Assembly (NCBI GenBank): GCA_947627275.1
Contig: CANQVK010000009.1
Coordinates: 27,742-91,741, forward strand
Length of the DNA stretch: 64,000 nt
Direction: 5' to 3'
Source of the DNA: an uncultured Ruminococcus sp.
Lineage (GTDB): Bacteria > Bacillota > Clostridia > Oscillospirales > Ruminococcaceae
The position numbers were made by a program, and so were the translations under genes. Below, piece after piece: positions 1-64,000 of the stretch (position 1 is the first letter of the stretch; every line of letters begins with the position of its first letter). The notes beneath the pieces are model-generated. The model was not told where the DNA came from, did not search any database, and was given only the letters and a program-made list of their open reading frames with translations.

Positions 1-236
1 TCGCCGCTGTAATCGTATATTGCTCCGCCGTTATACATTATTATCGGCTCACGCAGGTCTATTATGCTTCGGTACTGCTCAAAGGACTGTATCGTCCTGC
101 CTGTGGCAACCGTGAATCTGCCGCCCATTGCGATAAATCTATCTACCGCCGCCCTGTCGACAGCGTTTATCTGTTTTCGGGAATTAAGGAGAGTTCCGTC
201 CATGTCGCTCAGCAAAATAGTTTTGTTAATATCCAT
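1..236 (-). CDS. HAD-superfamily (Cof-like) hydrolase, N-terminal part, truncated by the window edge
   Basis: Minus-strand translation MDINKTILLSDMDGTLLNSRKQINAVDRAAVDRFIAMGGRFTVATGRT; DxDGTLL motif I of Cof-type HADs. Confidence 0.8.
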   Translation of the reverse strand, partial: MDINKTILLSDMDGTLLNSRKQINAVDRAAVDRFIAMGGRFTVATGRTIQSFEQYRSIIDLREPIIMYNGGAIYDYSG

Positions 237-405
237 GGCGTTCACTAAGGAGCTATGCAGAGATAAGTTGTGCATTCAGGCGCAGGATCGTTTGTTCTGT
301 GCAAGGCACACAACAGCAGGAATACTTTCCGTATTTCAAGGTTGCGTAACGCAGCACAGGACAAATGAGACAAGCATAAATGTGCAGTTTATTTCTGCAT
401 AGTTC

Positions 406-1320
406 CTATATCCTTTCCAATTTATTGAGCACCGAGACAAAATATCCGGGCAGCTCGCTTGTAAATTCCATGTATTCGCCCGTAGAGGGGTGAATAAATC
501 CGATTTTACGGGCATGGAGACACTGACCCTCGATACCCTTGCGTGGTTTGCCGTACACATCGTCGCCAAGCACAGGATGACCTATGTAAGCCATATGAAC
601 GCGTATCTGATGAGTACGCCCCGTTTCAAGGCGGCAGCGGATATGAGCGTAGCCGCCGTACTGCTTTATCACGCTGTAGTGAGTTACGGCATTCCGTGAA
701 TTTTCAGTCGTTACGCACATTTTCTTGCGGTCGCTCTTGTGCCGTCCTATAGGAGCATCGACCGTTCCCTCGGTATCCTTGAAATACCCGCTCGCCACAG
801 CCTCGTACTCTCTGGTGAAGCTGTGAGCTTTTATCTGCTCGGATAAATGCAGGTGAGCCTTGTCGTTCTTTGCGACTATCAGAAGTCCGCTGGTATTCTT
901 GTCGATACGGTGAACTATTCCAGGGCGGATAACGCCGTTTATCCCCGAAAGACTGTCTCCGCAGTAATAAAGCAGTGCGTTCACCAGAGTTCCGTGATAG
1001 TTCCCGTGAGCAGGGTGAACGACCATTCCCTTCGGCTTATTGACGACCAGCAGGTCGCTGTCCTCATAAACTATATCGAGGGGAATATTTTCGGGAACAG
1101 CCTCCATAGGCTCAGGCTCAGGCAGTTCAACGCAGATCCTCTCGCTCCCTTTTATCCTGTAATTTTTGCTTACGCTTTTTCCGTCGGCAGTCACAGCATT
1201 TTTAGAGATCATGCCTTGGACTGCCGAGCGTGTAAGCTCCGCAATATAGTCCGAAATATACTTGTCGATACGCTTTCCGCAGTCCTCGGGCGTACATTCA
1301 AGAGTTATAAGCTCACTCAT
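406..1320 (-). CDS. rluD: 23S rRNA pseudouridine synthase, RluD family
   Basis: HRIDKNTSGLLIVAK and GRTHQIRVHMAYIGHPVLGD motifs; start set at MSELITLE because the longer ORF runs into lspA. Confidence 0.9.
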   Translation of the reverse strand: MSELITLECTPEDCGKRIDKYISDYIAELTRSAVQGMISKNAVTADGKSVSKNYRIKGSERICVELPEPEPMEAVPENIPLDIVYEDSDLLVVNKPKGMVVHPAHGNYHGTLVNALLYYCGDSLSGINGVIRPGIVHRIDKNTSGLLIVAKNDKAHLHLSEQIKAHSFTREYEAVASGYFKDTEGTVDAPIGRHKSDRKKMCVTTENSRNAVTHYSVIKQYGGYAHIRCRLETGRTHQIRVHMAYIGHPVLGDDVYGKPRKGIEGQCLHARKIGFIHPSTGEYMEFTSELPGYFVSVLNKLERI

Positions 1321-1819
1321 TTTCCTCAACCTCAGCCGCCGCTTTTTTCGCCTTTTCCTTCTTAGGCTCGATAAAGATAACATAAATAATTATCAGTATA
1401 AAGGCGCATGTCACGCATATGTCGGCGACGTTGAAAATTGCAAAGTGAAACATCTTGAACTCGAACATATCCACGACATAGCCGAAGCGAATGCGGTCGA
1501 TAAGATTTCCTATTCCGCCCGCAACAAAAAGCATGATAGTCCAGCCCATGAACTTTGATTTCTTCCAAGCGCTGAACATTGCGATTATTCCGGCTATTAC
1601 CACCAATGACGTAAAGCCGACGAGAAACCAACGCTGCCCCGACATGCTGCCGAATATCGCTCCGTCATTTTCAAGATAAGTCAAATCAAGTATGTCAAAG
1701 TCGCCGATATGAAGAAAATCCATGCTTCCTACAGGCTGAAGGGTATGGACTGCCCAGTATTTCACAAGCTGATCCGCTCCTATCAGAACGAGTGCAGCAA
1801 TAACAAGCAGTATGCTCAT
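1313..1819 (-). CDS. lspA: Signal peptidase II
   Basis: GADQLVKYW, GGIGNLIDRIRFGYVVDMF and FNVADICV motifs; start at MSILLVIAAL. Confidence 0.92.
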   Translation of the reverse strand: MSILLVIAALVLIGADQLVKYWAVHTLQPVGSMDFLHIGDFDILDLTYLENDGAIFGSMSGQRWFLVGFTSLVVIAGIIAMFSAWKKSKFMGWTIMLFVAGGIGNLIDRIRFGYVVDMFEFKMFHFAIFNVADICVTCAFILIIIYVIFIEPKKEKAKKAAAEVEENE

Positions 1820-1875
1820 ATTTTTCCTTTCAAGCTTATTGCCTGCCGCTACAGCAGCAGGCAATATAGTACGAA

Positions 1876-4644
1876 TTATATGTCGATCGTGACCGCGCAT
1901 CTCTCACAGAGAGAGGGATGAGCGCTGTTAGTTCCGACATACTTTGAATAGCACCAGCATCTCTCGCATTTTCCGCCCTCTGCCGCTTCAACTGCAAAGA
2001 CCGTATCGCCCTCGCCCTTTTCAACGGCAATATCGGAAACGATAAGTATTTCCTTTAGCAGCTCTGCAAGAGAAGCATAGCGGTCGTAGTCGGCGTCAGC
2101 CTTGATAACTACCTTAGCTTCAAGAGATTTACCGATGACCTTGGCGTTGCGCGCCTCCTCAAGAGACTTATTGGCAGCCTCGCGCACGCCGTATATGAAG
2201 CTCCACTTTTCAACGAAAGCGTCGTCATATGAAAGTCCCGACTTTTCGGGCATCTGATTGAGGAACACGCTCTCCTTGTCGTCCTCTGAGCCGTGAGGCA
2301 TAAACTGCCATATCTCCTCAGCCGTAAACGAAATTATAGGAGCTGCAAGACGCGTCAATGCGCTCAGGATACGGTACATAACGGTCTGAGCTGCACGGCG
2401 TATCTCTGAATCCTCCTTTTCGCAGTAAAGCCTGTCCTTGATAATATCAAGATAGAAGTTCGACATGTCAACAACGCAGAAATTATGGATAGCATGAAAA
2501 GCGATATGGAAATCGTACTTTTCGTAACCCTCCTTGACCGTGTCGATAAGGGAATCCAGCTTCATCATCGCCCACTTGTCAAGCTCTGTGAGCTTATCGT
2601 CGGAAACGCAGTCCTTATCGGGGTCGAAGCCGCTGCCGTTGCCGAAATTACCGAGGATATATCTTGCCGTATTTCTGATCTTCTTGTAAGCGTCCGAAAG
2701 CTGGCTCAAAATAGTCTTGGAGATTCTGATGTCGCTGTGATAGTCCGAAGAAGCTACCCAGAGACGAAGTATATCTGCGCCGTACTGGTCTGTTATCTCC
2801 TGTGGGTCGATTCCGTTTCCGAGGGATTTGTGCATAACCTTTCCCTCGCCGTCAACTACCCAGCCGTGAGTACATACAGCCTTATAAGGCGCAGTACCCT
2901 TATATACTACGGACGTGAGAAGCGACGACTGGAACCAGCCTCTGTACTGGTCAGCTCCCTCGAGATAGAGGTCGGCAGGCCACGACAGGCTGTCAAAATC
3001 GTCCATAACGGCAGTATGCGAAACGCCGCTGTCGAACCATACGTCCATAATGTCGTATTCCTTGGTAAATTCGCCGCAGCCGCACTCACATTTCACGGTA
3101 TCGGGGATAAACTCGCAGGCTTCCTTAGTCCACCATGCGTCCGAACCCTCCTTGCGGAACAGGTCGGCGATAGCTTTGATAGTTTCGTCCGTATATATCG
3201 GCTTGCCGCAGTCCTTACAGTAAATAACGGGTATAGGCACGCCCCATGTTCTCTGGCGGCTGATACACCAGTCGGAACGGTCGCGAACCATGCCTTTAAT
3301 ACGTTCCTCGCCCCATTCGGGTATCCATTGAACGTCCTCGATAGCTTTGACCGCCTCGTCCTTGAAGCCGTTTACGGAACAGAACCACTGCTCTGTAGCA
3401 CGGTAAATAATGGGACTGTTGCAGCGCCAGCAGTGAGGATACTGGTGGACGATCTTCTGCGTAGCCAGCATTGCGCCTACCTCGGTAAGCTTTGCAGCGA
3501 TAGCCTTGTTTGCCTCGTCCGTATCCATGCCCTCGAACTCGCCCGCTTCGGCAGTCTGTTTTCCCTTTGAGTCAACGCATACGATTATTCCGATGTCATC
3601 GTAGTTCTTGCAGACCTCAAAGTCCTCGACGCCGTAGCCGGGGGCTGTATGAACGCAACCTGTACCGCTTTCAAGAGTTACATGATCTCCCACGATGATC
3701 GGCGACGGACGGTCGTAGAGGGGGTGCTTTGTTTTCATGCCCTCAAGCTCTGCGCCTGTAAAGATATGCTCGGTGGTATAATCCGTGATCCCGGCAGTCT
3801 CCATAGTTGTGCGGACAAGCTCCTCCGCCATGACGTAATATTCGCCGTTAGCCTTAACAAGGGTATAATTGTACTCCGGACCGAGACATATAGCGAGGTT
3901 GCCGGGGATAGTCCATGTAGTGGTCGTCCAGATAACGAAGTAGATCTTAGACAGATCAAGTCCAAGATTTGTGAAAATCCCCTTATCGTCCGTTACATTG
4001 AATTTTACATAGATAGAATAGCAAGGGTCGTTGGAATACTCGATCTCAGCCTCGGCAAGAGCCGTATTGCAGTCGGGACACCAGTACACGGGCTTCAAGC
4101 CCTTATACATATAGCCCCGCTTAGCCATTTCGCCGAAGACCTCCACCTGACGCGCCTCGTATTCGGGACGCAGGGTGAGATATGGGTAGTCGTAATCGCC
4201 GAGAGAACCGAGTCTCTTGAACTGCTTCATCTGATTTGCAACATGAGTCATAGCGTAATCATGACAGTGCTTTCTCAGTTCTACAGGAGGGATAGCGCCG
4301 TTTTCCACGCCGATAGCCTTCATTGCCTTAAGCTCGATGGGCAGACCGTGAGTATCCCAGCCGGGGACATAGGGCGCCTGAAAGCCGCTCATGTTCTTAT
4401 ATTTAACAATAAAGTCCTTTAATGTCTTGTTAAGAGCCGTTCCGAGGTGTATCTCTCCGTTTGCATAGGGAGGGCCGTCGTGCAGAATGAACGTGGGCTT
4501 GCCCGCATTCTTTTCTATCATTTTATAGTAGAGTCTGCCGCTCTCCCATTTTTCAAGTGTCTCAGGCTCTCTTTTAGGCAGATTTCCGCGCATCGGGAAG
4601 TCTGTTTTCGGTAAATTAAGAGTTGAATTGTAATCCTGTGCCAT
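1876..4644 (-). CDS. ileS: Isoleucyl-tRNA synthetase
   Basis: HDGPPYANGEIHLGTALNK (HIGH) and KMSKS-like MHKSLGNGI; C-terminal zinc CERC. Confidence 0.97.
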   Translation of the reverse strand: MAQDYNSTLNLPKTDFPMRGNLPKREPETLEKWESGRLYYKMIEKNAGKPTFILHDGPPYANGEIHLGTALNKTLKDFIVKYKNMSGFQAPYVPGWDTHGLPIELKAMKAIGVENGAIPPVELRKHCHDYAMTHVANQMKQFKRLGSLGDYDYPYLTLRPEYEARQVEVFGEMAKRGYMYKGLKPVYWCPDCNTALAEAEIEYSNDPCYSIYVKFNVTDDKGIFTNLGLDLSKIYFVIWTTTTWTIPGNLAICLGPEYNYTLVKANGEYYVMAEELVRTTMETAGITDYTTEHIFTGAELEGMKTKHPLYDRPSPIIVGDHVTLESGTGCVHTAPGYGVEDFEVCKNYDDIGIIVCVDSKGKQTAEAGEFEGMDTDEANKAIAAKLTEVGAMLATQKIVHQYPHCWRCNSPIIYRATEQWFCSVNGFKDEAVKAIEDVQWIPEWGEERIKGMVRDRSDWCISRQRTWGVPIPVIYCKDCGKPIYTDETIKAIADLFRKEGSDAWWTKEACEFIPDTVKCECGCGEFTKEYDIMDVWFDSGVSHTAVMDDFDSLSWPADLYLEGADQYRGWFQSSLLTSVVYKGTAPYKAVCTHGWVVDGEGKVMHKSLGNGIDPQEITDQYGADILRLWVASSDYHSDIRISKTILSQLSDAYKKIRNTARYILGNFGNGSGFDPDKDCVSDDKLTELDKWAMMKLDSLIDTVKEGYEKYDFHIAFHAIHNFCVVDMSNFYLDIIKDRLYCEKEDSEIRRAAQTVMYRILSALTRLAAPIISFTAEEIWQFMPHGSEDDKESVFLNQMPEKSGLSYDDAFVEKWSFIYGVREAANKSLEEARNAKVIGKSLEAKVVIKADADYDRYASLAELLKEILIVSDIAVEKGEGDTVFAVEAAEGGKCERCWCYSKYVGTNSAHPSLCERCAVTIDI

Positions 4645-4673
4645 TATACCATTCCTTTAAGCTTTTCAGCGAA

Positions 4674-5234
4674 TTATTCTTCGTTTCCTGCCGCTACGGC
4701 TGCTGCGATCTCCTCAGCTGTTTCCGTAACATCGTAATCGTCGTCGTATGAATCGGGCATTGTGGAGATCATTTCAAGGTGCGACTTATACATATCGAAA
4801 AGGCTCTTCTTGAATTCCGCGACCTGACGGCGAGCCTCTGTAAGGCTGTCCTTTTCCTTGGCGATCTCAAGGCGATTTTTTTCCATAGCCTCGGCGTGCT
4901 GACGTACAGCCTCGTCCTCGAGCTCCGCAGCCTTTTCCTGAGCGGCGGCGATAATTTCCTCTGCCTTTGTATTAGCGTCGTTGATGACCTGATGACCCTG
5001 CTTCTGTGCGCCGAGAAGCGCGTCCTTAAGAGCGTCCTCGTCCTTCATATACTCTCTTACCTTATCGGCGAGTATCTGGATCTTGTTGTTAGCCTCAAGG
5101 CGGTCACGCTCCATCTCGTCAAGCTCAGCCTCCAGCTGTGAAAGAAATTCGTCGATCTCCTCCTGCTTGTAGCCGAATGCAGCCTTTTCAAATCTTTTAT
5201 TTCTCACATCTCTTGAAGTAATCATAACCTTCAC
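4674..5234 (-). CDS. divIVA: DivIVA-domain cell division protein
   Basis: FEKAAFGYKQEEIDEFL plus coiled coil; position between ylmH and ileS. Confidence 0.9.
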   Translation of the reverse strand: MKVMITSRDVRNKRFEKAAFGYKQEEIDEFLSQLEAELDEMERDRLEANNKIQILADKVREYMKDEDALKDALLGAQKQGHQVINDANTKAEEIIAAAQEKAAELEDEAVRQHAEAMEKNRLEIAKEKDSLTEARRQVAEFKKSLFDMYKSHLEMISTMPDSYDDDYDVTETAEEIAAAVAAGNEE

Positions 5235-5236
5235 CT

Positions 5237-5998
5237 CTAAATATATTTTTTCAGAATTATGTGTATACGACCCTTTTTGGTAGCGCCGTTAATACCCGAA
5301 AGTACAAATCTTCCGCAGCCCCGTACAGAAAGCATGTCTCCCTCTTTAAGCTCATGAGATACCGAGGTCACAGGAAAATGATTTACTTCGGTTTTGTCGG
5401 AGCGGATAAGCCTTGCGGCATTTTCCCTGCCGATCCCTGCGGCAAGGCTCACAATGCAGTCAAGACGCAGTGAAGCCACAGTTCCGCTTATATTACGAAA
5501 TTCCTGTTTGACCTCCAGTTGAAACGGTACATCGTCAAAGACTCTTACTCCTGTTCTGCCGATTTTTGATACCGTCGATAAAATAAGTCTGGCGGCAATT
5601 TCCGTAACAAACACCTGAGCGATCCCCTCGTTCACGATAATATCGCCCGTTACCTCGCGTTTCAGCCTCATACCCATAAAGCTTCCGAGGAAATCCCTGT
5701 GAGTAAGCTTATCCTCTTTTCTAAACCTGAAAGTAAGACATTTAAGCGGAAATTCCTCAATAATATAATCCTCGTAATAATCCGGAAAGACCGCAAGAAT
5801 ACGTCTTTGCGCTTCAGGGTAGCCGCCGTAGAGCATATATTTCAGACCGCCTGTATTATATCTGCACCAACGTTCGGCATCGGCACATTGCCGTTCATCG
5901 AGAAAATTTGAAAAACAGCATACTCCGTCCCTTTCGCACCGGCTTACAATATCATTCAGTCTTGCGGAAAAAAGCCTGTCCTCAACTTCGCCGTTCAT
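5237..5998 (-). CDS. ylmH: YlmH-family S4-domain RNA-binding protein
   Basis: C-terminal S4 domain; synteny sepF-ylmH-divIVA. Confidence 0.88.
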   Translation of the reverse strand: MNGEVEDRLFSARLNDIVSRCERDGVCCFSNFLDERQCADAERWCRYNTGGLKYMLYGGYPEAQRRILAVFPDYYEDYIIEEFPLKCLTFRFRKEDKLTHRDFLGSFMGMRLKREVTGDIIVNEGIAQVFVTEIAARLILSTVSKIGRTGVRVFDDVPFQLEVKQEFRNISGTVASLRLDCIVSLAAGIGRENAARLIRSDKTEVNHFPVTSVSHELKEGDMLSVRGCGRFVLSGINGATKKGRIHIILKKYI

Positions 5999-6525
5999 CA
6001 GATGAATACGCCGTTATTTTCAAGTTCCCCCACTAAGTCCTCACCGATAAAGCCTACATTATAGGGAGTTATGATGTAGGTAAGGTTTGCGACAGGCTTT
6101 AAGCTGCCGCCGTTAGCGTATGCCACGCCGCCGAGAAAGTCGATTATTCTTCTCTTGTTTTCGGGAGAAGCTGTCTCCAGATTAAGGACGACCGTCTTTT
6201 TCGAGATAAGGTGATCGGCGATCTGTTTTGCATCTGTAAACGCAGAAGGCTTTACAAGAACCACCTGAAGCTGAGCCGTCGCCTGAATATTAACTACCTT
6301 GTTTCTTCTGTTCGCCTCAGCCATAGCTTCCTCGCGCTCCTGAGGAGTAGTGCCGAAAGAAGATGACGAAGAAGCGGACGATACTGAAGACGACGAGGTA
6401 GCTCTTGATGAAGAGGATACTCTTTCAGGACGAGGCGCGTCCTCGTAAGAGGGGGTATCGTTTACATCTTCATCGTCTTCGTCTGCTGAGAAAAAGAAAT
6501 CCTTGGCAATATCGAGCAATTTCAT
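5998..6525 (-). CDS. sepF: SepF cell division protein with poly-Ser linker
   Basis: VVLVKPSAFTDAKQIADHLISKKTVVLNLE...FLGGVAYANGGSLKPV. Confidence 0.92.
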   Translation of the reverse strand: MKLLDIAKDFFFSADEDDEDVNDTPSYEDAPRPERVSSSSRATSSSSVSSASSSSSFGTTPQEREEAMAEANRRNKVVNIQATAQLQVVLVKPSAFTDAKQIADHLISKKTVVLNLETASPENKRRIIDFLGGVAYANGGSLKPVANLTYIITPYNVGFIGEDLVGELENNGVFI

Positions 6526-6716
6526 AGTTATACTCCAATCTCCGCATAAACCTGTTTTTACGCCCTGCCGAACTCATGCGGAGAATCCGGAGGAACACAT
6601 CAGGGTCGTTCAGAATACGGCATTTTTGCAGAGGGAACTTGTCCCCCGCCCTGCCCGAATAAGAAAATAAAGCGAACCTGCCCCTGAATAACAGCGATCC
6701 GAAACGATCGTGTATT

Positions 6717-6876
6717 AGACCTTCTCGGAAACTGAAAAGCATTGTCTGACTTGTCTTTTTTGTGTTCGGCTTAGTCAGCTTTCCTTGCAATACATACAGC
6801 ATTCCTGCGGAAATCTGACTTTGCCGAGTGCAAAAATTCCTGCGCCATACAGCGCTTCCCAGTTCCCGAGGAGGTC
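6717..6876. mobile_element. MITE-like element, copy 1 (about 160 bp)
   Basis: Terminal inverted repeat AGACCTtCTCGGaAACTG / CAGTTcCCGAGGAGGTCT; the same TIR occurs at 58110-58265. Confidence 0.5.
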
Positions 6877-6889
6877 TATTTTTCAAAAA

Positions 6890-7606
6890 TCAAACGTAAT
6901 TTCTTGCACCAAAAATGCCTGTGCCTATTCTGACCAGCGTCGAGCCGTGCTTAACGGCTTCGGCATAGTCGTGCGTCATTCCCATTGAAAGGGTCTCCAT
7001 TGAAACGCCCTTTATCTTTCTGTCCTTTATATTATTGAACAGCTCCTCCATTTTTCCGAGGAAAATATCGCTGTCGGTGGGGGGCGGAATGGTCATAAGA
7101 CCTTTTACCCGTATTCCCTCCATAGGCGCAAGCTGTTCAAGCAGAGGGATTATTTCATCGGGGGAAACTCCGCTTTTGCTTTCTTCCCCGCCGATATTCA
7201 CCTCGCAAAGCACGTCCATAACCTTATTATGGGCAGATGCAAGGCGATTTATTTCCTGCGCCAGCCTTAAACTGTCCACAGATTGTATCATATCAACATC
7301 GTCGATGATGTATTTGACCTTGTTGGTCTGAAGATGACCGATAAAATGTATTCTCGTGGGCGTACCGTAATCGGAATACTTATTATAGCTGTCTTTTTTC
7401 GAGAGGAACTCCTGCACCCTGTTTTCACCGAGAAGGTCAAGACCGAGACTGAATACCCAGTTCACAACTTCGGGAGGGACGGTCTTTGTGACCGCCATTA
7501 TGTCCACCTTTGCGCCGTCATTGCGGTATTTATCATACGCCTCGCTGATATTACCGCATATGACCCTGAGATTATCCTTAACTCTGTCAAAGCTGTAATT
7601 ATCCAT
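6890..7606 (-). CDS. YggS-family PLP homeostasis protein
   Basis: MAVTKTVPPEVV, LLGENRVQEF, HFIGHLQTNKVKYI, SMGMTHDYAEAVKHGSTLVRIGTGIFG. Confidence 0.95.
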   Translation of the reverse strand: MDNYSFDRVKDNLRVICGNISEAYDKYRNDGAKVDIMAVTKTVPPEVVNWVFSLGLDLLGENRVQEFLSKKDSYNKYSDYGTPTRIHFIGHLQTNKVKYIIDDVDMIQSVDSLRLAQEINRLASAHNKVMDVLCEVNIGGEESKSGVSPDEIIPLLEQLAPMEGIRVKGLMTIPPPTDSDIFLGKMEELFNNIKDRKIKGVSMETLSMGMTHDYAEAVKHGSTLVRIGTGIFGARNYV

Positions 7607-8885
7607 TCAGTTCACCACCTTCGGTTTCCGTTATAATATCGTCGTAGAGAGCAAGATATGAAGGGTCGTCCTCATGCACCTCCGACAGCACGTAGTCGCT
7701 GCCCTCGTATTTAACGTCTATCTTCTTGAAAAGCACCTGTTCGCCTTTCATTATGTACACGCCCTTGGCGTTCACAACAGCCGTACCTTCGGGTTCGCCC
7801 TCCGCATTTGTGGTCTGCTGCTCCACATTTTCAAAGCGGATAGCCTCTCTGGGGACTTTAAGCCCCCTGTACTCCCCTTTTATAAGCTCGCATGTCTCCG
7901 CGCGATGCTCCACAAGCTCCTTGCTGAAACGGCTGCATTTTATAATTATAATGCTGACCGAGGAACTGTCATCGTCCCGTATGTCGGTTATCACCGCCTC
8001 AAACTTTTCATCCGATGAATCGAATTTCAGCGTAACGGTATCGCCTATGTCATAGAGCTTTCGCGAATTGTCAATAACTCCCGCAAGATACCAACTGTAG
8101 CCGTTTATCATCTTGCCGACAAGTCCCGGCTCGCTGCTTTTTGAGTCCACAATGCTGCGAAGCTGCTCTACCGTAAGCTTGTCCAGATTGTCGGGAGTAA
8201 GCTCCGATTCGTAACCGTCGCAGTAGCTTACGAAATAAGAGGATTCATTTGCCTTAACTGTTTCCGAGGGAGTGGCAGCCATGCCTTTAAGCTCGGCAAG
8301 GCGGGAATTTATGTCAATTATCTGCTGATCGAAGCCTGTGACCTCCTTAGTAATTATCTGATATGTACTCATGCCTACAACAAGGTTCTCCATTTCATTT
8401 CGGAGCGCTGAATAATCCTTCATATCCCTGCTGTATATCAGAGTACGGTAGCTTTCGCCGATACTTGCGGAAAGACTTGCAGGCTGAGCAGACTCTCGCG
8501 TACCCGGATTCTGTATCTTTTTGAGTATATCGAGCTCATGCTCCAGCTGAGCGATCTCACGGCTGCGCATGATCTGCTCGTTGTCGGGATAGACCTCTGC
8601 GATCACCGTGCCGCAGCCGACCTTGCCGCCGTCTGCTACCTTATAGCTGAGAACTCCGTTTCCGCTGAACGTCACAGGCGTTTCGCTGCGTATAAAAACT
8701 CCCCTGAACTTCTCGGAGGAAATAGCGTCTGACAACAGAGCGGTTTCCGTTGCTGCTTTCCTGTTCTGGAAATTGTAAACTATGCTTACAAAAACAATAA
8801 GCAAAAGCACCAGCACAAGATTTCTCAGCAGCTTTACTATCAAGCCGCTGTCCGATCTGCCGCCTTCCGGTCTGTGCGAACCCAT
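7599..8885 (-). CDS. HlyD-like membrane fusion/adaptor protein
   Basis: N-terminal TM, biotinyl/lipoyl-like hairpin, adaptor C-terminal domain. Confidence 0.7.
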   Translation of the reverse strand: MGSHRPEGGRSDSGLIVKLLRNLVLVLLLIVFVSIVYNFQNRKAATETALLSDAISSEKFRGVFIRSETPVTFSGNGVLSYKVADGGKVGCGTVIAEVYPDNEQIMRSREIAQLEHELDILKKIQNPGTRESAQPASLSASIGESYRTLIYSRDMKDYSALRNEMENLVVGMSTYQIITKEVTGFDQQIIDINSRLAELKGMAATPSETVKANESSYFVSYCDGYESELTPDNLDKLTVEQLRSIVDSKSSEPGLVGKMINGYSWYLAGVIDNSRKLYDIGDTVTLKFDSSDEKFEAVITDIRDDDSSSVSIIIIKCSRFSKELVEHRAETCELIKGEYRGLKVPREAIRFENVEQQTTNAEGEPEGTAVVNAKGVYIMKGEQVLFKKIDVKYEGSDYVLSEVHEDDPSYLALYDDIITETEGGELNG

Positions 8886-8893
8886 TGCGCCGC

Positions 8894-9139
8894 TCAGTCA
8901 GCCTTTTCGGTCGTATCGAGAATAGATACGGCTCTTGCCGGAATTATCGTTGAAATAGCATGTTTGTACACAAGCTGCTGCTTGCCGTCGCAGTCGAAAA
9001 TAGCGACATAGCTGTCAAAGCCTCTTACTACGCCCTTAAACTGAAAGCCGTTCGTAAGAATTATCGTAACAACGATTTTATCTTTGCGGCACTGGTTGAG
9101 GAAAACGTCCTGTAGGTTGATCGTCTTGTTCATATACAT
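8894..9139 (-). CDS. hfq: RNA chaperone Hfq
   Basis: [42 protein letters not shown]...[14 protein letters not shown]. Confidence 0.95.
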
Positions 9140-9216
9140 TCTCCGTTCTTTTTATTTTGTTCTACATCATATGTCTTAAATTTACCTATAGATAAAAATA
9201 GACACTATACATTATA

Positions 9217-10164
9217 TCACATTATTCCGTATTTTGCTATAGCTTTTTGGGATTTTTCAAAAATTTCACATTTTTTACTAAAATCATCAATAATTATCCA
9301 CTCAATACTGTCATTTTTTCTAAACCATGTAAGCTGTCTCTTGGCGTAACGCCTTGTTTCCTGCTTTATCTTATCTATGCAGTCCTCCAGAGACATGGTA
9401 TTTTCAAAATACGGTATCAGCTCCTTGTAGCCGATAGCGTTTGCAGCGGTTTTCATCGGGGGAGCGCTCCAAAGCTCCCGAGCCTCCTCCACAAGACCTG
9501 CTTTGACCATTTCGTCTACCCTTTGATTTATCCTGTCGTAAAGCGCGGCTCGGTCGGCAGCATTAAGACCGAGTATCAGCGGATCGTAAGGACTTTCAAC
9601 ACGACGGCTTTCCGCTTTAAGCTCGCTGAATTTCCTGCCTGCAACATGGATCACCTCCAAAGCCCGAACAACACGAACAAGGTTGTTCATATGGATAGAC
9701 TCCGCCGCCTCCGGGTCTGCCGAAATGAGCTTCTCATACAGGGCGGCATTGCCGTTTTCCTTCGCATAGCGGTAAAGCTCCCGGCGGTAGGCTTCGTCGC
9801 TTTTTATCTCGGAGAAACTTACGTTATTCAGCAGAGAATCAATATAAAGCCCCGTACCTCCCACGATTATGGGGAGCTTTCCGCGGCTGAGAATATCCTC
9901 CGTCTTTTCACGGGCAAGCTTTACATAGTCCGCCGCGCTGAATGTCACGCTTCGGTCGAGAAAATCTATCAGGTGGTGAGGAACGCCCTTCATTTCCGCA
10001 GCGGTTGGTTTTGCGGAGGCGATGTCCATTCCCTTATATATCTGCATGGAATCGGCTGAGATCACTTCGCCGTTCAGAGCGAGAGCAAGCTCGACGCCCA
10101 GCCATGTTTTTCCGCTTGCGGTAGGACCGCATACGGCAAGAACTTTAGGTTTGTTTTTTTCCAT
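9217..10164 (-). CDS. miaA: tRNA dimethylallyltransferase
   Basis: GPTASGKTWLGVELA, SADSMQIYKGMDIASAKPT, GGTGLYIDSLL; start at MEKNKPKVLAV. Confidence 0.95.
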   Translation of the reverse strand: MEKNKPKVLAVCGPTASGKTWLGVELALALNGEVISADSMQIYKGMDIASAKPTAAEMKGVPHHLIDFLDRSVTFSAADYVKLAREKTEDILSRGKLPIIVGGTGLYIDSLLNNVSFSEIKSDEAYRRELYRYAKENGNAALYEKLISADPEAAESIHMNNLVRVVRALEVIHVAGRKFSELKAESRRVESPYDPLILGLNAADRAALYDRINQRVDEMVKAGLVEEARELWSAPPMKTAANAIGYKELIPYFENTMSLEDCIDKIKQETRRYAKRQLTWFRKNDSIEWIIIDDFSKKCEIFEKSQKAIAKYGIM

Positions 10165-10225
10165 ATAAGCAACATTCTCCCTTGACGTCAATATCAGCAG
10201 CTTAAGTAATTTTGTCTCTTTTGTA

Positions 10226-10245
10226 TGGACACGGGTTGCCGTGTC
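10226..10245. repeat. Short palindrome of the GGACACGGcacGCCGTGTCC family (diverged)
   Basis: ggacacgggttgccgtgtc; related to 48945-48964 and 50876-50896. Confidence 0.5.
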
Positions 10246-10251
10246 TGTAAC

Positions 10252-10422
10252 AAGGGAACGCCCTCTCTTGCAGGGCTTTCCCTCTTTCCAAACAGTCCGC
10301 AGGACTGTTTGGAAATTCACCCTTTGCGGAGCGCTTAACGCTTTGTGGGACGCTGTCCCACACCCTGCCAGAGGCGCTGCCTCTGGACTCCGCCAAAGGG
10401 ACGCCGTCCCTTTGGAATCCCA
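10252..10422 (-). repeat. Six-hairpin palindromic repeat element, copy A (minus orientation)
   Basis: Reverse complement matches the copies at 42141-42318 and 55362-55528. Confidence 0.9.
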
Positions 10423-10469
10423 ATGTTAGTTTACTTTAGTTAATGACGGACGTCCCTGTTGCATTAGTA

Positions 10470-12443
10470 TCAGGTTCTTTTGAATTGATGATCTATATTC
10501 GCTTTGGTCATGGTAAACATAACGGGTCTGCCATGCGGACAATGACGTATTTTTTCATCTGAAAATATCTGCTCCGCCAAAGCTTTCATTTCCTCGGGAG
10601 TACTCTTGTCGTGCGCCTTTACAGCAGCCTTGCATGCCATAGTGTGCAGAACGTCGTCGAGATACCCCGACTGCGGATTCTGCTTGTGCATGAGCAGATT
10701 TTCCGCAACCTCGCATATGATACCCTCCGCATCGGAATCCATAATAAACGTTGGCAGAGCAGTAACGGTCACGTAGGGCTTTTCGCTGAGATCAAAGGAA
10801 AATCCCAAGTCCGTCAAAAGCTCCGTATTATTCTCCAGCGCGTCTGTCTCCTCGGAGGTCATAAGAAGCTTTATGCCCACAAGAAGCTGCTGACTGTACT
10901 GACGGCAATTTCTGCTTTTCAGCCGTTCAAAAATAATACGCTCGTGTGCGGCATGCTTGTCTATGATAACAAGCTTGCCCTCTCTTTCCACCAGCACGTA
11001 CAAGCCAAACGCTTCGCCTATGACCTTTATTTCGGGCAGTTCGGGCTGAACCTCTTTCGGCTTTTCAATAACCTCCGGCTCGTCCTTTTTCTCAAACGAG
11101 CTTACGTTAAGATACTTGAACCCCTCGTCCGCCGCTTCTGCCGCCGCACGAACCGCCTCCAGATCAAGCTTTTCAGGCTCGAGCAGGGGACGTTCGTCTT
11201 TCGGCTCGCTCCTCATTATAACGTATTCCGACTTCTCCACGGGCTTTTCGTCAAGCCTGCTCCATTCGGAGCGTTCCTCTGCGGACTCCGTCTGCGCTTT
11301 CGGCGGTTCGGGAAATTCACTTTCACGCAGTTCCGCCTCCTTTTTGGCTATTTCGGATATGGGCGTAAACATTATCTCCTGCTGGACGGGGGCTTCGGGT
11401 TCTTCATGCCTGAACCAGTCACGCTGCTCCTTCGTCTCAAATTCGTATACAAGTCCGCCGCTGATAAAGGCGTTTTTCACAGCGAAGTAAACTGCGTTGG
11501 TCACGGCTTTTTCGTCCGTAAACCGCACCTCCGCCTTAGTCGGGTGGATATTCACGTCAAGCATCGACGGGTGCATTTCTATCATAAGAACACATGCAGG
11601 GAAACGTCCAGTCATTATCATGTTTTCATAGGCGTTTTCAAGCGACGAGGAACAAAGACGCGACTTTACATATCTGCCGTTTATGAAGAAATTCTGAAAA
11701 GACCTGTTGAACTTGGCATACAGCGGCTTCACCGTATAGCCGCTTACTCTTATACCGTCCGCTTCATATTCAACAGGCAGCAGATCGCGGGTAAAATCCT
11801 TGCCGAAAACGGCATATACGGCGGAATACAGCTCTCCGTCCCCTGCGGAATTAAATTCCATACGATTATCCCTGACCATTTTCACGGCAATATCAGGGTG
11901 AGACAAAGCGATCTTCTGCACTATATTGCTTACCGCATTGGCTTCGGTAACGTCCTTCTTCATAAACTTCGCACGGGCAGGAACGTTATAAAAAATATCC
12001 CGTATAATTATTGTCGTACCGTCGGGACAGCCGCTTTTTTCATGGAGCTTTTCCTCGCTGCCCTCAATTGAATATACCGTTCCGTAAGTCTCGCCCTTCT
12101 GCTTTGTCATGACCTCTACCCTCGATACGGCGCAGATCGAAGCAAGAGCTTCTCCTCTGAAACCGAGGGTATATATATTATCCAAGTCCTCTTTTGAAAC
12201 TATCTTGCTTGTGGCATGGCGCAGAAACGCTTTCGGAACGTCCTCAAAGGAGATTCCGCAGCCGTCGTCGGTAACTCGCATATATGTTGAACCACCGTTT
12301 TTTATCTCAATGGTGATGTGTCTTGCTCCCGAATCTATGGAGTTTTCCACAAGCTCCTTTATAACGGAGGAGGGGCGTTCGATGACCTCTCCTGCGGCGA
12401 TAAGCTCCGATATTTCTTTGCTGAGTACGTTAATTGCCGGCAT
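10470..12443 (-). CDS. mutL: DNA mismatch repair protein MutL
   Basis: IAAGEVIERPSSVIKELVENSIDSGA, GFRGEALASI, C-terminal MutL domain. Confidence 0.97.
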   Translation of the reverse strand: MPAINVLSKEISELIAAGEVIERPSSVIKELVENSIDSGARHITIEIKNGGSTYMRVTDDGCGISFEDVPKAFLRHATSKIVSKEDLDNIYTLGFRGEALASICAVSRVEVMTKQKGETYGTVYSIEGSEEKLHEKSGCPDGTTIIIRDIFYNVPARAKFMKKDVTEANAVSNIVQKIALSHPDIAVKMVRDNRMEFNSAGDGELYSAVYAVFGKDFTRDLLPVEYEADGIRVSGYTVKPLYAKFNRSFQNFFINGRYVKSRLCSSSLENAYENMIMTGRFPACVLMIEMHPSMLDVNIHPTKAEVRFTDEKAVTNAVYFAVKNAFISGGLVYEFETKEQRDWFRHEEPEAPVQQEIMFTPISEIAKKEAELRESEFPEPPKAQTESAEERSEWSRLDEKPVEKSEYVIMRSEPKDERPLLEPEKLDLEAVRAAAEAADEGFKYLNVSSFEKKDEPEVIEKPKEVQPELPEIKVIGEAFGLYVLVEREGKLVIIDKHAAHERIIFERLKSRNCRQYSQQLLVGIKLLMTSEETDALENNTELLTDLGFSFDLSEKPYVTVTALPTFIMDSDAEGIICEVAENLLMHKQNPQSGYLDDVLHTMACKAAVKAHDKSTPEEMKALAEQIFSDEKIRHCPHGRPVMFTMTKANIDHQFKRT

Positions 12444-12871
12444 TATATCCTCCCATTCATATCCCCATACTTTTTAAGAGTATCCATAAACATTTTCAAA
12501 TTCTGCTCCTGCATATAGAAATCCTTGCCGTAGACTTTTTCATTGGCTGCGATCTTTAGCTTCACTTTCCTGCCGTCCTGATCGAAGATCATTTTTATGG
12601 TGTGCAGTCTCATTAACTTTGAGAATTTTATGGAGATCATATTCTCAAGCCACAGCGTACCGTTCTCCACCTGCATACCAAGAATATTGAATTTCGCATA
12701 AACCAGTCTGCCATCGGATGTTACGCCTGCATATCCGAACATATTATTAAGAGCCGACGACGATAACAGCACCTGTCCTCCGAAGCCGCAGTAAATGGGA
12801 TTCCAGACCTGTGTACCGTTTGCTACAGCCATGAGATACAGCATCATATTCTTCTGATTAAAGCTTGCCAT
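12443..12871 (-). CDS. Conserved hypothetical protein between mutS and mutL
   Basis: 142-aa ORF whose TAA stop shares a base with the mutL ATG (TAATG). Confidence 0.75.
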   Translation of the reverse strand: MASFNQKNMMLYLMAVANGTQVWNPIYCGFGGQVLLSSSALNNMFGYAGVTSDGRLVYAKFNILGMQVENGTLWLENMISIKFSKLMRLHTIKMIFDQDGRKVKLKIAANEKVYGKDFYMQEQNLKMFMDTLKKYGDMNGRI

Positions 12872-12881
12872 TATATACTCC

Positions 12882-15497
12882 CTATCCCAGCATTGCAGCC
12901 ATATCTTTCAGAAACTCACGGCATTCGGCATCGGTAAGCTCGTCTATATTCGTCCTTTCAAGCATGGCAAGAGCCTCCTCACGGTTAATGCTGCCAAAGC
13001 TCATCTGGTCGTCCTGCTCCGTGATTACAGGCTTTTCCGATACATGAGTTTTCTCCATTTCTTCAAGCAGTTCCCTCGCACGATTGACTACTTTCGGCGG
13101 AAGTCCGGCAAGCTTTGCAACGTCAACGCCGTAGCTCTCGTCAACTCCGCCCCTGACTATCTTGCGGAGAAAACGTATAGTTCCGCCGTGTTTGTTTACC
13201 GCAATGCTGTAGTTTTTCACGCCCTCAAGCTCGTTTTCAAGTCCTATAAGCTCGTGGTAATGCGTTGCGAAAAGCGTCTTGCAGCCAAGCTTTTTGCTCG
13301 AACAGATATGCTCCGCAACCGCCCTTGCAATGCTCACGCCGTCGAAAGTGGACGTACCTCTGCCCACCTCGTCAAGGATAACAAGACTGTTCGGCGTAGC
13401 GTTTTTCAGAATATCAGCAACCTCGCTCATTTCCACCATAAAAGTAGACTGTCCAGCCGTAAGGTCGTCGGACGCTCCAACTCTTGTGAATATCTTGTCC
13501 ACAACGGATATTTTCGCAGAATCCGCAGGCACAAAACAGCCTATCTGCGCCATGAGGACGATAAGAGCCGTCTGCCGCATATACGTTGACTTACCCGACA
13601 TATTCGGTCCTGTTATGATAGACATTCTGTTGGCTTTTGTATCAATGTAAATATCGTTCGGAACAAACATTTCGTCTTTCAGCATAAGCTCCACTACAGG
13701 GTGACGTCCGCCCTTTATGTCAATTGCTCCGTCTATGGAAATATCGGGCTTTGTGTACATATTCCGCAGAGACGTTTCCGCAAAAGCGCACAGTACGTCC
13801 ACCGCCGCAACAGCCGAAGCCGTCTGCTGAACTGCCGCAAGCTTCGTAGCAAGAAAATCCCGAACCTCGGCGAAAATTTCAGCTTCAAGGGAGAGCGCCT
13901 TGTCTTTTGCCCCGAGAATGGCGTTTTCAGCGTTTTTCAGCTCCTCGGTAATGAAACGTTCGGCATTTGCAAGCGTCTGCTTACGGATCCAGCCCTCGGG
14001 AATAAGGTCATAATAAGACCGCGTTACCTCCAGATAATAGCCGAACACCCTGTTGAAGCCGATTTTCAGGTTTTTGATGCCTGTAGCTTCCTTTTCACGC
14101 TGTTCAATGCCGTCTATCATCTCCTTGCCGTGGGTCATTATGTGGCGAAGATTGTCAAGCTCCTCGTTAAAGCCGTCCTTTATAACTCCGCCGTCCTTAA
14201 CTGAAACAGGCGGCTCGTCCATTATGGCGTTTTCTACAAGGCGGACGATTTCGCCCAAATCGGAAATTTCGCTGTTGTATTTCGCCAAAAGCTTTGAACC
14301 GCTCAGCTTTGAAAGCTCCTCTTTCAGCAAAGGAAGCTGCATTGCCGTTGCAGAAAGGGATTTAACGTCTCTGGGCGTTGCCGACTTGTACATTATCTTC
14401 GTCATAAGACGCTCCAGATCGTAGGTACGGTCAAGAAGCTCCGTTATATCGGACAGTATCACGCTTTTCCCGTACAACGCCTCAACAGCGTCAAGACGTT
14501 CGATTATACGCGCCGGACTTTTCAGCGGCTGTTCTATCCAGCTTTTCAGCATACGCCGTCCCATTGAAGTCCTTGTGGAATCAAGAACCCACAAAAGAGA
14601 GCCTTTTTTCTCCTTATTGCGCAGGGTTTCGGTAAGCTCTAAATTGCGGCGCGCGTTAAGGTCAAGTCCCATAAAGGAATCGCCGTTGAGAAGATTCAGG
14701 GTCGTGAACCGTGATACCGAGGTTTTCTGCGTGTCTCTTATGTAATCGAAAAGTCCGCACAGAGCCGAACAGTCCGAACCGTTTTCGGAAACGCCGAGTT
14801 CCGCCATAGCTTTTACGCCGAAAACCTCGCATACGCTTGAACGCTGTTTTTCCGGCTCAAAGCATACAGCGTCACGGAGCGTAACGGTGCAGTTCAGGCG
14901 GACTTTTATAAACTCCGCAACAGCTTTAAGGGACAAAAAGCTCTCGGGAAATATTACCTCCGCAGGCTGACAGCGCGAAAGCTCGTTAATAACTCCCTGT
15001 TCAAGATCCTTGCCCTCAAAAAAACTGAGGTCGGCTTCGCCCGTGGAAATATCCGCCGAAGCCACGCCGCACGTTTTATTGCGTTCGTCAAAAAATATGC
15101 TGCATATGTAGTTGTTTTCGCCGTCGTCAAGCATCCCCGACTCGGTGACGGTACCCGGAGTCACTACCCGTATGACGTCGCGGACTACGATCCCCTTTGC
15201 TTCGGCAGGGTCGGTAAGCTGTTCGCAAACAGCCACCTTTTTACCCATATCTATGAGCCGTTTAATGTACATATCTGCCGAATGATAGGGAATACCGCAC
15301 ATCGGAGCGCGCTCCTCAAGTCCGCAGTCACGCCCCGTGAGCGTAAGCTCCAGCATTTTAGAAACTGTAATGGCGTCGTCAAAGAACATCTCATAGAAAT
15401 CCCCCAGACGGAAAAATAATATGCAGTCCTTATACTTATCCTTTACCTCAAAATACTGCTGCATCATCGGCGAAATTTTGCTTCTGTCTATCTCCAC
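12882..15497 (-). CDS. mutS: DNA mismatch repair protein MutS
   Basis: SPMMQQYFEVK...LFFRLGDFYEMFFDDA, GPNMSGKSTYMRQ, LDEVGRGTSTFDG; GTG start preceded by AAGGAG. Confidence 0.95.
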   Translation of the reverse strand: MEIDRSKISPMMQQYFEVKDKYKDCILFFRLGDFYEMFFDDAITVSKMLELTLTGRDCGLEERAPMCGIPYHSADMYIKRLIDMGKKVAVCEQLTDPAEAKGIVVRDVIRVVTPGTVTESGMLDDGENNYICSIFFDERNKTCGVASADISTGEADLSFFEGKDLEQGVINELSRCQPAEVIFPESFLSLKAVAEFIKVRLNCTVTLRDAVCFEPEKQRSSVCEVFGVKAMAELGVSENGSDCSALCGLFDYIRDTQKTSVSRFTTLNLLNGDSFMGLDLNARRNLELTETLRNKEKKGSLLWVLDSTRTSMGRRMLKSWIEQPLKSPARIIERLDAVEALYGKSVILSDITELLDRTYDLERLMTKIMYKSATPRDVKSLSATAMQLPLLKEELSKLSGSKLLAKYNSEISDLGEIVRLVENAIMDEPPVSVKDGGVIKDGFNEELDNLRHIMTHGKEMIDGIEQREKEATGIKNLKIGFNRVFGYYLEVTRSYYDLIPEGWIRKQTLANAERFITEELKNAENAILGAKDKALSLEAEIFAEVRDFLATKLAAVQQTASAVAAVDVLCAFAETSLRNMYTKPDISIDGAIDIKGGRHPVVELMLKDEMFVPNDIYIDTKANRMSIITGPNMSGKSTYMRQTALIVLMAQIGCFVPADSAKISVVDKIFTRVGASDDLTAGQSTFMVEMSEVADILKNATPNSLVILDEVGRGTSTFDGVSIARAVAEHICSSKKLGCKTLFATHYHELIGLENELEGVKNYSIAVNKHGGTIRFLRKIVRGGVDESYGVDVAKLAGLPPKVVNRARELLEEMEKTHVSEKPVITEQDDQMSFGSINREEALAMLERTNIDELTDAECREFLKDMAAMLG

Positions 15498-15522
15498 CTT
15501 GATAAACTCCTTCTTTATTAAA

Positions 15523-15927
15523 TCATGAACATCCGCCGCATGTCTCGCAACTGCCTGTGCAGCCCTGTGACGGCTGACATGTCTCGGGGTCTTCGCCGTT
15601 TGCACAGAGTGTGATTATCTGATTCATGTTGTTTACAAGAGCCTCCAATGCGCCCTGTGCAGCGGTAAATACAATCATGTTCTTATTTGACATTATTTTT
15701 TTGTAATTGGACTTGATACCCTCGTCAAGTTCCTTTATTTTGTCGGTATCCTTATCCTCCTTGCAAAGCTCAGTATTAAGCTCGCTGCGCATTCTGTCGA
15801 AGTCGGTTATCTGCCGCTGAAGTTCTGCGTCGGCATCGTTCGCCTGCTTTGCAAGATTGTACGCTATATAGCGGTCGTCCGCCTGTAAAGCCTTGCCCAG
15901 TTCTCTTGTCATTTCAATAATATCCAT
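15523..15927 (-). CDS. YlbF/YmcA-family protein with Cys-rich C-terminal tail
   Basis: YlbF-like helical sequence; tail CANGEDPETCQPSQGCTGSCETCGGCS; miaB-ylbF-mutS synteny. Confidence 0.8.
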   Translation of the reverse strand: MDIIEMTRELGKALQADDRYIAYNLAKQANDADAELQRQITDFDRMRSELNTELCKEDKDTDKIKELDEGIKSNYKKIMSNKNMIVFTAAQGALEALVNNMNQIITLCANGEDPETCQPSQGCTGSCETCGGCS

Positions 15928-15953
15928 TTTAAATTTCTCCTTTAAATTATTTA

Positions 15954-16901
15954 TTATGTTATATCAAAAACGTACATATGATAAGTATTATCCTCGTGAC
16001 GTTTTGCATACAAGTGTAATTTATTATCAGACGCAAATTCAAGCGCCTTATTGCCGTATTCGTCATCTGTTTCTAATATATATTCGTCAACTGTTTCACC
16101 GCTTTCAAGGGAAATAACTGTTATAATATAGCTGTGATCTTCACGATAGCTGTTACCTTCACGCCTTATAACAGCCGCCAAGCTGCCGTCCGCTGAAACA
16201 GCATTCTCTCTGTAATACTTTACATTTTCAAAATCTGCCTGTATCGGAATATCCCTTATTTCATAAGAATCAAGGTCAAATTCCGAATATCCGACAGTAT
16301 TAAAATATTCTGCTTTAGCAAGTATCAGGGAATTTCCCCGAACAACTTTCGGATAATAAGCTCCCGTAATAAAATGATTTTCACCGCTTTTCATGTCAAA
16401 CACGCCGAAACCATGAGTTCCCCATTCGCCGCACGCTGAATATGCAAATCTATCATTGTCGATTGGAAAATCAGTTCTCACCCACGAATAAGCATTATCA
16501 GGATCAAGACTTTCTACAATAATATTTTCCTCGCCGTTATCCTTTACAAGTTTAATATTGCCGTCCTCATTTGAAAGTATTCCGTATCCTGCCATTTCAA
16601 TATCATTGGGATACATTGAATATAATATTTCTTCAGCGGGTATCAATTCCGAATTTTCGTACTTATTCAAATCGTACAGCTTTATATTGTCCGCAATTTC
16701 AGTATAAGTCGGCTCGGTTTTTTCGGGTTCAGTCGGTTTCACTGTTGTAGATTCCGTAGTCGTTTCCGTAGTTGTTTTGGTAGTCGTCTCCGTAGTCGTT
16801 TCAGATACAGAATCAGGCTGACTTTCAATGATCTCCTGATTTTCTTTACTGCAACCGACAAGAAGAAACACCGAACATAATATCATTAAAAATTTTTTCA
16901 T
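15954..16901 (-). CDS. Lipoprotein with Thr-rich linker and propeller-like body
   Basis: MKKFLMILCSVFLLVGCSKE lipobox; TTTETTTKTTTETTT linker. Confidence 0.8.
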   Translation of the reverse strand: MKKFLMILCSVFLLVGCSKENQEIIESQPDSVSETTTETTTKTTTETTTESTTVKPTEPEKTEPTYTEIADNIKLYDLNKYENSELIPAEEILYSMYPNDIEMAGYGILSNEDGNIKLVKDNGEENIIVESLDPDNAYSWVRTDFPIDNDRFAYSACGEWGTHGFGVFDMKSGENHFITGAYYPKVVRGNSLILAKAEYFNTVGYSEFDLDSYEIRDIPIQADFENVKYYRENAVSADGSLAAVIRREGNSYREDHSYIITVISLESGETVDEYILETDDEYGNKALEFASDNKLHLYAKRHEDNTYHMYVFDIT

Positions 16902-16911
16902 GGTACCTCCT

Positions 16912-19107
16912 TTACGGTGTTACGTCAACAGTACCTGTTATATCACCGTTTTCGTCAGTTATATACTTTTCTCTTTTAACAAGCGTTTCATTGCCAAAGT
17001 CGTCGTATTCGAGATAATCCATAAATATTCCCTCGCTGTTCCAGTATCTTTTTTCTGCCGAAACAGGAATGAGTTTTTCCCCTGCCCATTTGTATACAGT
17101 ATCTTCCGCATCGACTGCGCTTGATTTTGAATGTACGGACAGCGTTTTATCGGAATTTATCTTCACATAGAAATGCAGATCGTCAAGTTCAGACCAGTTT
17201 TCAAAATGTTCCGTATCGGGATCATAACGAAAGTACCGAAAAGCGGCGTTTGTCGCTCCAAGACGTTCTTCTACCGCTATATCATTATTGCCGTCGAAAT
17301 TATAGTCCCTGAACTTCACCAGATCTTTGGATTCAAGGTCAAGAATAGTATCGTCGATTTTTACGTCAAGGGACTGATAAAGTTTGCCCTCCAAATATAT
17401 ATCAACACCTCCCGAAGCGGTCACTTTATATGAGAATTTTTTCTCTTTATTAATAAGCGGTGAAAGCTCGGTAAGACCATTTGTATCGAAACAATCTCCT
17501 GTGAATATATCAACAGCGTAATAACCTGTAGTCACACGGCGGTCGGCATAATCTTCATAACAGCGAAAAACATAATAAGTATTGTCATCAAATTTTTGTC
17601 TGCCGTCATAGGAAATATGCCTGTTGTCCGATTCGGGAAGATTAAGCCGCAGCAGCTCAGACGCTCTGCTGACGCTGATTACCCGTGAATACTCGGTAAG
17701 CGCTTCATCTATTTCTTCAAAGCTGTAATCCCTGCCCAGCGATACATATTCAATACCACGATATTCCGCAAGTTTCGCATTGTACTCATCTTCGGTTATT
17801 TCAGTATCATTCAGCTTGAAAACTCCCTCGTCTCCGCGATAACCCACATCATTATAGAAGTTAGCAATTATATTTATCTGATTATTTTCAAGCCGATTGA
17901 ATATTTCATATTCAATGCCCTGTCCCAGATTATAATGCACGATCATACCGTTATCCTCATAATAGCCGACTTCGCCGTATGAACCCATTCTTTCGAGGGA
18001 TATAAGTTCATTGTCATACGTATATATACGGCAGACACCGGCGTGGCTTGTATCTTCCGATATTATGAGTTCGGGCGTACCGTCTGTATTGAGATCATAT
18101 ATTGAAAAAGCTGAATGCTCTATAATATCACTGCCTAAAAAATAGTCGTCGGAGTCCATAAAATCAAACAGCGCCTGTTTATAGGCTTTCTGCCAGCCGT
18201 TTAATTCGGGTATAGTCGGAATATCTATAGCATACAGATAATTAAATTCGCTGTCGCCCTCTTTAAGAGCATAGATATACAGCTTGTTATCGGAAACAAA
18301 TTTCAAATCAAAGTTTGTATACTTGTTTTTTGAACTGAATTTATATTCCTCGATTACTTTTTCATTTTCAAGTGAAAACAGAGTTACAATATATTCGGGA
18401 ACTTCACTATAATCTGCCGATATATTGGCAGTCGTTTTCATATCTACCGAAAAAGCCGTGCATGGAAGATAACGCTTATTTTCAATAAAATCCGTATTAA
18501 TATCAGTGAGTTCAAATGTTTTAAGATTCAGCTTTGAGTAGCCATAAAAATCAGCAATAAATCCCCTTGTGAGTATCAGATAATCGCCTGAAACTTTCTG
18601 CGGAAAATAGCGACATCTGTCTGTATTTTCAATGCGGAAATCTTCATTGCTGGCAAGATCATAAACTCCGCACCCAAGACTTGAATCCTCCTGAATTATG
18701 CTGTATGCAAATTGATAGCGGTCAATTATGCAGTTGATGACCACATAGACAGTCTCACTTTCAGCAGGAAGTTCGATCAAAGCAGTACGATCTCCGAAAA
18801 AATTTTCAAAATAGATATTTCCATTTTCTGCCAAGATCTTTCCACTTGACATTTCATACTCTTTTATGTAAGGAAATTCTTGTGAATCTTGCAGATACTC
18901 TTTATTTTCGGGAAAAGTAAGGTCATAAAGCTTTATATTATCCGCAATTTCAGTCACGGGAAGTTCGTTTTCGGATTCTACAGGCGTTTCGGTCTGCGAT
19001 TCTGCCTGAGATTCAGAATTTATATCCGATATACTGCTTTCAGAAGTTTTATCACTACAGCCTGTCAGTAAAAACACCGAACATAATATCAGTAAAAATT
19101 TTTTCAT
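16912..19107 (-). CDS. Large lipoprotein, multidomain with DxNxDG-type loops
   Basis: MKKFLLILCSVFLLTGCSDKTSES lipobox; shares EIADNIKLYDL with the neighbour; YDLNTDGTPELII, DYNFDGNNDIAVE. Confidence 0.8.
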   Translation of the reverse strand: MKKFLLILCSVFLLTGCSDKTSESSISDINSESQAESQTETPVESENELPVTEIADNIKLYDLTFPENKEYLQDSQEFPYIKEYEMSSGKILAENGNIYFENFFGDRTALIELPAESETVYVVINCIIDRYQFAYSIIQEDSSLGCGVYDLASNEDFRIENTDRCRYFPQKVSGDYLILTRGFIADFYGYSKLNLKTFELTDINTDFIENKRYLPCTAFSVDMKTTANISADYSEVPEYIVTLFSLENEKVIEEYKFSSKNKYTNFDLKFVSDNKLYIYALKEGDSEFNYLYAIDIPTIPELNGWQKAYKQALFDFMDSDDYFLGSDIIEHSAFSIYDLNTDGTPELIISEDTSHAGVCRIYTYDNELISLERMGSYGEVGYYEDNGMIVHYNLGQGIEYEIFNRLENNQINIIANFYNDVGYRGDEGVFKLNDTEITEDEYNAKLAEYRGIEYVSLGRDYSFEEIDEALTEYSRVISVSRASELLRLNLPESDNRHISYDGRQKFDDNTYYVFRCYEDYADRRVTTGYYAVDIFTGDCFDTNGLTELSPLINKEKKFSYKVTASGGVDIYLEGKLYQSLDVKIDDTILDLESKDLVKFRDYNFDGNNDIAVEERLGATNAAFRYFRYDPDTEHFENWSELDDLHFYVKINSDKTLSVHSKSSAVDAEDTVYKWAGEKLIPVSAEKRYWNSEGIFMDYLEYDDFGNETLVKREKYITDENGDITGTVDVTP

Positions 19108-19124
19108 ATTGTCTCCTCTTGTTC

Positions 19125-19925
19125 TTACACATTAACATTCTCTATATTTTCTTCTGTCAGCTTCATGAACGGAATATCAATAACTTCCGAACCATCGGTA
19201 AACTGCTCATAATATTCGTTATACTCCGTCACATCTAACGGTTCTACTGCTTCATTGATCCAGTAATAAACCGTTCCTGAACTGCTTGTATCGTATTCGG
19301 CAGGATAATCAAGAAAATCAGTACCTCCCGCCTCCTCTATCTGCTTATTTACCATGTCAACAATATCCTTGTCAATACCGCATACATCTCCGCATTTATC
19401 ATAAGAATCAGTTTCACTGTTGTATTTATACATTGCAAACGGGTAAACTTCAAAAGAATGTGTCTGATTATGGGCAGAATACACCCTTACCGCACCGTTT
19501 TCATAGAAGTCTGACTTAATATATCCCGAAAACTGTTCGACTAAATTTCCGTCAGCGTTGTGGTCGTACACATATATTACACGATGGTCAAACGTCACAA
19601 GAAGTTCGTTCCTGCCGTCACTGTCAATATCATAAACCGCAAAATCAATAGATACATCTATGGTATAATTTTTATAATCCCAACCAGGAAATTCACAGTT
19701 ATAATATATATTTTCAAGTACTTCACGGTAAGTCTGTTTTTCATATATGTTTGTTTCTGTCACTTTTTCTGTTTCAGCTTCCGTGGGAATTTCCGTCTGC
19801 GATTCTGTCATTTCCTCCGCGGTCGTTTCAATTACGCTTTCACTCACAGAATTTTCGGGAGTTTTTGAAGTACAGCCTGTAAGCATAACCGAAAGACACA
19901 TCAATAAAATTATTTTTCTCATCAT
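19125..19925 (-). CDS. Lipoprotein with DxDxDG loop
   Basis: MMRKIILLMCLSVMLTGCTSKTPENS lipobox; YDIDSDGRNELLV. Confidence 0.8.
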   Translation of the reverse strand: MMRKIILLMCLSVMLTGCTSKTPENSVSESVIETTAEEMTESQTEIPTEAETEKVTETNIYEKQTYREVLENIYYNCEFPGWDYKNYTIDVSIDFAVYDIDSDGRNELLVTFDHRVIYVYDHNADGNLVEQFSGYIKSDFYENGAVRVYSAHNQTHSFEVYPFAMYKYNSETDSYDKCGDVCGIDKDIVDMVNKQIEEAGGTDFLDYPAEYDTSSSGTVYYWINEAVEPLDVTEYNEYYEQFTDGSEVIDIPFMKLTEENIENVNV

Positions 19926-21124
19926 GTACTTGCATTCTCATAAAACTTTCGTATAAAATTTCCGTTGGAATCTATTTCGGCAATATATGAATAGTACGGA
20001 CCGCTTGATATATGAATGAATATCCTGCCGCCCTCATATTGTATGCCCCATATCTCGTAATAATATTCAGTGCCGAAAAATCCGGCAGCGTCAAATATTT
20101 TCTGTTTTTCGCCATTTTCAAGCTTGTATAAAGTTCCTGAATCCTCGCTGCCGAATGCTGAACTGAAAAAAATAGTATCTCCGCAGAATTCAAAACTAGA
20201 AACGTATTCGCAAACTAACTCCGTAGCATAGTTTTCAATATTCATTCTCATAAGACTGTTATATGCCAAATAATACATATATCCGCCGTTGATACGTCCT
20301 GTCCTGCCGTCCTTAACAGCTATAAGATTATCATTTCTCATATCATAAATGCCGCATTCCTTATTATAAATATGACCGGTTCCCGGGACTTTTCTGTTAT
20401 AATAAATTTTATTTTCATCAACTATAAATTTATCTGTATCATCGTCTGTCCTGAAAATCAATTCAGTCTCCGCGCCTGTATAATCCGTGCGGTAAAATTC
20501 CGAAAAATCACCGTTCCAAGTTTTATAATAAATATATTCAGGAGAAAAATACACATTATCATAATAATTCAGCTCAACTATAGGCGTTATTTCCTGATTT
20601 TCATATTTTACAACAATAAGCTTTGTACTTTCATAATTCCTATGATCATATTTCAATCCGTAAAGAATGCCGTCCCTGATGAATTTCCATGTACAATCTT
20701 CGCCGTCGTTTATAGGTACGGCATCGCCGTCTCCGCTGTCAAAACCGAGGACATAATTTGCACTGTCACGTCCGCCGATATAGACGTCATAATAATAACC
20801 GCCGTCAACAGAAAAAATTATTTTATAACTGTTCATCAAGTCGGTTTCGCTCGGCGCTTCGATTTTCAGCTCCGTAACCTTCGGATATTCTTCTTGAGAA
20901 TTATTTATATATGTCGGTTTTGCAGAATTATTTTCTGTCGGAATATCTGTTTTCTTCTCTGTTTCAGCTTCTGTCATTTCTTCCGTTTCAGATTCCGTGG
21001 GCTTTTCCGTCTGCGATTCTGTCGTGCTTTCAGAAATTATTTCAGATGTACTGCTTTCAGAAGTTTTATCGCTACAGCCTGTCAGTAAAAACACCGAACA
21101 TAATATCAGTAAAAATTTTTTCAT
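19922..21124 (-). CDS. Lipoprotein with propeller-like (DUF5050-like) body
   Basis: MKKFLLILCSVFLLTGCSDKTSESS lipobox; overlaps the miaB stop and the next gene start by 4 nt each. Confidence 0.8.
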   Translation of the reverse strand: MKKFLLILCSVFLLTGCSDKTSESSTSEIISESTTESQTEKPTESETEEMTEAETEKKTDIPTENNSAKPTYINNSQEEYPKVTELKIEAPSETDLMNSYKIIFSVDGGYYYDVYIGGRDSANYVLGFDSGDGDAVPINDGEDCTWKFIRDGILYGLKYDHRNYESTKLIVVKYENQEITPIVELNYYDNVYFSPEYIYYKTWNGDFSEFYRTDYTGAETELIFRTDDDTDKFIVDENKIYYNRKVPGTGHIYNKECGIYDMRNDNLIAVKDGRTGRINGGYMYYLAYNSLMRMNIENYATELVCEYVSSFEFCGDTIFFSSAFGSEDSGTLYKLENGEKQKIFDAAGFFGTEYYYEIWGIQYEGGRIFIHISSGPYYSYIAEIDSNGNFIRKFYENAST

Positions 21125-22482
21125 ATCATTCTACCCAGAACCGCCCAGTTCATGGCGTCTGTTATTTCAACGTCAACGAACTGACCGATAAGCGACTTAT
21201 CGCCCTCAAACTCGACAATAATAAATTCGTTGCTTTTACCCGAGATATATCCCTCGCGCTTTTTGGAAACGTCGTCCACAAGCACGCGCATTTTCCTCCC
21301 GATAAATCGCTTGTAATTCTCGGAGGATATTTCACGCTGAACTTCAAGAAGCTGTCTCATACGGCGGCTTTTGACTTCGTCGGGAGTACGATCCTCCATT
21401 TCAGCCGCCCGAGTTCCCGAACGTCTGGAGTAGATGAACGAATAGATATTGTCATATTTAACGCGCTTTATTATGTCCAGAGTAGCTTCAAAGTCCTCGT
21501 CCGTCTCATTTGGAAATCCTACTATAAGATCGGTAGTAAGAGAAAATCCGGCATCCCTGCTGCGGATATAATCCACCGTTTCCATGTATTTTTCAGCAGT
21601 ATATCTGCGGTTCATGCGTTCAAGCACATCATTGCTGCCGCTTTGCAGGGGAAGATGCAGATGCTTTGCAGCCTTACCGCACTCAAAGATAGCGTCAATA
21701 AGCTCTTTTGTAGCGTCCTTCGGGTGCGAGGACATAAAGCGGATAATGAAATCCCCCTCGATTCTGTCAAGCTCTCTCAGAAGCTTCGGAAAAGCGTTTG
21801 TTTCGCCGAGATCATTTCCGTAGCTGTTGACGTTCTGCCCTAAAAGCATTATCTCCTTGTAGCCGTTTTTTACCAAATTACGGACTTCTGCAATAATATC
21901 CTCCTGCCGTCTGCTGCGTTCCCTGCCTCTCACGTAAGGAACTATACAGTAGGTACAGAAATTATTGCAGCCGAACATTATCGGCACGCTCGCTTTAAAG
22001 CCGCTTTCCCTGACCTGCTCCGCCGCCTGCGAAAAATCATCATATTCCGCTATATCCATGCCGAATTTCTGCCCTTTGAGACAGTTTAAAAGCAGTCTCG
22101 GGATACTGCTGAGAGCCGAAGTTCCCACGACAAAATCGACCTGCGGATATGATCTTTTTATTTTTTCGGCGATATGCTCCTGAGCTGTCATACAGCCGGA
22201 AATGCCGATAATAAGGGACGGCTTAAGCTCTTTAAGCTTTTTCATGCTTCCGACTATGCCGAATATCCTGTCCTCTGCATTTTCCCGTACTGCGCAGGTA
22301 TTCAGTATAATAAGATCTGCGGCGTTCTCGTCCTCGGTAAGACCGTAGCCCATGTTTTTCAAAAGTCCCTTTATCTTCTCTCCGTCGGAAATATTAAGCT
22401 GACAGCCAAAGCTCCGCACATAAGCTTTTTTCGGAGCATTCGCCGTTATTTTCACGATTTCCTCAATGTATGTATTTCCCAT
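21121..22482 (-). CDS. miaB: tRNA-i6A37 methylthiotransferase
   Basis: FGCQLNISDGEKI, GCNNFCTYCIVPYVRGRERSR (radical SAM CxxxCxxC), TRAM domain. Confidence 0.95.
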   Translation of the reverse strand: MGNTYIEEIVKITANAPKKAYVRSFGCQLNISDGEKIKGLLKNMGYGLTEDENAADLIILNTCAVRENAEDRIFGIVGSMKKLKELKPSLIIGISGCMTAQEHIAEKIKRSYPQVDFVVGTSALSSIPRLLLNCLKGQKFGMDIAEYDDFSQAAEQVRESGFKASVPIMFGCNNFCTYCIVPYVRGRERSRRQEDIIAEVRNLVKNGYKEIMLLGQNVNSYGNDLGETNAFPKLLRELDRIEGDFIIRFMSSHPKDATKELIDAIFECGKAAKHLHLPLQSGSNDVLERMNRRYTAEKYMETVDYIRSRDAGFSLTTDLIVGFPNETDEDFEATLDIIKRVKYDNIYSFIYSRRSGTRAAEMEDRTPDEVKSRRMRQLLEVQREISSENYKRFIGRKMRVLVDDVSKKREGYISGKSNEFIIVEFEGDKSLIGQFVDVEITDAMNWAVLGRMI

Positions 22483-22705
22483 TAAAAGCCTCCGTCAGGA
22501 TTATTTTCACAATGCAGTATTCTTTCTTATTATATCATATTAGCTGCAAAATTGCAACAGACGCGGAAATAAATCTCGATAAATATTTCTTATAGCGCGA
22601 CACGCTGCTTATATTTTATAATCTTGATAATGCCTTTTTTAGTGGCTGCCTATATATTCAGATATTTCACATTATTTTTTAAGTTTACTGCTCCGATAAA
22701 AACAA

Positions 22706-22729
22706 GCGAACCCATTTTCATGGGTTCGC
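22706..22729 (-). terminator. Rho-independent terminator of the GH26-dockerin gene
   Basis: GCGAACCCAttttcaTGGGTTCGC, U-rich on the minus strand. Confidence 0.8.
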
Positions 22730-22737
22730 TGTTCTGA

Positions 22738-24633
22738 TTATGATTCAATAATTTCCGGAAGCTCCTTAATGACCTTTGCGTCTATTTTCTGAATTGCAAG
22801 CGCATCGCTGGGCAGAACTCCGTCGCCGGGGTTGCAGCAATCGGCATTTTTCGCGCCAAGCTCCGAAAGTCCGTACTTGTCGGGATTTCCGAGAGCCTGC
22901 AAAATTGCGGTAGAATCAGCGATAGTTACCTGTCCGTCGCAGTTTGCGTCGCCTAAGAGTTCCTTGCCCGAACTTGTGGGAACTTCAACAGGCTTTGTCG
23001 GAGCTGTCGTTGTAGGCTGATCGACGGGATCCGTCGGCGTGGGAATGTCTGTTCCGCCCGATTTGTAGAGATCCTCCGGCAGTTCGTCGAGGGTAATGCA
23101 GTACTCGCTCTGATACATCTTTTTCAGCTCGTCATGATCCTGATAAGCTTCACCAAGAAAAGCTGTTCCGCCGTCCTCTCCTCCGTCGTACCAAGGACAG
23201 AAGTAAAGCCAGTTTGCGTCTTCAACTATCATGTTGTCCATTGCCGGAACTGTATCATTTTCCGCCATAGCTACCATCTTTTTGCCGTCTGTAAGTTTAA
23301 AGAGATAATCAAACTTGCTTGAAATTGCCAAAAGATTTGGTCCACTGCTCTTTCCGTCTCCTCTGTTGTACTCAACGTTGTACTTGTCATATGCTACAAT
23401 ATCAACATACTCGTCACCGGGATACCATGTATGCGAATTAGCATAGTCATAGCTGTTGAACTCCCATATAATATTATGGAGTTGGTATTCTTCTGTGAGT
23501 TTTGTATAGAGAAGTTTCCAGAGTTCCTTGTAAACTTCTGCTCCTCTGTCGCCCCACCAGAACCATGATGTACCGTCGGGATAGTTGCCCTCGTTACCCT
23601 GTGCTTCATGGAGCGGACGGAAAATAATCGGTACATTTTCGTCCTGAAGTTTCTGTAACTGTTCAGCAAGCATCTTTACCGCTTCGTTGAAATAAGCGCG
23701 TTCCTTTGAATCTTCTTCAAGCACCTTTGCGGTATTGAATGTGCTTCCCGACGCCTGATAGTTTTTGTATGTACATTTTTTCCAGTCAACCTCGTCACCA
23801 AGTTTATAGTTATCAAAGTCGATCGGTACATTTATATGCCATGATGCTGTAATAATGCCGTTTCTTTCCTTTACCCACGCAATTGCGCGTTCGGTCGAGC
23901 CGTCGTCCCAGCCGTAAAGCGGATTGTAATTCATGAAATCCAAGCCGCGTATAGCAGGAACTTTTCCTGTCAGTTCTTCAAGAAACTCATTTTCCCATTC
24001 ATAATTATTCTTATGACCTCCGCCATAGATCTCCTGCTGACCTGAAATTGTGTGCTTGCCGTAAACACTCTTGAGATACTTCATGAGCGCTTTTGTTTCA
24101 GCCGTTGCCTCTGCATCGCAAAGTACATCAGTAGCAAGAGAGTAGTCTTTTTTATCAGCAACTTTAACTGTAACTGTATCTATAGCCATATAGCCATATT
24201 TATTAAGAAATGAAATAGTATTCTTGCCCTTATTAAGACGTACAATGCCGAAGTCAATATCAGTCCATTTGTCATAATATGGTACTTGCTTTATGTATTC
24301 CGTACCGTTTACAGCCATAGTCTGCTGTCTCGGCGAGGCTTTATCGAGAATCTGCGCGCCTCTTACGGTAACCTGATACATTGCATCCTCCGGAACGGTA
24401 ACTTCAAAGCTGAGTTCTCCGCCTGTAAGATAAGCAAACCCCTCGCCTGAATAGTCGGGTAACTGATTTTCATAGATCGATGTCCACAGCTCCGCTCCCT
24501 CCATGTCCTCGCCCTGTATCATATAGGGGAACACTGTATCGGCAGCGACCGCAGGCGTAATGCCCGGCATGGAAACAGCCGTCATAGCGGCAGCGGAAAA
24601 TACTGCGGCAATTTTTTTAATAAAACTTTTCAT
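22738..24633 (-). CDS. Secreted CBM35-like + GH26 beta-mannanase + type I dockerin
   Basis: Signal peptide; GH26 acid/base region IIFRPLHEAQGNEG and nucleophile region IIWEFNSYD; dockerin GDANCDGQVTIADSTAILQALGNPDKYGL...; RBS GAGGAGG before ATG. Confidence 0.9.
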   Translation of the reverse strand: MKSFIKKIAAVFSAAAMTAVSMPGITPAVAADTVFPYMIQGEDMEGAELWTSIYENQLPDYSGEGFAYLTGGELSFEVTVPEDAMYQVTVRGAQILDKASPRQQTMAVNGTEYIKQVPYYDKWTDIDFGIVRLNKGKNTISFLNKYGYMAIDTVTVKVADKKDYSLATDVLCDAEATAETKALMKYLKSVYGKHTISGQQEIYGGGHKNNYEWENEFLEELTGKVPAIRGLDFMNYNPLYGWDDGSTERAIAWVKERNGIITASWHINVPIDFDNYKLGDEVDWKKCTYKNYQASGSTFNTAKVLEEDSKERAYFNEAVKMLAEQLQKLQDENVPIIFRPLHEAQGNEGNYPDGTSWFWWGDRGAEVYKELWKLLYTKLTEEYQLHNIIWEFNSYDYANSHTWYPGDEYVDIVAYDKYNVEYNRGDGKSSGPNLLAISSKFDYLFKLTDGKKMVAMAENDTVPAMDNMIVEDANWLYFCPWYDGGEDGGTAFLGEAYQDHDELKKMYQSEYCITLDELPEDLYKSGGTDIPTPTDPVDQPTTTAPTKPVEVPTSSGKELLGDANCDGQVTIADSTAILQALGNPDKYGLSELGAKNADCCNPGDGVLPSDALAIQKIDAKVIKELPEIIES

Positions 24634-24852
24634 TGGCAATAACCTCCTCAAAATAATAATTATCCCTCATTTGCCTAAATCTCGACAAATATGCCGATCA
24701 CTACTTTAATTATAAAGCATTTCACAAAACTTTACAAGCGATTTTCTGAAAAAATGACCCGTCCGCACAGAATTTCATATCATTGCACAAATTCTGCATA
24801 CCCCTATTGTAAAACTGAACAATCAATGACTTAAATATAACTTAATTAAATA

Positions 24853-24881
24853 AAAAGTCCCCGAAAAAATCGGAGACTTTT
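24853..24881 (-). terminator. Terminator downstream of the 24900 gene
   Basis: AAAAGTCcCCGA aaaaaa TCGGaGACTTTT. Confidence 0.75.
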
Positions 24882-24899
24882 AATTAACTTCTATCGAAC

Positions 24900-25178
24900 T
24901 CAGTTTGCAAGAGCCTTTTCAAGCCACACGCCTGCAATATCAAGGGCTTCATAAAGACCGCATTCACGCTCGGCATTCTTGACGACTGCTTTCATGGGGT
25001 CAGGCTCGTTTGTATCCAACTGCACCACACGAACCTTTGATACCATCTGTTCACCGCCGACGTCTTTCTTTGCCAGAACCTGTATCCATATCACATAAGG
25101 GTCGGACATATAGCCATAGTAGATCTGTTCGCCGCATCTTACAAGCGGATAGCCTTTATAGGTAAAAAATTTACTCAT
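24900..25178 (-). CDS. Conserved hypothetical protein (92 aa)
   Basis: Coding ORF with downstream terminator. Confidence 0.65.
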   Translation of the reverse strand: MSKFFTYKGYPLVRCGEQIYYGYMSDPYVIWIQVLAKKDVGGEQMVSKVRVVQLDTNEPDPMKAVVKNAERECGLYEALDIAGVWLEKALAN

Positions 25179-25219
25179 ATGATTCCTCCAATCCGCAGTT
25201 CACAAATATTGACTGCATA

Positions 25220-26764
25220 TTATTTCCATGTAGTTTTAAATTCTGTGTCTGAATTAAGATTTTCAGCGTTTTCTATCAGTGTTTCCACATAAGACTTGGA
25301 TATAGTGAACTTACTTTCGCCGTTTGCCGTAATAAGCGCCTGCATGGACGACTTCTCATAAAAATCGAACTCCAGAGTTTCGCCCGTATAGCTGTCGGTG
25401 AATTTCAGGGACGCCATAGGCTCGCCCTTCGGTACCTCCTCGTCAAGCGCAAAATCCTCCGCATGAGCGCTTATAAGAAAGCTGTAGAACTGTCTGTACC
25501 GCTCGCTGTCAAACTCCTCGCCGTTGAGCTTTACGGAGAAGTTTTCCGCCGTAAGCTTATCGACCTCCTTGTCGGGATCGATCCGCTCGATCTCAAAGGC
25601 ATATTCATTTTTGCCGCAGGTCACGCTAAGCTCGGGGATATTCCATACATAAGAAGCGATAAATATTCTCGAAGCAATGTCAACGGGCTTGACTGTCACC
25701 CATTTTGCTTTTTCAGCGTCAATAATGAATATAACGTTTCCACCTTTCAGCATTCCGTAGCAGCTCTTTCCGTCGCCGTCGGCAAAGGGTTCGCTGAGAA
25801 GAAGATCGTATTTATTTCCGTCATCGCAGTCCATAGTTACGGTGCAGTAAGGCTTTTTAAGACCCGCCTCCGCAATATCGGACTTTGAACAGTGTACGGC
25901 ATATATGCCGTCCGCGCTGAGTCCGAACATGCCCGTCACTATGTCTGTTGCTTTTTCAACCGTAAGATATGCAAATGTCGGTTTCGTCATAACATGAACA
26001 GCCGATGTTCCGCCGCTGTACTCCGATTCCTCGCTCTTTTCATCGTATTCGAGAAGAATGTCGTCCTCCATATCGGCTCTTTTTATACGCAGAGAGTTGA
26101 CCTGGGGATACTCCTCGGGCGCTTTGAGAACCGTCGTTTCCACGAGATCCAAAAGCGTCTTTCTGTAATTGGCAAGAGCTGAATTACGCACCGTAAACAC
26201 CGTATCCACGCCGTCTATCATAACATACGAAACGTCCCCCACTGGAGCTTCATCGCCTATGAACATACGGTATTTCGTTCCTGTCTCATACTCGATGTCT
26301 ACTGTGATCGCAGGCGTTTCAAGACCGAATTTATCGAGGTCGGTACAGTTTTCCTCGACCACGGATTCGGAAGTAAGTCCGTTGGCATTGTTCGCCATAG
26401 TGCCGATAACGGAATCGTTCATTAAAACGTCCTGATAGCCGTCAAGAGTATATGTCGCCGCAGTTTCTGCTGTCTGTGCGGTTTTCTGCACCACATGAAG
26501 CTCGTCTGTGGGGTTCTTCACGTTGACCGTTTTGATAACGCCTTTCAGGTCAGCCCCCGTTTCGGGGTCTGTACCTGTGACCTTATCGTCGTGAATAAGG
26601 ATCTTTATCTGCTGTTCTGTCCCCGAGGATTCCGGCTCGGAACTGCCGCCGTTATCCTTCGGATCAGTCAGCATGAGAGCCGCAGCGCCTCCGCCCAGTA
26701 CGACCAGCGCTGCGCTGAGTACGATAATACCTTTAACTGAATTTTTCATTTGTTCTTTCTCCAT
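25220..26764 (-). CDS. DUF4340-like membrane-anchored protein
   Basis: N-terminal TM; repeated domain; adjacent to GldG-like gene. Confidence 0.75.
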   Translation of the reverse strand: MEKEQMKNSVKGIIVLSAALVVLGGGAAALMLTDPKDNGGSSEPESSGTEQQIKILIHDDKVTGTDPETGADLKGVIKTVNVKNPTDELHVVQKTAQTAETAATYTLDGYQDVLMNDSVIGTMANNANGLTSESVVEENCTDLDKFGLETPAITVDIEYETGTKYRMFIGDEAPVGDVSYVMIDGVDTVFTVRNSALANYRKTLLDLVETTVLKAPEEYPQVNSLRIKRADMEDDILLEYDEKSEESEYSGGTSAVHVMTKPTFAYLTVEKATDIVTGMFGLSADGIYAVHCSKSDIAEAGLKKPYCTVTMDCDDGNKYDLLLSEPFADGDGKSCYGMLKGGNVIFIIDAEKAKWVTVKPVDIASRIFIASYVWNIPELSVTCGKNEYAFEIERIDPDKEVDKLTAENFSVKLNGEEFDSERYRQFYSFLISAHAEDFALDEEVPKGEPMASLKFTDSYTGETLEFDFYEKSSMQALITANGESKFTISKSYVETLIENAENLNSDTEFKTTWK

Positions 26765-28362
26765 AAGAGGACTATAAGTCCCGCAAGACCGATAAGAAGC
26801 GGAATTACCACAACTACCACTACAAGGATAACTCTTGCCGAACCTGTTGTAAGTGAAAGCGTATACTGCTCGAGAGCCTTTTCAGGAATGATAACGCTCG
26901 CTTCCTTACCTGTCATATCGTTTACGACGTTAAGCGTTACGTTTGCGTTGTTGTAGGTATTCGTACCCGAAAGAATAAGGTTGTCGAGCATGAACGGACT
27001 GCCCACCACAAGTATCTCGCTGCCGTAAACGTCAAGTCCCGAAGAAGTCTCCTTTCTTGATTTTACAACGATATTGTAAGCCGCTTTCTCCTCGGAAACT
27101 TCATTTCCCTCAAGGAGAGAGGCAACATACGACGTAGGCGATGATTTGATTATCTCCGTAACGATGCTTTCATTGTTCTTGCTCAGTACCGTAATTGGAC
27201 GCGCCTGCGGAGCTATGATCGGCAGAGCCTCGTTTGTGAGAGTTCCTGCCGCCTCTGCGTCGGCGATCTGTACTGTGGGAGCGTAGGTTACCTGTCCGAG
27301 AGACGCAACGCTCGCCTGAACCATGCTGCTGTCGTCAAATACGACAGACGGCTCTATCTGTATCTTCCAGTCCGCAAGAAATTCCGTGATATTTGGAAGA
27401 TTCGTAGCATACAGGTTGGGAATGTATATCATGTTACGCTCATAATTTCCGCTGTTGTAAAGGAAATCGCTGAGCTTTGTGATAATATCCTCCGTGAAGT
27501 CAACTCCGGGAGAAGCGACGATTACAAGGTCGTAATCCTCGGGACTGAGAGCGTCTGTGCCGATGTCGATATTCGTGCAGTCATAGCCGTTCTTAGCCAG
27601 AAACGACTGAAGGGAGGACGCAACTGCGGAATGCGTCTGATCTACTATGGCGTTGCCGTTCATGCTGCTGATGACCGCAGCTCTTACGGGATTGGCGTCC
27701 GTAACAGCCTTGACAGCCGATGTGATAACGCTTTCTCCTGCGAACACCATGTTGATATTTCCCTGCGTGCTGTTCTGGGAGGGGGTTATCATAGCGGCAA
27801 CTTCTTCGGGAGTAATGAATTTTACTCTTTCGCCGCTTCTTACAACGATTCCGCCCTCTGTAATATCTCCGCTGTAGTACTGACCAAGCTCCGTAACAAC
27901 ATCGGGATTCTTGGTGATGTCAACGTATTTTACGCTGATACTGCCCTTGCCCGACTCGGCGTATACGGAATACTTATCAAGTATTTCAGGAATAATATCG
28001 TAAGGACATTCTACGACCGCTCCGTAATACTGGTAGAACATCTGCTCGTACTGACTTGAAATAGCCGTGAAGTAATCCTCCGTAGTCGTAACGATTATCT
28101 CGACGTCCTTATCGACAGCCTCGAGAGCCGATATAGTCTCCTCGGATATTTCGTGACGGTTATCGGGCGTAAGGTCGAATTTAACGGGATAACGCTTCAT
28201 AAGAAGTCCGCATACAATGTTTGCCGCTATAACGACTGCAATTACAAGTATTATTGTAACTGCCGATACCGAACCGAATTTCAGCTTTTTAAGATTTTTC
28301 TTCGGCTTTGCCGCTTTTTCTTCGGATACGGCGATGTCCTTTTCTTTATCTTTTTTACTCAT
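26746..28362 (-). CDS. GldG-like ABC transport auxiliary membrane protein
   Basis: TM near the N- and C-termini; RHEISEETISALEAVDKDVEIIV typical of the GldG/ABC-type uncharacterised family. Confidence 0.8.
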   Translation of the reverse strand: MSKKDKEKDIAVSEEKAAKPKKNLKKLKFGSVSAVTIILVIAVVIAANIVCGLLMKRYPVKFDLTPDNRHEISEETISALEAVDKDVEIIVTTTEDYFTAISSQYEQMFYQYYGAVVECPYDIIPEILDKYSVYAESGKGSISVKYVDITKNPDVVTELGQYYSGDITEGGIVVRSGERVKFITPEEVAAMITPSQNSTQGNINMVFAGESVITSAVKAVTDANPVRAAVISSMNGNAIVDQTHSAVASSLQSFLAKNGYDCTNIDIGTDALSPEDYDLVIVASPGVDFTEDIITKLSDFLYNSGNYERNMIYIPNLYATNLPNITEFLADWKIQIEPSVVFDDSSMVQASVASLGQVTYAPTVQIADAEAAGTLTNEALPIIAPQARPITVLSKNNESIVTEIIKSSPTSYVASLLEGNEVSEEKAAYNIVVKSRKETSSGLDVYGSEILVVGSPFMLDNLILSGTNTYNNANVTLNVVNDMTGKEASVIIPEKALEQYTLSLTTGSARVILVVVVVVIPLLIGLAGLIVLLWRKNK

Positions 28363-28384
28363 CTGTGTATAACTCCTTTCTGCA

Positions 28385-29089
28385 TCAGCCCCAGCGTCTC
28401 TTGTCAAGTACCCTTACCGAGAAGAAATTGAAGAGAACTGCCGTGCTGAGGAAGAATACTATACTTGAAAGGTCGAAAACTCCGCGAGTAAACTCAACGT
28501 ATCTTGAATAAAAGGAAATTGAAAGCAGAGCCTTCTGAATAAATTCCACAGGAATATTCGCCGCAAGGGAATCCATAAGGTAAAGAACGAAAAGCACAAA
28601 CATTCCGATAACTGCGGAAGCCATCTGATTTTCCGTAAGAGACGATACGAAAAGTCCTATAGCTATAAAGGCGGCTCCTAGAAACAGCATTGCAAAATAG
28701 TTGCCCAGAAGGGTAGACCATACTACCTCGCCGCAAAGCGCAATGATTATTGAATAAACGAAAACTATGCTTTCAGCGATGATGAAAAGCGTAAGAGCCG
28801 CAAAGTATTTGCCCAGCACAATAGAAGCAAGGCTGACGGGAGCTGTCAGAAGTCCCTGATCCGTACGGTTCTTTTTCTCCTCGCTGAGAAGCTTCATGGT
28901 GAGTATAGGAATGAGGAAAAGCACGATTATGAACATCGAGCTGAACATCGGAGACATATCCGACACGCCTGAGCCGATAACGCCCAAAGAGAAGAAAAGT
29001 CCCGAGAAAAGCGCAAAGCCCGCAAGGAATACGTAAGCTATTCCCGAAGTAAAGAATGCGCCCATTTCACGTCTGTATATTACTCCCAT
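28385..29089 (-). CDS. ABC transporter permease (ABC-2/GldF-like)
   Basis: Six-TM permease; gene order. Confidence 0.85.
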   Translation of the reverse strand: MGVIYRREMGAFFTSGIAYVFLAGFALFSGLFFSLGVIGSGVSDMSPMFSSMFIIVLFLIPILTMKLLSEEKKNRTDQGLLTAPVSLASIVLGKYFAALTLFIIAESIVFVYSIIIALCGEVVWSTLLGNYFAMLFLGAAFIAIGLFVSSLTENQMASAVIGMFVLFVLYLMDSLAANIPVEFIQKALLSISFYSRYVEFTRGVFDLSSIVFFLSTAVLFNFFSVRVLDKRRWG

Positions 29090-30225
29090 TACTTATCCCC
29101 TCCTTTTTTTGACGAGGACTTTTTGTCCTTTTTGTCCTTGGTCACGGAAGCTTCGCCGTCATCGGAATTTTCGGCGTCGGAAGCAGCCTCCTCCGTTTTT
29201 GCGCCGCTTTTTTCAAAGTCTATTTCATAGCCCGAAAGCGCCGATTTCTTTTCGTCCTCCGCTCTTACCGCTGTAACGTCTCCGGAGGTTATCTTCATGA
29301 AGATGTCCTCCAGCGTCATGTCGGAAAGCTGGAACATAAGGATATTCCAATCCTTTTCACGGCAAAGGGTATTTATTGCACGGCGAACGTCGATCTCCTC
29401 GTCCGATTCGATGTCGTAGTCGTATATTCCCTTTTCACGCTCCATATCCGCACGGACGTACTTTACTCCGTCTATAGCCTTCAAAGCGTCTGCGATCTCC
29501 TTCTTGTCCGATGCGGTATGGGTCGAGCCTTCGATACGGACTGTCATTTTATGCTCGTTCGTGAGCTTATCGGCAATCTCGCCCGCCGTACCGTCCGCAG
29601 CGATAACGCCCTTGTTTATAATGATTATCCTGTCGCATACAGCCTGTATTTCGGGGAGGATATGCGATGAAAGTATGACAGTATGATTCTTGCCCAGCTT
29701 CTTGATAAGGCTTCTTATCTCGATTATCTGGCTCGGGTCAAGACCTACGGTCGGCTCGTCGAGGATAAGCACGGGAGGGTTGTTTATAAGAGCCTGCGCA
29801 AGACCCACTCTCTGTTTATAACCCTTTGAAAGGTTGCGTATCAGACGTTCCCTTACATGGGATATTTTGCAGAGATCGCATATTTCTTTCAGATGCGCTT
29901 TTCTTGTGAGCTTGCACTTTTTCAGGTCGTACATGAAATTAAGGTATCCGTCAACGGTCATATCCACATAAAGAGGCGGTATCTCAGGGAGATAGCCTAT
30001 ATTCGACTTAGCCTCGATAGGGTTCTCCAGAATATCCACGCCGTTGATAAGTATCTGTCCCGAAGTAGACGAAATATACCCCGTCAGCATGTTCATGGTC
30101 GTTGATTTGCCTGCGCCGTTAGGTCCGAGAAAGCCCAGTATCTCACCCTTTCCAACGGAGAAGCTTATATCGTTCACGGCTTTTTTGTCGCCGTAACGCT
30201 TGCTTAGGTTTTTGACCTCGATCAT
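29089..30225 (-). CDS. ABC transporter ATP-binding protein (GldA-like) with Lys/Ser-rich tail
   Basis: GPNGAGKSTTMNML, LSKGYKQRVGLAQAL, LILDEPTVGLDP; start at MIEVKNLSKRYG. Confidence 0.93.
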   Translation of the reverse strand: MIEVKNLSKRYGDKKAVNDISFSVGKGEILGFLGPNGAGKSTTMNMLTGYISSTSGQILINGVDILENPIEAKSNIGYLPEIPPLYVDMTVDGYLNFMYDLKKCKLTRKAHLKEICDLCKISHVRERLIRNLSKGYKQRVGLAQALINNPPVLILDEPTVGLDPSQIIEIRSLIKKLGKNHTVILSSHILPEIQAVCDRIIIINKGVIAADGTAGEIADKLTNEHKMTVRIEGSTHTASDKKEIADALKAIDGVKYVRADMEREKGIYDYDIESDEEIDVRRAINTLCREKDWNILMFQLSDMTLEDIFMKITSGDVTAVRAEDEKKSALSGYEIDFEKSGAKTEEAASDAENSDDGEASVTKDKKDKKSSSKKGGDK

Positions 30226-30252
30226 TTTGAGAAGTCCTCCTGATATTTTATT

Positions 30253-30386
30253 TATAGTGAACGTCAAAATAAATTTGACGTTCACTATAATTTTGATTTT
30301 AATTGCCTTGCACATTCGCTCACTTACGTTCGCTGCGTGCGAATCGGCAAATAGCAAACGCAAAAACATTTTGCCGTTTGCTATAA
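30253..30386 (-). repeat. Three-stem leader-like repeat element, copy 1
   Basis: 16-bp perfect stem TATAGTGAACGTCAAA/TTTGACGTTCACTATA plus TAGCAAACG...CGTTTGCTA stem; matches 45163-45284 in reverse. Confidence 0.9.
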
Positions 30387-30452
30387 TAACGCTTTTTAAA
30401 TAATATAATACATATGTGAAAACAGCGTGAAAGCATTACGAATTTTCTATGT

Positions 30453-31322
30453 TCATATTAAAATATGTTGTACGCTTTCCATATCTTCGGCGATCTGCCT
30501 TTTAAGTTCATCTACGGAATCAAATTTCTGTTCGGGACGCATAAATTCCAAAAGATTCACTCTGACCCTTTTTCCGTACAAATCGCCAGAAAAATCTATA
30601 ATATGGGTTTCCGCAAGCGGTATGCCAACATAATTCACAGTAGGCTTGATACCGATATTTGTTATAGCTCTGTACCAACGTCCGCCAATAAGAACATCGG
30701 ACGCATAAACGCCGAATTTCGGAACAAGCTGACCCTTGCCAAAAACCTGATTTATAGTCGGAAAGCCGATAGTCCTGCCGAGTTCCGCACCGTGAACGAC
30801 TTCTCTGCCGATAGTATAAGGTTCGCCGAGAAACTGCCATGACCTTACGGTATCGCCGTTCAGGAGCATATTGCGGACAGCCGTTGAAGATACTGTTTCG
30901 CCCTCATAGGTAACATCGTCTATACCGACAACATCAAAACCGTATTTTCTGCCGAGTTTACACAGTTCTACAATTCCGCACAAAGCATTTTTTCCGAACC
31001 TGAAACTATTTCCGCAGCAGACAAGACCTGCGTTAAGTTTGTCAACAAGAATATTTTTAACAAATTCTTCGCCGCTCATTCCGCACACGTCACCGAAATC
31101 AACGGAATAAACCTGTTCAATACCGCAGTCGGCAAGAAGTCTGTCCTTTTCTTCTTTATCGTATATATATCCGCATCTGCTTTTTATCGCAACAGTTTCG
31201 GGGTTGAACGTAAATACAGACGGCACAAGTCCGCTTTCCACCGCAACATTCAGCAAGAAACGATGTCCGAGATGAATACCGTCAAAAAGACCGAGCGCAA
31301 CAGCAGATTTTCTTTTATTCAT
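30453..31322 (-). CDS. ribF: Bifunctional riboflavin kinase/FAD synthetase
   Basis: ALGLFDGIHLGHRFLL; GRTIGFPTINQ. Confidence 0.93.
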   Translation of the reverse strand: MNKRKSAVALGLFDGIHLGHRFLLNVAVESGLVPSVFTFNPETVAIKSRCGYIYDKEEKDRLLADCGIEQVYSVDFGDVCGMSGEEFVKNILVDKLNAGLVCCGNSFRFGKNALCGIVELCKLGRKYGFDVVGIDDVTYEGETVSSTAVRNMLLNGDTVRSWQFLGEPYTIGREVVHGAELGRTIGFPTINQVFGKGQLVPKFGVYASDVLIGGRWYRAITNIGIKPTVNYVGIPLAETHIIDFSGDLYGKRVRVNLLEFMRPEQKFDSVDELKRQIAEDMESVQHILI

Positions 31323-31331
31323 TGGTTCACC

Positions 31332-32222
31332 TCAGATAAAATTTTTAAGCACACGCAGACAGCCACTTTCACGGTCGGCTGACCCAAGCCCTATAAAGCC
31401 GCCGTCAAAGCCGTATACGGAATACTCCGAAGCGTTCGGATCTATGCGGTTTATACGATTAAGGTCGAGCCTTACGCCGTTTTTGTACATTCTTGTCTGA
31501 ACCTCATTCAGCCTGATTTCAGGAAGTCCCGAAAATATATATTTTGTAGGTATAATAATTTTTTCGAGACGGTTTTCGTCTTTGGCACGCTGAATTTCGT
31601 CAAGCGTATAACAGTCACAAAGAGCAAATCCTCCTGACTGTATACGTTCAAGAGCAGTCATAACGCCGCCGCAGCCGAGTTTTTCGCCAATATCGTGAAT
31701 AATAGTGCGGATATATGTCCCTTTTCCGCAGCATATTTCAATGGTTCCCTCTTGTGTTTCTTCATTATATTTGTATAATTTAATATGTTTTACTTCAATT
31801 TCACGAGGCTTACGTTCAACTTCAATGCCCTGACGCGCCAAATCATAGAGACGTTTTCCGTTTACCTGCACTGCCGAATACATAGGCGGAATCTGCATGA
31901 TATTTCCGATAAATTCAGGAATAACAGCTTTAAGCTCTTTTAACGATACTTTCTTATCGGATTTTGTAAGAATATTTCCTGTAATATCCTGCGTATCGGA
32001 AGTCATACCAAATCTGAAATCAGCAACATATACTTTTCTGCTATCAAGCATGTCACAGGCTTTTGTGGCAGTTCCGACAAATACGGGCAGAACGCCTGTC
32101 GCCATAGGGTCGAGAGTTCCGCCGTGACCGAGACGGCGTATTTTCAGTATTCCGCGAAGCTTTGCAATAACGTCAAAGGACGTAAAGCCCTCCGGTTTGT
32201 TCACGCAAAGAATGCCGTTCAT
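31332..32222 (-). CDS. truB: tRNA pseudouridine(55) synthase
   Basis: VNKPEGFTSFDVIAKLR, RRLGHGGTLDPMATGVLP. Confidence 0.95.
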   Translation of the reverse strand: MNGILCVNKPEGFTSFDVIAKLRGILKIRRLGHGGTLDPMATGVLPVFVGTATKACDMLDSRKVYVADFRFGMTSDTQDITGNILTKSDKKVSLKELKAVIPEFIGNIMQIPPMYSAVQVNGKRLYDLARQGIEVERKPREIEVKHIKLYKYNEETQEGTIEICCGKGTYIRTIIHDIGEKLGCGGVMTALERIQSGGFALCDCYTLDEIQRAKDENRLEKIIIPTKYIFSGLPEIRLNEVQTRMYKNGVRLDLNRINRIDPNASEYSVYGFDGGFIGLGSADRESGCLRVLKNFI

Positions 32223-33169
32223 GCCAGAGCCTTCCTTACTGCATCGACTAATTGCGCCTTGACCGATTCACAGTTTCCCTTAATGGAACAGCCCGCCGCC
32301 TTTGCGTGACCGCCGCCGCCGAGAGTCTGACATATCTCGGAAACGTTCACTTCATCGGCTGAACGGAAAGAGCATTTAAATTCGCCCGGCTCGCGTTCAC
32401 GCATAAGTATGCCTACCTCCGTGCCTTCAAGCTGTAGAGTAATGGGAGCAAGTCCCTCCAGCTCATCGCAGGTGATACCGAGACTGCTCATCATTTCCTG
32501 AGTTACGGCGGCGATGATCAGCTTTCCGCCGATATGCTCCTCCATAAGCTCGCAGAACTTAGCCTCTAAAAGCATTCTGCCCTTTGACTTGACCTCGAAC
32601 ATATAGCGGTTTATAAGCCCAAAATTAATATCGTAGCTTCGCTTCATTTCAGCCGCTATCTCATGGGCTCTCGGAGTTGTGCAGTCGTACCTGAAGCAGC
32701 CCGAATCCGTAGCTATGCCGGTATAAAGGCACATTGCACAGTGACGGCTTATTTCTACCTCCATACGCTTCGCAAGATTATATATGACCTCGCAGGCAGC
32801 CGTTGCCTTTGATCTGAGAAGCGTCATTTCGGCATAATTTTTGTTTGACTCATGATGATCTATGCAAAGCTGAACTCTGTTACCGTATATCTCCTCGTAC
32901 CTGCCCATAAGCTTGGTATCGGCAATGTCAACGGCGATAACGGTCTTAGGCTCAAAATCCTCATTCTGCTGACTGGCGGTCATAAAACCGTAGCGTGAAG
33001 GAAATCCGTCACTGCACACCACACGGCTTCTTACGCCAAGCTCCGCCAGTATATCCTTTAAGCCGAAGCCTGCTCCGATACAGTCGCCGTCGGGACTCTG
33101 ATGCGTTATTATAACCGCATCCTCGCAGTTTCTGAGGAAGGTTTCAGCCTCGCTGTATCCAATATACAT
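32219..33169 (-). CDS. nrnA: DHH/DHHA1 phosphoesterase (NrnA-like)
   Basis: ITHQSPDGDCIGAGFGL, IDHHESNKNYA, GGGGHAKAAGC. Confidence 0.92.
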   Translation of the reverse strand: MYIGYSEAETFLRNCEDAVIITHQSPDGDCIGAGFGLKDILAELGVRSRVVCSDGFPSRYGFMTASQQNEDFEPKTVIAVDIADTKLMGRYEEIYGNRVQLCIDHHESNKNYAEMTLLRSKATAACEVIYNLAKRMEVEISRHCAMCLYTGIATDSGCFRYDCTTPRAHEIAAEMKRSYDINFGLINRYMFEVKSKGRMLLEAKFCELMEEHIGGKLIIAAVTQEMMSSLGITCDELEGLAPITLQLEGTEVGILMREREPGEFKCSFRSADEVNVSEICQTLGGGGHAKAAGCSIKGNCESVKAQLVDAVRKALA

Positions 33170-33187
33170 ACCGCATCCCTCTCTTAG

Positions 33188-33526
33188 TTAAAGTAGGTCT
33201 TTGAGTTTTTTGCTTATCTCTGCGCCCCGTTCTATAGAGGCATCCGCGATAAACGTAAGCTCAGGGGATTTTCTCAGATGCAGACGGTGAAAAAGCTCAC
33301 GGCGTATATATCCTGCCGCGCTTTTCAACCCCTGCACAGAGCCTTTTGTTTTTTCTATACCGCCGAGACTCGATACGTACACCTTGCAGACGGACATATC
33401 CCCCGACAGTTCAACTCTTACTATGGTCAGGAGCTTATCGACCCTTGGGTCTTTTATATCCCGAAGGATCGCCGTAAGCTCTCTTTTTATATCTTCCGCC
33501 GTCCGGCTGTTTTTGTAATTTGCCAT
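33188..33526 (-). CDS. rbfA: Ribosome-binding factor A
   Basis: IKRELTAILRDIKDPRVDKLLTIVRVELSGDMSVCKVYVS. Confidence 0.92.
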   Translation of the reverse strand: MANYKNSRTAEDIKRELTAILRDIKDPRVDKLLTIVRVELSGDMSVCKVYVSSLGGIEKTKGSVQGLKSAAGYIRRELFHRLHLRKSPELTFIADASIERGAEISKKLKDLL

Positions 33527-33615
33527 AATACTCCTTTTCAAGTCGGGAGCGCAGAGCTGACAGTCCTGCAAATACACTGCAAAACAGGTCTGATAAAGCC
33601 CTTAACTCACAGCTC

Positions 33616-36234
33616 TCATTCTTCTCTGTATTCCTCAACGGTATAAGTCTCGAAAATATCGCCTTCCTTAACGTCACTGAACTTTTCAAGGCTGATACCG
33701 CACTCGTATCCCTCGGAGACCTCCTTTGCGTCGTCCTTGAAACGCTTAAGACCGGCTATCTTATCGTCTGCAATGATGATACCGTCGCGAACAACTCGTA
33801 CCTGACAGTTTCTTACAGCCTTTCCGCTGAGTACGTAGCTTCCTGCTACCATGCCGACATTGGAGATCTTATATACCTGACGAACCTCTATGCGTCCAAG
33901 TTCAACGTCACGGAATTTAGGAGCAAGCATACCCTTCATAGCGGTTGAGATCTCCTCGATAGCGTCGTATATGATACGATACAGACGAATGTCCACGCCG
34001 TCTCTTGCGGCGTTTTCGGCAGCCACGGGGTCGGGGCGGACGTTGAATCCGACAATGATCGCATTTGAAGCGCTTGCAAGCATAACGTCGCTTTCCTTAA
34101 CAGCGCCGACAGCTCCGTGAATAACCTTTACTCTTACCTCGTTGTTGGAGAGCTTTTCAAGGGACTGCTTTACAGCCTCGACAGAGCCTTGTACGTCGGC
34201 CTTGACGATGATCGGCAGTTCCTTGATCTCGCCCTCGGCGATCTGAGAGAACAGGTTGTCGAGAGTTACCTTGCGGTAGGAGTTGAACTGTTCCTGCTTA
34301 GCCTCGTGCTTTCTCTGCTCAACAAGCTCTCTTGCAAGACGCTCGTCTTCAACGGCGTTGAAAATATCGCCTGCGCTGGGAACTTCCGCAAGACCCGTTA
34401 TCTCAACGGGAACAGACGGACCTGCTTCCTTGACCTTTTTGCCCTTGTCGTTTGTCATTACACGTACGCGTCCTACCGCAGTACCCGCAATAAGAACATC
34501 GCCCTGCTTCAAAGTGCCGTTCTGAACAAGAAGCGTTGCTATAGGACCTCTGCCCTTGTCAAGACGGGCCTCGATAACCGTACCCTTAGCAAGTCTGTCG
34601 GGATTAGCCTTAAGATCCTGCACCTCCGCAACGAGGAGTACGTTTTCGAGAAGCTCGTCAATGCCCTCGCCCGTCTTAGCCGATACGGGAACGCATATGA
34701 CGTCGCCGCCCCAGTCCTCGCATACAAGATCGTACTTTGTAAGCTCTTCCTTGATACGGTCGGGATTGGCACCCTCTTTATCCATTTTGTTTATTGCAAC
34801 GATTATCTGTACTCCGGCAGATTTTGCATGGTTTATGGATTCGACCGTCTGCGGCATGATACCATCGTCGGCGGCAACTACGAGGATAGCTATATCAGTG
34901 ATATTCGCTCCTCTTGCACGCATCGAGGTAAACGCCTCATGTCCGGGTGTATCGAGGAACGTTATCTTCTGTCCGTTTACTTTGACCTGATAAGCGCCGA
35001 TGTGCTGAGTGATTCCGCCTGCTTCGCCGTCTGCGACGTGAGCGTTTCTGATACGGTCGAGGATAGACGTCTTGCCGTGGTCAACGTGTCCCATAACAAC
35101 GACTACGGGGCAGCGAGTTTCGAGATTTGTATCATCGTCATCGCTGTCGTCGATAAGGCGTTCCTCAATGGTAACGATGACTTCCTTCTCGACCTTAGCT
35201 CCCATTTCGTCGGCAACGAGGGCGGCTGTATCGAAATCTATCTCCTGATTGATAGAAGCCATAATGCCCAATCCCATGAGCTTTTTGATAACATCGGTAG
35301 CGGTAGCCTTAAGGCGTGCCGCAAGCTCTCCTACGGTGATGGAATCGGGGATCATTACCTTGAGCTGCTGCTTTCTTGCACGCTCCAGCTCCAGTCTCTT
35401 GAGCTTTTCAGCTTCGGATTCCTTTCTGGAGAACTGCTGGCGGCTTCTCTGTGCGGATTTCTGATTTATCTTCTGCTTTTTGGAGGAGTAATTCTCTCCG
35501 CCGTGCTTTCTGCTGCTGCCGGTAGCCATCTGGTCGTAACGCTCGTTATATTTATCGAGATCGACATAGCTGCCTCTTGTATCAACGGTACGTCTCTGTG
35601 TAGCGGTAGAAGCCGTCTCGGAGGAGAAGCTTGTGTTAAGCTTGGTCGCCTCGCCACGGTCTCTTGCCTTTGCCTGCTCCTTCTTCTTTTTCTTATCGGA
35701 AGGTTTATTTTCAGGTCTGGAGTTCTGCTTTTTCGCCTCTGTCTTAGAAATTTCCTTTTTCGGCTCCTCAACGGGCTTTTTCTCCTTCGGCTCAACTTTC
35801 TTTTCAGGCTCGGCAGGCTTTTCCGAAACAGGCTTCGGCTCGGGAGCTTTCTCAATAATGGGCTGTACAGGCTTTTTTACCTGAGTTGGCTTCTGCTCCT
35901 TTGCAGGTTCATTTTTGGGCTGCTTTTCGGGCTTCACTGTCTTTTCCGCCTTCGGCTTTTTCTCTGTCCTGATCTTTTTTTCGGGCTTCGGGGTTTCTTT
36001 TGTCTCGGGTCTTTTTTCGGGCTTAGGGTCGTTCTTCGACGCAAAATATTCGTTTAAGTCCTTGACCTCATGAAGCTTGGTCTGATGCTCGAGAACCGCA
36101 TTCATTTCCTCCTCCGAAAGAGATGACGAAGGCTTCTTCTTTGCGTCTCCCCTTGAAGCGAAAAAATCGACAAGCTCCTGTGATGATACGTTCAGATCCT
36201 TAGCGGCGTCGCTTAATTTTATCTTTTTTGCCAT
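33616..36234 (-). CDS. infB: Translation initiation factor IF-2
   Basis: [35 protein letters not shown], long K/P/E-rich N-terminus. Confidence 0.97.
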
Positions 36235-36342
36235 AGGCGAATGTTCCTCCTTTTACATACAATTGACTTTTGTCAATTATCGTTTGTGGATGTGTATATG
36301 TACAGTCATATCTATGCTGCAAAGCATTTCATATGACTGTGG

Positions 36343-36660
36343 TCAGTCGTTTTTTTCTATTCTTAAAAATCCCTTTGAAAAGCCCTCGTCGCATATGGCA
36401 AGCGCTGCCGTTTCCTTACCGCAGTACCGTGCCGTTTCGGTTTTTGAAAGCTCCGTTGCGATTACAGGCACACCGTATTTTCCGCAGACAAAGCGTATTT
36501 CCTTGACGGTCTTTTCGGAAGCGTCGCAAGCTGTCAGAACCGCATACGCTGCGCCTTTTTCGACCGCCTCCTTTGCGCTGTCGAAGCCTTTTGCCGCTTT
36601 TCCGGCTTTAATACATATCGACAGCAGGTCAGCTGTTTTCCGTTTCTTTTCTAAGCTCAT
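36343..36660 (-). CDS. L7Ae-family ribosomal-like protein (YlxQ)
   Basis: L7Ae-like sequence; nusA-ylxR-ylxQ-infB synteny. Confidence 0.85.
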   Translation of the reverse strand: MSLEKKRKTADLLSICIKAGKAAKGFDSAKEAVEKGAAYAVLTACDASEKTVKEIRFVCGKYGVPVIATELSKTETARYCGKETAALAICDEGFSKGFLRIEKND

Positions 36661-36907
36661 CAGCCATCACCTCGTATACGCTTTCGTCTATCCTGCATGA
36701 GAAGGATTTTTCAAATCTGCGAGTCTTTCTTGCATTTTCAAAGCATTGGCTGTTTTTACAGAGATATGCTCCCCTGCCGTTTTTCTTTCCCGTAAAATCA
36801 AGGCTTATTTCGCCCTCGGGGGACTTCACGACACGCATAAGCTCCTTTTTCGGCTTCATTTCATTGCAGCCAAGACACATTCTCATGGGAATTTTCTGAG
36901 TTTTCAT
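36629..36907 (-). CDS. YlxR/RnpM-family protein
   Basis: MRMCLGCNEMKPKKELMRVV...GRGAYLCKNSQCFENARKTRRFEKSF. Confidence 0.92.
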   Translation of the reverse strand: MKTQKIPMRMCLGCNEMKPKKELMRVVKSPEGEISLDFTGKKNGRGAYLCKNSQCFENARKTRRFEKSFSCRIDESVYEVMADELRKETENS

Positions 36908-38217
36908 ATATTCTCACCGTCAGCCGTTTCTTCCATAGCTTCGTTTTCAGCGGCTGCATCAGAGTCCTCCGAAACGTCCTCATTTACAGGAGCTTCAACA
37001 ACTGCGTCTGTTTCGGCAGCTCCCTCGGCTTCGGGAACTTCCGGAGCGGACGGAACGGCTTCAAGTTCTCCAACCTCCTCTGTCAGAACCTTTTCAGCCG
37101 CTTCGAGAGCTTCTTTAAGCTGAGCGTCGTAAGTGTCTGCAAAGCCCTCCGCAAGCTCGGGCGCCGGCTCTCCCGTGAGGGGATTTGTCTGCGGCTTGAT
37201 GTCTATCTTGTAGCCTGTCAGCTTTGCCGCAAGTTTTGCATTCTGACCCTTGTTGCCGATGGCAAGCGAGAGCTGATTGTTAGGAACGACGACCGTGCAG
37301 TTCTTTTCCTCAACTGATGTGATAACGGTTTTCAGTACCTCAGCGGGAGCAAGAGCCTTTGCTATAAACTCTCTCGGGTCGCTGCTCCATGGAATGATGT
37401 CGATCTTCTCGCCGTTGAGTTCGTTTACAACAGCGGTGATCCTCGCGCGCTTCGTGCCGATACATGCTCCCACAGCGTCAACGTTCTCGTCTTTTGACCA
37501 GACGGCTATTTTTGTTCTCGAGCCAGCTTCTCGGGAAATAGACTTCACCTCGACTGTGCCGTCGTATATCTCGGGTACTTCCATTTCAAAAAGACGTTTA
37601 ACGAGGTCTTTATGAGTTCTTGAAATTTTAACGATAGGCTTTTTAGTCTTTCCGACAATGCCCGTGATATAAACCTTTACGGACTTGCCCTCCTCAAAAG
37701 TCTCGCCCGGTATCTGCTCGTTCTTGAACAGGTAAAGCTCGGTTCCCTCATAAACCACCGTGACCGTACCTCTGCCCGGCTCTATCTGTGAGACTTTGGC
37801 AACGATGCAGTCATGCTCCTTCTGCTCGAACTTATTCAGCATTTGCTCGCGATTTATCTCTCTCAGATCGCCCTTGATCGACTGCTTTGCCGAAAGGGCA
37901 GCCATTCTGCCGAGCTTTGAAATATCTATTTCCTTAAGTATCGTACCGCCGACGACCGCATTGGGGTCGATAAGCTTGGCGGCTTCGATATTTATCTCGT
38001 TCTCGTCGATAGGCTCGTCGTCTATGATCTCCTGAACGATATACATGGCGAATTTCTTTGCCGCCGGGTCGATCTCCACTCTTATTCTGTCCTCGCTGTG
38101 GGGATATGCTCTTTTGGCGGCTTTCAGCATCGCCGACTTTACCTTCTCGATAAGGAGTCCGGTCTCAACGCTGTTTTCCTCCCCGAGCATTTTCAGCGCA
38201 TCGAAAAAGTTTTCCAT
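36904..38217 (-). CDS. nusA: Transcription termination/antitermination factor NusA
   Basis: S1/KH architecture; GACIGTKRARITAVVNELNGEKIDIIPWS. Confidence 0.95.
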   Translation of the reverse strand: MENFFDALKMLGEENSVETGLLIEKVKSAMLKAAKRAYPHSEDRIRVEIDPAAKKFAMYIVQEIIDDEPIDENEINIEAAKLIDPNAVVGGTILKEIDISKLGRMAALSAKQSIKGDLREINREQMLNKFEQKEHDCIVAKVSQIEPGRGTVTVVYEGTELYLFKNEQIPGETFEEGKSVKVYITGIVGKTKKPIVKISRTHKDLVKRLFEMEVPEIYDGTVEVKSISREAGSRTKIAVWSKDENVDAVGACIGTKRARITAVVNELNGEKIDIIPWSSDPREFIAKALAPAEVLKTVITSVEEKNCTVVVPNNQLSLAIGNKGQNAKLAAKLTGYKIDIKPQTNPLTGEPAPELAEGFADTYDAQLKEALEAAEKVLTEEVGELEAVPSAPEVPEAEGAAETDAVVEAPVNEDVSEDSDAAAENEAMEETADGENI

Positions 38218-38247
38218 AACAAGTTCCTCCGTTTTTATAATTTATCT

Positions 38248-38724
38248 TCAATCAAAATCAAACCAAAGCTTTACAAAAGCGATGTCCGAAAGCTGATATT
38301 CCGCCGTATTTCCGTCCTCCGACTCAACCGTCACCTTAGTTTTGTCCGCCCCCTTAAGGTATGCGCATATCTCCTTTTCGCCGTCAACCGCTCTGATAAA
38401 GCGTATTCTCACCTTATCGCCCCTGCATATCTCGAAGTGCTCCTCTTTCAGAAGCTCTCTTTCAAGACCTGCCGAGCCGACTTCGAGCGTATAGCTTTCT
38501 TTAATGGGGTCAGCCTCGTCAAGCAGACGGTCAACAGGCTCTGTAACTCTTTCGCAGTCTTCTATTGAAATGCCCTCGTCGCAGTCGATAAAAACACGAA
38601 GATAGCGAACAGCGCCCTCCTTGACGAAACAGACATCCCATAGATAATATCCCAGCTCATCGGTGACAGGCTTTACCAGATCATAGACGCGCTGTTCCGT
38701 AGCTCCGAATTTCTTAAGCTTCAT
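38248..38724 (-). CDS. rimP: Ribosome maturation factor RimP
   Basis: LRVFIDCDEGISIEDCERVTEPVDRLLDEADPI; position upstream of nusA. Confidence 0.93.
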   Translation of the reverse strand: MKLKKFGATEQRVYDLVKPVTDELGYYLWDVCFVKEGAVRYLRVFIDCDEGISIEDCERVTEPVDRLLDEADPIKESYTLEVGSAGLERELLKEEHFEICRGDKVRIRFIRAVDGEKEICAYLKGADKTKVTVESEDGNTAEYQLSDIAFVKLWFDFD

Positions 38725-38976
38725 ATCTGTTCTCCTTTCCCTCATTGCAAGCCTTTATAGGCTATATATGCTGCATACAAACGAAAGACCGGAATGTTCC
38801 GGTCTTAAGCATACTATGTTATATTGTATTATACCACATATTTCAAAAAAAATCAATACCTTTAAGAAATTTTTTCTATATTTCGTAAAAAGCAACAATC
38901 CCTCCCGTATCGGGAGGGAAATTTGCTGTCATTTTAATGCTGTCCGAAACTTCAGACAATAATTCAAAGCGCTGAG

Positions 38977-39597
38977 TTATACCGTGCTGTCGTCATTGTT
39001 AAAAGCCTCTGCCGGTGTTGTAAAGGACACAACGGCTCCGTCCGCAGGAGTGTCCGTCGGAGTTTCAGGAATCGCTCCTCCTGCTCCCGAACCGTCGGCA
39101 ACATGTACCTTTATCTCTATCTCTATTCCGGGATTATTATCAAAGCTGAGTATAACGTATGTCTCGCCGGGAGCAACAGCCGTTACATGACCGTAGCCGT
39201 CCACCGTCGCAATGCTTTCGTCAAGCGACTTCCAGACCTCGTTCGCTTCGGACGAACCCTCTGGATAACCCGATATGTACGATATATCCTGATCGCCCAC
39301 ATTCTGAATAAACATTTCACGCTTTGAAAGAACGACCTGAGCCGCCAAAGGATTAGCCGTAGTCGTAGCGACCGTAGTTACGGGAGCGGCAGTCGTTATG
39401 GCAGCCGTAGACGTAGTAGTCGCGTTATGCTTCGAGCCTTTTCCGCCCTCTCCGCTGTTGGAACAGCCCTTGAAAACAAGCACGATAAAAATAAGTATGA
39501 GAAATGCAATAACCGCTAAAGCTCCCAGTTGTCTTTGTCTGAGCATTTTCTTGGTTACCCTTCTTCTTTTTGGTCTGCTTTCTGTGTTGTTGTCCAT
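38977..39597 (-). CDS. Membrane-anchored protein with Big_2-like Ig domain
   Basis: N-terminal TM, Thr/Ala linker, SLDESIATVDGYGHVTAVAPGETYVILSF. Confidence 0.7.
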   Translation of the reverse strand: MDNNTESRPKRRRVTKKMLRQRQLGALAVIAFLILIFIVLVFKGCSNSGEGGKGSKHNATTTSTAAITTAAPVTTVATTTANPLAAQVVLSKREMFIQNVGDQDISYISGYPEGSSEANEVWKSLDESIATVDGYGHVTAVAPGETYVILSFDNNPGIEIEIKVHVADGSGAGGAIPETPTDTPADGAVVSFTTPAEAFNNDDSTV

Positions 39598-39783
39598 GAT
39601 GATTTCCTTCCTTTATCTATCTGTTTTTATAGTATGTCCCCCGACTCCGGGGCATTTTATACCTAAGTCATATTATATCATATAATGAAGAAAATGTCAC
39701 GTACTTTTAGAAAATTTTACATAATGCTGTAATATTAAAGTGAAAATTGTTGATTTTACACAAAACAGACAAAACGCCGCCGG

Positions 39784-42066
39784 TCAACGGTAAAACGCAA
39801 GCAGTCTGTCGAGTATATCGGCATATCTCGGGCATGTGAGCTGAGGGAACGAAAATGCGTAAGCCTCGATTCCCACGACTACCGCCGTATACACGCAGCA
39901 TATTCCCATGACAGCCGTAAAGATGCGCTTTTTAAGCACATTTTCCGATCTCGTGAACAGGAAAAACAGCACAATATAAGCTCCGATGATGACCTGCCAT
40001 GAGAAATCCGCCATATATCGCGCGGAATAGCCGCTTTCCCAAACGGAGCATACTATGATGAACGGCATGACGATACAGGTCAATCCGATGACAGCGGCTC
40101 TTATACGCAAGCTTCTGTCAGAAATACGCTTCATCACCCTTCCACCGAGAAAATATCCGAATATCGGAAGCGCAAGAAAGATCAATCCCGAAATAGTTCC
40201 CTCGTCCTTGAAGTAATAGCCGTTTATGCCCAAAAATGAAAACGGAGCTGAAACAAACGGATAATCGGGAATAAACGCAGGAGGAGCAAGCAGGAAATTA
40301 TATATGCCGATAAGCATGTTCTGCACATGAAATTCGGTATGAGTAAAATCGTTTATTGTAAGTGAATATTTTATGCCGAACTCAAATACCGAGCCGAATC
40401 GGGCGTAATTGTAATACATCTGAAAAGCTCCAAGAGCCATTAACGGAACAAATGCGCAGGCAAGGTATTTCCATTTTTTTTCCTGTTTTTTCATACTGAT
40501 AAGATAGAAAAGGCATCCGCAGACAGCATACACCGCAAGAGTGGGACGGCACATTACGGAAAGTCCCAGAAACAGGGACGAAAGCAGTATCCTCGGGAGT
40601 TTAGCCTGCCCTTTATCGAAAATTCCCGACGTCGCAAGACAGTACGCCCCCGTTGTACAGCAAAGGAAGCCTGCCGATATTGACAGCTCGTAAAACATAG
40701 GTCTGCCGACAGAATACCATATTCCGCACGCCGCTAAAATTATCGTCAGCCCCGATATATACGCGCCCGTGGAAATACCGCTGAACCATTTTTTCACGAC
40801 CGCAGTATACAGCATCGACAGCAGGATAAGTCCCCCAGAAGCAAACAGCATAGTCGCTATATCCGCAGGGAAGAAATACCCCGTTATAAGGTGATACGGC
40901 AGAAAAATCAGAAGCGGCGCAATTCCGTAGTATGAATAATATTTACCGTTGTAGAAAGCATGATCCCAAAGGCATTCCACATCGTCATAGTACCTCGCTC
41001 CCGTATCGTAGGGATTTTCCATGGCAAGCAGTTCCTCGGACGGTTCGCTCAGCAGGTCGAACTGTCCGTGTTCAAAAGCAAGCACAAGCTCCTCCGTTAT
41101 CTGGTCGCCCTCTGTAAGCTTGAAGCGGTCGAAAAATCCGCCCCTCGGTATCTGCTGAAGAACAAGTATGATTCCGCAGCATACCGCAAGAATAGTGACC
41201 CAGTTTGCGGAAACACGGCAGAAATATCTGTTTTCGCAGTATCTCGCCTGCATGGTGCAGGAAAAAATACAAGCGTAAAGGAACGTTCCCAACAGCGTAA
41301 TAAGCATACCCCTTATAGGCATTACGTCAAACGGCACAGGACGGTTAAGCTCAATGCTCTCGATAACGCAGCCGTCGTTCTCGCTCACTCCCGAGAAACG
41401 GAAACGTGCCGAGGACGTGTCCCCTGAAAGCTGAACAACTGCGTTCTGAGACTGGGGACTGCCTGCAATCAGAGTGGATTCGATTATCTTCATGCGGTAG
41501 TAATAGCCCGTTTCCTCCGTCATATCGGCAAAAAAGTTGACCTGACGAGCCTTTTCATCGTCAAAGCGTACCTGAATGTACGCCGTTCCGACTTTATGGT
41601 CAAGCTCACGGTAAGTAAGGCTTATTTCATCCGTTCCCTTGACCTGCACTCCGCCAAGCTCGGGGTCGTATACAGCTCCGTCAAGCTCGGCGTCGGCTAC
41701 AGGCAGAACGATATGCTCGTATCCCCCCGATATAAGCCGGTACGAGGGGAACTGGAAAAAAGTAAGCTCCAGAACCGCCGCCGTCAGCGCAAGCTTGCCC
41801 ATAAAAACAAGCGTTCTGGAAGCATTTCTCCGCAGAAAGCCGTATAATACCGCTTCTATCGCCGAAACCGTTCCCATTACCACAAACGCGCCGCTGAAAC
41901 TTCCGAAATCAAAGAGAAGATCGGAAAGTCCCGTAAGTATGAGTACCGCAGTCATTCCATAAGCGAACAGCCGCAGATTTTTTGATATTTCCTTCCGGAA
42001 ATTCTTAATAAATATAATCGAGCATACAGCCGTCAAAATCAAGGCTGCGAAAAATATAAACCACAT
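39784..42066 (-). CDS. Polytopic membrane protein, GT-C glycosyltransferase-like
   Basis: About 12 hydrophobic segments with a soluble insert; RBS GAGAGGG before MWFIFF. Confidence 0.6.
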   Translation of the reverse strand: MWFIFFAALILTAVCSIIFIKNFRKEISKNLRLFAYGMTAVLILTGLSDLLFDFGSFSGAFVVMGTVSAIEAVLYGFLRRNASRTLVFMGKLALTAAVLELTFFQFPSYRLISGGYEHIVLPVADAELDGAVYDPELGGVQVKGTDEISLTYRELDHKVGTAYIQVRFDDEKARQVNFFADMTEETGYYYRMKIIESTLIAGSPQSQNAVVQLSGDTSSARFRFSGVSENDGCVIESIELNRPVPFDVMPIRGMLITLLGTFLYACIFSCTMQARYCENRYFCRVSANWVTILAVCCGIILVLQQIPRGGFFDRFKLTEGDQITEELVLAFEHGQFDLLSEPSEELLAMENPYDTGARYYDDVECLWDHAFYNGKYYSYYGIAPLLIFLPYHLITGYFFPADIATMLFASGGLILLSMLYTAVVKKWFSGISTGAYISGLTIILAACGIWYSVGRPMFYELSISAGFLCCTTGAYCLATSGIFDKGQAKLPRILLSSLFLGLSVMCRPTLAVYAVCGCLFYLISMKKQEKKWKYLACAFVPLMALGAFQMYYNYARFGSVFEFGIKYSLTINDFTHTEFHVQNMLIGIYNFLLAPPAFIPDYPFVSAPFSFLGINGYYFKDEGTISGLIFLALPIFGYFLGGRVMKRISDRSLRIRAAVIGLTCIVMPFIIVCSVWESGYSARYMADFSWQVIIGAYIVLFFLFTRSENVLKKRIFTAVMGICCVYTAVVVGIEAYAFSFPQLTCPRYADILDRLLAFYR

Positions 42067-42140
42067 AAAATACCCTCTCAAGGAAACGGACGGCTATGCC
42101 GCCCGATTATTTTCTCATTATATTCACAATTTTAGCGAAC

Positions 42141-42318
42141 TAACATCGGGATCCCAAAGGGACGGTGTCCCTTTGGCGGAGTCCAGAGGCAGCGCCTCTG
42201 GCAGGGTGTGGGACAGAGTCCCACATAGCGTTTAAGCGCTCCGCAAAGGGTGAATTTCAAAACAGTCCTGAGGACTGTTTTGAAAGAGGGAACGCCCTGC
42301 AAGAGAGGGCGTTCCCTT
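42141..42318 (+). repeat. Six-hairpin palindromic repeat element, copy B
   Basis: CCAAAGGGACGGTGTCCCTTTGG; CCAGAGGCAGCGCCTCTGG; TGTGGGACAGAGTCCCACA; AGCGTTTAAGCGCT; CAAAACAGTCCTGAGGACTGTTTTG; GGGAACGCCCTGCAAGAGAGGGCGTTCCC. Confidence 0.95.
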
Positions 42319-42384
42319 AATAAAGACACTGAACACCTTGCCCTTACTAAAGAAACAATAATCGCTTAAGTTAAAGACTTCAAG

Positions 42385-43821
42385 TTATTGACCGCTATTG
42401 AACCTTTTGACCTCCTCGTCAATAACGCCCGTCCATGCGTCGCGGAGAGCCGCCCATGAATCGACCGCTTCGTTACCCTCAAGAAGCGCAGTCGTAAGGT
42501 TATTCATTACGCCTCTTGTCTCATAGGTATAATCACCGTCTCCGTACATTCTCTCGCCCATTCCGTAGCCGAAATCAAACATCGGGGTCATGTTCGACGG
42601 ATCGAGATAGCTCTGGAGCGCATCGTACTGCTCCTCCGTCACAAATGACCTTACATTGCCTGCGGCTGTTTTCTGTACAATAAGAGCCTTCTGCTTTTCA
42701 AGCTCCCTGTATTCCTCCTGCGTTGCGGCAAGTCTCTCGCACTTTATGTAGGCTGCGACGGCTTCGCCTTTCTGCGACCCCTTAACAAGCATCCTTGCGG
42801 CAAAATTGCAGCAGAGGTAATTATCGTCCGCATCGGGAGCTTTCGGGAACGGCACTATCATAAGGTCTGCATCGGGATTCTTTGAATTTGAAGCGCCCAG
42901 CGCCCAGTCAGCCATAGCGAAAAACAAGGTAGACTTATCATCGGGGAAATAGCCTATCCATTCGGGATCGTAAAGCTTCTTTGACGCTATCTCCTGCATG
43001 AGCAGTTCAGCCTTTTCTATCTCGGGGTCGTTTATATTATTGGAGAAAACGCCGTCGTCGTAATTAACTATGGTATGACCCGTTGACTGTATGATCGCCT
43101 GACCGAACCAACCGTTTATGCCGTATCGCGTCTGTCCCTCGGCTGCGCCCGAAACAAAGGATTCCATCATATCCATCATTGCGTCCCAGTCCCATTCGCC
43201 GTCAAGATACAGCTCGTAAGGGTCCTCAAGACCGGCAGACTTCATAAGATCGCGGCTGTAGGTTATAAGCAGAGGGTCGGATATAATGTACGGCATAACG
43301 TAATGGCTGCCGTTATACTCAAACATGTCGATAACGTCCTCCATATCGTCCCACAGACCTTCGTTTACGCCCATTATATCGAAATAGGGGTCAAGTGGCT
43401 GATACTGATCCTTTGCAACGCCGTTAGGAACAGCGTTCCACTCGTAGGGGAACATATCGACCTCGTCGCCGCTGAGTATCATTGAAGCAAGCTTGTTATA
43501 TTTCTCGGTGGAACTGGTCTGAACGTAGTTTACTTTAGCTCCGTAAACGTCCTCAAAAAGCGAAAGCGCAACCGATCTGTCCTGATTATTCTGGGGATTA
43601 AGGTCATAGTCTGCAAGCCATGTTATCGTCTGACCGCTTATGTCAACAGAGTTTTCCCCTTTAACCTCCTCCTCGTTTGCGTCAACGGAAAACTCGTCCT
43701 CCGTCTTGTAGCGGCTGTTATCTTCTGACGAGGAGGATTCTTTATTCTGACAAGAAACGACCGACGACATCGTCAAAGACATCGCCGCAAGTCCCGCAAG
43801 AACTTTTCTGATCTTGTTCAT
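42385..43821 (-). CDS. ABC-type extracellular solute-binding lipoprotein (sugar family)
   Basis: Lipobox VVSC; ITWLADYDLNPQNNQDRSVALSLFEDVYGAKV; paralogue of 56689-58089. Confidence 0.85.
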   Translation of the reverse strand: MNKIRKVLAGLAAMSLTMSSVVSCQNKESSSSEDNSRYKTEDEFSVDANEEEVKGENSVDISGQTITWLADYDLNPQNNQDRSVALSLFEDVYGAKVNYVQTSSTEKYNKLASMILSGDEVDMFPYEWNAVPNGVAKDQYQPLDPYFDIMGVNEGLWDDMEDVIDMFEYNGSHYVMPYIISDPLLITYSRDLMKSAGLEDPYELYLDGEWDWDAMMDMMESFVSGAAEGQTRYGINGWFGQAIIQSTGHTIVNYDDGVFSNNINDPEIEKAELLMQEIASKKLYDPEWIGYFPDDKSTLFFAMADWALGASNSKNPDADLMIVPFPKAPDADDNYLCCNFAARMLVKGSQKGEAVAAYIKCERLAATQEEYRELEKQKALIVQKTAAGNVRSFVTEEQYDALQSYLDPSNMTPMFDFGYGMGERMYGDGDYTYETRGVMNNLTTALLEGNEAVDSWAALRDAWTGVIDEEVKRFNSGQ

Positions 43822-43998
43822 TAAAAAACTCCTTCCATTCACAGCACCGTTGAGAGGATAATGCTGTCTGTTACTTATATTATACTTTTTTTAATGAAAG
43901 CTGTCAAGAGTTTCATTGAATTTGTCGTGTAAAACGCGTTTAGTATAACAAAAAACAGCCGCCTGTAAAAAACAGACAGCTGTTGACGTCGTGGATGA

Positions 43999-44169
43999 TT
44001 ACTCAGCGGAAGGAGCTCCGACAGGACAAACACTTGCGCAAGCGCCGCACTCAACGCATGCGTCAGCGTCGATCTGGTACTTTCCATCGCCTTCGGAAAT
44101 AGCGCTTACAGGACACTCAGCCTCGCAAGCTCCGCAGCTTACACACTCGTCAGAAATTACATATGCCAT
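43999..44169 (-). CDS. 2[4Fe-4S] ferredoxin (56 aa, absent from the supplied ORF track)
   Basis: MAYVISDECVSCGACEAECPVSAISEGDGKYQIDADACVECGACASVCPVGAPSAE*; two CxxCxxCxxxCP clusters. Confidence 0.96.
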   Translation of the reverse strand: MAYVISDECVSCGACEAECPVSAISEGDGKYQIDADACVECGACASVCPVGAPSAE

Positions 44170-44299
44170 AGTTATGTACCTCCATAGGAAATTTTATAGG
44201 ATAAAATCCTGTTGCTTTTATTTTAACACATTAACATTTAAAAATCAAGTGTTTTTTGTTAGCATATTCAAATTGATTTTGAAACAATTCCCACCCCCA

Positions 44300-44968
44300 T
44301 TATCGGGATATAAATTTGCAAAACGCAAGAAAGAACAATATTGATATTGCCATTGTTACTGTCATAAAGAGTAACAGATGCCTTTCGATAAAGTAGCTTA
44401 CCGTATCATAAAAGCCTTTTTTTCCGCCGAGCGAAGGGTCGCTGAGCTTTTTTCTGTATACAAGAGGTTCTACCCATTTATCCCCTTCGGGTGAATAGTA
44501 GACCAATACTTCATCGCCGCCGAGAATCGTTTCAAGGTTCTCGCTGTATTCTTCGCTCCAGAACGTTTCCGTTCTGCCGGTAAGAGGATCGTCCCATTCT
44601 ATCTCCATTTTATAGAAGTATGTTACGTTCCTTATATTTACCGGACCGTCCTGCGGAACTTCTTTTCCTGCAAAATATGCAAGGCGCTTGGTAGATACCA
44701 CTCTCCCCTTCACGCTGTTCTGACCAAGCATATAGCACATATGCCCTGTCTTTTCTATGCCCTTTATAAGGCTGATTATGTTGCTTATAAAAAGCAATCC
44801 TGCTATCACAGAGCCTACAACGGCAATAGTCTTTACAGCGGTGCCATTGGGATCATAATTCTTGACCTGCGATATAAGAAAAGCCGAAAACAGTATAACT
44901 CCTAAGCCGAGTGCAAATCCTAAATCCGAACGCTTGTATCCACAAGGTATGAGCTTTTTTCTGCGCAT
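44300..44968 (-). CDS. DUF3592-like membrane protein
   Basis: Two N-terminal TMs, soluble domain, C-terminal TM. Confidence 0.6.
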   Translation of the reverse strand: MRRKKLIPCGYKRSDLGFALGLGVILFSAFLISQVKNYDPNGTAVKTIAVVGSVIAGLLFISNIISLIKGIEKTGHMCYMLGQNSVKGRVVSTKRLAYFAGKEVPQDGPVNIRNVTYFYKMEIEWDDPLTGRTETFWSEEYSENLETILGGDEVLVYYSPEGDKWVEPLVYRKKLSDPSLGGKKGFYDTVSYFIERHLLLFMTVTMAISILFFLAFCKFISR

Positions 44969-45124
44969 TCAAATCAATCCCCATTCCTCTTATGAGTTTA
45001 CACGCCTTATATAAAAGTTGTAAATTTTACACAGCTAATTATAACACTTATTTTCGCCTGTGTCAAGCCATTTTTCGTGATTTGCCGCATATTTACGTTG
45101 ATTTTATCGGAAACTAAAAAAAAC

Positions 45125-45154
45125 TTGACAATCCGATGATCATTATGTTATAAT
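45125..45154 (+). promoter_or_regulatory. Predicted sigma-A promoter for the 45303 gene
   Basis: TTGACA - 18 nt - TATAAT. Confidence 0.8.
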
Positions 45155-45162
45155 AAATGTAC

Positions 45163-45284
45163 TTATAGCAAACGACAAAATATTTTGGCGTTTGCTATTT
45201 GCCGATCCGCACGTAGCGAATGTGCGAGGCAATTAAAATCAAAATTATAGTGAACGTCAAATTTATTTTTACGTTCACTATAAT
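45163..45284 (+). repeat. Three-stem leader-like repeat element, copy 2
   Basis: TATAGCAAACG...CGTTTGCTATTTGCC...GGCAATTAAAATCAAAATTATAGTGAACGT...ACGTTCACTATAA; same family as 30253-30386. Confidence 0.9.
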
Positions 45285-45302
45285 TCAACGGAGGCTTTTG
45301 CA

Positions 45303-45884
45303 ATGAAAAAATATAAATTGATCCCCCTTCTTCTTGCGGCTGTACTGGCTGCAACGCCACTCACAGGCTGTTCCCCTGATAAGGAATCGAGCAGCGTTTC
45401 CGTCAGCATGGCTCAGAACGGCAGACAGGAGGGTCTTGCAAATAACGAAATAAAGGCGAACGTTGCCGAAGATACGGAATGCAACGATACCACATTCAAA
45501 CTCAACAGCGTTGTAGATTCCGGAATGACGGACGACAGCGGCAATAAATACGTCTATTTAGACGCTGTTATCGGAAACTCCACCGACAAGGAATACGACC
45601 TGAATATCCTCAATAACTTCTACCTGCTTCTCCCCGATAATTCGGAGGCTCACTTCGATGTCAGAACGCAGCTTTACGGTCAGAAAAATATAGACAATTA
45701 TATAGTAAATCCGTTCACAGTTCCAGCAAGCGGCGAAATATCGGGAATATTCGGCGGTTTCGTTATCGCTCCCGACGTTGAAAGTTTCACCGTTTGCTTC
45801 TTCCCGACTCAGGAGGATATGAGAAACAAATCCAACGTTATCAAGATTGACGTTACTTCCGAAAATATAACAAAATTAAACTGA
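45303..45884 (+). CDS. DUF4352/DUF5067-like lipoprotein
   Basis: Lipobox PLTGCSPDKESS; Ig-like body; RBS GGAGG. Confidence 0.8.
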   Translation: MKKYKLIPLLLAAVLAATPLTGCSPDKESSSVSVSMAQNGRQEGLANNEIKANVAEDTECNDTTFKLNSVVDSGMTDDSGNKYVYLDAVIGNSTDKEYDLNILNNFYLLLPDNSEAHFDVRTQLYGQKNIDNYIVNPFTVPASGEISGIFGGFVIAPDVESFTVCFFPTQEDMRNKSNVIKIDVTSENITKLN

Positions 45885-45928
45885 AAAATTCGGAGCAGTC
45901 CCAATATCTGGAGCTGCTCCGAATTTTT
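45884..45928 (+). terminator. Rho-independent terminator
   Basis: AAAAATTCGGAGCAG...CTGCTCCGAATTTTT. Confidence 0.9.
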
Positions 45929-46011
45929 CATATTTTTTTATTTTTGCTGCAACAATATAATAAATCGTGCGACTAAGTAATGAAGATATATTTTCAGAAG
46001 GGAGCAAATAT

Positions 46012-46710
46012 ATGGATAACGGTGCAAGTAGCTACCGCCGTTTTCTCGAAGGGGATAAAGACGCTCTGACTGAAATAATCCGTGCATACAGGGACGGGAT
46101 CGTGCTGTATATAAACAGTTTTACCAATAATATCTGTATTGCAGAAGAAATAGCAGAGGATGTATTTATCAAGCTTTATGTAAATAAGCCTAAATTTTCC
46201 GGGAAAAGTTCCTTCAAAACATGGCTCTATTCCATAGGAAAATTTACAGCTGTCGATTATATCAGAAAAAACAAAAAAATTGTTTCGGCTTCTATTGACG
46301 ATTTCTATAGCCTTGCGGACAAGGAAGAACTGGAACATAATTATATAAAGAATGAGCAAAAGATCATGCTTCATAAGACGATCCAAACGCTCAGCCCGGA
46401 CTACAGTCAGGTGCTTTATCTGGTATATTTCGAGGATTTTAACATTTCACAGACAGCAAAGATAATGGGCAAATCAAACCGTCAGGTCACTTATTTGCTT
46501 TACAGAGCAAAAAAGGCTCTTAAATCAAAGCTTGAAAAAGAGAGGTTCACATATGAAGAGCTATGGGGATATTGCAGAAAGAGTGTTTCAAAAAGGGGAC
46601 GAGATTCTCAGAAGAAAACAGAAAAGAATTGCGCTGATAAAGAAAAATACTCTGATCGTTTCAGAAATATGCGCCGCTATCATTGTATGCTTCGGGATCT
46701 GGAAAACTGA
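46012..46710 (+). CDS. ECF-like sigma-70 family RNA polymerase sigma factor
   Basis: EEIAEDVFIKLYVNKPKFSGKSSFKTWLYSIGKFTAVDYIRKNKK (region 2), HKTIQTLSPDYSQVLYLVYFEDFNISQTAKIMGKSNRQVTYLLYRAKKALKSKLEKE (region 4); RBS GAAGGGAG. Confidence 0.88.
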   Translation: MDNGASSYRRFLEGDKDALTEIIRAYRDGIVLYINSFTNNICIAEEIAEDVFIKLYVNKPKFSGKSSFKTWLYSIGKFTAVDYIRKNKKIVSASIDDFYSLADKEELEHNYIKNEQKIMLHKTIQTLSPDYSQVLYLVYFEDFNISQTAKIMGKSNRQVTYLLYRAKKALKSKLEKERFTYEELWGYCRKSVSKRGRDSQKKTEKNCADKEKYSDRFRNMRRYHCMLRDLEN

Positions 46711-48724
46711 TACTATGAAAGTTTTTCTAAATAATGATTTTCCCGATAATATCGTTACAGAATCGGAAAATAAAACAGAAATTCCAATTCCTGTTTCCAC
46801 TTCGGAATATAAGGAAAATGAAATTTATACTTCCGAAACCGCCGCCGCAGCCGAAACCGGCATTGAAGCAGAAAGTAAGACCTCTGTATTTTTAACAGGC
46901 TCAGCAGCGGACGTCACATCACAAGTTACAGCCGTTCCGAACAACGGCAATTCAGCGCAAACACAAATGCCTCTGCAAACGGCTGTGCAGACAACTGCAC
47001 AGACCGATTTGCAGACAATTCCGATCACAACAGACATTCAACCGCCAACAACAGTCTGTACAGTAATGCAGACGGAAAACGAAGGGAGCGATTATATGAA
47101 AAAGCTTGCATCTTTTTTCACATCAGCGATCATAATTGCATCTTCGGCTTCTCCTATGATAGGAAACGCCGAATATAAAATCGACGCATCGAGATACTGG
47201 CCCGGCGAAAAGGCAATATTTGACAAAATGGACAGCGGAGAGCTTGACCTTGACGTCAACGGCGACGGAGTATTCGACCTCCTTGACGGTTACACGATGC
47301 AGCTCTATTTTGATCATAAAATAGATCCTGAATATGTGTTTTCAGATCCGAAAATGAAAGAACTGTATTATTCAACTATGTATCAGGTAGTTGATCAGGA
47401 AACAATAAACCGCATTGAAGCTATCGCCGATTATAACGGAGACGGAAAGGTAAACGGTACAGATCAGGCCCACCTTGTTCGGTATTTTATCGCAAACCAA
47501 AAACTGAAAATTGAATACCTTGATCCTACTTACTACTCTCCACAATCGCTTTGCGAGTCTCATCATGAAACTCATGGTAACTGGACTTCAGAAGAACTTT
47601 ACGTAAAGACTTTGATCGATAATATGGACTATCTCATTGCAGGATACGACATTGTAGCTGAAATGTACGAAAACGGAACGATCGACCTTGATTTCAACTG
47701 CAACGGTCAGCTTGACATCGGCGATGTGTATGTCTTCTATGTATATTACAACGAAGACTACGGAAGGGGATATGACTATGACAGCGAACACAAAAACTTT
47801 AGTGACTATATGACTGCCGAAGGATTTAACCGCTGCAAGAATGCACTCGCAAATTATCCCAAAGGTTTCATGAATTTAGGCTTTAGAGAAGATAGATTTA
47901 TGGATTATGTAACGCTTTACATTGTAGGACATATCGAACTGAAGCCTGAATATTTCACCGAGGAATATTATCAGGAAACATTCAGCCCTTATTATCGTCC
48001 GAGCTTTTATATTATCAATTACCGTGTAGAGGCGGCGGCAGCAAGACTTGGGCTGAACCCTGACGAAGGCGCTTGGCTGAAATACACCGAAGATGAGTTC
48101 TACGATTTCTTCAATGCTTACTGCAACGACGTGGAAAACGGTCTGCGTCCCGCTCCCGATGTAAACATGGACGGGGTAGTTGACTACTACGATTACTTTG
48201 CTTCCAACATCTATCTTGAAGACCTACTGAACAATGTAACTGCCGATGAAAGCATTCTCTCTGCGGATATATGGAACAACCTTGCAGAAAACTGTGATTT
48301 CAACGGAAACGGTACGTCCAAAGACATCATTGACATCCTGACAATACAACTCTATGTTGTTAAATATGTAGGAGACTACGACGATTTTGAACAGGCTTAC
48401 AAGGATTATACGAAAAAACTCGGCGGAACTTCAACATACGAGGTCGAAGGCGTAAGCTATGAGAATAATCTCAGGATACTTTCGGAGCTTGAAAAGAATG
48501 AGATCGTTTACGGCGACGCAAACTGCGACGGCGAGGTTACTATCGCTGATTCAACAGCTATTTTGCAGGCTCTCGGAAACCCCGACAAATACGGACTTTC
48601 CGAACAAGGAGCAAGGAACGCCGACTGCTGCGACCCCGGAGACGGAGTTACGACAAGCGATGCAATAGCAATTCAGAAAAAACACGCAAAAGTTATCTCC
48701 GAACTGCCCGAAATTACCAAATAA
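46553..48724 (+). CDS. Anti-sigma-like single-pass membrane N-terminus fused in frame to an EF-hand-rich dockerin protein
   Basis: MKSYGDIAERVFQKGDEILRRKQKRIALIKKNTLIVSEICAAIIVCFGIW; Thr/Gln-rich linker; C-terminal dockerin; internal RBS/ATG/signal peptide at 47083-47098 gives an alternative CDS 47096-48724. Confidence 0.75.
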   Translation: MKSYGDIAERVFQKGDEILRRKQKRIALIKKNTLIVSEICAAIIVCFGIWKTDTMKVFLNNDFPDNIVTESENKTEIPIPVSTSEYKENEIYTSETAAAAETGIEAESKTSVFLTGSAADVTSQVTAVPNNGNSAQTQMPLQTAVQTTAQTDLQTIPITTDIQPPTTVCTVMQTENEGSDYMKKLASFFTSAIIIASSASPMIGNAEYKIDASRYWPGEKAIFDKMDSGELDLDVNGDGVFDLLDGYTMQLYFDHKIDPEYVFSDPKMKELYYSTMYQVVDQETINRIEAIADYNGDGKVNGTDQAHLVRYFIANQKLKIEYLDPTYYSPQSLCESHHETHGNWTSEELYVKTLIDNMDYLIAGYDIVAEMYENGTIDLDFNCNGQLDIGDVYVFYVYYNEDYGRGYDYDSEHKNFSDYMTAEGFNRCKNALANYPKGFMNLGFREDRFMDYVTLYIVGHIELKPEYFTEEYYQETFSPYYRPSFYIINYRVEAAAARLGLNPDEGAWLKYTEDEFYDFFNAYCNDVENGLRPAPDVNMDGVVDYYDYFASNIYLEDLLNNVTADESILSADIWNNLAENCDFNGNGTSKDIIDILTIQLYVVKYVGDYDDFEQAYKDYTKKLGGTSTYEVEGVSYENNLRILSELEKNEIVYGDANCDGEVTIADSTAILQALGNPDKYGLSEQGARNADCCDPGDGVTTSDAIAIQKKHAKVISELPEITK

Positions 48725-48730
48725 CATCAA

Positions 48731-48763
48731 AAAGGCGAACCCGATAAAAAGGGTTCGCTTTTC
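48731..48763 (+). terminator. Terminator of the dockerin gene
   Basis: GCGAACCCgataaaaaGGGTTCGCTTTT. Confidence 0.85.
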
Positions 48764-48780
48764 TTTATGGGCTATTCATA

Positions 48781-48798
48781 TACTCGCCGCTATTGCAA
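48781..48798. repeat. 18-bp repeat TACTCGCCGCTATTGCAA, copy 1
   Basis: Exact match to 50924-50941. Confidence 0.7.
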
Positions 48799-48944
48799 AA
48801 TGTCCAAAGAATGCTGAACAGAAAATTTGTATGTCAAGGAAGACGACGAAGGCATACTGTCGTATGGCAAGGACGACAACGATGCTATGTGTAAAATATG
48901 CTGTCAGATATGCGTGATTTGCTATAGCGTTTAGTATAAATTAC

Positions 48945-48964
48945 GGACACGGCACGCCGTGTCC
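48945..48964. repeat. Palindrome GGACACGGCACGCCGTGTCC
   Basis: Related copies at 50876-50896 and 10226-10245. Confidence 0.75.
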
Positions 48965-49014
48965 CTACAACAAGAAATAATTATGTCTGCTATCCGCACA
49001 ACTCAGAATACAAA

Positions 49015-50667
49015 TCAAAATATAAAATTAAATACACATTCTCTCGGAGCAGTCTCTGAAACCGAGGACGTTCCTGCTTTTTTATGCACAGCTTTTACCG
49101 ACAGCAAATACAGCGACAGAATATAAATAAGTCCGCCGAAAACTGTGGCGGCGGCTAATGCGGTAATATTTCCGCAGCCGTACCGTCCGCATATATCGGA
49201 AGCAAGATACGCCGCAGCTCCGCATAAAAGTCCCGAATACAGCACAGCGATGAACGGCTTAGGCGAAACGGCAATATTCGCCGCTTTCATATACGTATAA
49301 AGGGACGCCGCCAATATCACTCCATAGCACAATGTGGTAGACGCCGCAGCTCCGTCCGCACCCATGAACGGTATAAGCAGAAGATTTCCGCCAAGCTTAA
49401 CAACAGTTCCCAAAAGCATTATTTTTAAGGGCGCAGCCGTTTTTCCTATGCCTTGCAGCATCGCAAATATCGGGAACGACAGACACAGGCAGACCATTCC
49501 CGGCATCAGCCACCTCAGAGAGCTTATGCAAAGCTGCGCTTCGTCGGTCTGACGCGCAAAAAGAGTATGTAGTATTTCAGGGGACAAAACGCCTATCCCG
49601 ACAGCCGCCGGTACGGAGATCACCGCCGCCGTCAGCAGCGCCTGTACAGTACCCTTGCGAAGTCCCTCTCTGTCCCCCGAAGCCCAGCATGACGCAATAC
49701 AAGGCAAAGCTCCTTTTCCCAGCATATTTGTTACGGACGGCACAAGGTTAAATACCGTCAAAGCGATACCCGAAAACGAACCGTACACAAACTGGGGTAT
49801 CTCGTCCTCCGCAATTCCCACAGGCAGAACGCCTTTATAACCGAAATACGATATACAGCCGATAAGCGTTCCCATGTCGATTATTGCCGTAAGGTTTGTT
49901 ACAACTGCGCTTATACCGACAGGCAGAGCCGTTTTCACCAGTTCACGGCAAATCTCACGGCGCGTCATAAGGAGACTTTCCCCCTCGGTTCTGCGGCGTT
50001 TGGTAAAAAGTCTCATAACAGCAAAAAACATCATCGCTCCAAAGGAGGACAGCGTTACGCCCATAATACCTGCGGCGGCGGCAATAGCGCGAACATCGGT
50101 TATCTCGGGGAAGTACGCCATAATTTCCGTACCGTGACTGCTGACATAGCCGCAAAGCCACAATCCTGCCCCCACCTTGACAAGTCCCTCCGCCGCCTGT
50201 GAAAGAGCCGTAGGGTACATGTTGCTCATTCCCTCGTAGTAACCCCGTTCTACCGCCGTGATACAGCCGAAAAACACAGACGGCGCAATCATGGCGACTG
50301 CAAGGGCAGACTCGGAATTTCCCGAAGAAAGCAGACTGAAAGGCTTGGCAAGAAAAAATATAAGCAGACTGCCGAAAATTCCCACAGCCGAAAAAACGAT
50401 CAGAGCGATACGGCGTATTCGGCGGACGTTTTCATACATGCCCAGCGCAAGACTTTTGGCGACCATAGCGGCTACGGCAGTGGAAAGTCCCGTAACGGCA
50501 AGAGCGTAGACCGGCATAAAAATGCTGTAGGCACAGCTAAAATAGCTCATTCCCACGCCGCCGAGCAGATTTGTGAGAGGTATCTTGAACAACGCCCCCA
50601 GCGCCTTCGCTGCTATGGCGGATACCATAAGAATAACTGATCCCTTAATAAAATTCTGTTTTTTCAA
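49015..50667 (-). CDS. MurJ/SpoVB-like polysaccharide (lipid II) flippase, MOP superfamily
   Basis: Polytopic; KGSVILMVSAIAAKALGALFKIPLTNLLGGVGMSYF. Confidence 0.85.
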   Translation of the reverse strand: MKKQNFIKGSVILMVSAIAAKALGALFKIPLTNLLGGVGMSYFSCAYSIFMPVYALAVTGLSTAVAAMVAKSLALGMYENVRRIRRIALIVFSAVGIFGSLLIFFLAKPFSLLSSGNSESALAVAMIAPSVFFGCITAVERGYYEGMSNMYPTALSQAAEGLVKVGAGLWLCGYVSSHGTEIMAYFPEITDVRAIAAAAGIMGVTLSSFGAMMFFAVMRLFTKRRRTEGESLLMTRREICRELVKTALPVGISAVVTNLTAIIDMGTLIGCISYFGYKGVLPVGIAEDEIPQFVYGSFSGIALTVFNLVPSVTNMLGKGALPCIASCWASGDREGLRKGTVQALLTAAVISVPAAVGIGVLSPEILHTLFARQTDEAQLCISSLRWLMPGMVCLCLSFPIFAMLQGIGKTAAPLKIMLLGTVVKLGGNLLLIPFMGADGAAASTTLCYGVILAASLYTYMKAANIAVSPKPFIAVLYSGLLCGAAAYLASDICGRYGCGNITALAAATVFGGLIYILSLYLLSVKAVHKKAGTSSVSETAPRECVFNFIF

Positions 50668-50875
50668 TGTTTAACTCCTTTTTGTGGCGGTTTGAATCTC
50701 ACCTGTCGGCTCGGTCGGCGCTTCTGACAATATGTCCGAACCAATTATGCTTCTGCAAAACAGGGAGTGTGGGAATGAAAATTTTCGCACTTTTTATAAA
50801 ATATATATTGCAGAATCCTCAAAAATATGTTAGGGGCGAGTATATGTCGTCCTTGTGCTTCTCGAAATTCCGCGC

Positions 50876-50896
50876 GGACACGGCACGCCGTTTCCC
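50876..50896. repeat. Palindrome GGACACGGCACGCCGTTTCCC, copy 2
   Basis: Same family as 48945-48964. Confidence 0.7.
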
Positions 50897-50923
50897 TACA
50901 TTCAGAAAATTTTACTGAATATC

Positions 50924-50941
50924 TACTCGCCGCTATTGCAA
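50924..50941. repeat. 18-bp repeat TACTCGCCGCTATTGCAA, copy 2
   Basis: Exact match to 48781-48798. Confidence 0.7.
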
Positions 50942-51035
50942 TTTTAATGATAATATGCTATAATATAAATTAGCATAAAATGCTTATTGCTTTTTACGAA
51001 AGTTAATATATCTTACAGAAAGGACGATATTTCAG

Positions 51036-52229
51036 ATGGAATATAAATTTTCCGATAAAGTCAGCGGACTGAAAGCTTCTGCGATCAGAGAGATACTGAA
51101 ATTCACTTCCGTTCCGGGAGTTATCTCATTTGCGGCAGGAAATCCTGCTCCCGAAGCGTTCCCCACAGAGCGTATCGCCGAAATATCCGCCGAGCTGCTG
51201 CGCGACGACCCTATACTCGCACTCCAATACAATATCACAGAGGGCTATACGCCGCTTCGTGAATTTCTGAAAGGCTGGCTTGCAGAAAAAAACTGCTTCC
51301 ACAAGGAATTTGACGATCTGATAGTTACATCTGGCGGTCAGCAGGCGAACGAGCTTTCCTGCAAAGTCCTGCTCAACGAGGGCGACACGCTTCTCTGCGA
51401 ATCACCGAGCTTTATCGGCTCGCTCAACGCATTCCGTTCCTACAACGTCAACCTTGTGGGCGTAGAAATGGACGAGGACGGCATAAACCTCGAAAAACTC
51501 GAGCATGCGCTGAAAACTCAGCCCAACGTCAAGATACTCTACCTTATCCCGAATTTCCAGAACCCTACGGGACGCACTATGTCCCTTGAAAAGCGCAAGG
51601 CTGTCTATGAACTTGCCTGCCGCTACGACTTCATTATTCTGGAGGACGACCCATACGGCGAACTTCGCTTTGCAGGGGAAAACGTTCCCTCCGTCAAGAG
51701 CTTCGATACCGAGGGACGTGTGATCTACTCATCGACATTCTCAAAGCTTATCTCATCAGGCTTCAGAACGGGCTTTGTTTCCGCTCCCGCGCCGATAATC
51801 CAGAAGATAGTTGTGTGCAAGCAGGTCTCGGACGTTCATTCCAACATATGGGCTCAGGTCGTCTCACACCGCTTTATGACGACTGTTGACCGTGAGGCGC
51901 ACTTCAAAAGGCTTCGCGACATTTACCGCAAAAAAAGCGAGCTGATGTGCGGATATATCGACAATGAATTTTCCGACAAAATATCCTACGTCAAGCCGGA
52001 GGGCGGTCTTTTCGTATGGTGTACCCTCCCCGAGGACTGCGATATGAACGCTTTCTGCCAAAAAGCGGTACAGGAATACAAGGTGGCTGTCGTTCCCGGA
52101 AACTCGTTCAGCATAGACGAAAACGAAGTCAGCCATTCGTTCCGCCTCAACTACTCCACCCCCACAAACGACCAGATCGAAAAGGGTATGGAAATACTTG
52201 CGAAAATGACTAAGGATATTCTTGATTAA
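51036..52229 (+). CDS. PLP-dependent aminotransferase (fold type I, 2-aminoadipate/MocR-like)
   Basis: LQYNITEGYTPLREFLKGWL, YLIPNFQNPTGRTMSLEKR, IYSSTFSKLISSGFRTGFV. Confidence 0.9.
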   Translation: MEYKFSDKVSGLKASAIREILKFTSVPGVISFAAGNPAPEAFPTERIAEISAELLRDDPILALQYNITEGYTPLREFLKGWLAEKNCFHKEFDDLIVTSGGQQANELSCKVLLNEGDTLLCESPSFIGSLNAFRSYNVNLVGVEMDEDGINLEKLEHALKTQPNVKILYLIPNFQNPTGRTMSLEKRKAVYELACRYDFIILEDDPYGELRFAGENVPSVKSFDTEGRVIYSSTFSKLISSGFRTGFVSAPAPIIQKIVVCKQVSDVHSNIWAQVVSHRFMTTVDREAHFKRLRDIYRKKSELMCGYIDNEFSDKISYVKPEGGLFVWCTLPEDCDMNAFCQKAVQEYKVAVVPGNSFSIDENEVSHSFRLNYSTPTNDQIEKGMEILAKMTKDILD

Positions 52230-52271
52230 CTGATTTATCCAAATAAAATAAAACTGAAAGGAATAAAAAAT

Positions 52272-52787
52272 ATGGCTCTTAACGATAGATACCCGGTTAC
52301 ACAGAAATACCTGATGACAAGAAATCAGGCGCTCAATTTCCCCATTGACTTTTTCAAGGGAAACTTTAAAAAGAACGATGTTTACGGCATCGTTATCGAC
52401 ATTCCAATGCCCGGCAACATACTTACTTCTATGGTCTGCTTCATCAACGGCGCCGCTAACCTCTATTTCAACAACGGCAACGAATACACCGGAGCTTCTC
52501 AGAGATACAGAAATCTCGTTCAGGCGGCTCACAACCTTGTCGCAAGCTCAAATTATCTGCTTCCCAAATGCGAAAAGACTACGCAGTTCGATCTTCCGCG
52601 AGGCAGAGCGCATAACGTTTTCCTCCTTACAAGGGGCGGCGTTTATAAGGCTGTTTTCGCTCCCGGCGTTATCCCCGAGGACGAACCCGAAAAACGCACG
52701 ATCTACATTCTTTATCAAAAGGTTCTCGCAGAGCTGAGAAACTGCCAGCTTAAGGACGAAGCCGAAAGAAGAAAAGGCGATCAGTAA
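52272..52787 (+). CDS. Conserved hypothetical protein (171 aa)
   Basis: Coding ORF in a tight array upstream of trpS. Confidence 0.7.
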   Translation: MALNDRYPVTQKYLMTRNQALNFPIDFFKGNFKKNDVYGIVIDIPMPGNILTSMVCFINGAANLYFNNGNEYTGASQRYRNLVQAAHNLVASSNYLLPKCEKTTQFDLPRGRAHNVFLLTRGGVYKAVFAPGVIPEDEPEKRTIYILYQKVLAELRNCQLKDEAERRKGDQ

Positions 52788-52801
52788 GGAGCGTTCAGCC
52801 A

Positions 52802-53797
52802 ATGGAAGATAAAAAGCTTATTTTTAGCGGAATACAGCCGACCGGCACATTTACCCTCGGCAATTACATCGGAGCTGTCCGCAACTGGGGTCCTTTGCAG
52901 GACGATTACAACTGCATTTACTGCGTTGTGGACATGCACGCTATAACAGTGCGTCAGGAGCCTGCAAAGCTGAGACAGAACACTCTCAACTCCTACGCTC
53001 TGCTTATGGCATGTGGAATTGATGTGGAAAAATCGATCCTCTTTATACAAAGCCACGTAAAGACCCATGCGGAGCTTAACTGGATACTCTGCTGCAACAC
53101 GCAGTTCGGCGAACTCAGCCGCATGACGCAGTTCAAGGACAAGAGCAAAAAGCACCCCGACGATATTAATGCCGGACTTTTTACCTACCCCTCCCTTATG
53201 GCGGCGGATATTTTAGCATATAACGCAGATCTTGTCCCCGTAGGAGTTGACCAGAAACAGCATCTGGAGCTTGCAAGAAATATCGCTCAGCGTTTCAATC
53301 AGCGATACGGCGATTTCTTCACCGTTCCCGAGCCTTATATCGCCGAGGTGGGCGCAAAGGTAATGTCTTTGCAGGAACCGTCCAAAAAGATGTCAAAGTC
53401 CGACGATAATCCCAATGCGGTCATTCTCATTCTTGACGACAAGGATACTATCATCCGCAAATTTAAAAGAGCTGTCACCGACAGCGAAGCGGAAGTCGTA
53501 TACCGCGAGGGCAAGGACGGAATAAATAACCTTATGACCATTTACTCCAGTGTTACGGGAAAGGACTTCAAGTCTATCGAAGCTGAATTTGCAGGCAAGG
53601 GTTACGGCGATTTCAAGCTCGCCGTAGGAGAAGCCGTTGCCGACCATTTAGAACCTGTACGTACTGAGTTCGCACGTCTTATACAGGATAAAGCGTACCT
53701 CAAGGAATGCTACACGGCAGGTGCGGAAAAGGCTCTGCGCTATTCTCAGAGAACTCTGAACAAGGTGTACAGAAAAGTCGGCTTCGTTGACCGATGA
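52802..53797 (+). CDS. trpS: Tryptophanyl-tRNA synthetase
   Basis: SGIQPTGTFTLGNYIGAVRNW; KKMSKSDDNPN. Confidence 0.97.
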   Translation: MEDKKLIFSGIQPTGTFTLGNYIGAVRNWGPLQDDYNCIYCVVDMHAITVRQEPAKLRQNTLNSYALLMACGIDVEKSILFIQSHVKTHAELNWILCCNTQFGELSRMTQFKDKSKKHPDDINAGLFTYPSLMAADILAYNADLVPVGVDQKQHLELARNIAQRFNQRYGDFFTVPEPYIAEVGAKVMSLQEPSKKMSKSDDNPNAVILILDDKDTIIRKFKRAVTDSEAEVVYREGKDGINNLMTIYSSVTGKDFKSIEAEFAGKGYGDFKLAVGEAVADHLEPVRTEFARLIQDKAYLKECYTAGAEKALRYSQRTLNKVYRKVGFVDR

Positions 53798-53942
53798 GCC
53801 GCATTGCCTGAAAAGCCTGTTTCTCGTTAATATACACAAATACTAACACAATAACTATGTTTATTACACAATTAATACGAAATTTAAAAAATAACTTGCT
53901 TTTTTCGGCAATATATTGTATTATTAAGGAAGTGCTTTTTCT

Positions 53943-54761
53943 ATGGTTGAATATCGGCAGAAGGATAAATATTCCATCGAAGATCTGCGTGACATCGTTC
54001 GGCTTCTCCGTTCCGAGGGCGGCTGTCCATGGGACAGAGAACAGACCCATGAGTCCATCAGAAGCGACTTTTTGGAGGAGACATGCGAAGTCCTTGAAGC
54101 TATCGACCTGAAAGATACCGACCTTCTCCGCGAGGAGCTTGGCGACGTTCTTTTACAGGTGGTTTTCCACAGCCGTATCGAGGAAGAACAGAACCGCTTC
54201 TCTTTCGACGAAGTGTGCGATGAGGTGTGCAAAAAGCTCATCATCCGTCATCCTCATGTTTTCGGCGAAGTTAAGGCGGATACTTCGGACGAAGTACTGA
54301 AGAACTGGGATTCCATAAAAATGAAAACAAAGGGGCAGGAAACCTATACCGATACTCTTACGAGCGTTGCAGGAACTCTCCCTGCGCTTATGAGAGCGCA
54401 GAAGGTGGGAAAACGCGCAATGCGCGCCGGTATGGACTTCCGCTGTGCCGATGACGCTATAGCCTGTATAGCCGCTGAAAAGGAGGAACTCGACAGAGCT
54501 GTTGCTTCGGGTAACAGCGCAGATGTTGCCGAGGAGCTTGGCGATCTTCTTTTCTCCTGCGTAAACGCCGCTCGTCACCTCGGTATAGACGCCGAACAGG
54601 CTCTGAAAACTTCTACAGATAAATTCATAAAACGTTTTTCCGTAACGGAGGAACTGGTGAAAAAAGAATCTCTCGATATGAAAGATCTACCTATCGAACA
54701 GCTTGATATTTACTGGGATAAGGCTAAAAATATAATTATGGAGGAAATCAAAAATGACTAA
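53943..54761 (+). CDS. mazG: Nucleoside triphosphate pyrophosphohydrolase MazG
   Basis: GGCPWDREQTHESIRSDFLEETCEVLEAID; EELGDVLLQVVFH. Confidence 0.95.
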   Translation: MVEYRQKDKYSIEDLRDIVRLLRSEGGCPWDREQTHESIRSDFLEETCEVLEAIDLKDTDLLREELGDVLLQVVFHSRIEEEQNRFSFDEVCDEVCKKLIIRHPHVFGEVKADTSDEVLKNWDSIKMKTKGQETYTDTLTSVAGTLPALMRAQKVGKRAMRAGMDFRCADDAIACIAAEKEELDRAVASGNSADVAEELGDLLFSCVNAARHLGIDAEQALKTSTDKFIKRFSVTEELVKKESLDMKDLPIEQLDIYWDKAKNIIMEEIKND

Positions 54762-55029
54762 AACCGAACTCATCGCTCACATTGCAGATAAAGCTAACTG
54801 CACAAAGAAAGACGCCGCATCTGCTCTGGACGCTACAATAGCTGTTATCTCCGAGGCTCTCATAAACGGCGAAAAAGTTTCCGTAACAGGCTTCGGCACA
54901 TTTGAAATTCGCGAAAGAGGCGAAAAGACCTGCATCAACCCCAGAACCAAGGAAAAAATGGTTTGCCCTCCCAGCAAGGCTCCTGCTTTCAAGCCCGGAA
55001 AAACTCTTAAAGAGGCTGTAAACAAGTAA
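54754..55029 (+). CDS. HU-family DNA-binding protein
   Basis: MTKTELIAHIADKANCTKKDA...GFGTFEIRERGEKTCINPRTKE. Confidence 0.96.
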   Translation: MTKTELIAHIADKANCTKKDAASALDATIAVISEALINGEKVSVTGFGTFEIRERGEKTCINPRTKEKMVCPPSKAPAFKPGKTLKEAVNK

Positions 55030-55111
55030 AAACAGCATTTTCAGTATAAAATTATGGGGCAGGTTTATCCTGTCCCATTTTGTTTTATATTTGATTTGAA
55101 AGGAAAAATAT

Positions 55112-55354
55112 ATGCGTTTGGATAAATATTTAAAAGTCACAAGACTTATAAAACGCCGCACCGTTGCAAACGACGCATGCGATGCGGAAAAAATCAGCGT
55201 GAACGGAAAAATCGCCCGAGCCTCCTATGATGTCAAGGTAGGCGATATTATCGAAATAAATATGGGCGCACATCCCCTTAAAGTTAAGGTACTCAACGTC
55301 ACCGAGTACGCCACAAAGGAAAACGCTGCCGATAACTACACTGTTGTAGAATAA
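55112..55354 (+). CDS. S4-domain RNA-binding protein (RqcP/YabO-like)
   Basis: MRLDKYLKVTRLIKRRTVANDACDAEKISVNGKIARAS. Confidence 0.92.
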   Translation: MRLDKYLKVTRLIKRRTVANDACDAEKISVNGKIARASYDVKVGDIIEINMGAHPLKVKVLNVTEYATKENAADNYTVVE

Positions 55355-55361
55355 AACAGCA

Positions 55362-55528
55362 TAACGTCGGGATTCCAAAGGGACGGTGTCCCTTTGGCGG
55401 AATCCGGAGGCAGCGCCTCTGGTGGAGTGTGGGGCAAAGCGTTAAGCGCTCCGCAAAGGGTGAATTTCAAAACAGTCCTGCGCACTGTTTTGAAAGAGGG
55501 AACGCCCTGCAAGAGAGGGCGTTCCCTT
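55362..55528 (+). repeat. Six-hairpin palindromic repeat element, copy C (hairpin 3 deleted)
   Basis: Matches copy B with collapse of TGTGGGACAGAGTCCCACA to TGTGGGGCAA. Confidence 0.92.
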
Positions 55529-55641
55529 AGTAAAATATAAAATTGCTCTTTTAGAACGTAGGACGAAGGCGATCTGTCGCCCGTCAAGGACGATAACACT
55601 GCTGCGAATTTTCTTCGTTACACTTCGTTGATTTTCAAGTT

Positions 55642-55688
55642 AAAATCCCGTCAAAGCCACGATTTACGCAGCTATGACGGGATTTTTT
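55642..55688. terminator. Bidirectional terminator between convergent genes
   Basis: AAAATCCCGTCA...TGACGGGATTTTTT. Confidence 0.85.
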
Positions 55689-55698
55689 AAAGTCCTTT

Positions 55699-56655
55699 TT
55701 ATTTTGTATTATGAATATCCCAGCGGAAATTCGCAAGCTTCATTGCCTTGGTATTATCGATCATATTGTTGTTTTCAAGCTTGCTCATATCAAGATAGCG
55801 GTAATTGGTTTTTTCTTCCTTGTTTCCGCCGAAAATGCCCTTTATCTTTGACAAAGCGCCGCCGCCCGACTTTTGAAGCACCGTACCGAGCGAATGATTC
55901 TCACGCATGAATGATATAATGTCCGCCGCCGTGGTAAGCAGCTTGTCGCTGACATTATAAATGCCCGCATACTGCATATCGTCGGCATTCTTAACAAAGC
56001 ACAGAATAAAGTCCACCAAATTATGAACGCAGCAGAACTGGAAACCGTACTGCCCCTTGCCTGAAACGAACTTTGTACCGTCCTTCGGGTCGGTTATCTT
56101 TGAAACAAGATTGTCAATAAAGTTAAAAGTATATACAGGAGATACCCGAGTAACACATACCATAATATTCTTGTGGTGCTGCATCTCGGAGATCAGAGCC
56201 TTTTCGGACTCATACTTCATAATAGCGTAGTTTGAGGTAGTTTTTATATCAGCGTCCTCACGTATAGGCTCACGGGTTTTCGGAAAATCATACACCTTAT
56301 CCGTGCTTACCAGTATGACCTTCTCCACGCTTTCGGTGGTCATTGCGTAACGGTAAATAAATTTGTCGCACTGTTTTGACTCGCTGATCTCCTTATCGGT
56401 AACTATCGGTCCGAGATCGTTATCAACGGTGCAAGCGGCATGAATCATAACGTTTATCTCGTACTTCTCAAAAATATCGGCATAAGTATTTTTATCCGAG
56501 GGTCTGCACTGCACGAAAGTATAATTGAGCTTGCCCTCATTATACATACCTGCCTCAACATCGGCAGCGATAACAGCATAGCCCTTTTTGAGCAACCCCG
56601 AACAGATATGTTGACCGATAAGTCCGCATCCGCCGGTTACAAGAACTGTTTTCAA
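55699..56655 (-). CDS. NAD-dependent epimerase/dehydratase (extended SDR), probable TTG start
   Basis: TVLVTGGCGLIGQHICSGL; AAGGAGG 7 nt upstream of TTG. Confidence 0.85.
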   Translation of the reverse strand: MKTVLVTGGCGLIGQHICSGLLKKGYAVIAADVEAGMYNEGKLNYTFVQCRPSDKNTYADIFEKYEINVMIHAACTVDNDLGPIVTDKEISESKQCDKFIYRYAMTTESVEKVILVSTDKVYDFPKTREPIREDADIKTTSNYAIMKYESEKALISEMQHHKNIMVCVTRVSPVYTFNFIDNLVSKITDPKDGTKFVSGKGQYGFQFCCVHNLVDFILCFVKNADDMQYAGIYNVSDKLLTTAADIISFMRENHSLGTVLQKSGGGALSKIKGIFGGNKEEKTNYRYLDMSKLENNNMIDNTKAMKLANFRWDIHNTK

Positions 56656-56688
56656 TTCACACCCTCCTTTCATTATCAAAAAAATATA

Positions 56689-58089
56689 TCATTCGGCAGC
56701 ATGGGCAGAATTTGCCTCCTCCAGCATTGCGTCGAGAGCCGCGTAAACAGCTTCGTAAGTCTCGTTCCACGGAGTACCCCTTGCCGAATTTCTGAGGTTA
56801 GTGTCAAGCAATGTGCCGCAATCCGTAGATACGCCCGTTGAAAGGTCAAGGAACGGATTTTCGTCCGCAAGCTCCTGCATACTGTGCTGCATTTCAACCA
56901 TTTCCTGAGTCCAGCCGTAATCGTCAAGGAACTGCTGATCCGCAACCTCCTTTGTAGGCTCGTCAAGCAGAGCAAATCGCTTGCAGTCGAGGAAACGCGC
57001 AACGCCCTCGGGATTCTGTCCGCCCTTTATCATGCAATAGGACTCCATGCCTACAGGGACATAATACTCGTCTGCATCAGGATCTTTCGGCATGGGAACA
57101 AAAAATGCGTCCTCGCCGAATTTCTCTTTCCACTTTGACTCCTCTTTATAGAACTCATACAGCCCCACAGGGTAGAACAGCAGCTTGCCCTCGCCGATAT
57201 ACTCGGGGTGCGCCGTCCAGCCGTAATCGCCTACACCGATAGCGATACTGCCTGTTGAATAGAGGTCATACATGAAATTCTGCACTCTTTCCATTGCAGG
57301 GTCACTGATGTTGCTGACAAGCTTTCCGTCCTCTATTTCAACGGCAGGAACGCCCGTAGTCGCTATAAGCGCAAATTCGTACCACCAGCCGTCAATGCCG
57401 TATTTCTCGTTATCTACATTTACAAAGTTCTGAAGCATTTCATGGAAAGCGTCCCACGTCCATTCGCCGTTCTCGAAAAGCTCGGCAGGGTCGGGCAGCC
57501 CCGCCTCCTGAACAGTCTTTTTATTGTAAACGCATGCCACCTTGTCGCCTGTTGTCTGAAGAACTGCGCAGTAATGCTTGCCGTCCCAGAGCAGGCTGTC
57601 GTTTACTTCCTGTACATCTTCCCAAAGAGGCGAACTGAAGTCGATATAGTCGTCAACGGGAACAAACATTCCCCTGATAGCGCCCTTCGGGAAAGCGTCC
57701 ATATTTCCGCCGTAGAAAAAGTCAACGCCGTCGCCGCTGTTTATCATTTCGGCAAGCTTTTCGTAACGGTCGGCATAAGTACACTGAATAAATTCAATAT
57801 TTCCGCCGTACTTTTCCTCAAAGGCAACAAGCTCCGTGGGTTTGTTTTTTCCCGAAGCGTCAGGATTTATGTCCCAGTCGGAAAGCCATTTTATCGTTTT
57901 GTTTTCAAGCTCCTCCGAGGGCAGCAGATCGGTGTTCATTACATTTTCTTTGATCTTATTGCGGACATCGGCTGTAACGTCAACATCGGCATACGGATTT
58001 GAGGACTCTTCCTTGCCGCCGCAGGCAGTCATTGAGAGGACAGACGCCAGAGCAAGAAATGAAGCTAAAAATGCCTTTGTTTTTTTCAT
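56689..58089 (-). CDS. ABC-type extracellular solute-binding lipoprotein
   Basis: Lipobox SMTACGGKEES; IKWLSDWDINPDASGKNKPTELVAFEEKYGG. Confidence 0.87.
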   Translation of the reverse strand: MKKTKAFLASFLALASVLSMTACGGKEESSNPYADVDVTADVRNKIKENVMNTDLLPSEELENKTIKWLSDWDINPDASGKNKPTELVAFEEKYGGNIEFIQCTYADRYEKLAEMINSGDGVDFFYGGNMDAFPKGAIRGMFVPVDDYIDFSSPLWEDVQEVNDSLLWDGKHYCAVLQTTGDKVACVYNKKTVQEAGLPDPAELFENGEWTWDAFHEMLQNFVNVDNEKYGIDGWWYEFALIATTGVPAVEIEDGKLVSNISDPAMERVQNFMYDLYSTGSIAIGVGDYGWTAHPEYIGEGKLLFYPVGLYEFYKEESKWKEKFGEDAFFVPMPKDPDADEYYVPVGMESYCMIKGGQNPEGVARFLDCKRFALLDEPTKEVADQQFLDDYGWTQEMVEMQHSMQELADENPFLDLSTGVSTDCGTLLDTNLRNSARGTPWNETYEAVYAALDAMLEEANSAHAAE

Positions 58090-58109
58090 TGTCAAACTCC
58101 CTTTGTAAT

Positions 58110-58265
58110 AGATCTCCTCGGAAACTACCATATACCGCCTGCCATAGTCTTTTAGCGATATGCGTCGTTTTCCTCCTGTGAGGGCGTAAGTCCGCCGTTG
58201 TCGTCATCATAGCTTATCACTAAAATCTTTCGGCAAACGGCACACGTTAGTTTCCGAGGAGGTCT
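58110..58265. mobile_element. MITE-like element, copy 2 (about 156 bp)
   Basis: TIR AGAtCTCCTCGGAAACTA / TAGTTTCCGAGGAGGTCT (17/18 match). Confidence 0.55.
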
Positions 58266-58415
58266 GATATATTTCTACAATCTCAATGAACATTATCCAT
58301 ATAATATATTATAACATTTTTGACAGTCCAATGTCAATAGTAATTTTCAATAATACAATAGGTGAAATCAGGGAAAAATTTTTCTGTCTGGTATACTCGC
58401 ATCTAATGCAAAGCG

Positions 58416-59084
58416 TCAGCTTCTCCTGCATTCGCCGCTGTTTCTGAAAGAACAGCTTTCGCGCATACTACATATATCGCACCCCGATTTTCGTTCCTGT
58501 AAAAGCGAATCGGATATTCCGATTATTGCCGTAACCGATTTAGTCGGTATCAGCATACAGCTTTCTCCGCAGGTCAACCCGATACGCCGCCCTGCGTTCA
58601 GGTATCTTAAAAGCTCCTCCTGCACATCTATAGGCAGGTCGCCGTATCCCGGACTAAACCGCATTGTACGGTTTTCCGCTTTAGTCTGCGAAAAAATCTC
58701 CTCCTCAGCCAAATCGCATACCTGCTCTATCGCTGCGCTGCACAAACAGTCCACCGCAAGCGCGCCTGCCATATCGCTTACAGAAATGCGGCTTATCAGC
58801 CTGTCAGCCTCCGCCGAAACAGTTGCAGCCATAACTATTGCCCTGCTGCAATCCGCCAGAAGTTCACGAATGCTTTTTCCCTTAAGCGGAACACCAAGCC
58901 CCGAAAGGTACACGCCGTCCGGACGAAGCTCTGCCTCCGCTTCACGATAGACATAGGCAGGTCTAAGGGAATTTCTCACTATCGGTTCGTACTTATCGAG
59001 AAGTTCGGCGGTTTGGGAATCGGGAACGCCGCGAACTCCCATATAACGGGCAGCCTCAGCCTTGGAAATATCATGCAGCGTCAT
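58416..59084 (-). CDS. MetH-activation-domain-like protein (vitamin B12-dependent methionine synthase reactivation)
   Basis: RFSPGYGDLPIDVQEELLRYLNAGRRIGLTCGESCMLIPTKSVTAIIGIS; adjacent to metF. Confidence 0.8.
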   Translation of the reverse strand: MTLHDISKAEAARYMGVRGVPDSQTAELLDKYEPIVRNSLRPAYVYREAEAELRPDGVYLSGLGVPLKGKSIRELLADCSRAIVMAATVSAEADRLISRISVSDMAGALAVDCLCSAAIEQVCDLAEEEIFSQTKAENRTMRFSPGYGDLPIDVQEELLRYLNAGRRIGLTCGESCMLIPTKSVTAIIGISDSLLQERKSGCDICSMRESCSFRNSGECRRS

Positions 59085-59941
59085 ACTTCGATAATTCCCG
59101 AGACAGCTTCGCTGATTTTTCTTGCAACATAGGCGTTATTCATGGTGTACAGATGAACGCCGTCAACGTCACCTGCCGCAAGGTCAACGATCTGATTTAT
59201 AGCATAGGCGATTCCCGCATCACGCAAAGCCTCGGGATTATTCTCGTACTTCTGCATGATCTTCACAAATTTATGTGGCAGACTTGCGCCGCATGTAGTG
59301 ACCATACGCTCGATCTGCTTTTTATTGACAACGGGCATAATGCCTGCCTCGATAGGAACGTTTATCCCCTTAGCTCTCGCCTTTTCACGAAAATCATAAA
59401 AGAAATCGTTATCGAAAAAAAGCTGGGTTATAAGGTGGTCTGCGCCTGCGTCAACCTTTATCTTAAGATTGTCGATGTCCTCGTCAAGGCTGTCGGAATC
59501 GGGATGCCCCTCGGGATAACATGCGGCGGCTATGTCAAAATCGCCCTTCGTCCGCAGATACTCGATAAGTCCGCTCGCATGGGTAAAATCCTTGGCAGGA
59601 GGTATCTCAGGGTTTATATCGCCTCTGAGCGCAAGGATATGATCTATCCCACGCGCCTTAGCGTTAGCGATAGTATCGTCTATCTGCCCTCTTGTATAAT
59701 TTATGCAGGGGAGGTGAAGAACAGGCACAACGCCCATAGCCTTTACCCTTGAAGCGATGTCAAGAGCAAGACCGCTGTTTCCGCTGCCTCCTGCGCTGTA
59801 GGTCACACTTATAAAATCAGGCCGCAAGTCGCCTAACTGGTCTAAAGTATTGTAAATTACGTCAACCGAACTGGTATTTTTCGGCGGAAATACCTCAAAG
59901 GAAAACACCTTCTTCTGTTTAAATAAATCTTTTACTCTCAT
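59081..59941 (-). CDS. metF: Methylenetetrahydrofolate reductase
   Basis: FSFEVFPPKNTSS, DFISVTYSAGGSG, HILALRGD, ADHLITQLFFDN. Confidence 0.95.
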   Translation of the reverse strand: MRVKDLFKQKKVFSFEVFPPKNTSSVDVIYNTLDQLGDLRPDFISVTYSAGGSGNSGLALDIASRVKAMGVVPVLHLPCINYTRGQIDDTIANAKARGIDHILALRGDINPEIPPAKDFTHASGLIEYLRTKGDFDIAAACYPEGHPDSDSLDEDIDNLKIKVDAGADHLITQLFFDNDFFYDFREKARAKGINVPIEAGIMPVVNKKQIERMVTTCGASLPHKFVKIMQKYENNPEALRDAGIAYAINQIVDLAAGDVDGVHLYTMNNAYVARKISEAVSGIIEV

Positions 59942-59948
59942 ATCTACC

Positions 59949-60620
59949 TCAATTTATTGACCAGTCGATCTCGTCCATGCCGTGCAGCTTTAAAAACTCG
60001 TTCGCCTTTGAAAAATGCCTGCAACCGAAAAAGCCGTTATAAGCAGAAAGCGGACTTGGATGCGCTGCGGTCAGCACAAGATGATTCGGGTTTGTAATGA
60101 ACTGCTTCTTCGCCTTTGCATCAGCTCCCCAAAGCATGAAAACCATAGGCTTCTCACGGGTATTCAGCAGACGAATGACATCTGTTGTGAATATCTCCCA
60201 CCCCTGCCCACGGTGACTGCGAGGCTGATTCGCTCGGACTGTGAGTACGGAATTTAGCAGCAATACGCCGTTTTCAGCCCACTTTGTAAGCTCTCCGTGC
60301 TTGCCCATATTGTCGATACCCAGATCGTCCCGAATTTCCTTAAAAATATTAACGAGCGACGGCGGCGGCGCTACGCCCTTTCTGACTGAAAAGCTCAGCC
60401 CGTGAGCCTGCCCCTCTCCATGATACGGATCCTGTCCAATAATAACACATTTAACATTATCGTAGGACGTCAGCTTCATAGCGTTGAAAATGTCGTACAT
60501 TCCCGGAAAAATACGCTGAGTTTTATACTCTGAGATCAAAAACTGTCTCAATTTCAGATAATAATCCTTATCGAACTCGCCGTCAAGTATCTCGTCCCAA
60601 TCGTTATTAAAATTAACCAT
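59949..60620 (-). CDS. ung: Uracil-DNA glycosylase
   Basis: VIIGQDPYHGEGQAHGLSFSV, HPSPLSAYNGFFGCRHFS. Confidence 0.97.
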   Translation of the reverse strand: MVNFNNDWDEILDGEFDKDYYLKLRQFLISEYKTQRIFPGMYDIFNAMKLTSYDNVKCVIIGQDPYHGEGQAHGLSFSVRKGVAPPPSLVNIFKEIRDDLGIDNMGKHGELTKWAENGVLLLNSVLTVRANQPRSHRGQGWEIFTTDVIRLLNTREKPMVFMLWGADAKAKKQFITNPNHLVLTAAHPSPLSAYNGFFGCRHFSKANEFLKLHGMDEIDWSIN

Positions 60621-61066
60621 TACTTATGCTCCGTAGAATTAAAAATCGTTCCCTCGTAAAACTTGAACTTCACAAGGGTGTTTCTTTTGTAAGTCAAAGA
60701 ACCCTCCTCGTTAAACGGGATCTTTTCGTAAGCTTCCTTTGAACATTCGATTTTAAGCTTTTTTCCCTTTCGGGTTATAAACTCAAGCTCGTAGTAAGCG
60801 TCAACCAGCTTTACCGAGCCGTCGCTCTCGTAAATACGCAGTCTGTCGTCGCTTTTGCGGACAAGCTTTGCCATTTCGACAATTGGTTCAAAGGAACTTT
60901 TCTGAACGTCCTCTTTTGGCTGTCTGCCGCCCTCTCCTGTGTCCTCCAAGAAAAAATTAAAAATTTTCATAAAGGGGCTTTTTCCGCCGAACAAAATCAT
61001 TACAAGAAGCAGGACAATGATTATCGCTCCCAGCAAAATCAGCAGATTTCTCATCTCCGATGTCAT
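60620..61066 (-). CDS. Hypothetical single-TM protein
   Basis: N-terminal TM; overlaps the ung start by 1 nt. Confidence 0.7.
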   Translation of the reverse strand: MTSEMRNLLILLGAIIIVLLLVMILFGGKSPFMKIFNFFLEDTGEGGRQPKEDVQKSSFEPIVEMAKLVRKSDDRLRIYESDGSVKLVDAYYELEFITRKGKKLKIECSKEAYEKIPFNEEGSLTYKRNTLVKFKFYEGTIFNSTEHK

Positions 61067-61211
61067 GCTACCGCACCTTTCTTTGTTCCCTATGCAGGGT
61101 ATTTATCTTATTTTATTATATATTATTTTTTTCTATTTTGCAATAACTTCTTGAAAATTTATGTATTTTGCTGTATAATTTAAGATAGAAATTGTTTTTT
61201 TGGAGGAATTT

Positions 61212-61916
61212 ATGCAGAAAATTTTAGGACACCTGCGAAAAGCGGTACAAAAATACAATATGATCGAAAACAGCGACAAAATTGCTGTGGGAGTTTCAGG
61301 CGGAAAGGACAGCCTTATTCTCTTGGAGGGACTTGTACGTCTCAGGAGATTCATCGGGATAGACTACGAAATTATGGCGCTTTCTGTTGACGCTATGTTC
61401 GGCGGAACTGCCACGGACTTCTCAGAAATTACGGAACATTGCCAAAAACTCAGCGTCCCACACCTGATTATTCCCACTCGTATCGGAGAGATAGTCTTTG
61501 ACGTTCGCAAGGAAAGATCGCCGTGCAGTCTTTGTGCAAGAATGCGTCGGGGAGCGCTGAACAACACCGCCGCCGAGCTTGGGTGCAGCAAGCTTGCGTT
61601 AGGTCATAATTCCGATGACGCCGCAGAAACCTTTATTATGAACCTCCTTACCGAGGGAAGGATCGGTTGCTTTTCCCCTGTGACGCTGCTTGAAGATAAA
61701 AATTTAACTATTATACGTCCACTTATTCTCGCACCTGAAAAGGACATACGCCGTACAGCGAAAAAGACGAATCTACCTGTGCTTGAGTCCAACTGTCCTG
61801 CCGACGGTCATACAAACCGTCAGAAAGCAAAGGAATTGATCGCAGCTCTCGAACGCGAAAACCACGGCGCAAAATGCTGTATCATAGGCGCAATTCAGCG
61901 TGACATCTGGAGGTAA
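61212..61916 (+). CDS. TtcA/TilS-superfamily ATP-pyrophosphatase (tRNA thiolation-like)
   Basis: GVSGGKDSLILLEGL, CSLCARMRRG, LALGHNSDDAAETFIMN; RBS GGAGG. Confidence 0.88.
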   Translation: MQKILGHLRKAVQKYNMIENSDKIAVGVSGGKDSLILLEGLVRLRRFIGIDYEIMALSVDAMFGGTATDFSEITEHCQKLSVPHLIIPTRIGEIVFDVRKERSPCSLCARMRRGALNNTAAELGCSKLALGHNSDDAAETFIMNLLTEGRIGCFSPVTLLEDKNLTIIRPLILAPEKDIRRTAKKTNLPVLESNCPADGHTNRQKAKELIAALERENHGAKCCIIGAIQRDIWR

Positions 61917-61948
61917 AAAAAAGCTCTCTTTTCAGAGAGCTTTTTTTA
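61917..61948. terminator. Bidirectional terminator
   Basis: AAAAAAGCTCTCttttcaGAGAGCTTTTTTT. Confidence 0.9.
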
Positions 61949-61966
61949 TAGGTCAAGACTAATTAA

Positions 61967-63022
61967 TTAGTCTTCCTTCTTTCTGAGTACAAAAGCAGTA
62001 CCGAGAGCAACTGCAAGACCTGCAACTGCTACGCCAACGCCTGCAACACCAGTCTTAGGAGAATCGTCCTTCTTACCTGTTGTTGTCTTCTTAGCTGTTG
62101 TCTTCTTAGCTGTTGTCTTCTTAGCTGTTGTAACCTTCTTGGTTGTAGTTGTAGAAGCATTTGTTACCTCAGCAGTTGTCTCAGTTGTAGGAGCTGTAGA
62201 AACAACTGTTGAAACTACAGTCGTAGGAGGCTCTGTAGGCGGATCCGTAGGAGGCTCTGTGGGAGGATCTGTAGGCTTCTCACCGTCAGCTATAGCGATA
62301 TAGCCATCGTGTCCGGTATTAATGTCTGCAAGCGCTGCACACTTAGCAATATCCTCATCAGAAGCCTTGAAATTGGGGTTGTATTCAGGGCTGTAGATAC
62401 CTCTTGTAAATGTGTAAGCCTGCATAAGTCTACCTGCTGTATCCTTAGAAACATTTGTAAAGAGATCCTCATTAGTCTTGTTAGATCTGTAGAGGATATC
62501 AATGGGGAATACATCTCCCTCAGCAGCGTCCGCAGGAAGCATTAAATTAAACTCCCATACAACACCGTCAAGTCCCTTATTTGCATCAGCAGCAGAACAT
62601 ACGAAGAAGCCCTTCATATCGAAATCTGCGGCAGTAGGATCAGCATCAGGAGTCTTAGTAGTCAAGTACTTTGCACCTGCTCCTGTTTCAGCAGCAGGAC
62701 CGCCAAACGGATCAAGCTCGACATCAAGACGCTTGTCATAATAGATGTGGAAACCTGTTGCAGCATACTTAGCATTTGCACCTGTTACAGAAACCTGAAT
62801 GTGTCTCGAAGGAGTAGCCTTAGCCTCTTCAAGTGAAATAACTTCCTGTGTCACTGTAATTGTAGGCTTTACCTCAGATGCATCTATTTCTGCTGCTGAG
62901 AATTTTCCGTCCGCTGAAAATCTTGCATCTTCGCTCTCAGCAAAAGCGTTCATTGAAGCTGCTGAAACTGCAACTGCACCAAGAGCAACGAGAGAAAAAG
63001 CTCTCTTTAATGAATTCTTCAT
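61967..63022 (-). CDS. scaE: ScaE-type single-cohesin cell-wall anchoring scaffoldin with C-terminal sorting signal
   Basis: Signal peptide; cohesin AKYAATGFHIYYDKRLDVELD...DGVVWEFNLMLPADAAEGDVFPIDILYR...GRLMQAYTFTRGI; Pro/Thr and Lys/Thr linker; SPKTG-hydrophobic-RKKED. Confidence 0.85.
   Translation of the reverse strand: MKNSLKRAFSLVALGAVAVSAASMNAFAESEDARFSADGKFSAAEIDASEVKPTITVTQEVISLEEAKATPSRHIQVSVTGANAKYAATGFHIYYDKRLDVELDPFGGPAAETGAGAKYLTTKTPDADPTAADFDMKGFFVCSAADANKGLDGVVWEFNLMLPADAAEGDVFPIDILYRSNKTNEDLFTNVSKDTAGRLMQAYTFTRGIYSPEYNPNFKASDEDIAKCAALADINTGHDGYIAIADGEKPTDPPTEPPTDPPTEPPTTVVSTVVSTAPTTETTAEVTNASTTTTKKVTTAKKTTAKKTTAKKTTTGKKDDSPKTGVAGVGVAVAGLAVALGTAFVLRKKED
62081..62131 (-). repeat. 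15-nt tandem repeat encoding (AKKTT)n in the scaE linker
   Basis: tgttgtcttcttagc x3 plus partial. Confidence 0.85.
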
Positions 63023-63106
63023 TTTAGTTACTTTCCTTTCAAATTAGTTAAATATATGTTTATCTGCCGCCGTTTCTGACGGCAGATCTAAACATTTTAA
63101 TTATAC

Positions 63107-64000
63107 TTATTTCTTTGCGTATTGACCAAGAACAACATCCCAAGTATCCTTGCCTGCTGTTGAACCTGTCATTACCTTGCCGTAATATGCCAAGATGAAT
63201 GAAGAGTCATCCGAACCAATAGTTCTTGCAGGCTTGCGAGTCTTCCAGTTCTGCGAATCATTTTCGTTGTCTACATCGCAAAGGAATGCCGCAAGATCAT
63301 CAAGCATAGGATCGCTCTGAACAAGAATATCGTTTGTGGAGAACTGTGTTTCAGCGGCTGGCTTACCTGTCTGCATAGCTGCGTACCATACGAGAACTAC
63401 GCTGGCATCTGATGAGTCTGCCGTCATATCGAGGTCAGCGTCACCCTTAACGCCGATGTAAGCGGTTACTGAAATGCTGCTTCCGTCTAAATTCTTGAGT
63501 ATATCGCCTGCGTTTGCAACGACTGTACCGTCGGCGGCTGTAATAGTTTCCTTAGCGTAAACGGGAATCTGAGAAACGAAGCGTGCTACGCCGTCCTTGT
63601 TGATATTCTCATAAACGACACTGGGAACATCCTTAAACTCAACTGAGTTGAGAATGTCGATCTTTTCGCCGGGTACATTTACTTCCTGACCGAGTACATT
63701 GCCCTCTGCATCGTAATAAACAGTTGAAAGGTCAACGCTGTAGCTGAGGCTGCTGATCTGCTCCTTGTTGAACTCCTTGTCAGTATCAAGGTAGAATCCA
63801 ACCTCTGTCTCAGTCTCGAAGTTTACAACACTCTTCACAACAGCCGTTGTTGTTGAAGGATCGCCGGAAACAGTTGTCTCTGTTCCTGTAGACGATGTGT
63901 TCGTATCTGTAGGCGTTGTGTCTGTAGGAGTTGTACCTGTCTCAGATGTATTTGTATCTGTAGGTGTTGTATCCGTAGGAGTTGTACCTGTCTCAGATGT
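63107..64000 (-). CDS. CttA/ScaB-type protein, C-terminal X-module plus dockerin preceded by a Thr-rich linker; 5' end outside the window
   Basis: VTAYIGVKGDADLDMTADSSDASVVLVWYAAMQTG...FLCDVDNEND...ARTIGSDDSSFILAYYGKVMTG; frame stays open to the edge as TSETGTTPTDTTPTDTN repeats; the ORF-track start at 63838 is an internal GTG. Confidence 0.82.
   Translation of the reverse strand, partial: TSETGTTPTDTTPTDTNTSETGTTPTDTTPTDTNTSSTGTETTVSGDPSTTTAVVKSVVNFETETEVGFYLDTDKEFNKEQISSLSYSVDLSTVYYDAEGNVLGQEVNVPGEKIDILNSVEFKDVPSVVYENINKDGVARFVSQIPVYAKETITAADGTVVANAGDILKNLDGSSISVTAYIGVKGDADLDMTADSSDASVVLVWYAAMQTGKPAAETQFSTNDILVQSDPMLDDLAAFLCDVDNENDSQNWKTRKPARTIGSDDSSFILAYYGKVMTGSTAGKDTWDVVLGQYAKK
63896..64000 (-). 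repeat. 51-nt tandem repeat encoding TSETGTTPTDTTPTDTN (2 full units plus partial)
   Basis: Direct inspection; probably continues past the edge. Confidence 0.85.

Follow-up and report, generated by a model that had tools for sequence, protein, structure and literature searches.

The closest described relatives of the elements analyzed here are insertion sequences of the IS4 family, in particular IS231, the REP/BIME/REPIN repeats, hairpins that arise by template switching, and the structured RNAs collected in Rfam. IS231 has ends of the form CAT-------AA--TAA, yields target duplications of 10-12 bp, and is nearly confined to the B. cereus group (PMC2266710). The REP/BIME/REPIN elements are dispersed intergenic palindromes of 20-40 bp (PMC3733652). 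Template switching homogenizes the arms of palindromes and inverts their spacers (PMC8604942), and hairpins can be maintained by this process without any selection on RNA (PMC8794818).

The multi-hairpin core found in a 64,000-nucleotide stretch of the genome of an uncultured Ruminococcus (hereafter, the window) combines traits of all these systems. The ends that bound some of its copies agree with the published IS231 pattern except for the third base, which is C rather than T, the 10-bp duplication falls inside the published range, and a YREK transposase is encoded in a relative; the host, however, is Ruminococcus rather than the B. cereus group, and, unlike IS231 and its MITEs, the elements carry as cargo a conserved multi-hairpin core that has other ends in other species. 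They are MITE-like in that they lack a transposase, have a 10-bp duplication, share their ends with an autonomous element, and, in the case of copy A, correspond to an empty site in relatives. The core resembles REP/BIME/REPIN elements in being dispersed between genes as palindromes, some of them in inverted pairs, but it is a 178-nt module of five hairpins, associated with target duplications and insertion sequence ends instead of a RAYT. With the hairpins produced by template switching, it shares two-sided changes without intermediates, homogenization of arms, and exact inversion of loops, with the difference that, here, these changes recur across a dispersed family, and one loop is changed at 8 of 8 loci. 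Covarying stems and conserved loops are likewise features of the Rfam RNAs, none of which matches the core, either at gathering scores or, convincingly, at relaxed thresholds.

The preliminary description of this DNA had reported three copies, A, B, and C, all of which are present in the window at the places given, with copy A reaching 10428 (Table 1). Three is the count for the window rather than the total: a whole-genome search recovers about 45 full and partial copies in this genome (G000), and there are many more in the genus. The sister species (G129, 90% identical) contains 85-107 copies, the covariance model giving 107 matches that include fragments. This model, built from 23 copies of the present genome, matched 58 of 80 sampled Ruminococcus genomes and gave no match in the remaining 22, so that the proposed search of this and related genomes did turn up further copies. 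In a pattern scan of GTDB, the hosts belonged to Ruminococcus, chiefly to R. flavefaciens and to genomes from the rumen, with one further record labeled just uncultured Clostridia. The Ruminococcus group includes R. flavefaciens, a cellulose degrader of the rumen. No DNA match to the core was detected in 24 genomes from other families of the order, and no description of it was found in the open-access literature, to which the search was confined, subscription journals lying outside it. A plasmid or phage element was considered and rejected: plasmids give no match and phages give two partial ones. A longer variant of the core, with about 63 extra bases that form more hairpins within stem 3, occurs at five loci (L184, L185, L186, L191, and L193).

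The conserved pairing and the covariation noted at the outset are real. Across 104 aligned copies, 96.6% of the cells are paired and 46 of the 59 pairs have changed on both sides, in an alignment that was fitted to the covariance model and is thus biased towards structure; when the partners are slid by 1-3 columns, paired cells fall to 31-55%. Of six ordered stems originally proposed, stems 1, 2, 3, 5, and 6 hold up, being paired in 97-99.6% of the cells genus-wide, whereas stem 4 (AGCG/CGCT; 72.4%) and a 3-bp helix enclosing stems 2-4 (84.9%) pair too weakly to be accepted as real structure. The loss of stem 3 in copy C was likewise borne out, as was the compensatory change in stem 5, which is altered on both sides. 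In copy B, the first arm of stem 1 starts with CC after GGGAT, and the computed fold of the entire 265-nt element has an energy of -113.9 kcal/mol (z = -8.5). In most genomes, the tip of stem 5, AACAGTCC-RGT-GGACTGTT, and the heptaloop of stem 6, GCAAGWG genus-wide, are conserved, and the stem bases below them covary freely. The stem-5 triloop is hypervariable, among the genomes examined, in G000, G129, and G089 (L244-L255) only; in the others, it reads AGT or GGT with few exceptions.

Table 1. Core copies, stems, and inverted repeats in the window (pairing percentages refer to the 104-copy alignment; fractions for inverted repeats are matches to CACTATCCACAACTTAAG)
Feature	Position	Strand	Remarks
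Copy A, right inverted repeat	10189..10206	-	14/18
Copy A, core	10252..10428	-	flanked by a miaA-like gene and by a gene, probably mutL, that ends at 10470
Copy A, left inverted repeat	10434..10451	-	degenerate, 10/18
Copy B, left terminal inverted repeat	42118..42135	+	degenerate, 12/18, near chance
Copy B, core, 178-nt multi-hairpin	42141..42318	+	one of the top matches to model R1
Copy B, stem 1 CCAAAGGGAC/GTCCCTTTGG (helix 1)	42154..42176	+	99.3% of cells paired; two-sided changes at 9/10 pairs
Copy B, stem 2 CCAGAGGC/GCCTCTGG (helix 3)	42183..42201	+	99.6% paired
Copy B, stem 3 TGTGGGAC/GTCCCACA (helix 4)	42207..42225	+	96.8% paired; two-sided changes at 8/8 pairs; 3' arm absent in copy C
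Copy B, stem 5 TTTCAAAACAGTCC/GGACTGTTTTGAAA (helix 6)	42255..42285	+	triloop 42269-42271
Copy B, stem 6 AGGGAACGCCCT/AGGGCGTTCCCT (helix 7)	42287..42317	+	99.0% paired; heptaloop GCAAGAG conserved
Copy B, right terminal inverted repeat	42365..42382	+	degenerate, 10/18; CTTAAGTT retained
Copy C, core	55362..55528	+	stem 3 without 3' arm; stop codon of an S4-domain-like gene 7 nt before

Alignment of the flanks places some of the cores within longer elements that have inverted ends, CACTATCCACAACTTAAG. Allowing up to 3 mismatches, the genome contains 151 occurrences of this end, compared to 2 for the reversed control, and the end also bounds shorter elements of 30-282 bp. One 30-bp element, possibly the smallest of the family (L069:1501-1530; G000:C12:28852-28881), consists of just two abutting ends that share CTTAAG and has a perfect 10-bp duplication, CCTCGAAAAC. 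A 10-bp duplication flanks the elements in a set of 29 that are bounded by these ends, with 196 of 290 positions matching against a mean of 110 and a maximum of 139 among 2000 shuffles; duplication lengths of 8, 9, 11, and 12 gave no signal in the same set. Clear ends and a duplication match of 9-10 out of 10 are found in the core-bearing elements L009, L018, L184, and L185. No target duplication was seen at the three window copies; the inverted repeats of copy C are not recognizable, and a 12-bp stretch around the left repeat of copy A is absent in G129. The characterization of the family as non-autonomous, dispersed, and devoid of coding sequence stands, but that of lacking a transposase signature does not, because the IS4/IS231-type ends and the 10-bp duplications lie beyond the bounds initially drawn, which can be extended to the degenerate terminal repeats (42118-42382 for copy B).

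A candidate for the autonomous partner comes from a relative. The G018 genome carries a 1413-bp insertion sequence (L095) that shares these ends and has a duplication of 10 bp, GATGCTAAAC; its transposase scores 139.2 bits against the IS4 model NF033592 of NCBIfam (cut-off 115) and contains the Y-2-R-3-E-6-K signature, YFKRWPVEVKFDIVK. In the assembly of the present genome, there is no intact insertion sequence, only ends at contig edges: contigs are capped by both ends of an L095 homologue, which is what the collapse of a multi-copy insertion sequence in assembly would produce.

Copy A is shared with the sister species, and its site is empty in six other relatives. In homologous intergenic regions, the position or the orientation of the core differs between species, so these copies look like separate insertions. 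The left edge of copy B, at 42118, is the point where similarity to the sister species stops; opposite 42118-42386 of the window, G129 has another hairpin-rich element, with ends of the same type and no core. Two insertions specific to G129 (L351 and L350) align with the window too poorly for duplications to be read.

The core is not bound to one kind of ends. Both ends are at chance level in 12 of the 28 copies of this genome and in 41 of the 73 of G129, and the cores between them, 93-95% identical, are as well kept as the others; either the ends decay while the core stays, or the core has another route of spreading. G018 possesses the intact L095 and yet its own cores lack such ends. Instead, it has convergent pairs of cores around a common bidirectional terminator-like hairpin, AGAGAGAAAT...ATTTCTCTCT (L217, L219, L225, L229, L230, and L235). 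In G072, the core is bounded by ATAAATCATAATTTA-like ends, and in G032 (L196-L215), cores lie between TGTCAAAAAAG-like ends, outside which a terminator-like hairpin is present on either side. The G032 arrangement looks as if insertion had duplicated the entire terminator-like hairpin. Recent amplification from a single master copy is contradicted by the chance-level ends around a well-kept core and by the saturated triloop.

How the copies change can be read directly from eight orthologous loci found between this genome (28 copies) and G129 (73 copies in the part of that genome covered). The flanks of these loci differ at 8.5% of the bases. Inside the core, differences in stems 3, 5, and 6 involve entire blocks at several of these loci, and no locus has the same stem-5 triloop in both genomes, 19 of 24 bases being different; at two loci, one triloop is the exact reverse complement of the other (TGC/GCA and TTC/GAA). 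Loops and their reverse complements co-occur beyond chance in each of the two genomes (p < 2e-4, with copies that are not independent), and the variants of stems 3 and 5 occur in all combinations, without linkage (p = 0.25). Judging by these sequence comparisons, template switching within palindromes, together with exchange between copies, appears to account best for the block swaps and loop inversion. Since whole stems have been exchanged and loops inverted at the orthologous loci, covariation in the core is not by itself evidence of function. The original statement that covariation implies selection on, or copying through, structure is thus retained in part: the covariation is real, but selection does not follow from it alone.

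The strongest rival explanation is that pairing is kept purely at the DNA level by template switching and copy exchange, in which case the covariation would carry no information on an RNA and the family would be an ordinary, functionless miniature transposon. It accounts for the inverted loops, has precedents for arms and spacers (PMC8604942) and for hairpin maintenance (PMC8794818), and fits the preponderance of two-sided Watson-Crick to Watson-Crick changes (229) over single changes to G-U (67), with G-U making up just 2.3% of the pairs. However, a process confined to DNA treats the strands alike, so single changes away from Watson-Crick pairs should yield G-U and A-C equally. Genus-wide, G-U exceeds A-C by 67 to 26 (p = 2.5e-5), and in the two sister species, by 35 to 18 (p = 0.027), counts that rest on an approximate tree of recombining copies; transitions at unpaired sites, as a control, are balanced (130:124 and 50:47, respectively). 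The conservation of the RGT and GCAAGWG loops where stems vary freely and the sense bias relative to genes also speak against this explanation, which we regard as possible but would not favor.

That bias is apparent in gene calls that were script-made and codon-scored: at co-directional sites, the core is in the sense orientation in 65 cases and antisense in 35 (p = 0.0035), and it occupies convergent gaps more often than divergent ones (44 vs 17; p = 7e-4), with a median distance from the stop codon of 13-96 nt, depending on the genome; in G087, the gene-context trend is reversed. The excess of G-U and the sense placement favor some degree of constraint on the transcript of the sense strand, with a confidence that is moderate owing to recombination among copies and to the approximate tree. 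The notion of selection on structure thereby gains some support from a strand-specific test, and for the sense strand. Several cores, L220, L221, L223, and L230 in G018 and L014 in G000, follow genes with dockerin-repeat-like C-termini, perhaps by chance.

Such placement might suggest that the host benefits from the core as a 3'-UTR RNA, for example a processing barrier or an anti-termination module, selected locus by locus, with the transposon ends incidental. The preservation of cores between chance-level ends, the median of 30-71 nt past stop codons in G000, G129, G018, G032, and G035, and the convergent pairs around the shared hairpin in G018 would fit. Nevertheless, we consider this improbable, given how few copies are orthologous even between genomes 90% identical (the eight pairs described above), the location of L022 and L010 beyond a terminator-like hairpin, the antisense orientation of copy B relative to the gene at its right, and the 22 sampled genomes of the genus without a match.

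The least credible alternative, and one that we deem very improbable, is the initially suggested REP/BIME-like family, with a RAYT (Y1) transposase as its mover. In its favor, the palindromic structure, intergenic location, high copy number, and inverted pairs in G018 could be adduced, but it is at odds with the lack of any match to PF01797 (Y1/RAYT transposase) in the copy-rich G000 and G018 genomes and with the presence of 10-bp duplications and IS4-type ends. Y1 transposition of the IS200/IS605 kind makes neither such duplications nor such ends.

It appears likely that the core is the conserved five-hairpin cargo of a non-autonomous, miniature mobile family that is probably mobilized by an IS4-type transposase, undergoes concerted evolution, and may also be constrained as RNA. 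In G000 and G129, some cores occupy frames with IS4-family, IS231-like ends and 10-bp duplications, and these frames were probably moved by the transposase acting in trans; ends and duplications are seen in a minority of copies, whereas we infer the trans-action and the rest. The core seems to outlast and change its ends, as other species carry other ends and many copies without recognizable ends keep it. Its concerted evolution would proceed by template switching and copy exchange, with hairpins replaced as blocks and loops inverted, as the orthologous loci indicate. Finally, and this is the weakest step, constraint may also bear on the folded form as RNA, which would probably serve the host transcript as a 3'-end element, as suggested by the excess of G-U over A-C, the conserved loops, and the sense placement after genes. 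More tentatively, and with some doubt on our part, the core could be viewed as an independent selfish RNA/DNA module of Ruminococcus that rides unrelated transposon ends from species to species and is maintained in working order as a folded 3'-end RNA, with one hairpin tip continually rewritten in one lineage.

Taken together, these observations define a mobile family that is mosaic and non-autonomous, has IS4/IS231-like ends in this lineage, and carries a structured, genus-wide core that outlives the ends, is shaped by template switching, and is probably under constraint as RNA as well. A structured module here retains its sequence while transposon ends vary by species. The family provides a natural, high-copy test case for the extent to which covariation in hairpins comes from selection or from template switching: swapped stems and inverted loops can be seen directly in orthologous copies of sister species, and constraint at the RNA level can be told apart from the DNA process by a strand-specific control.
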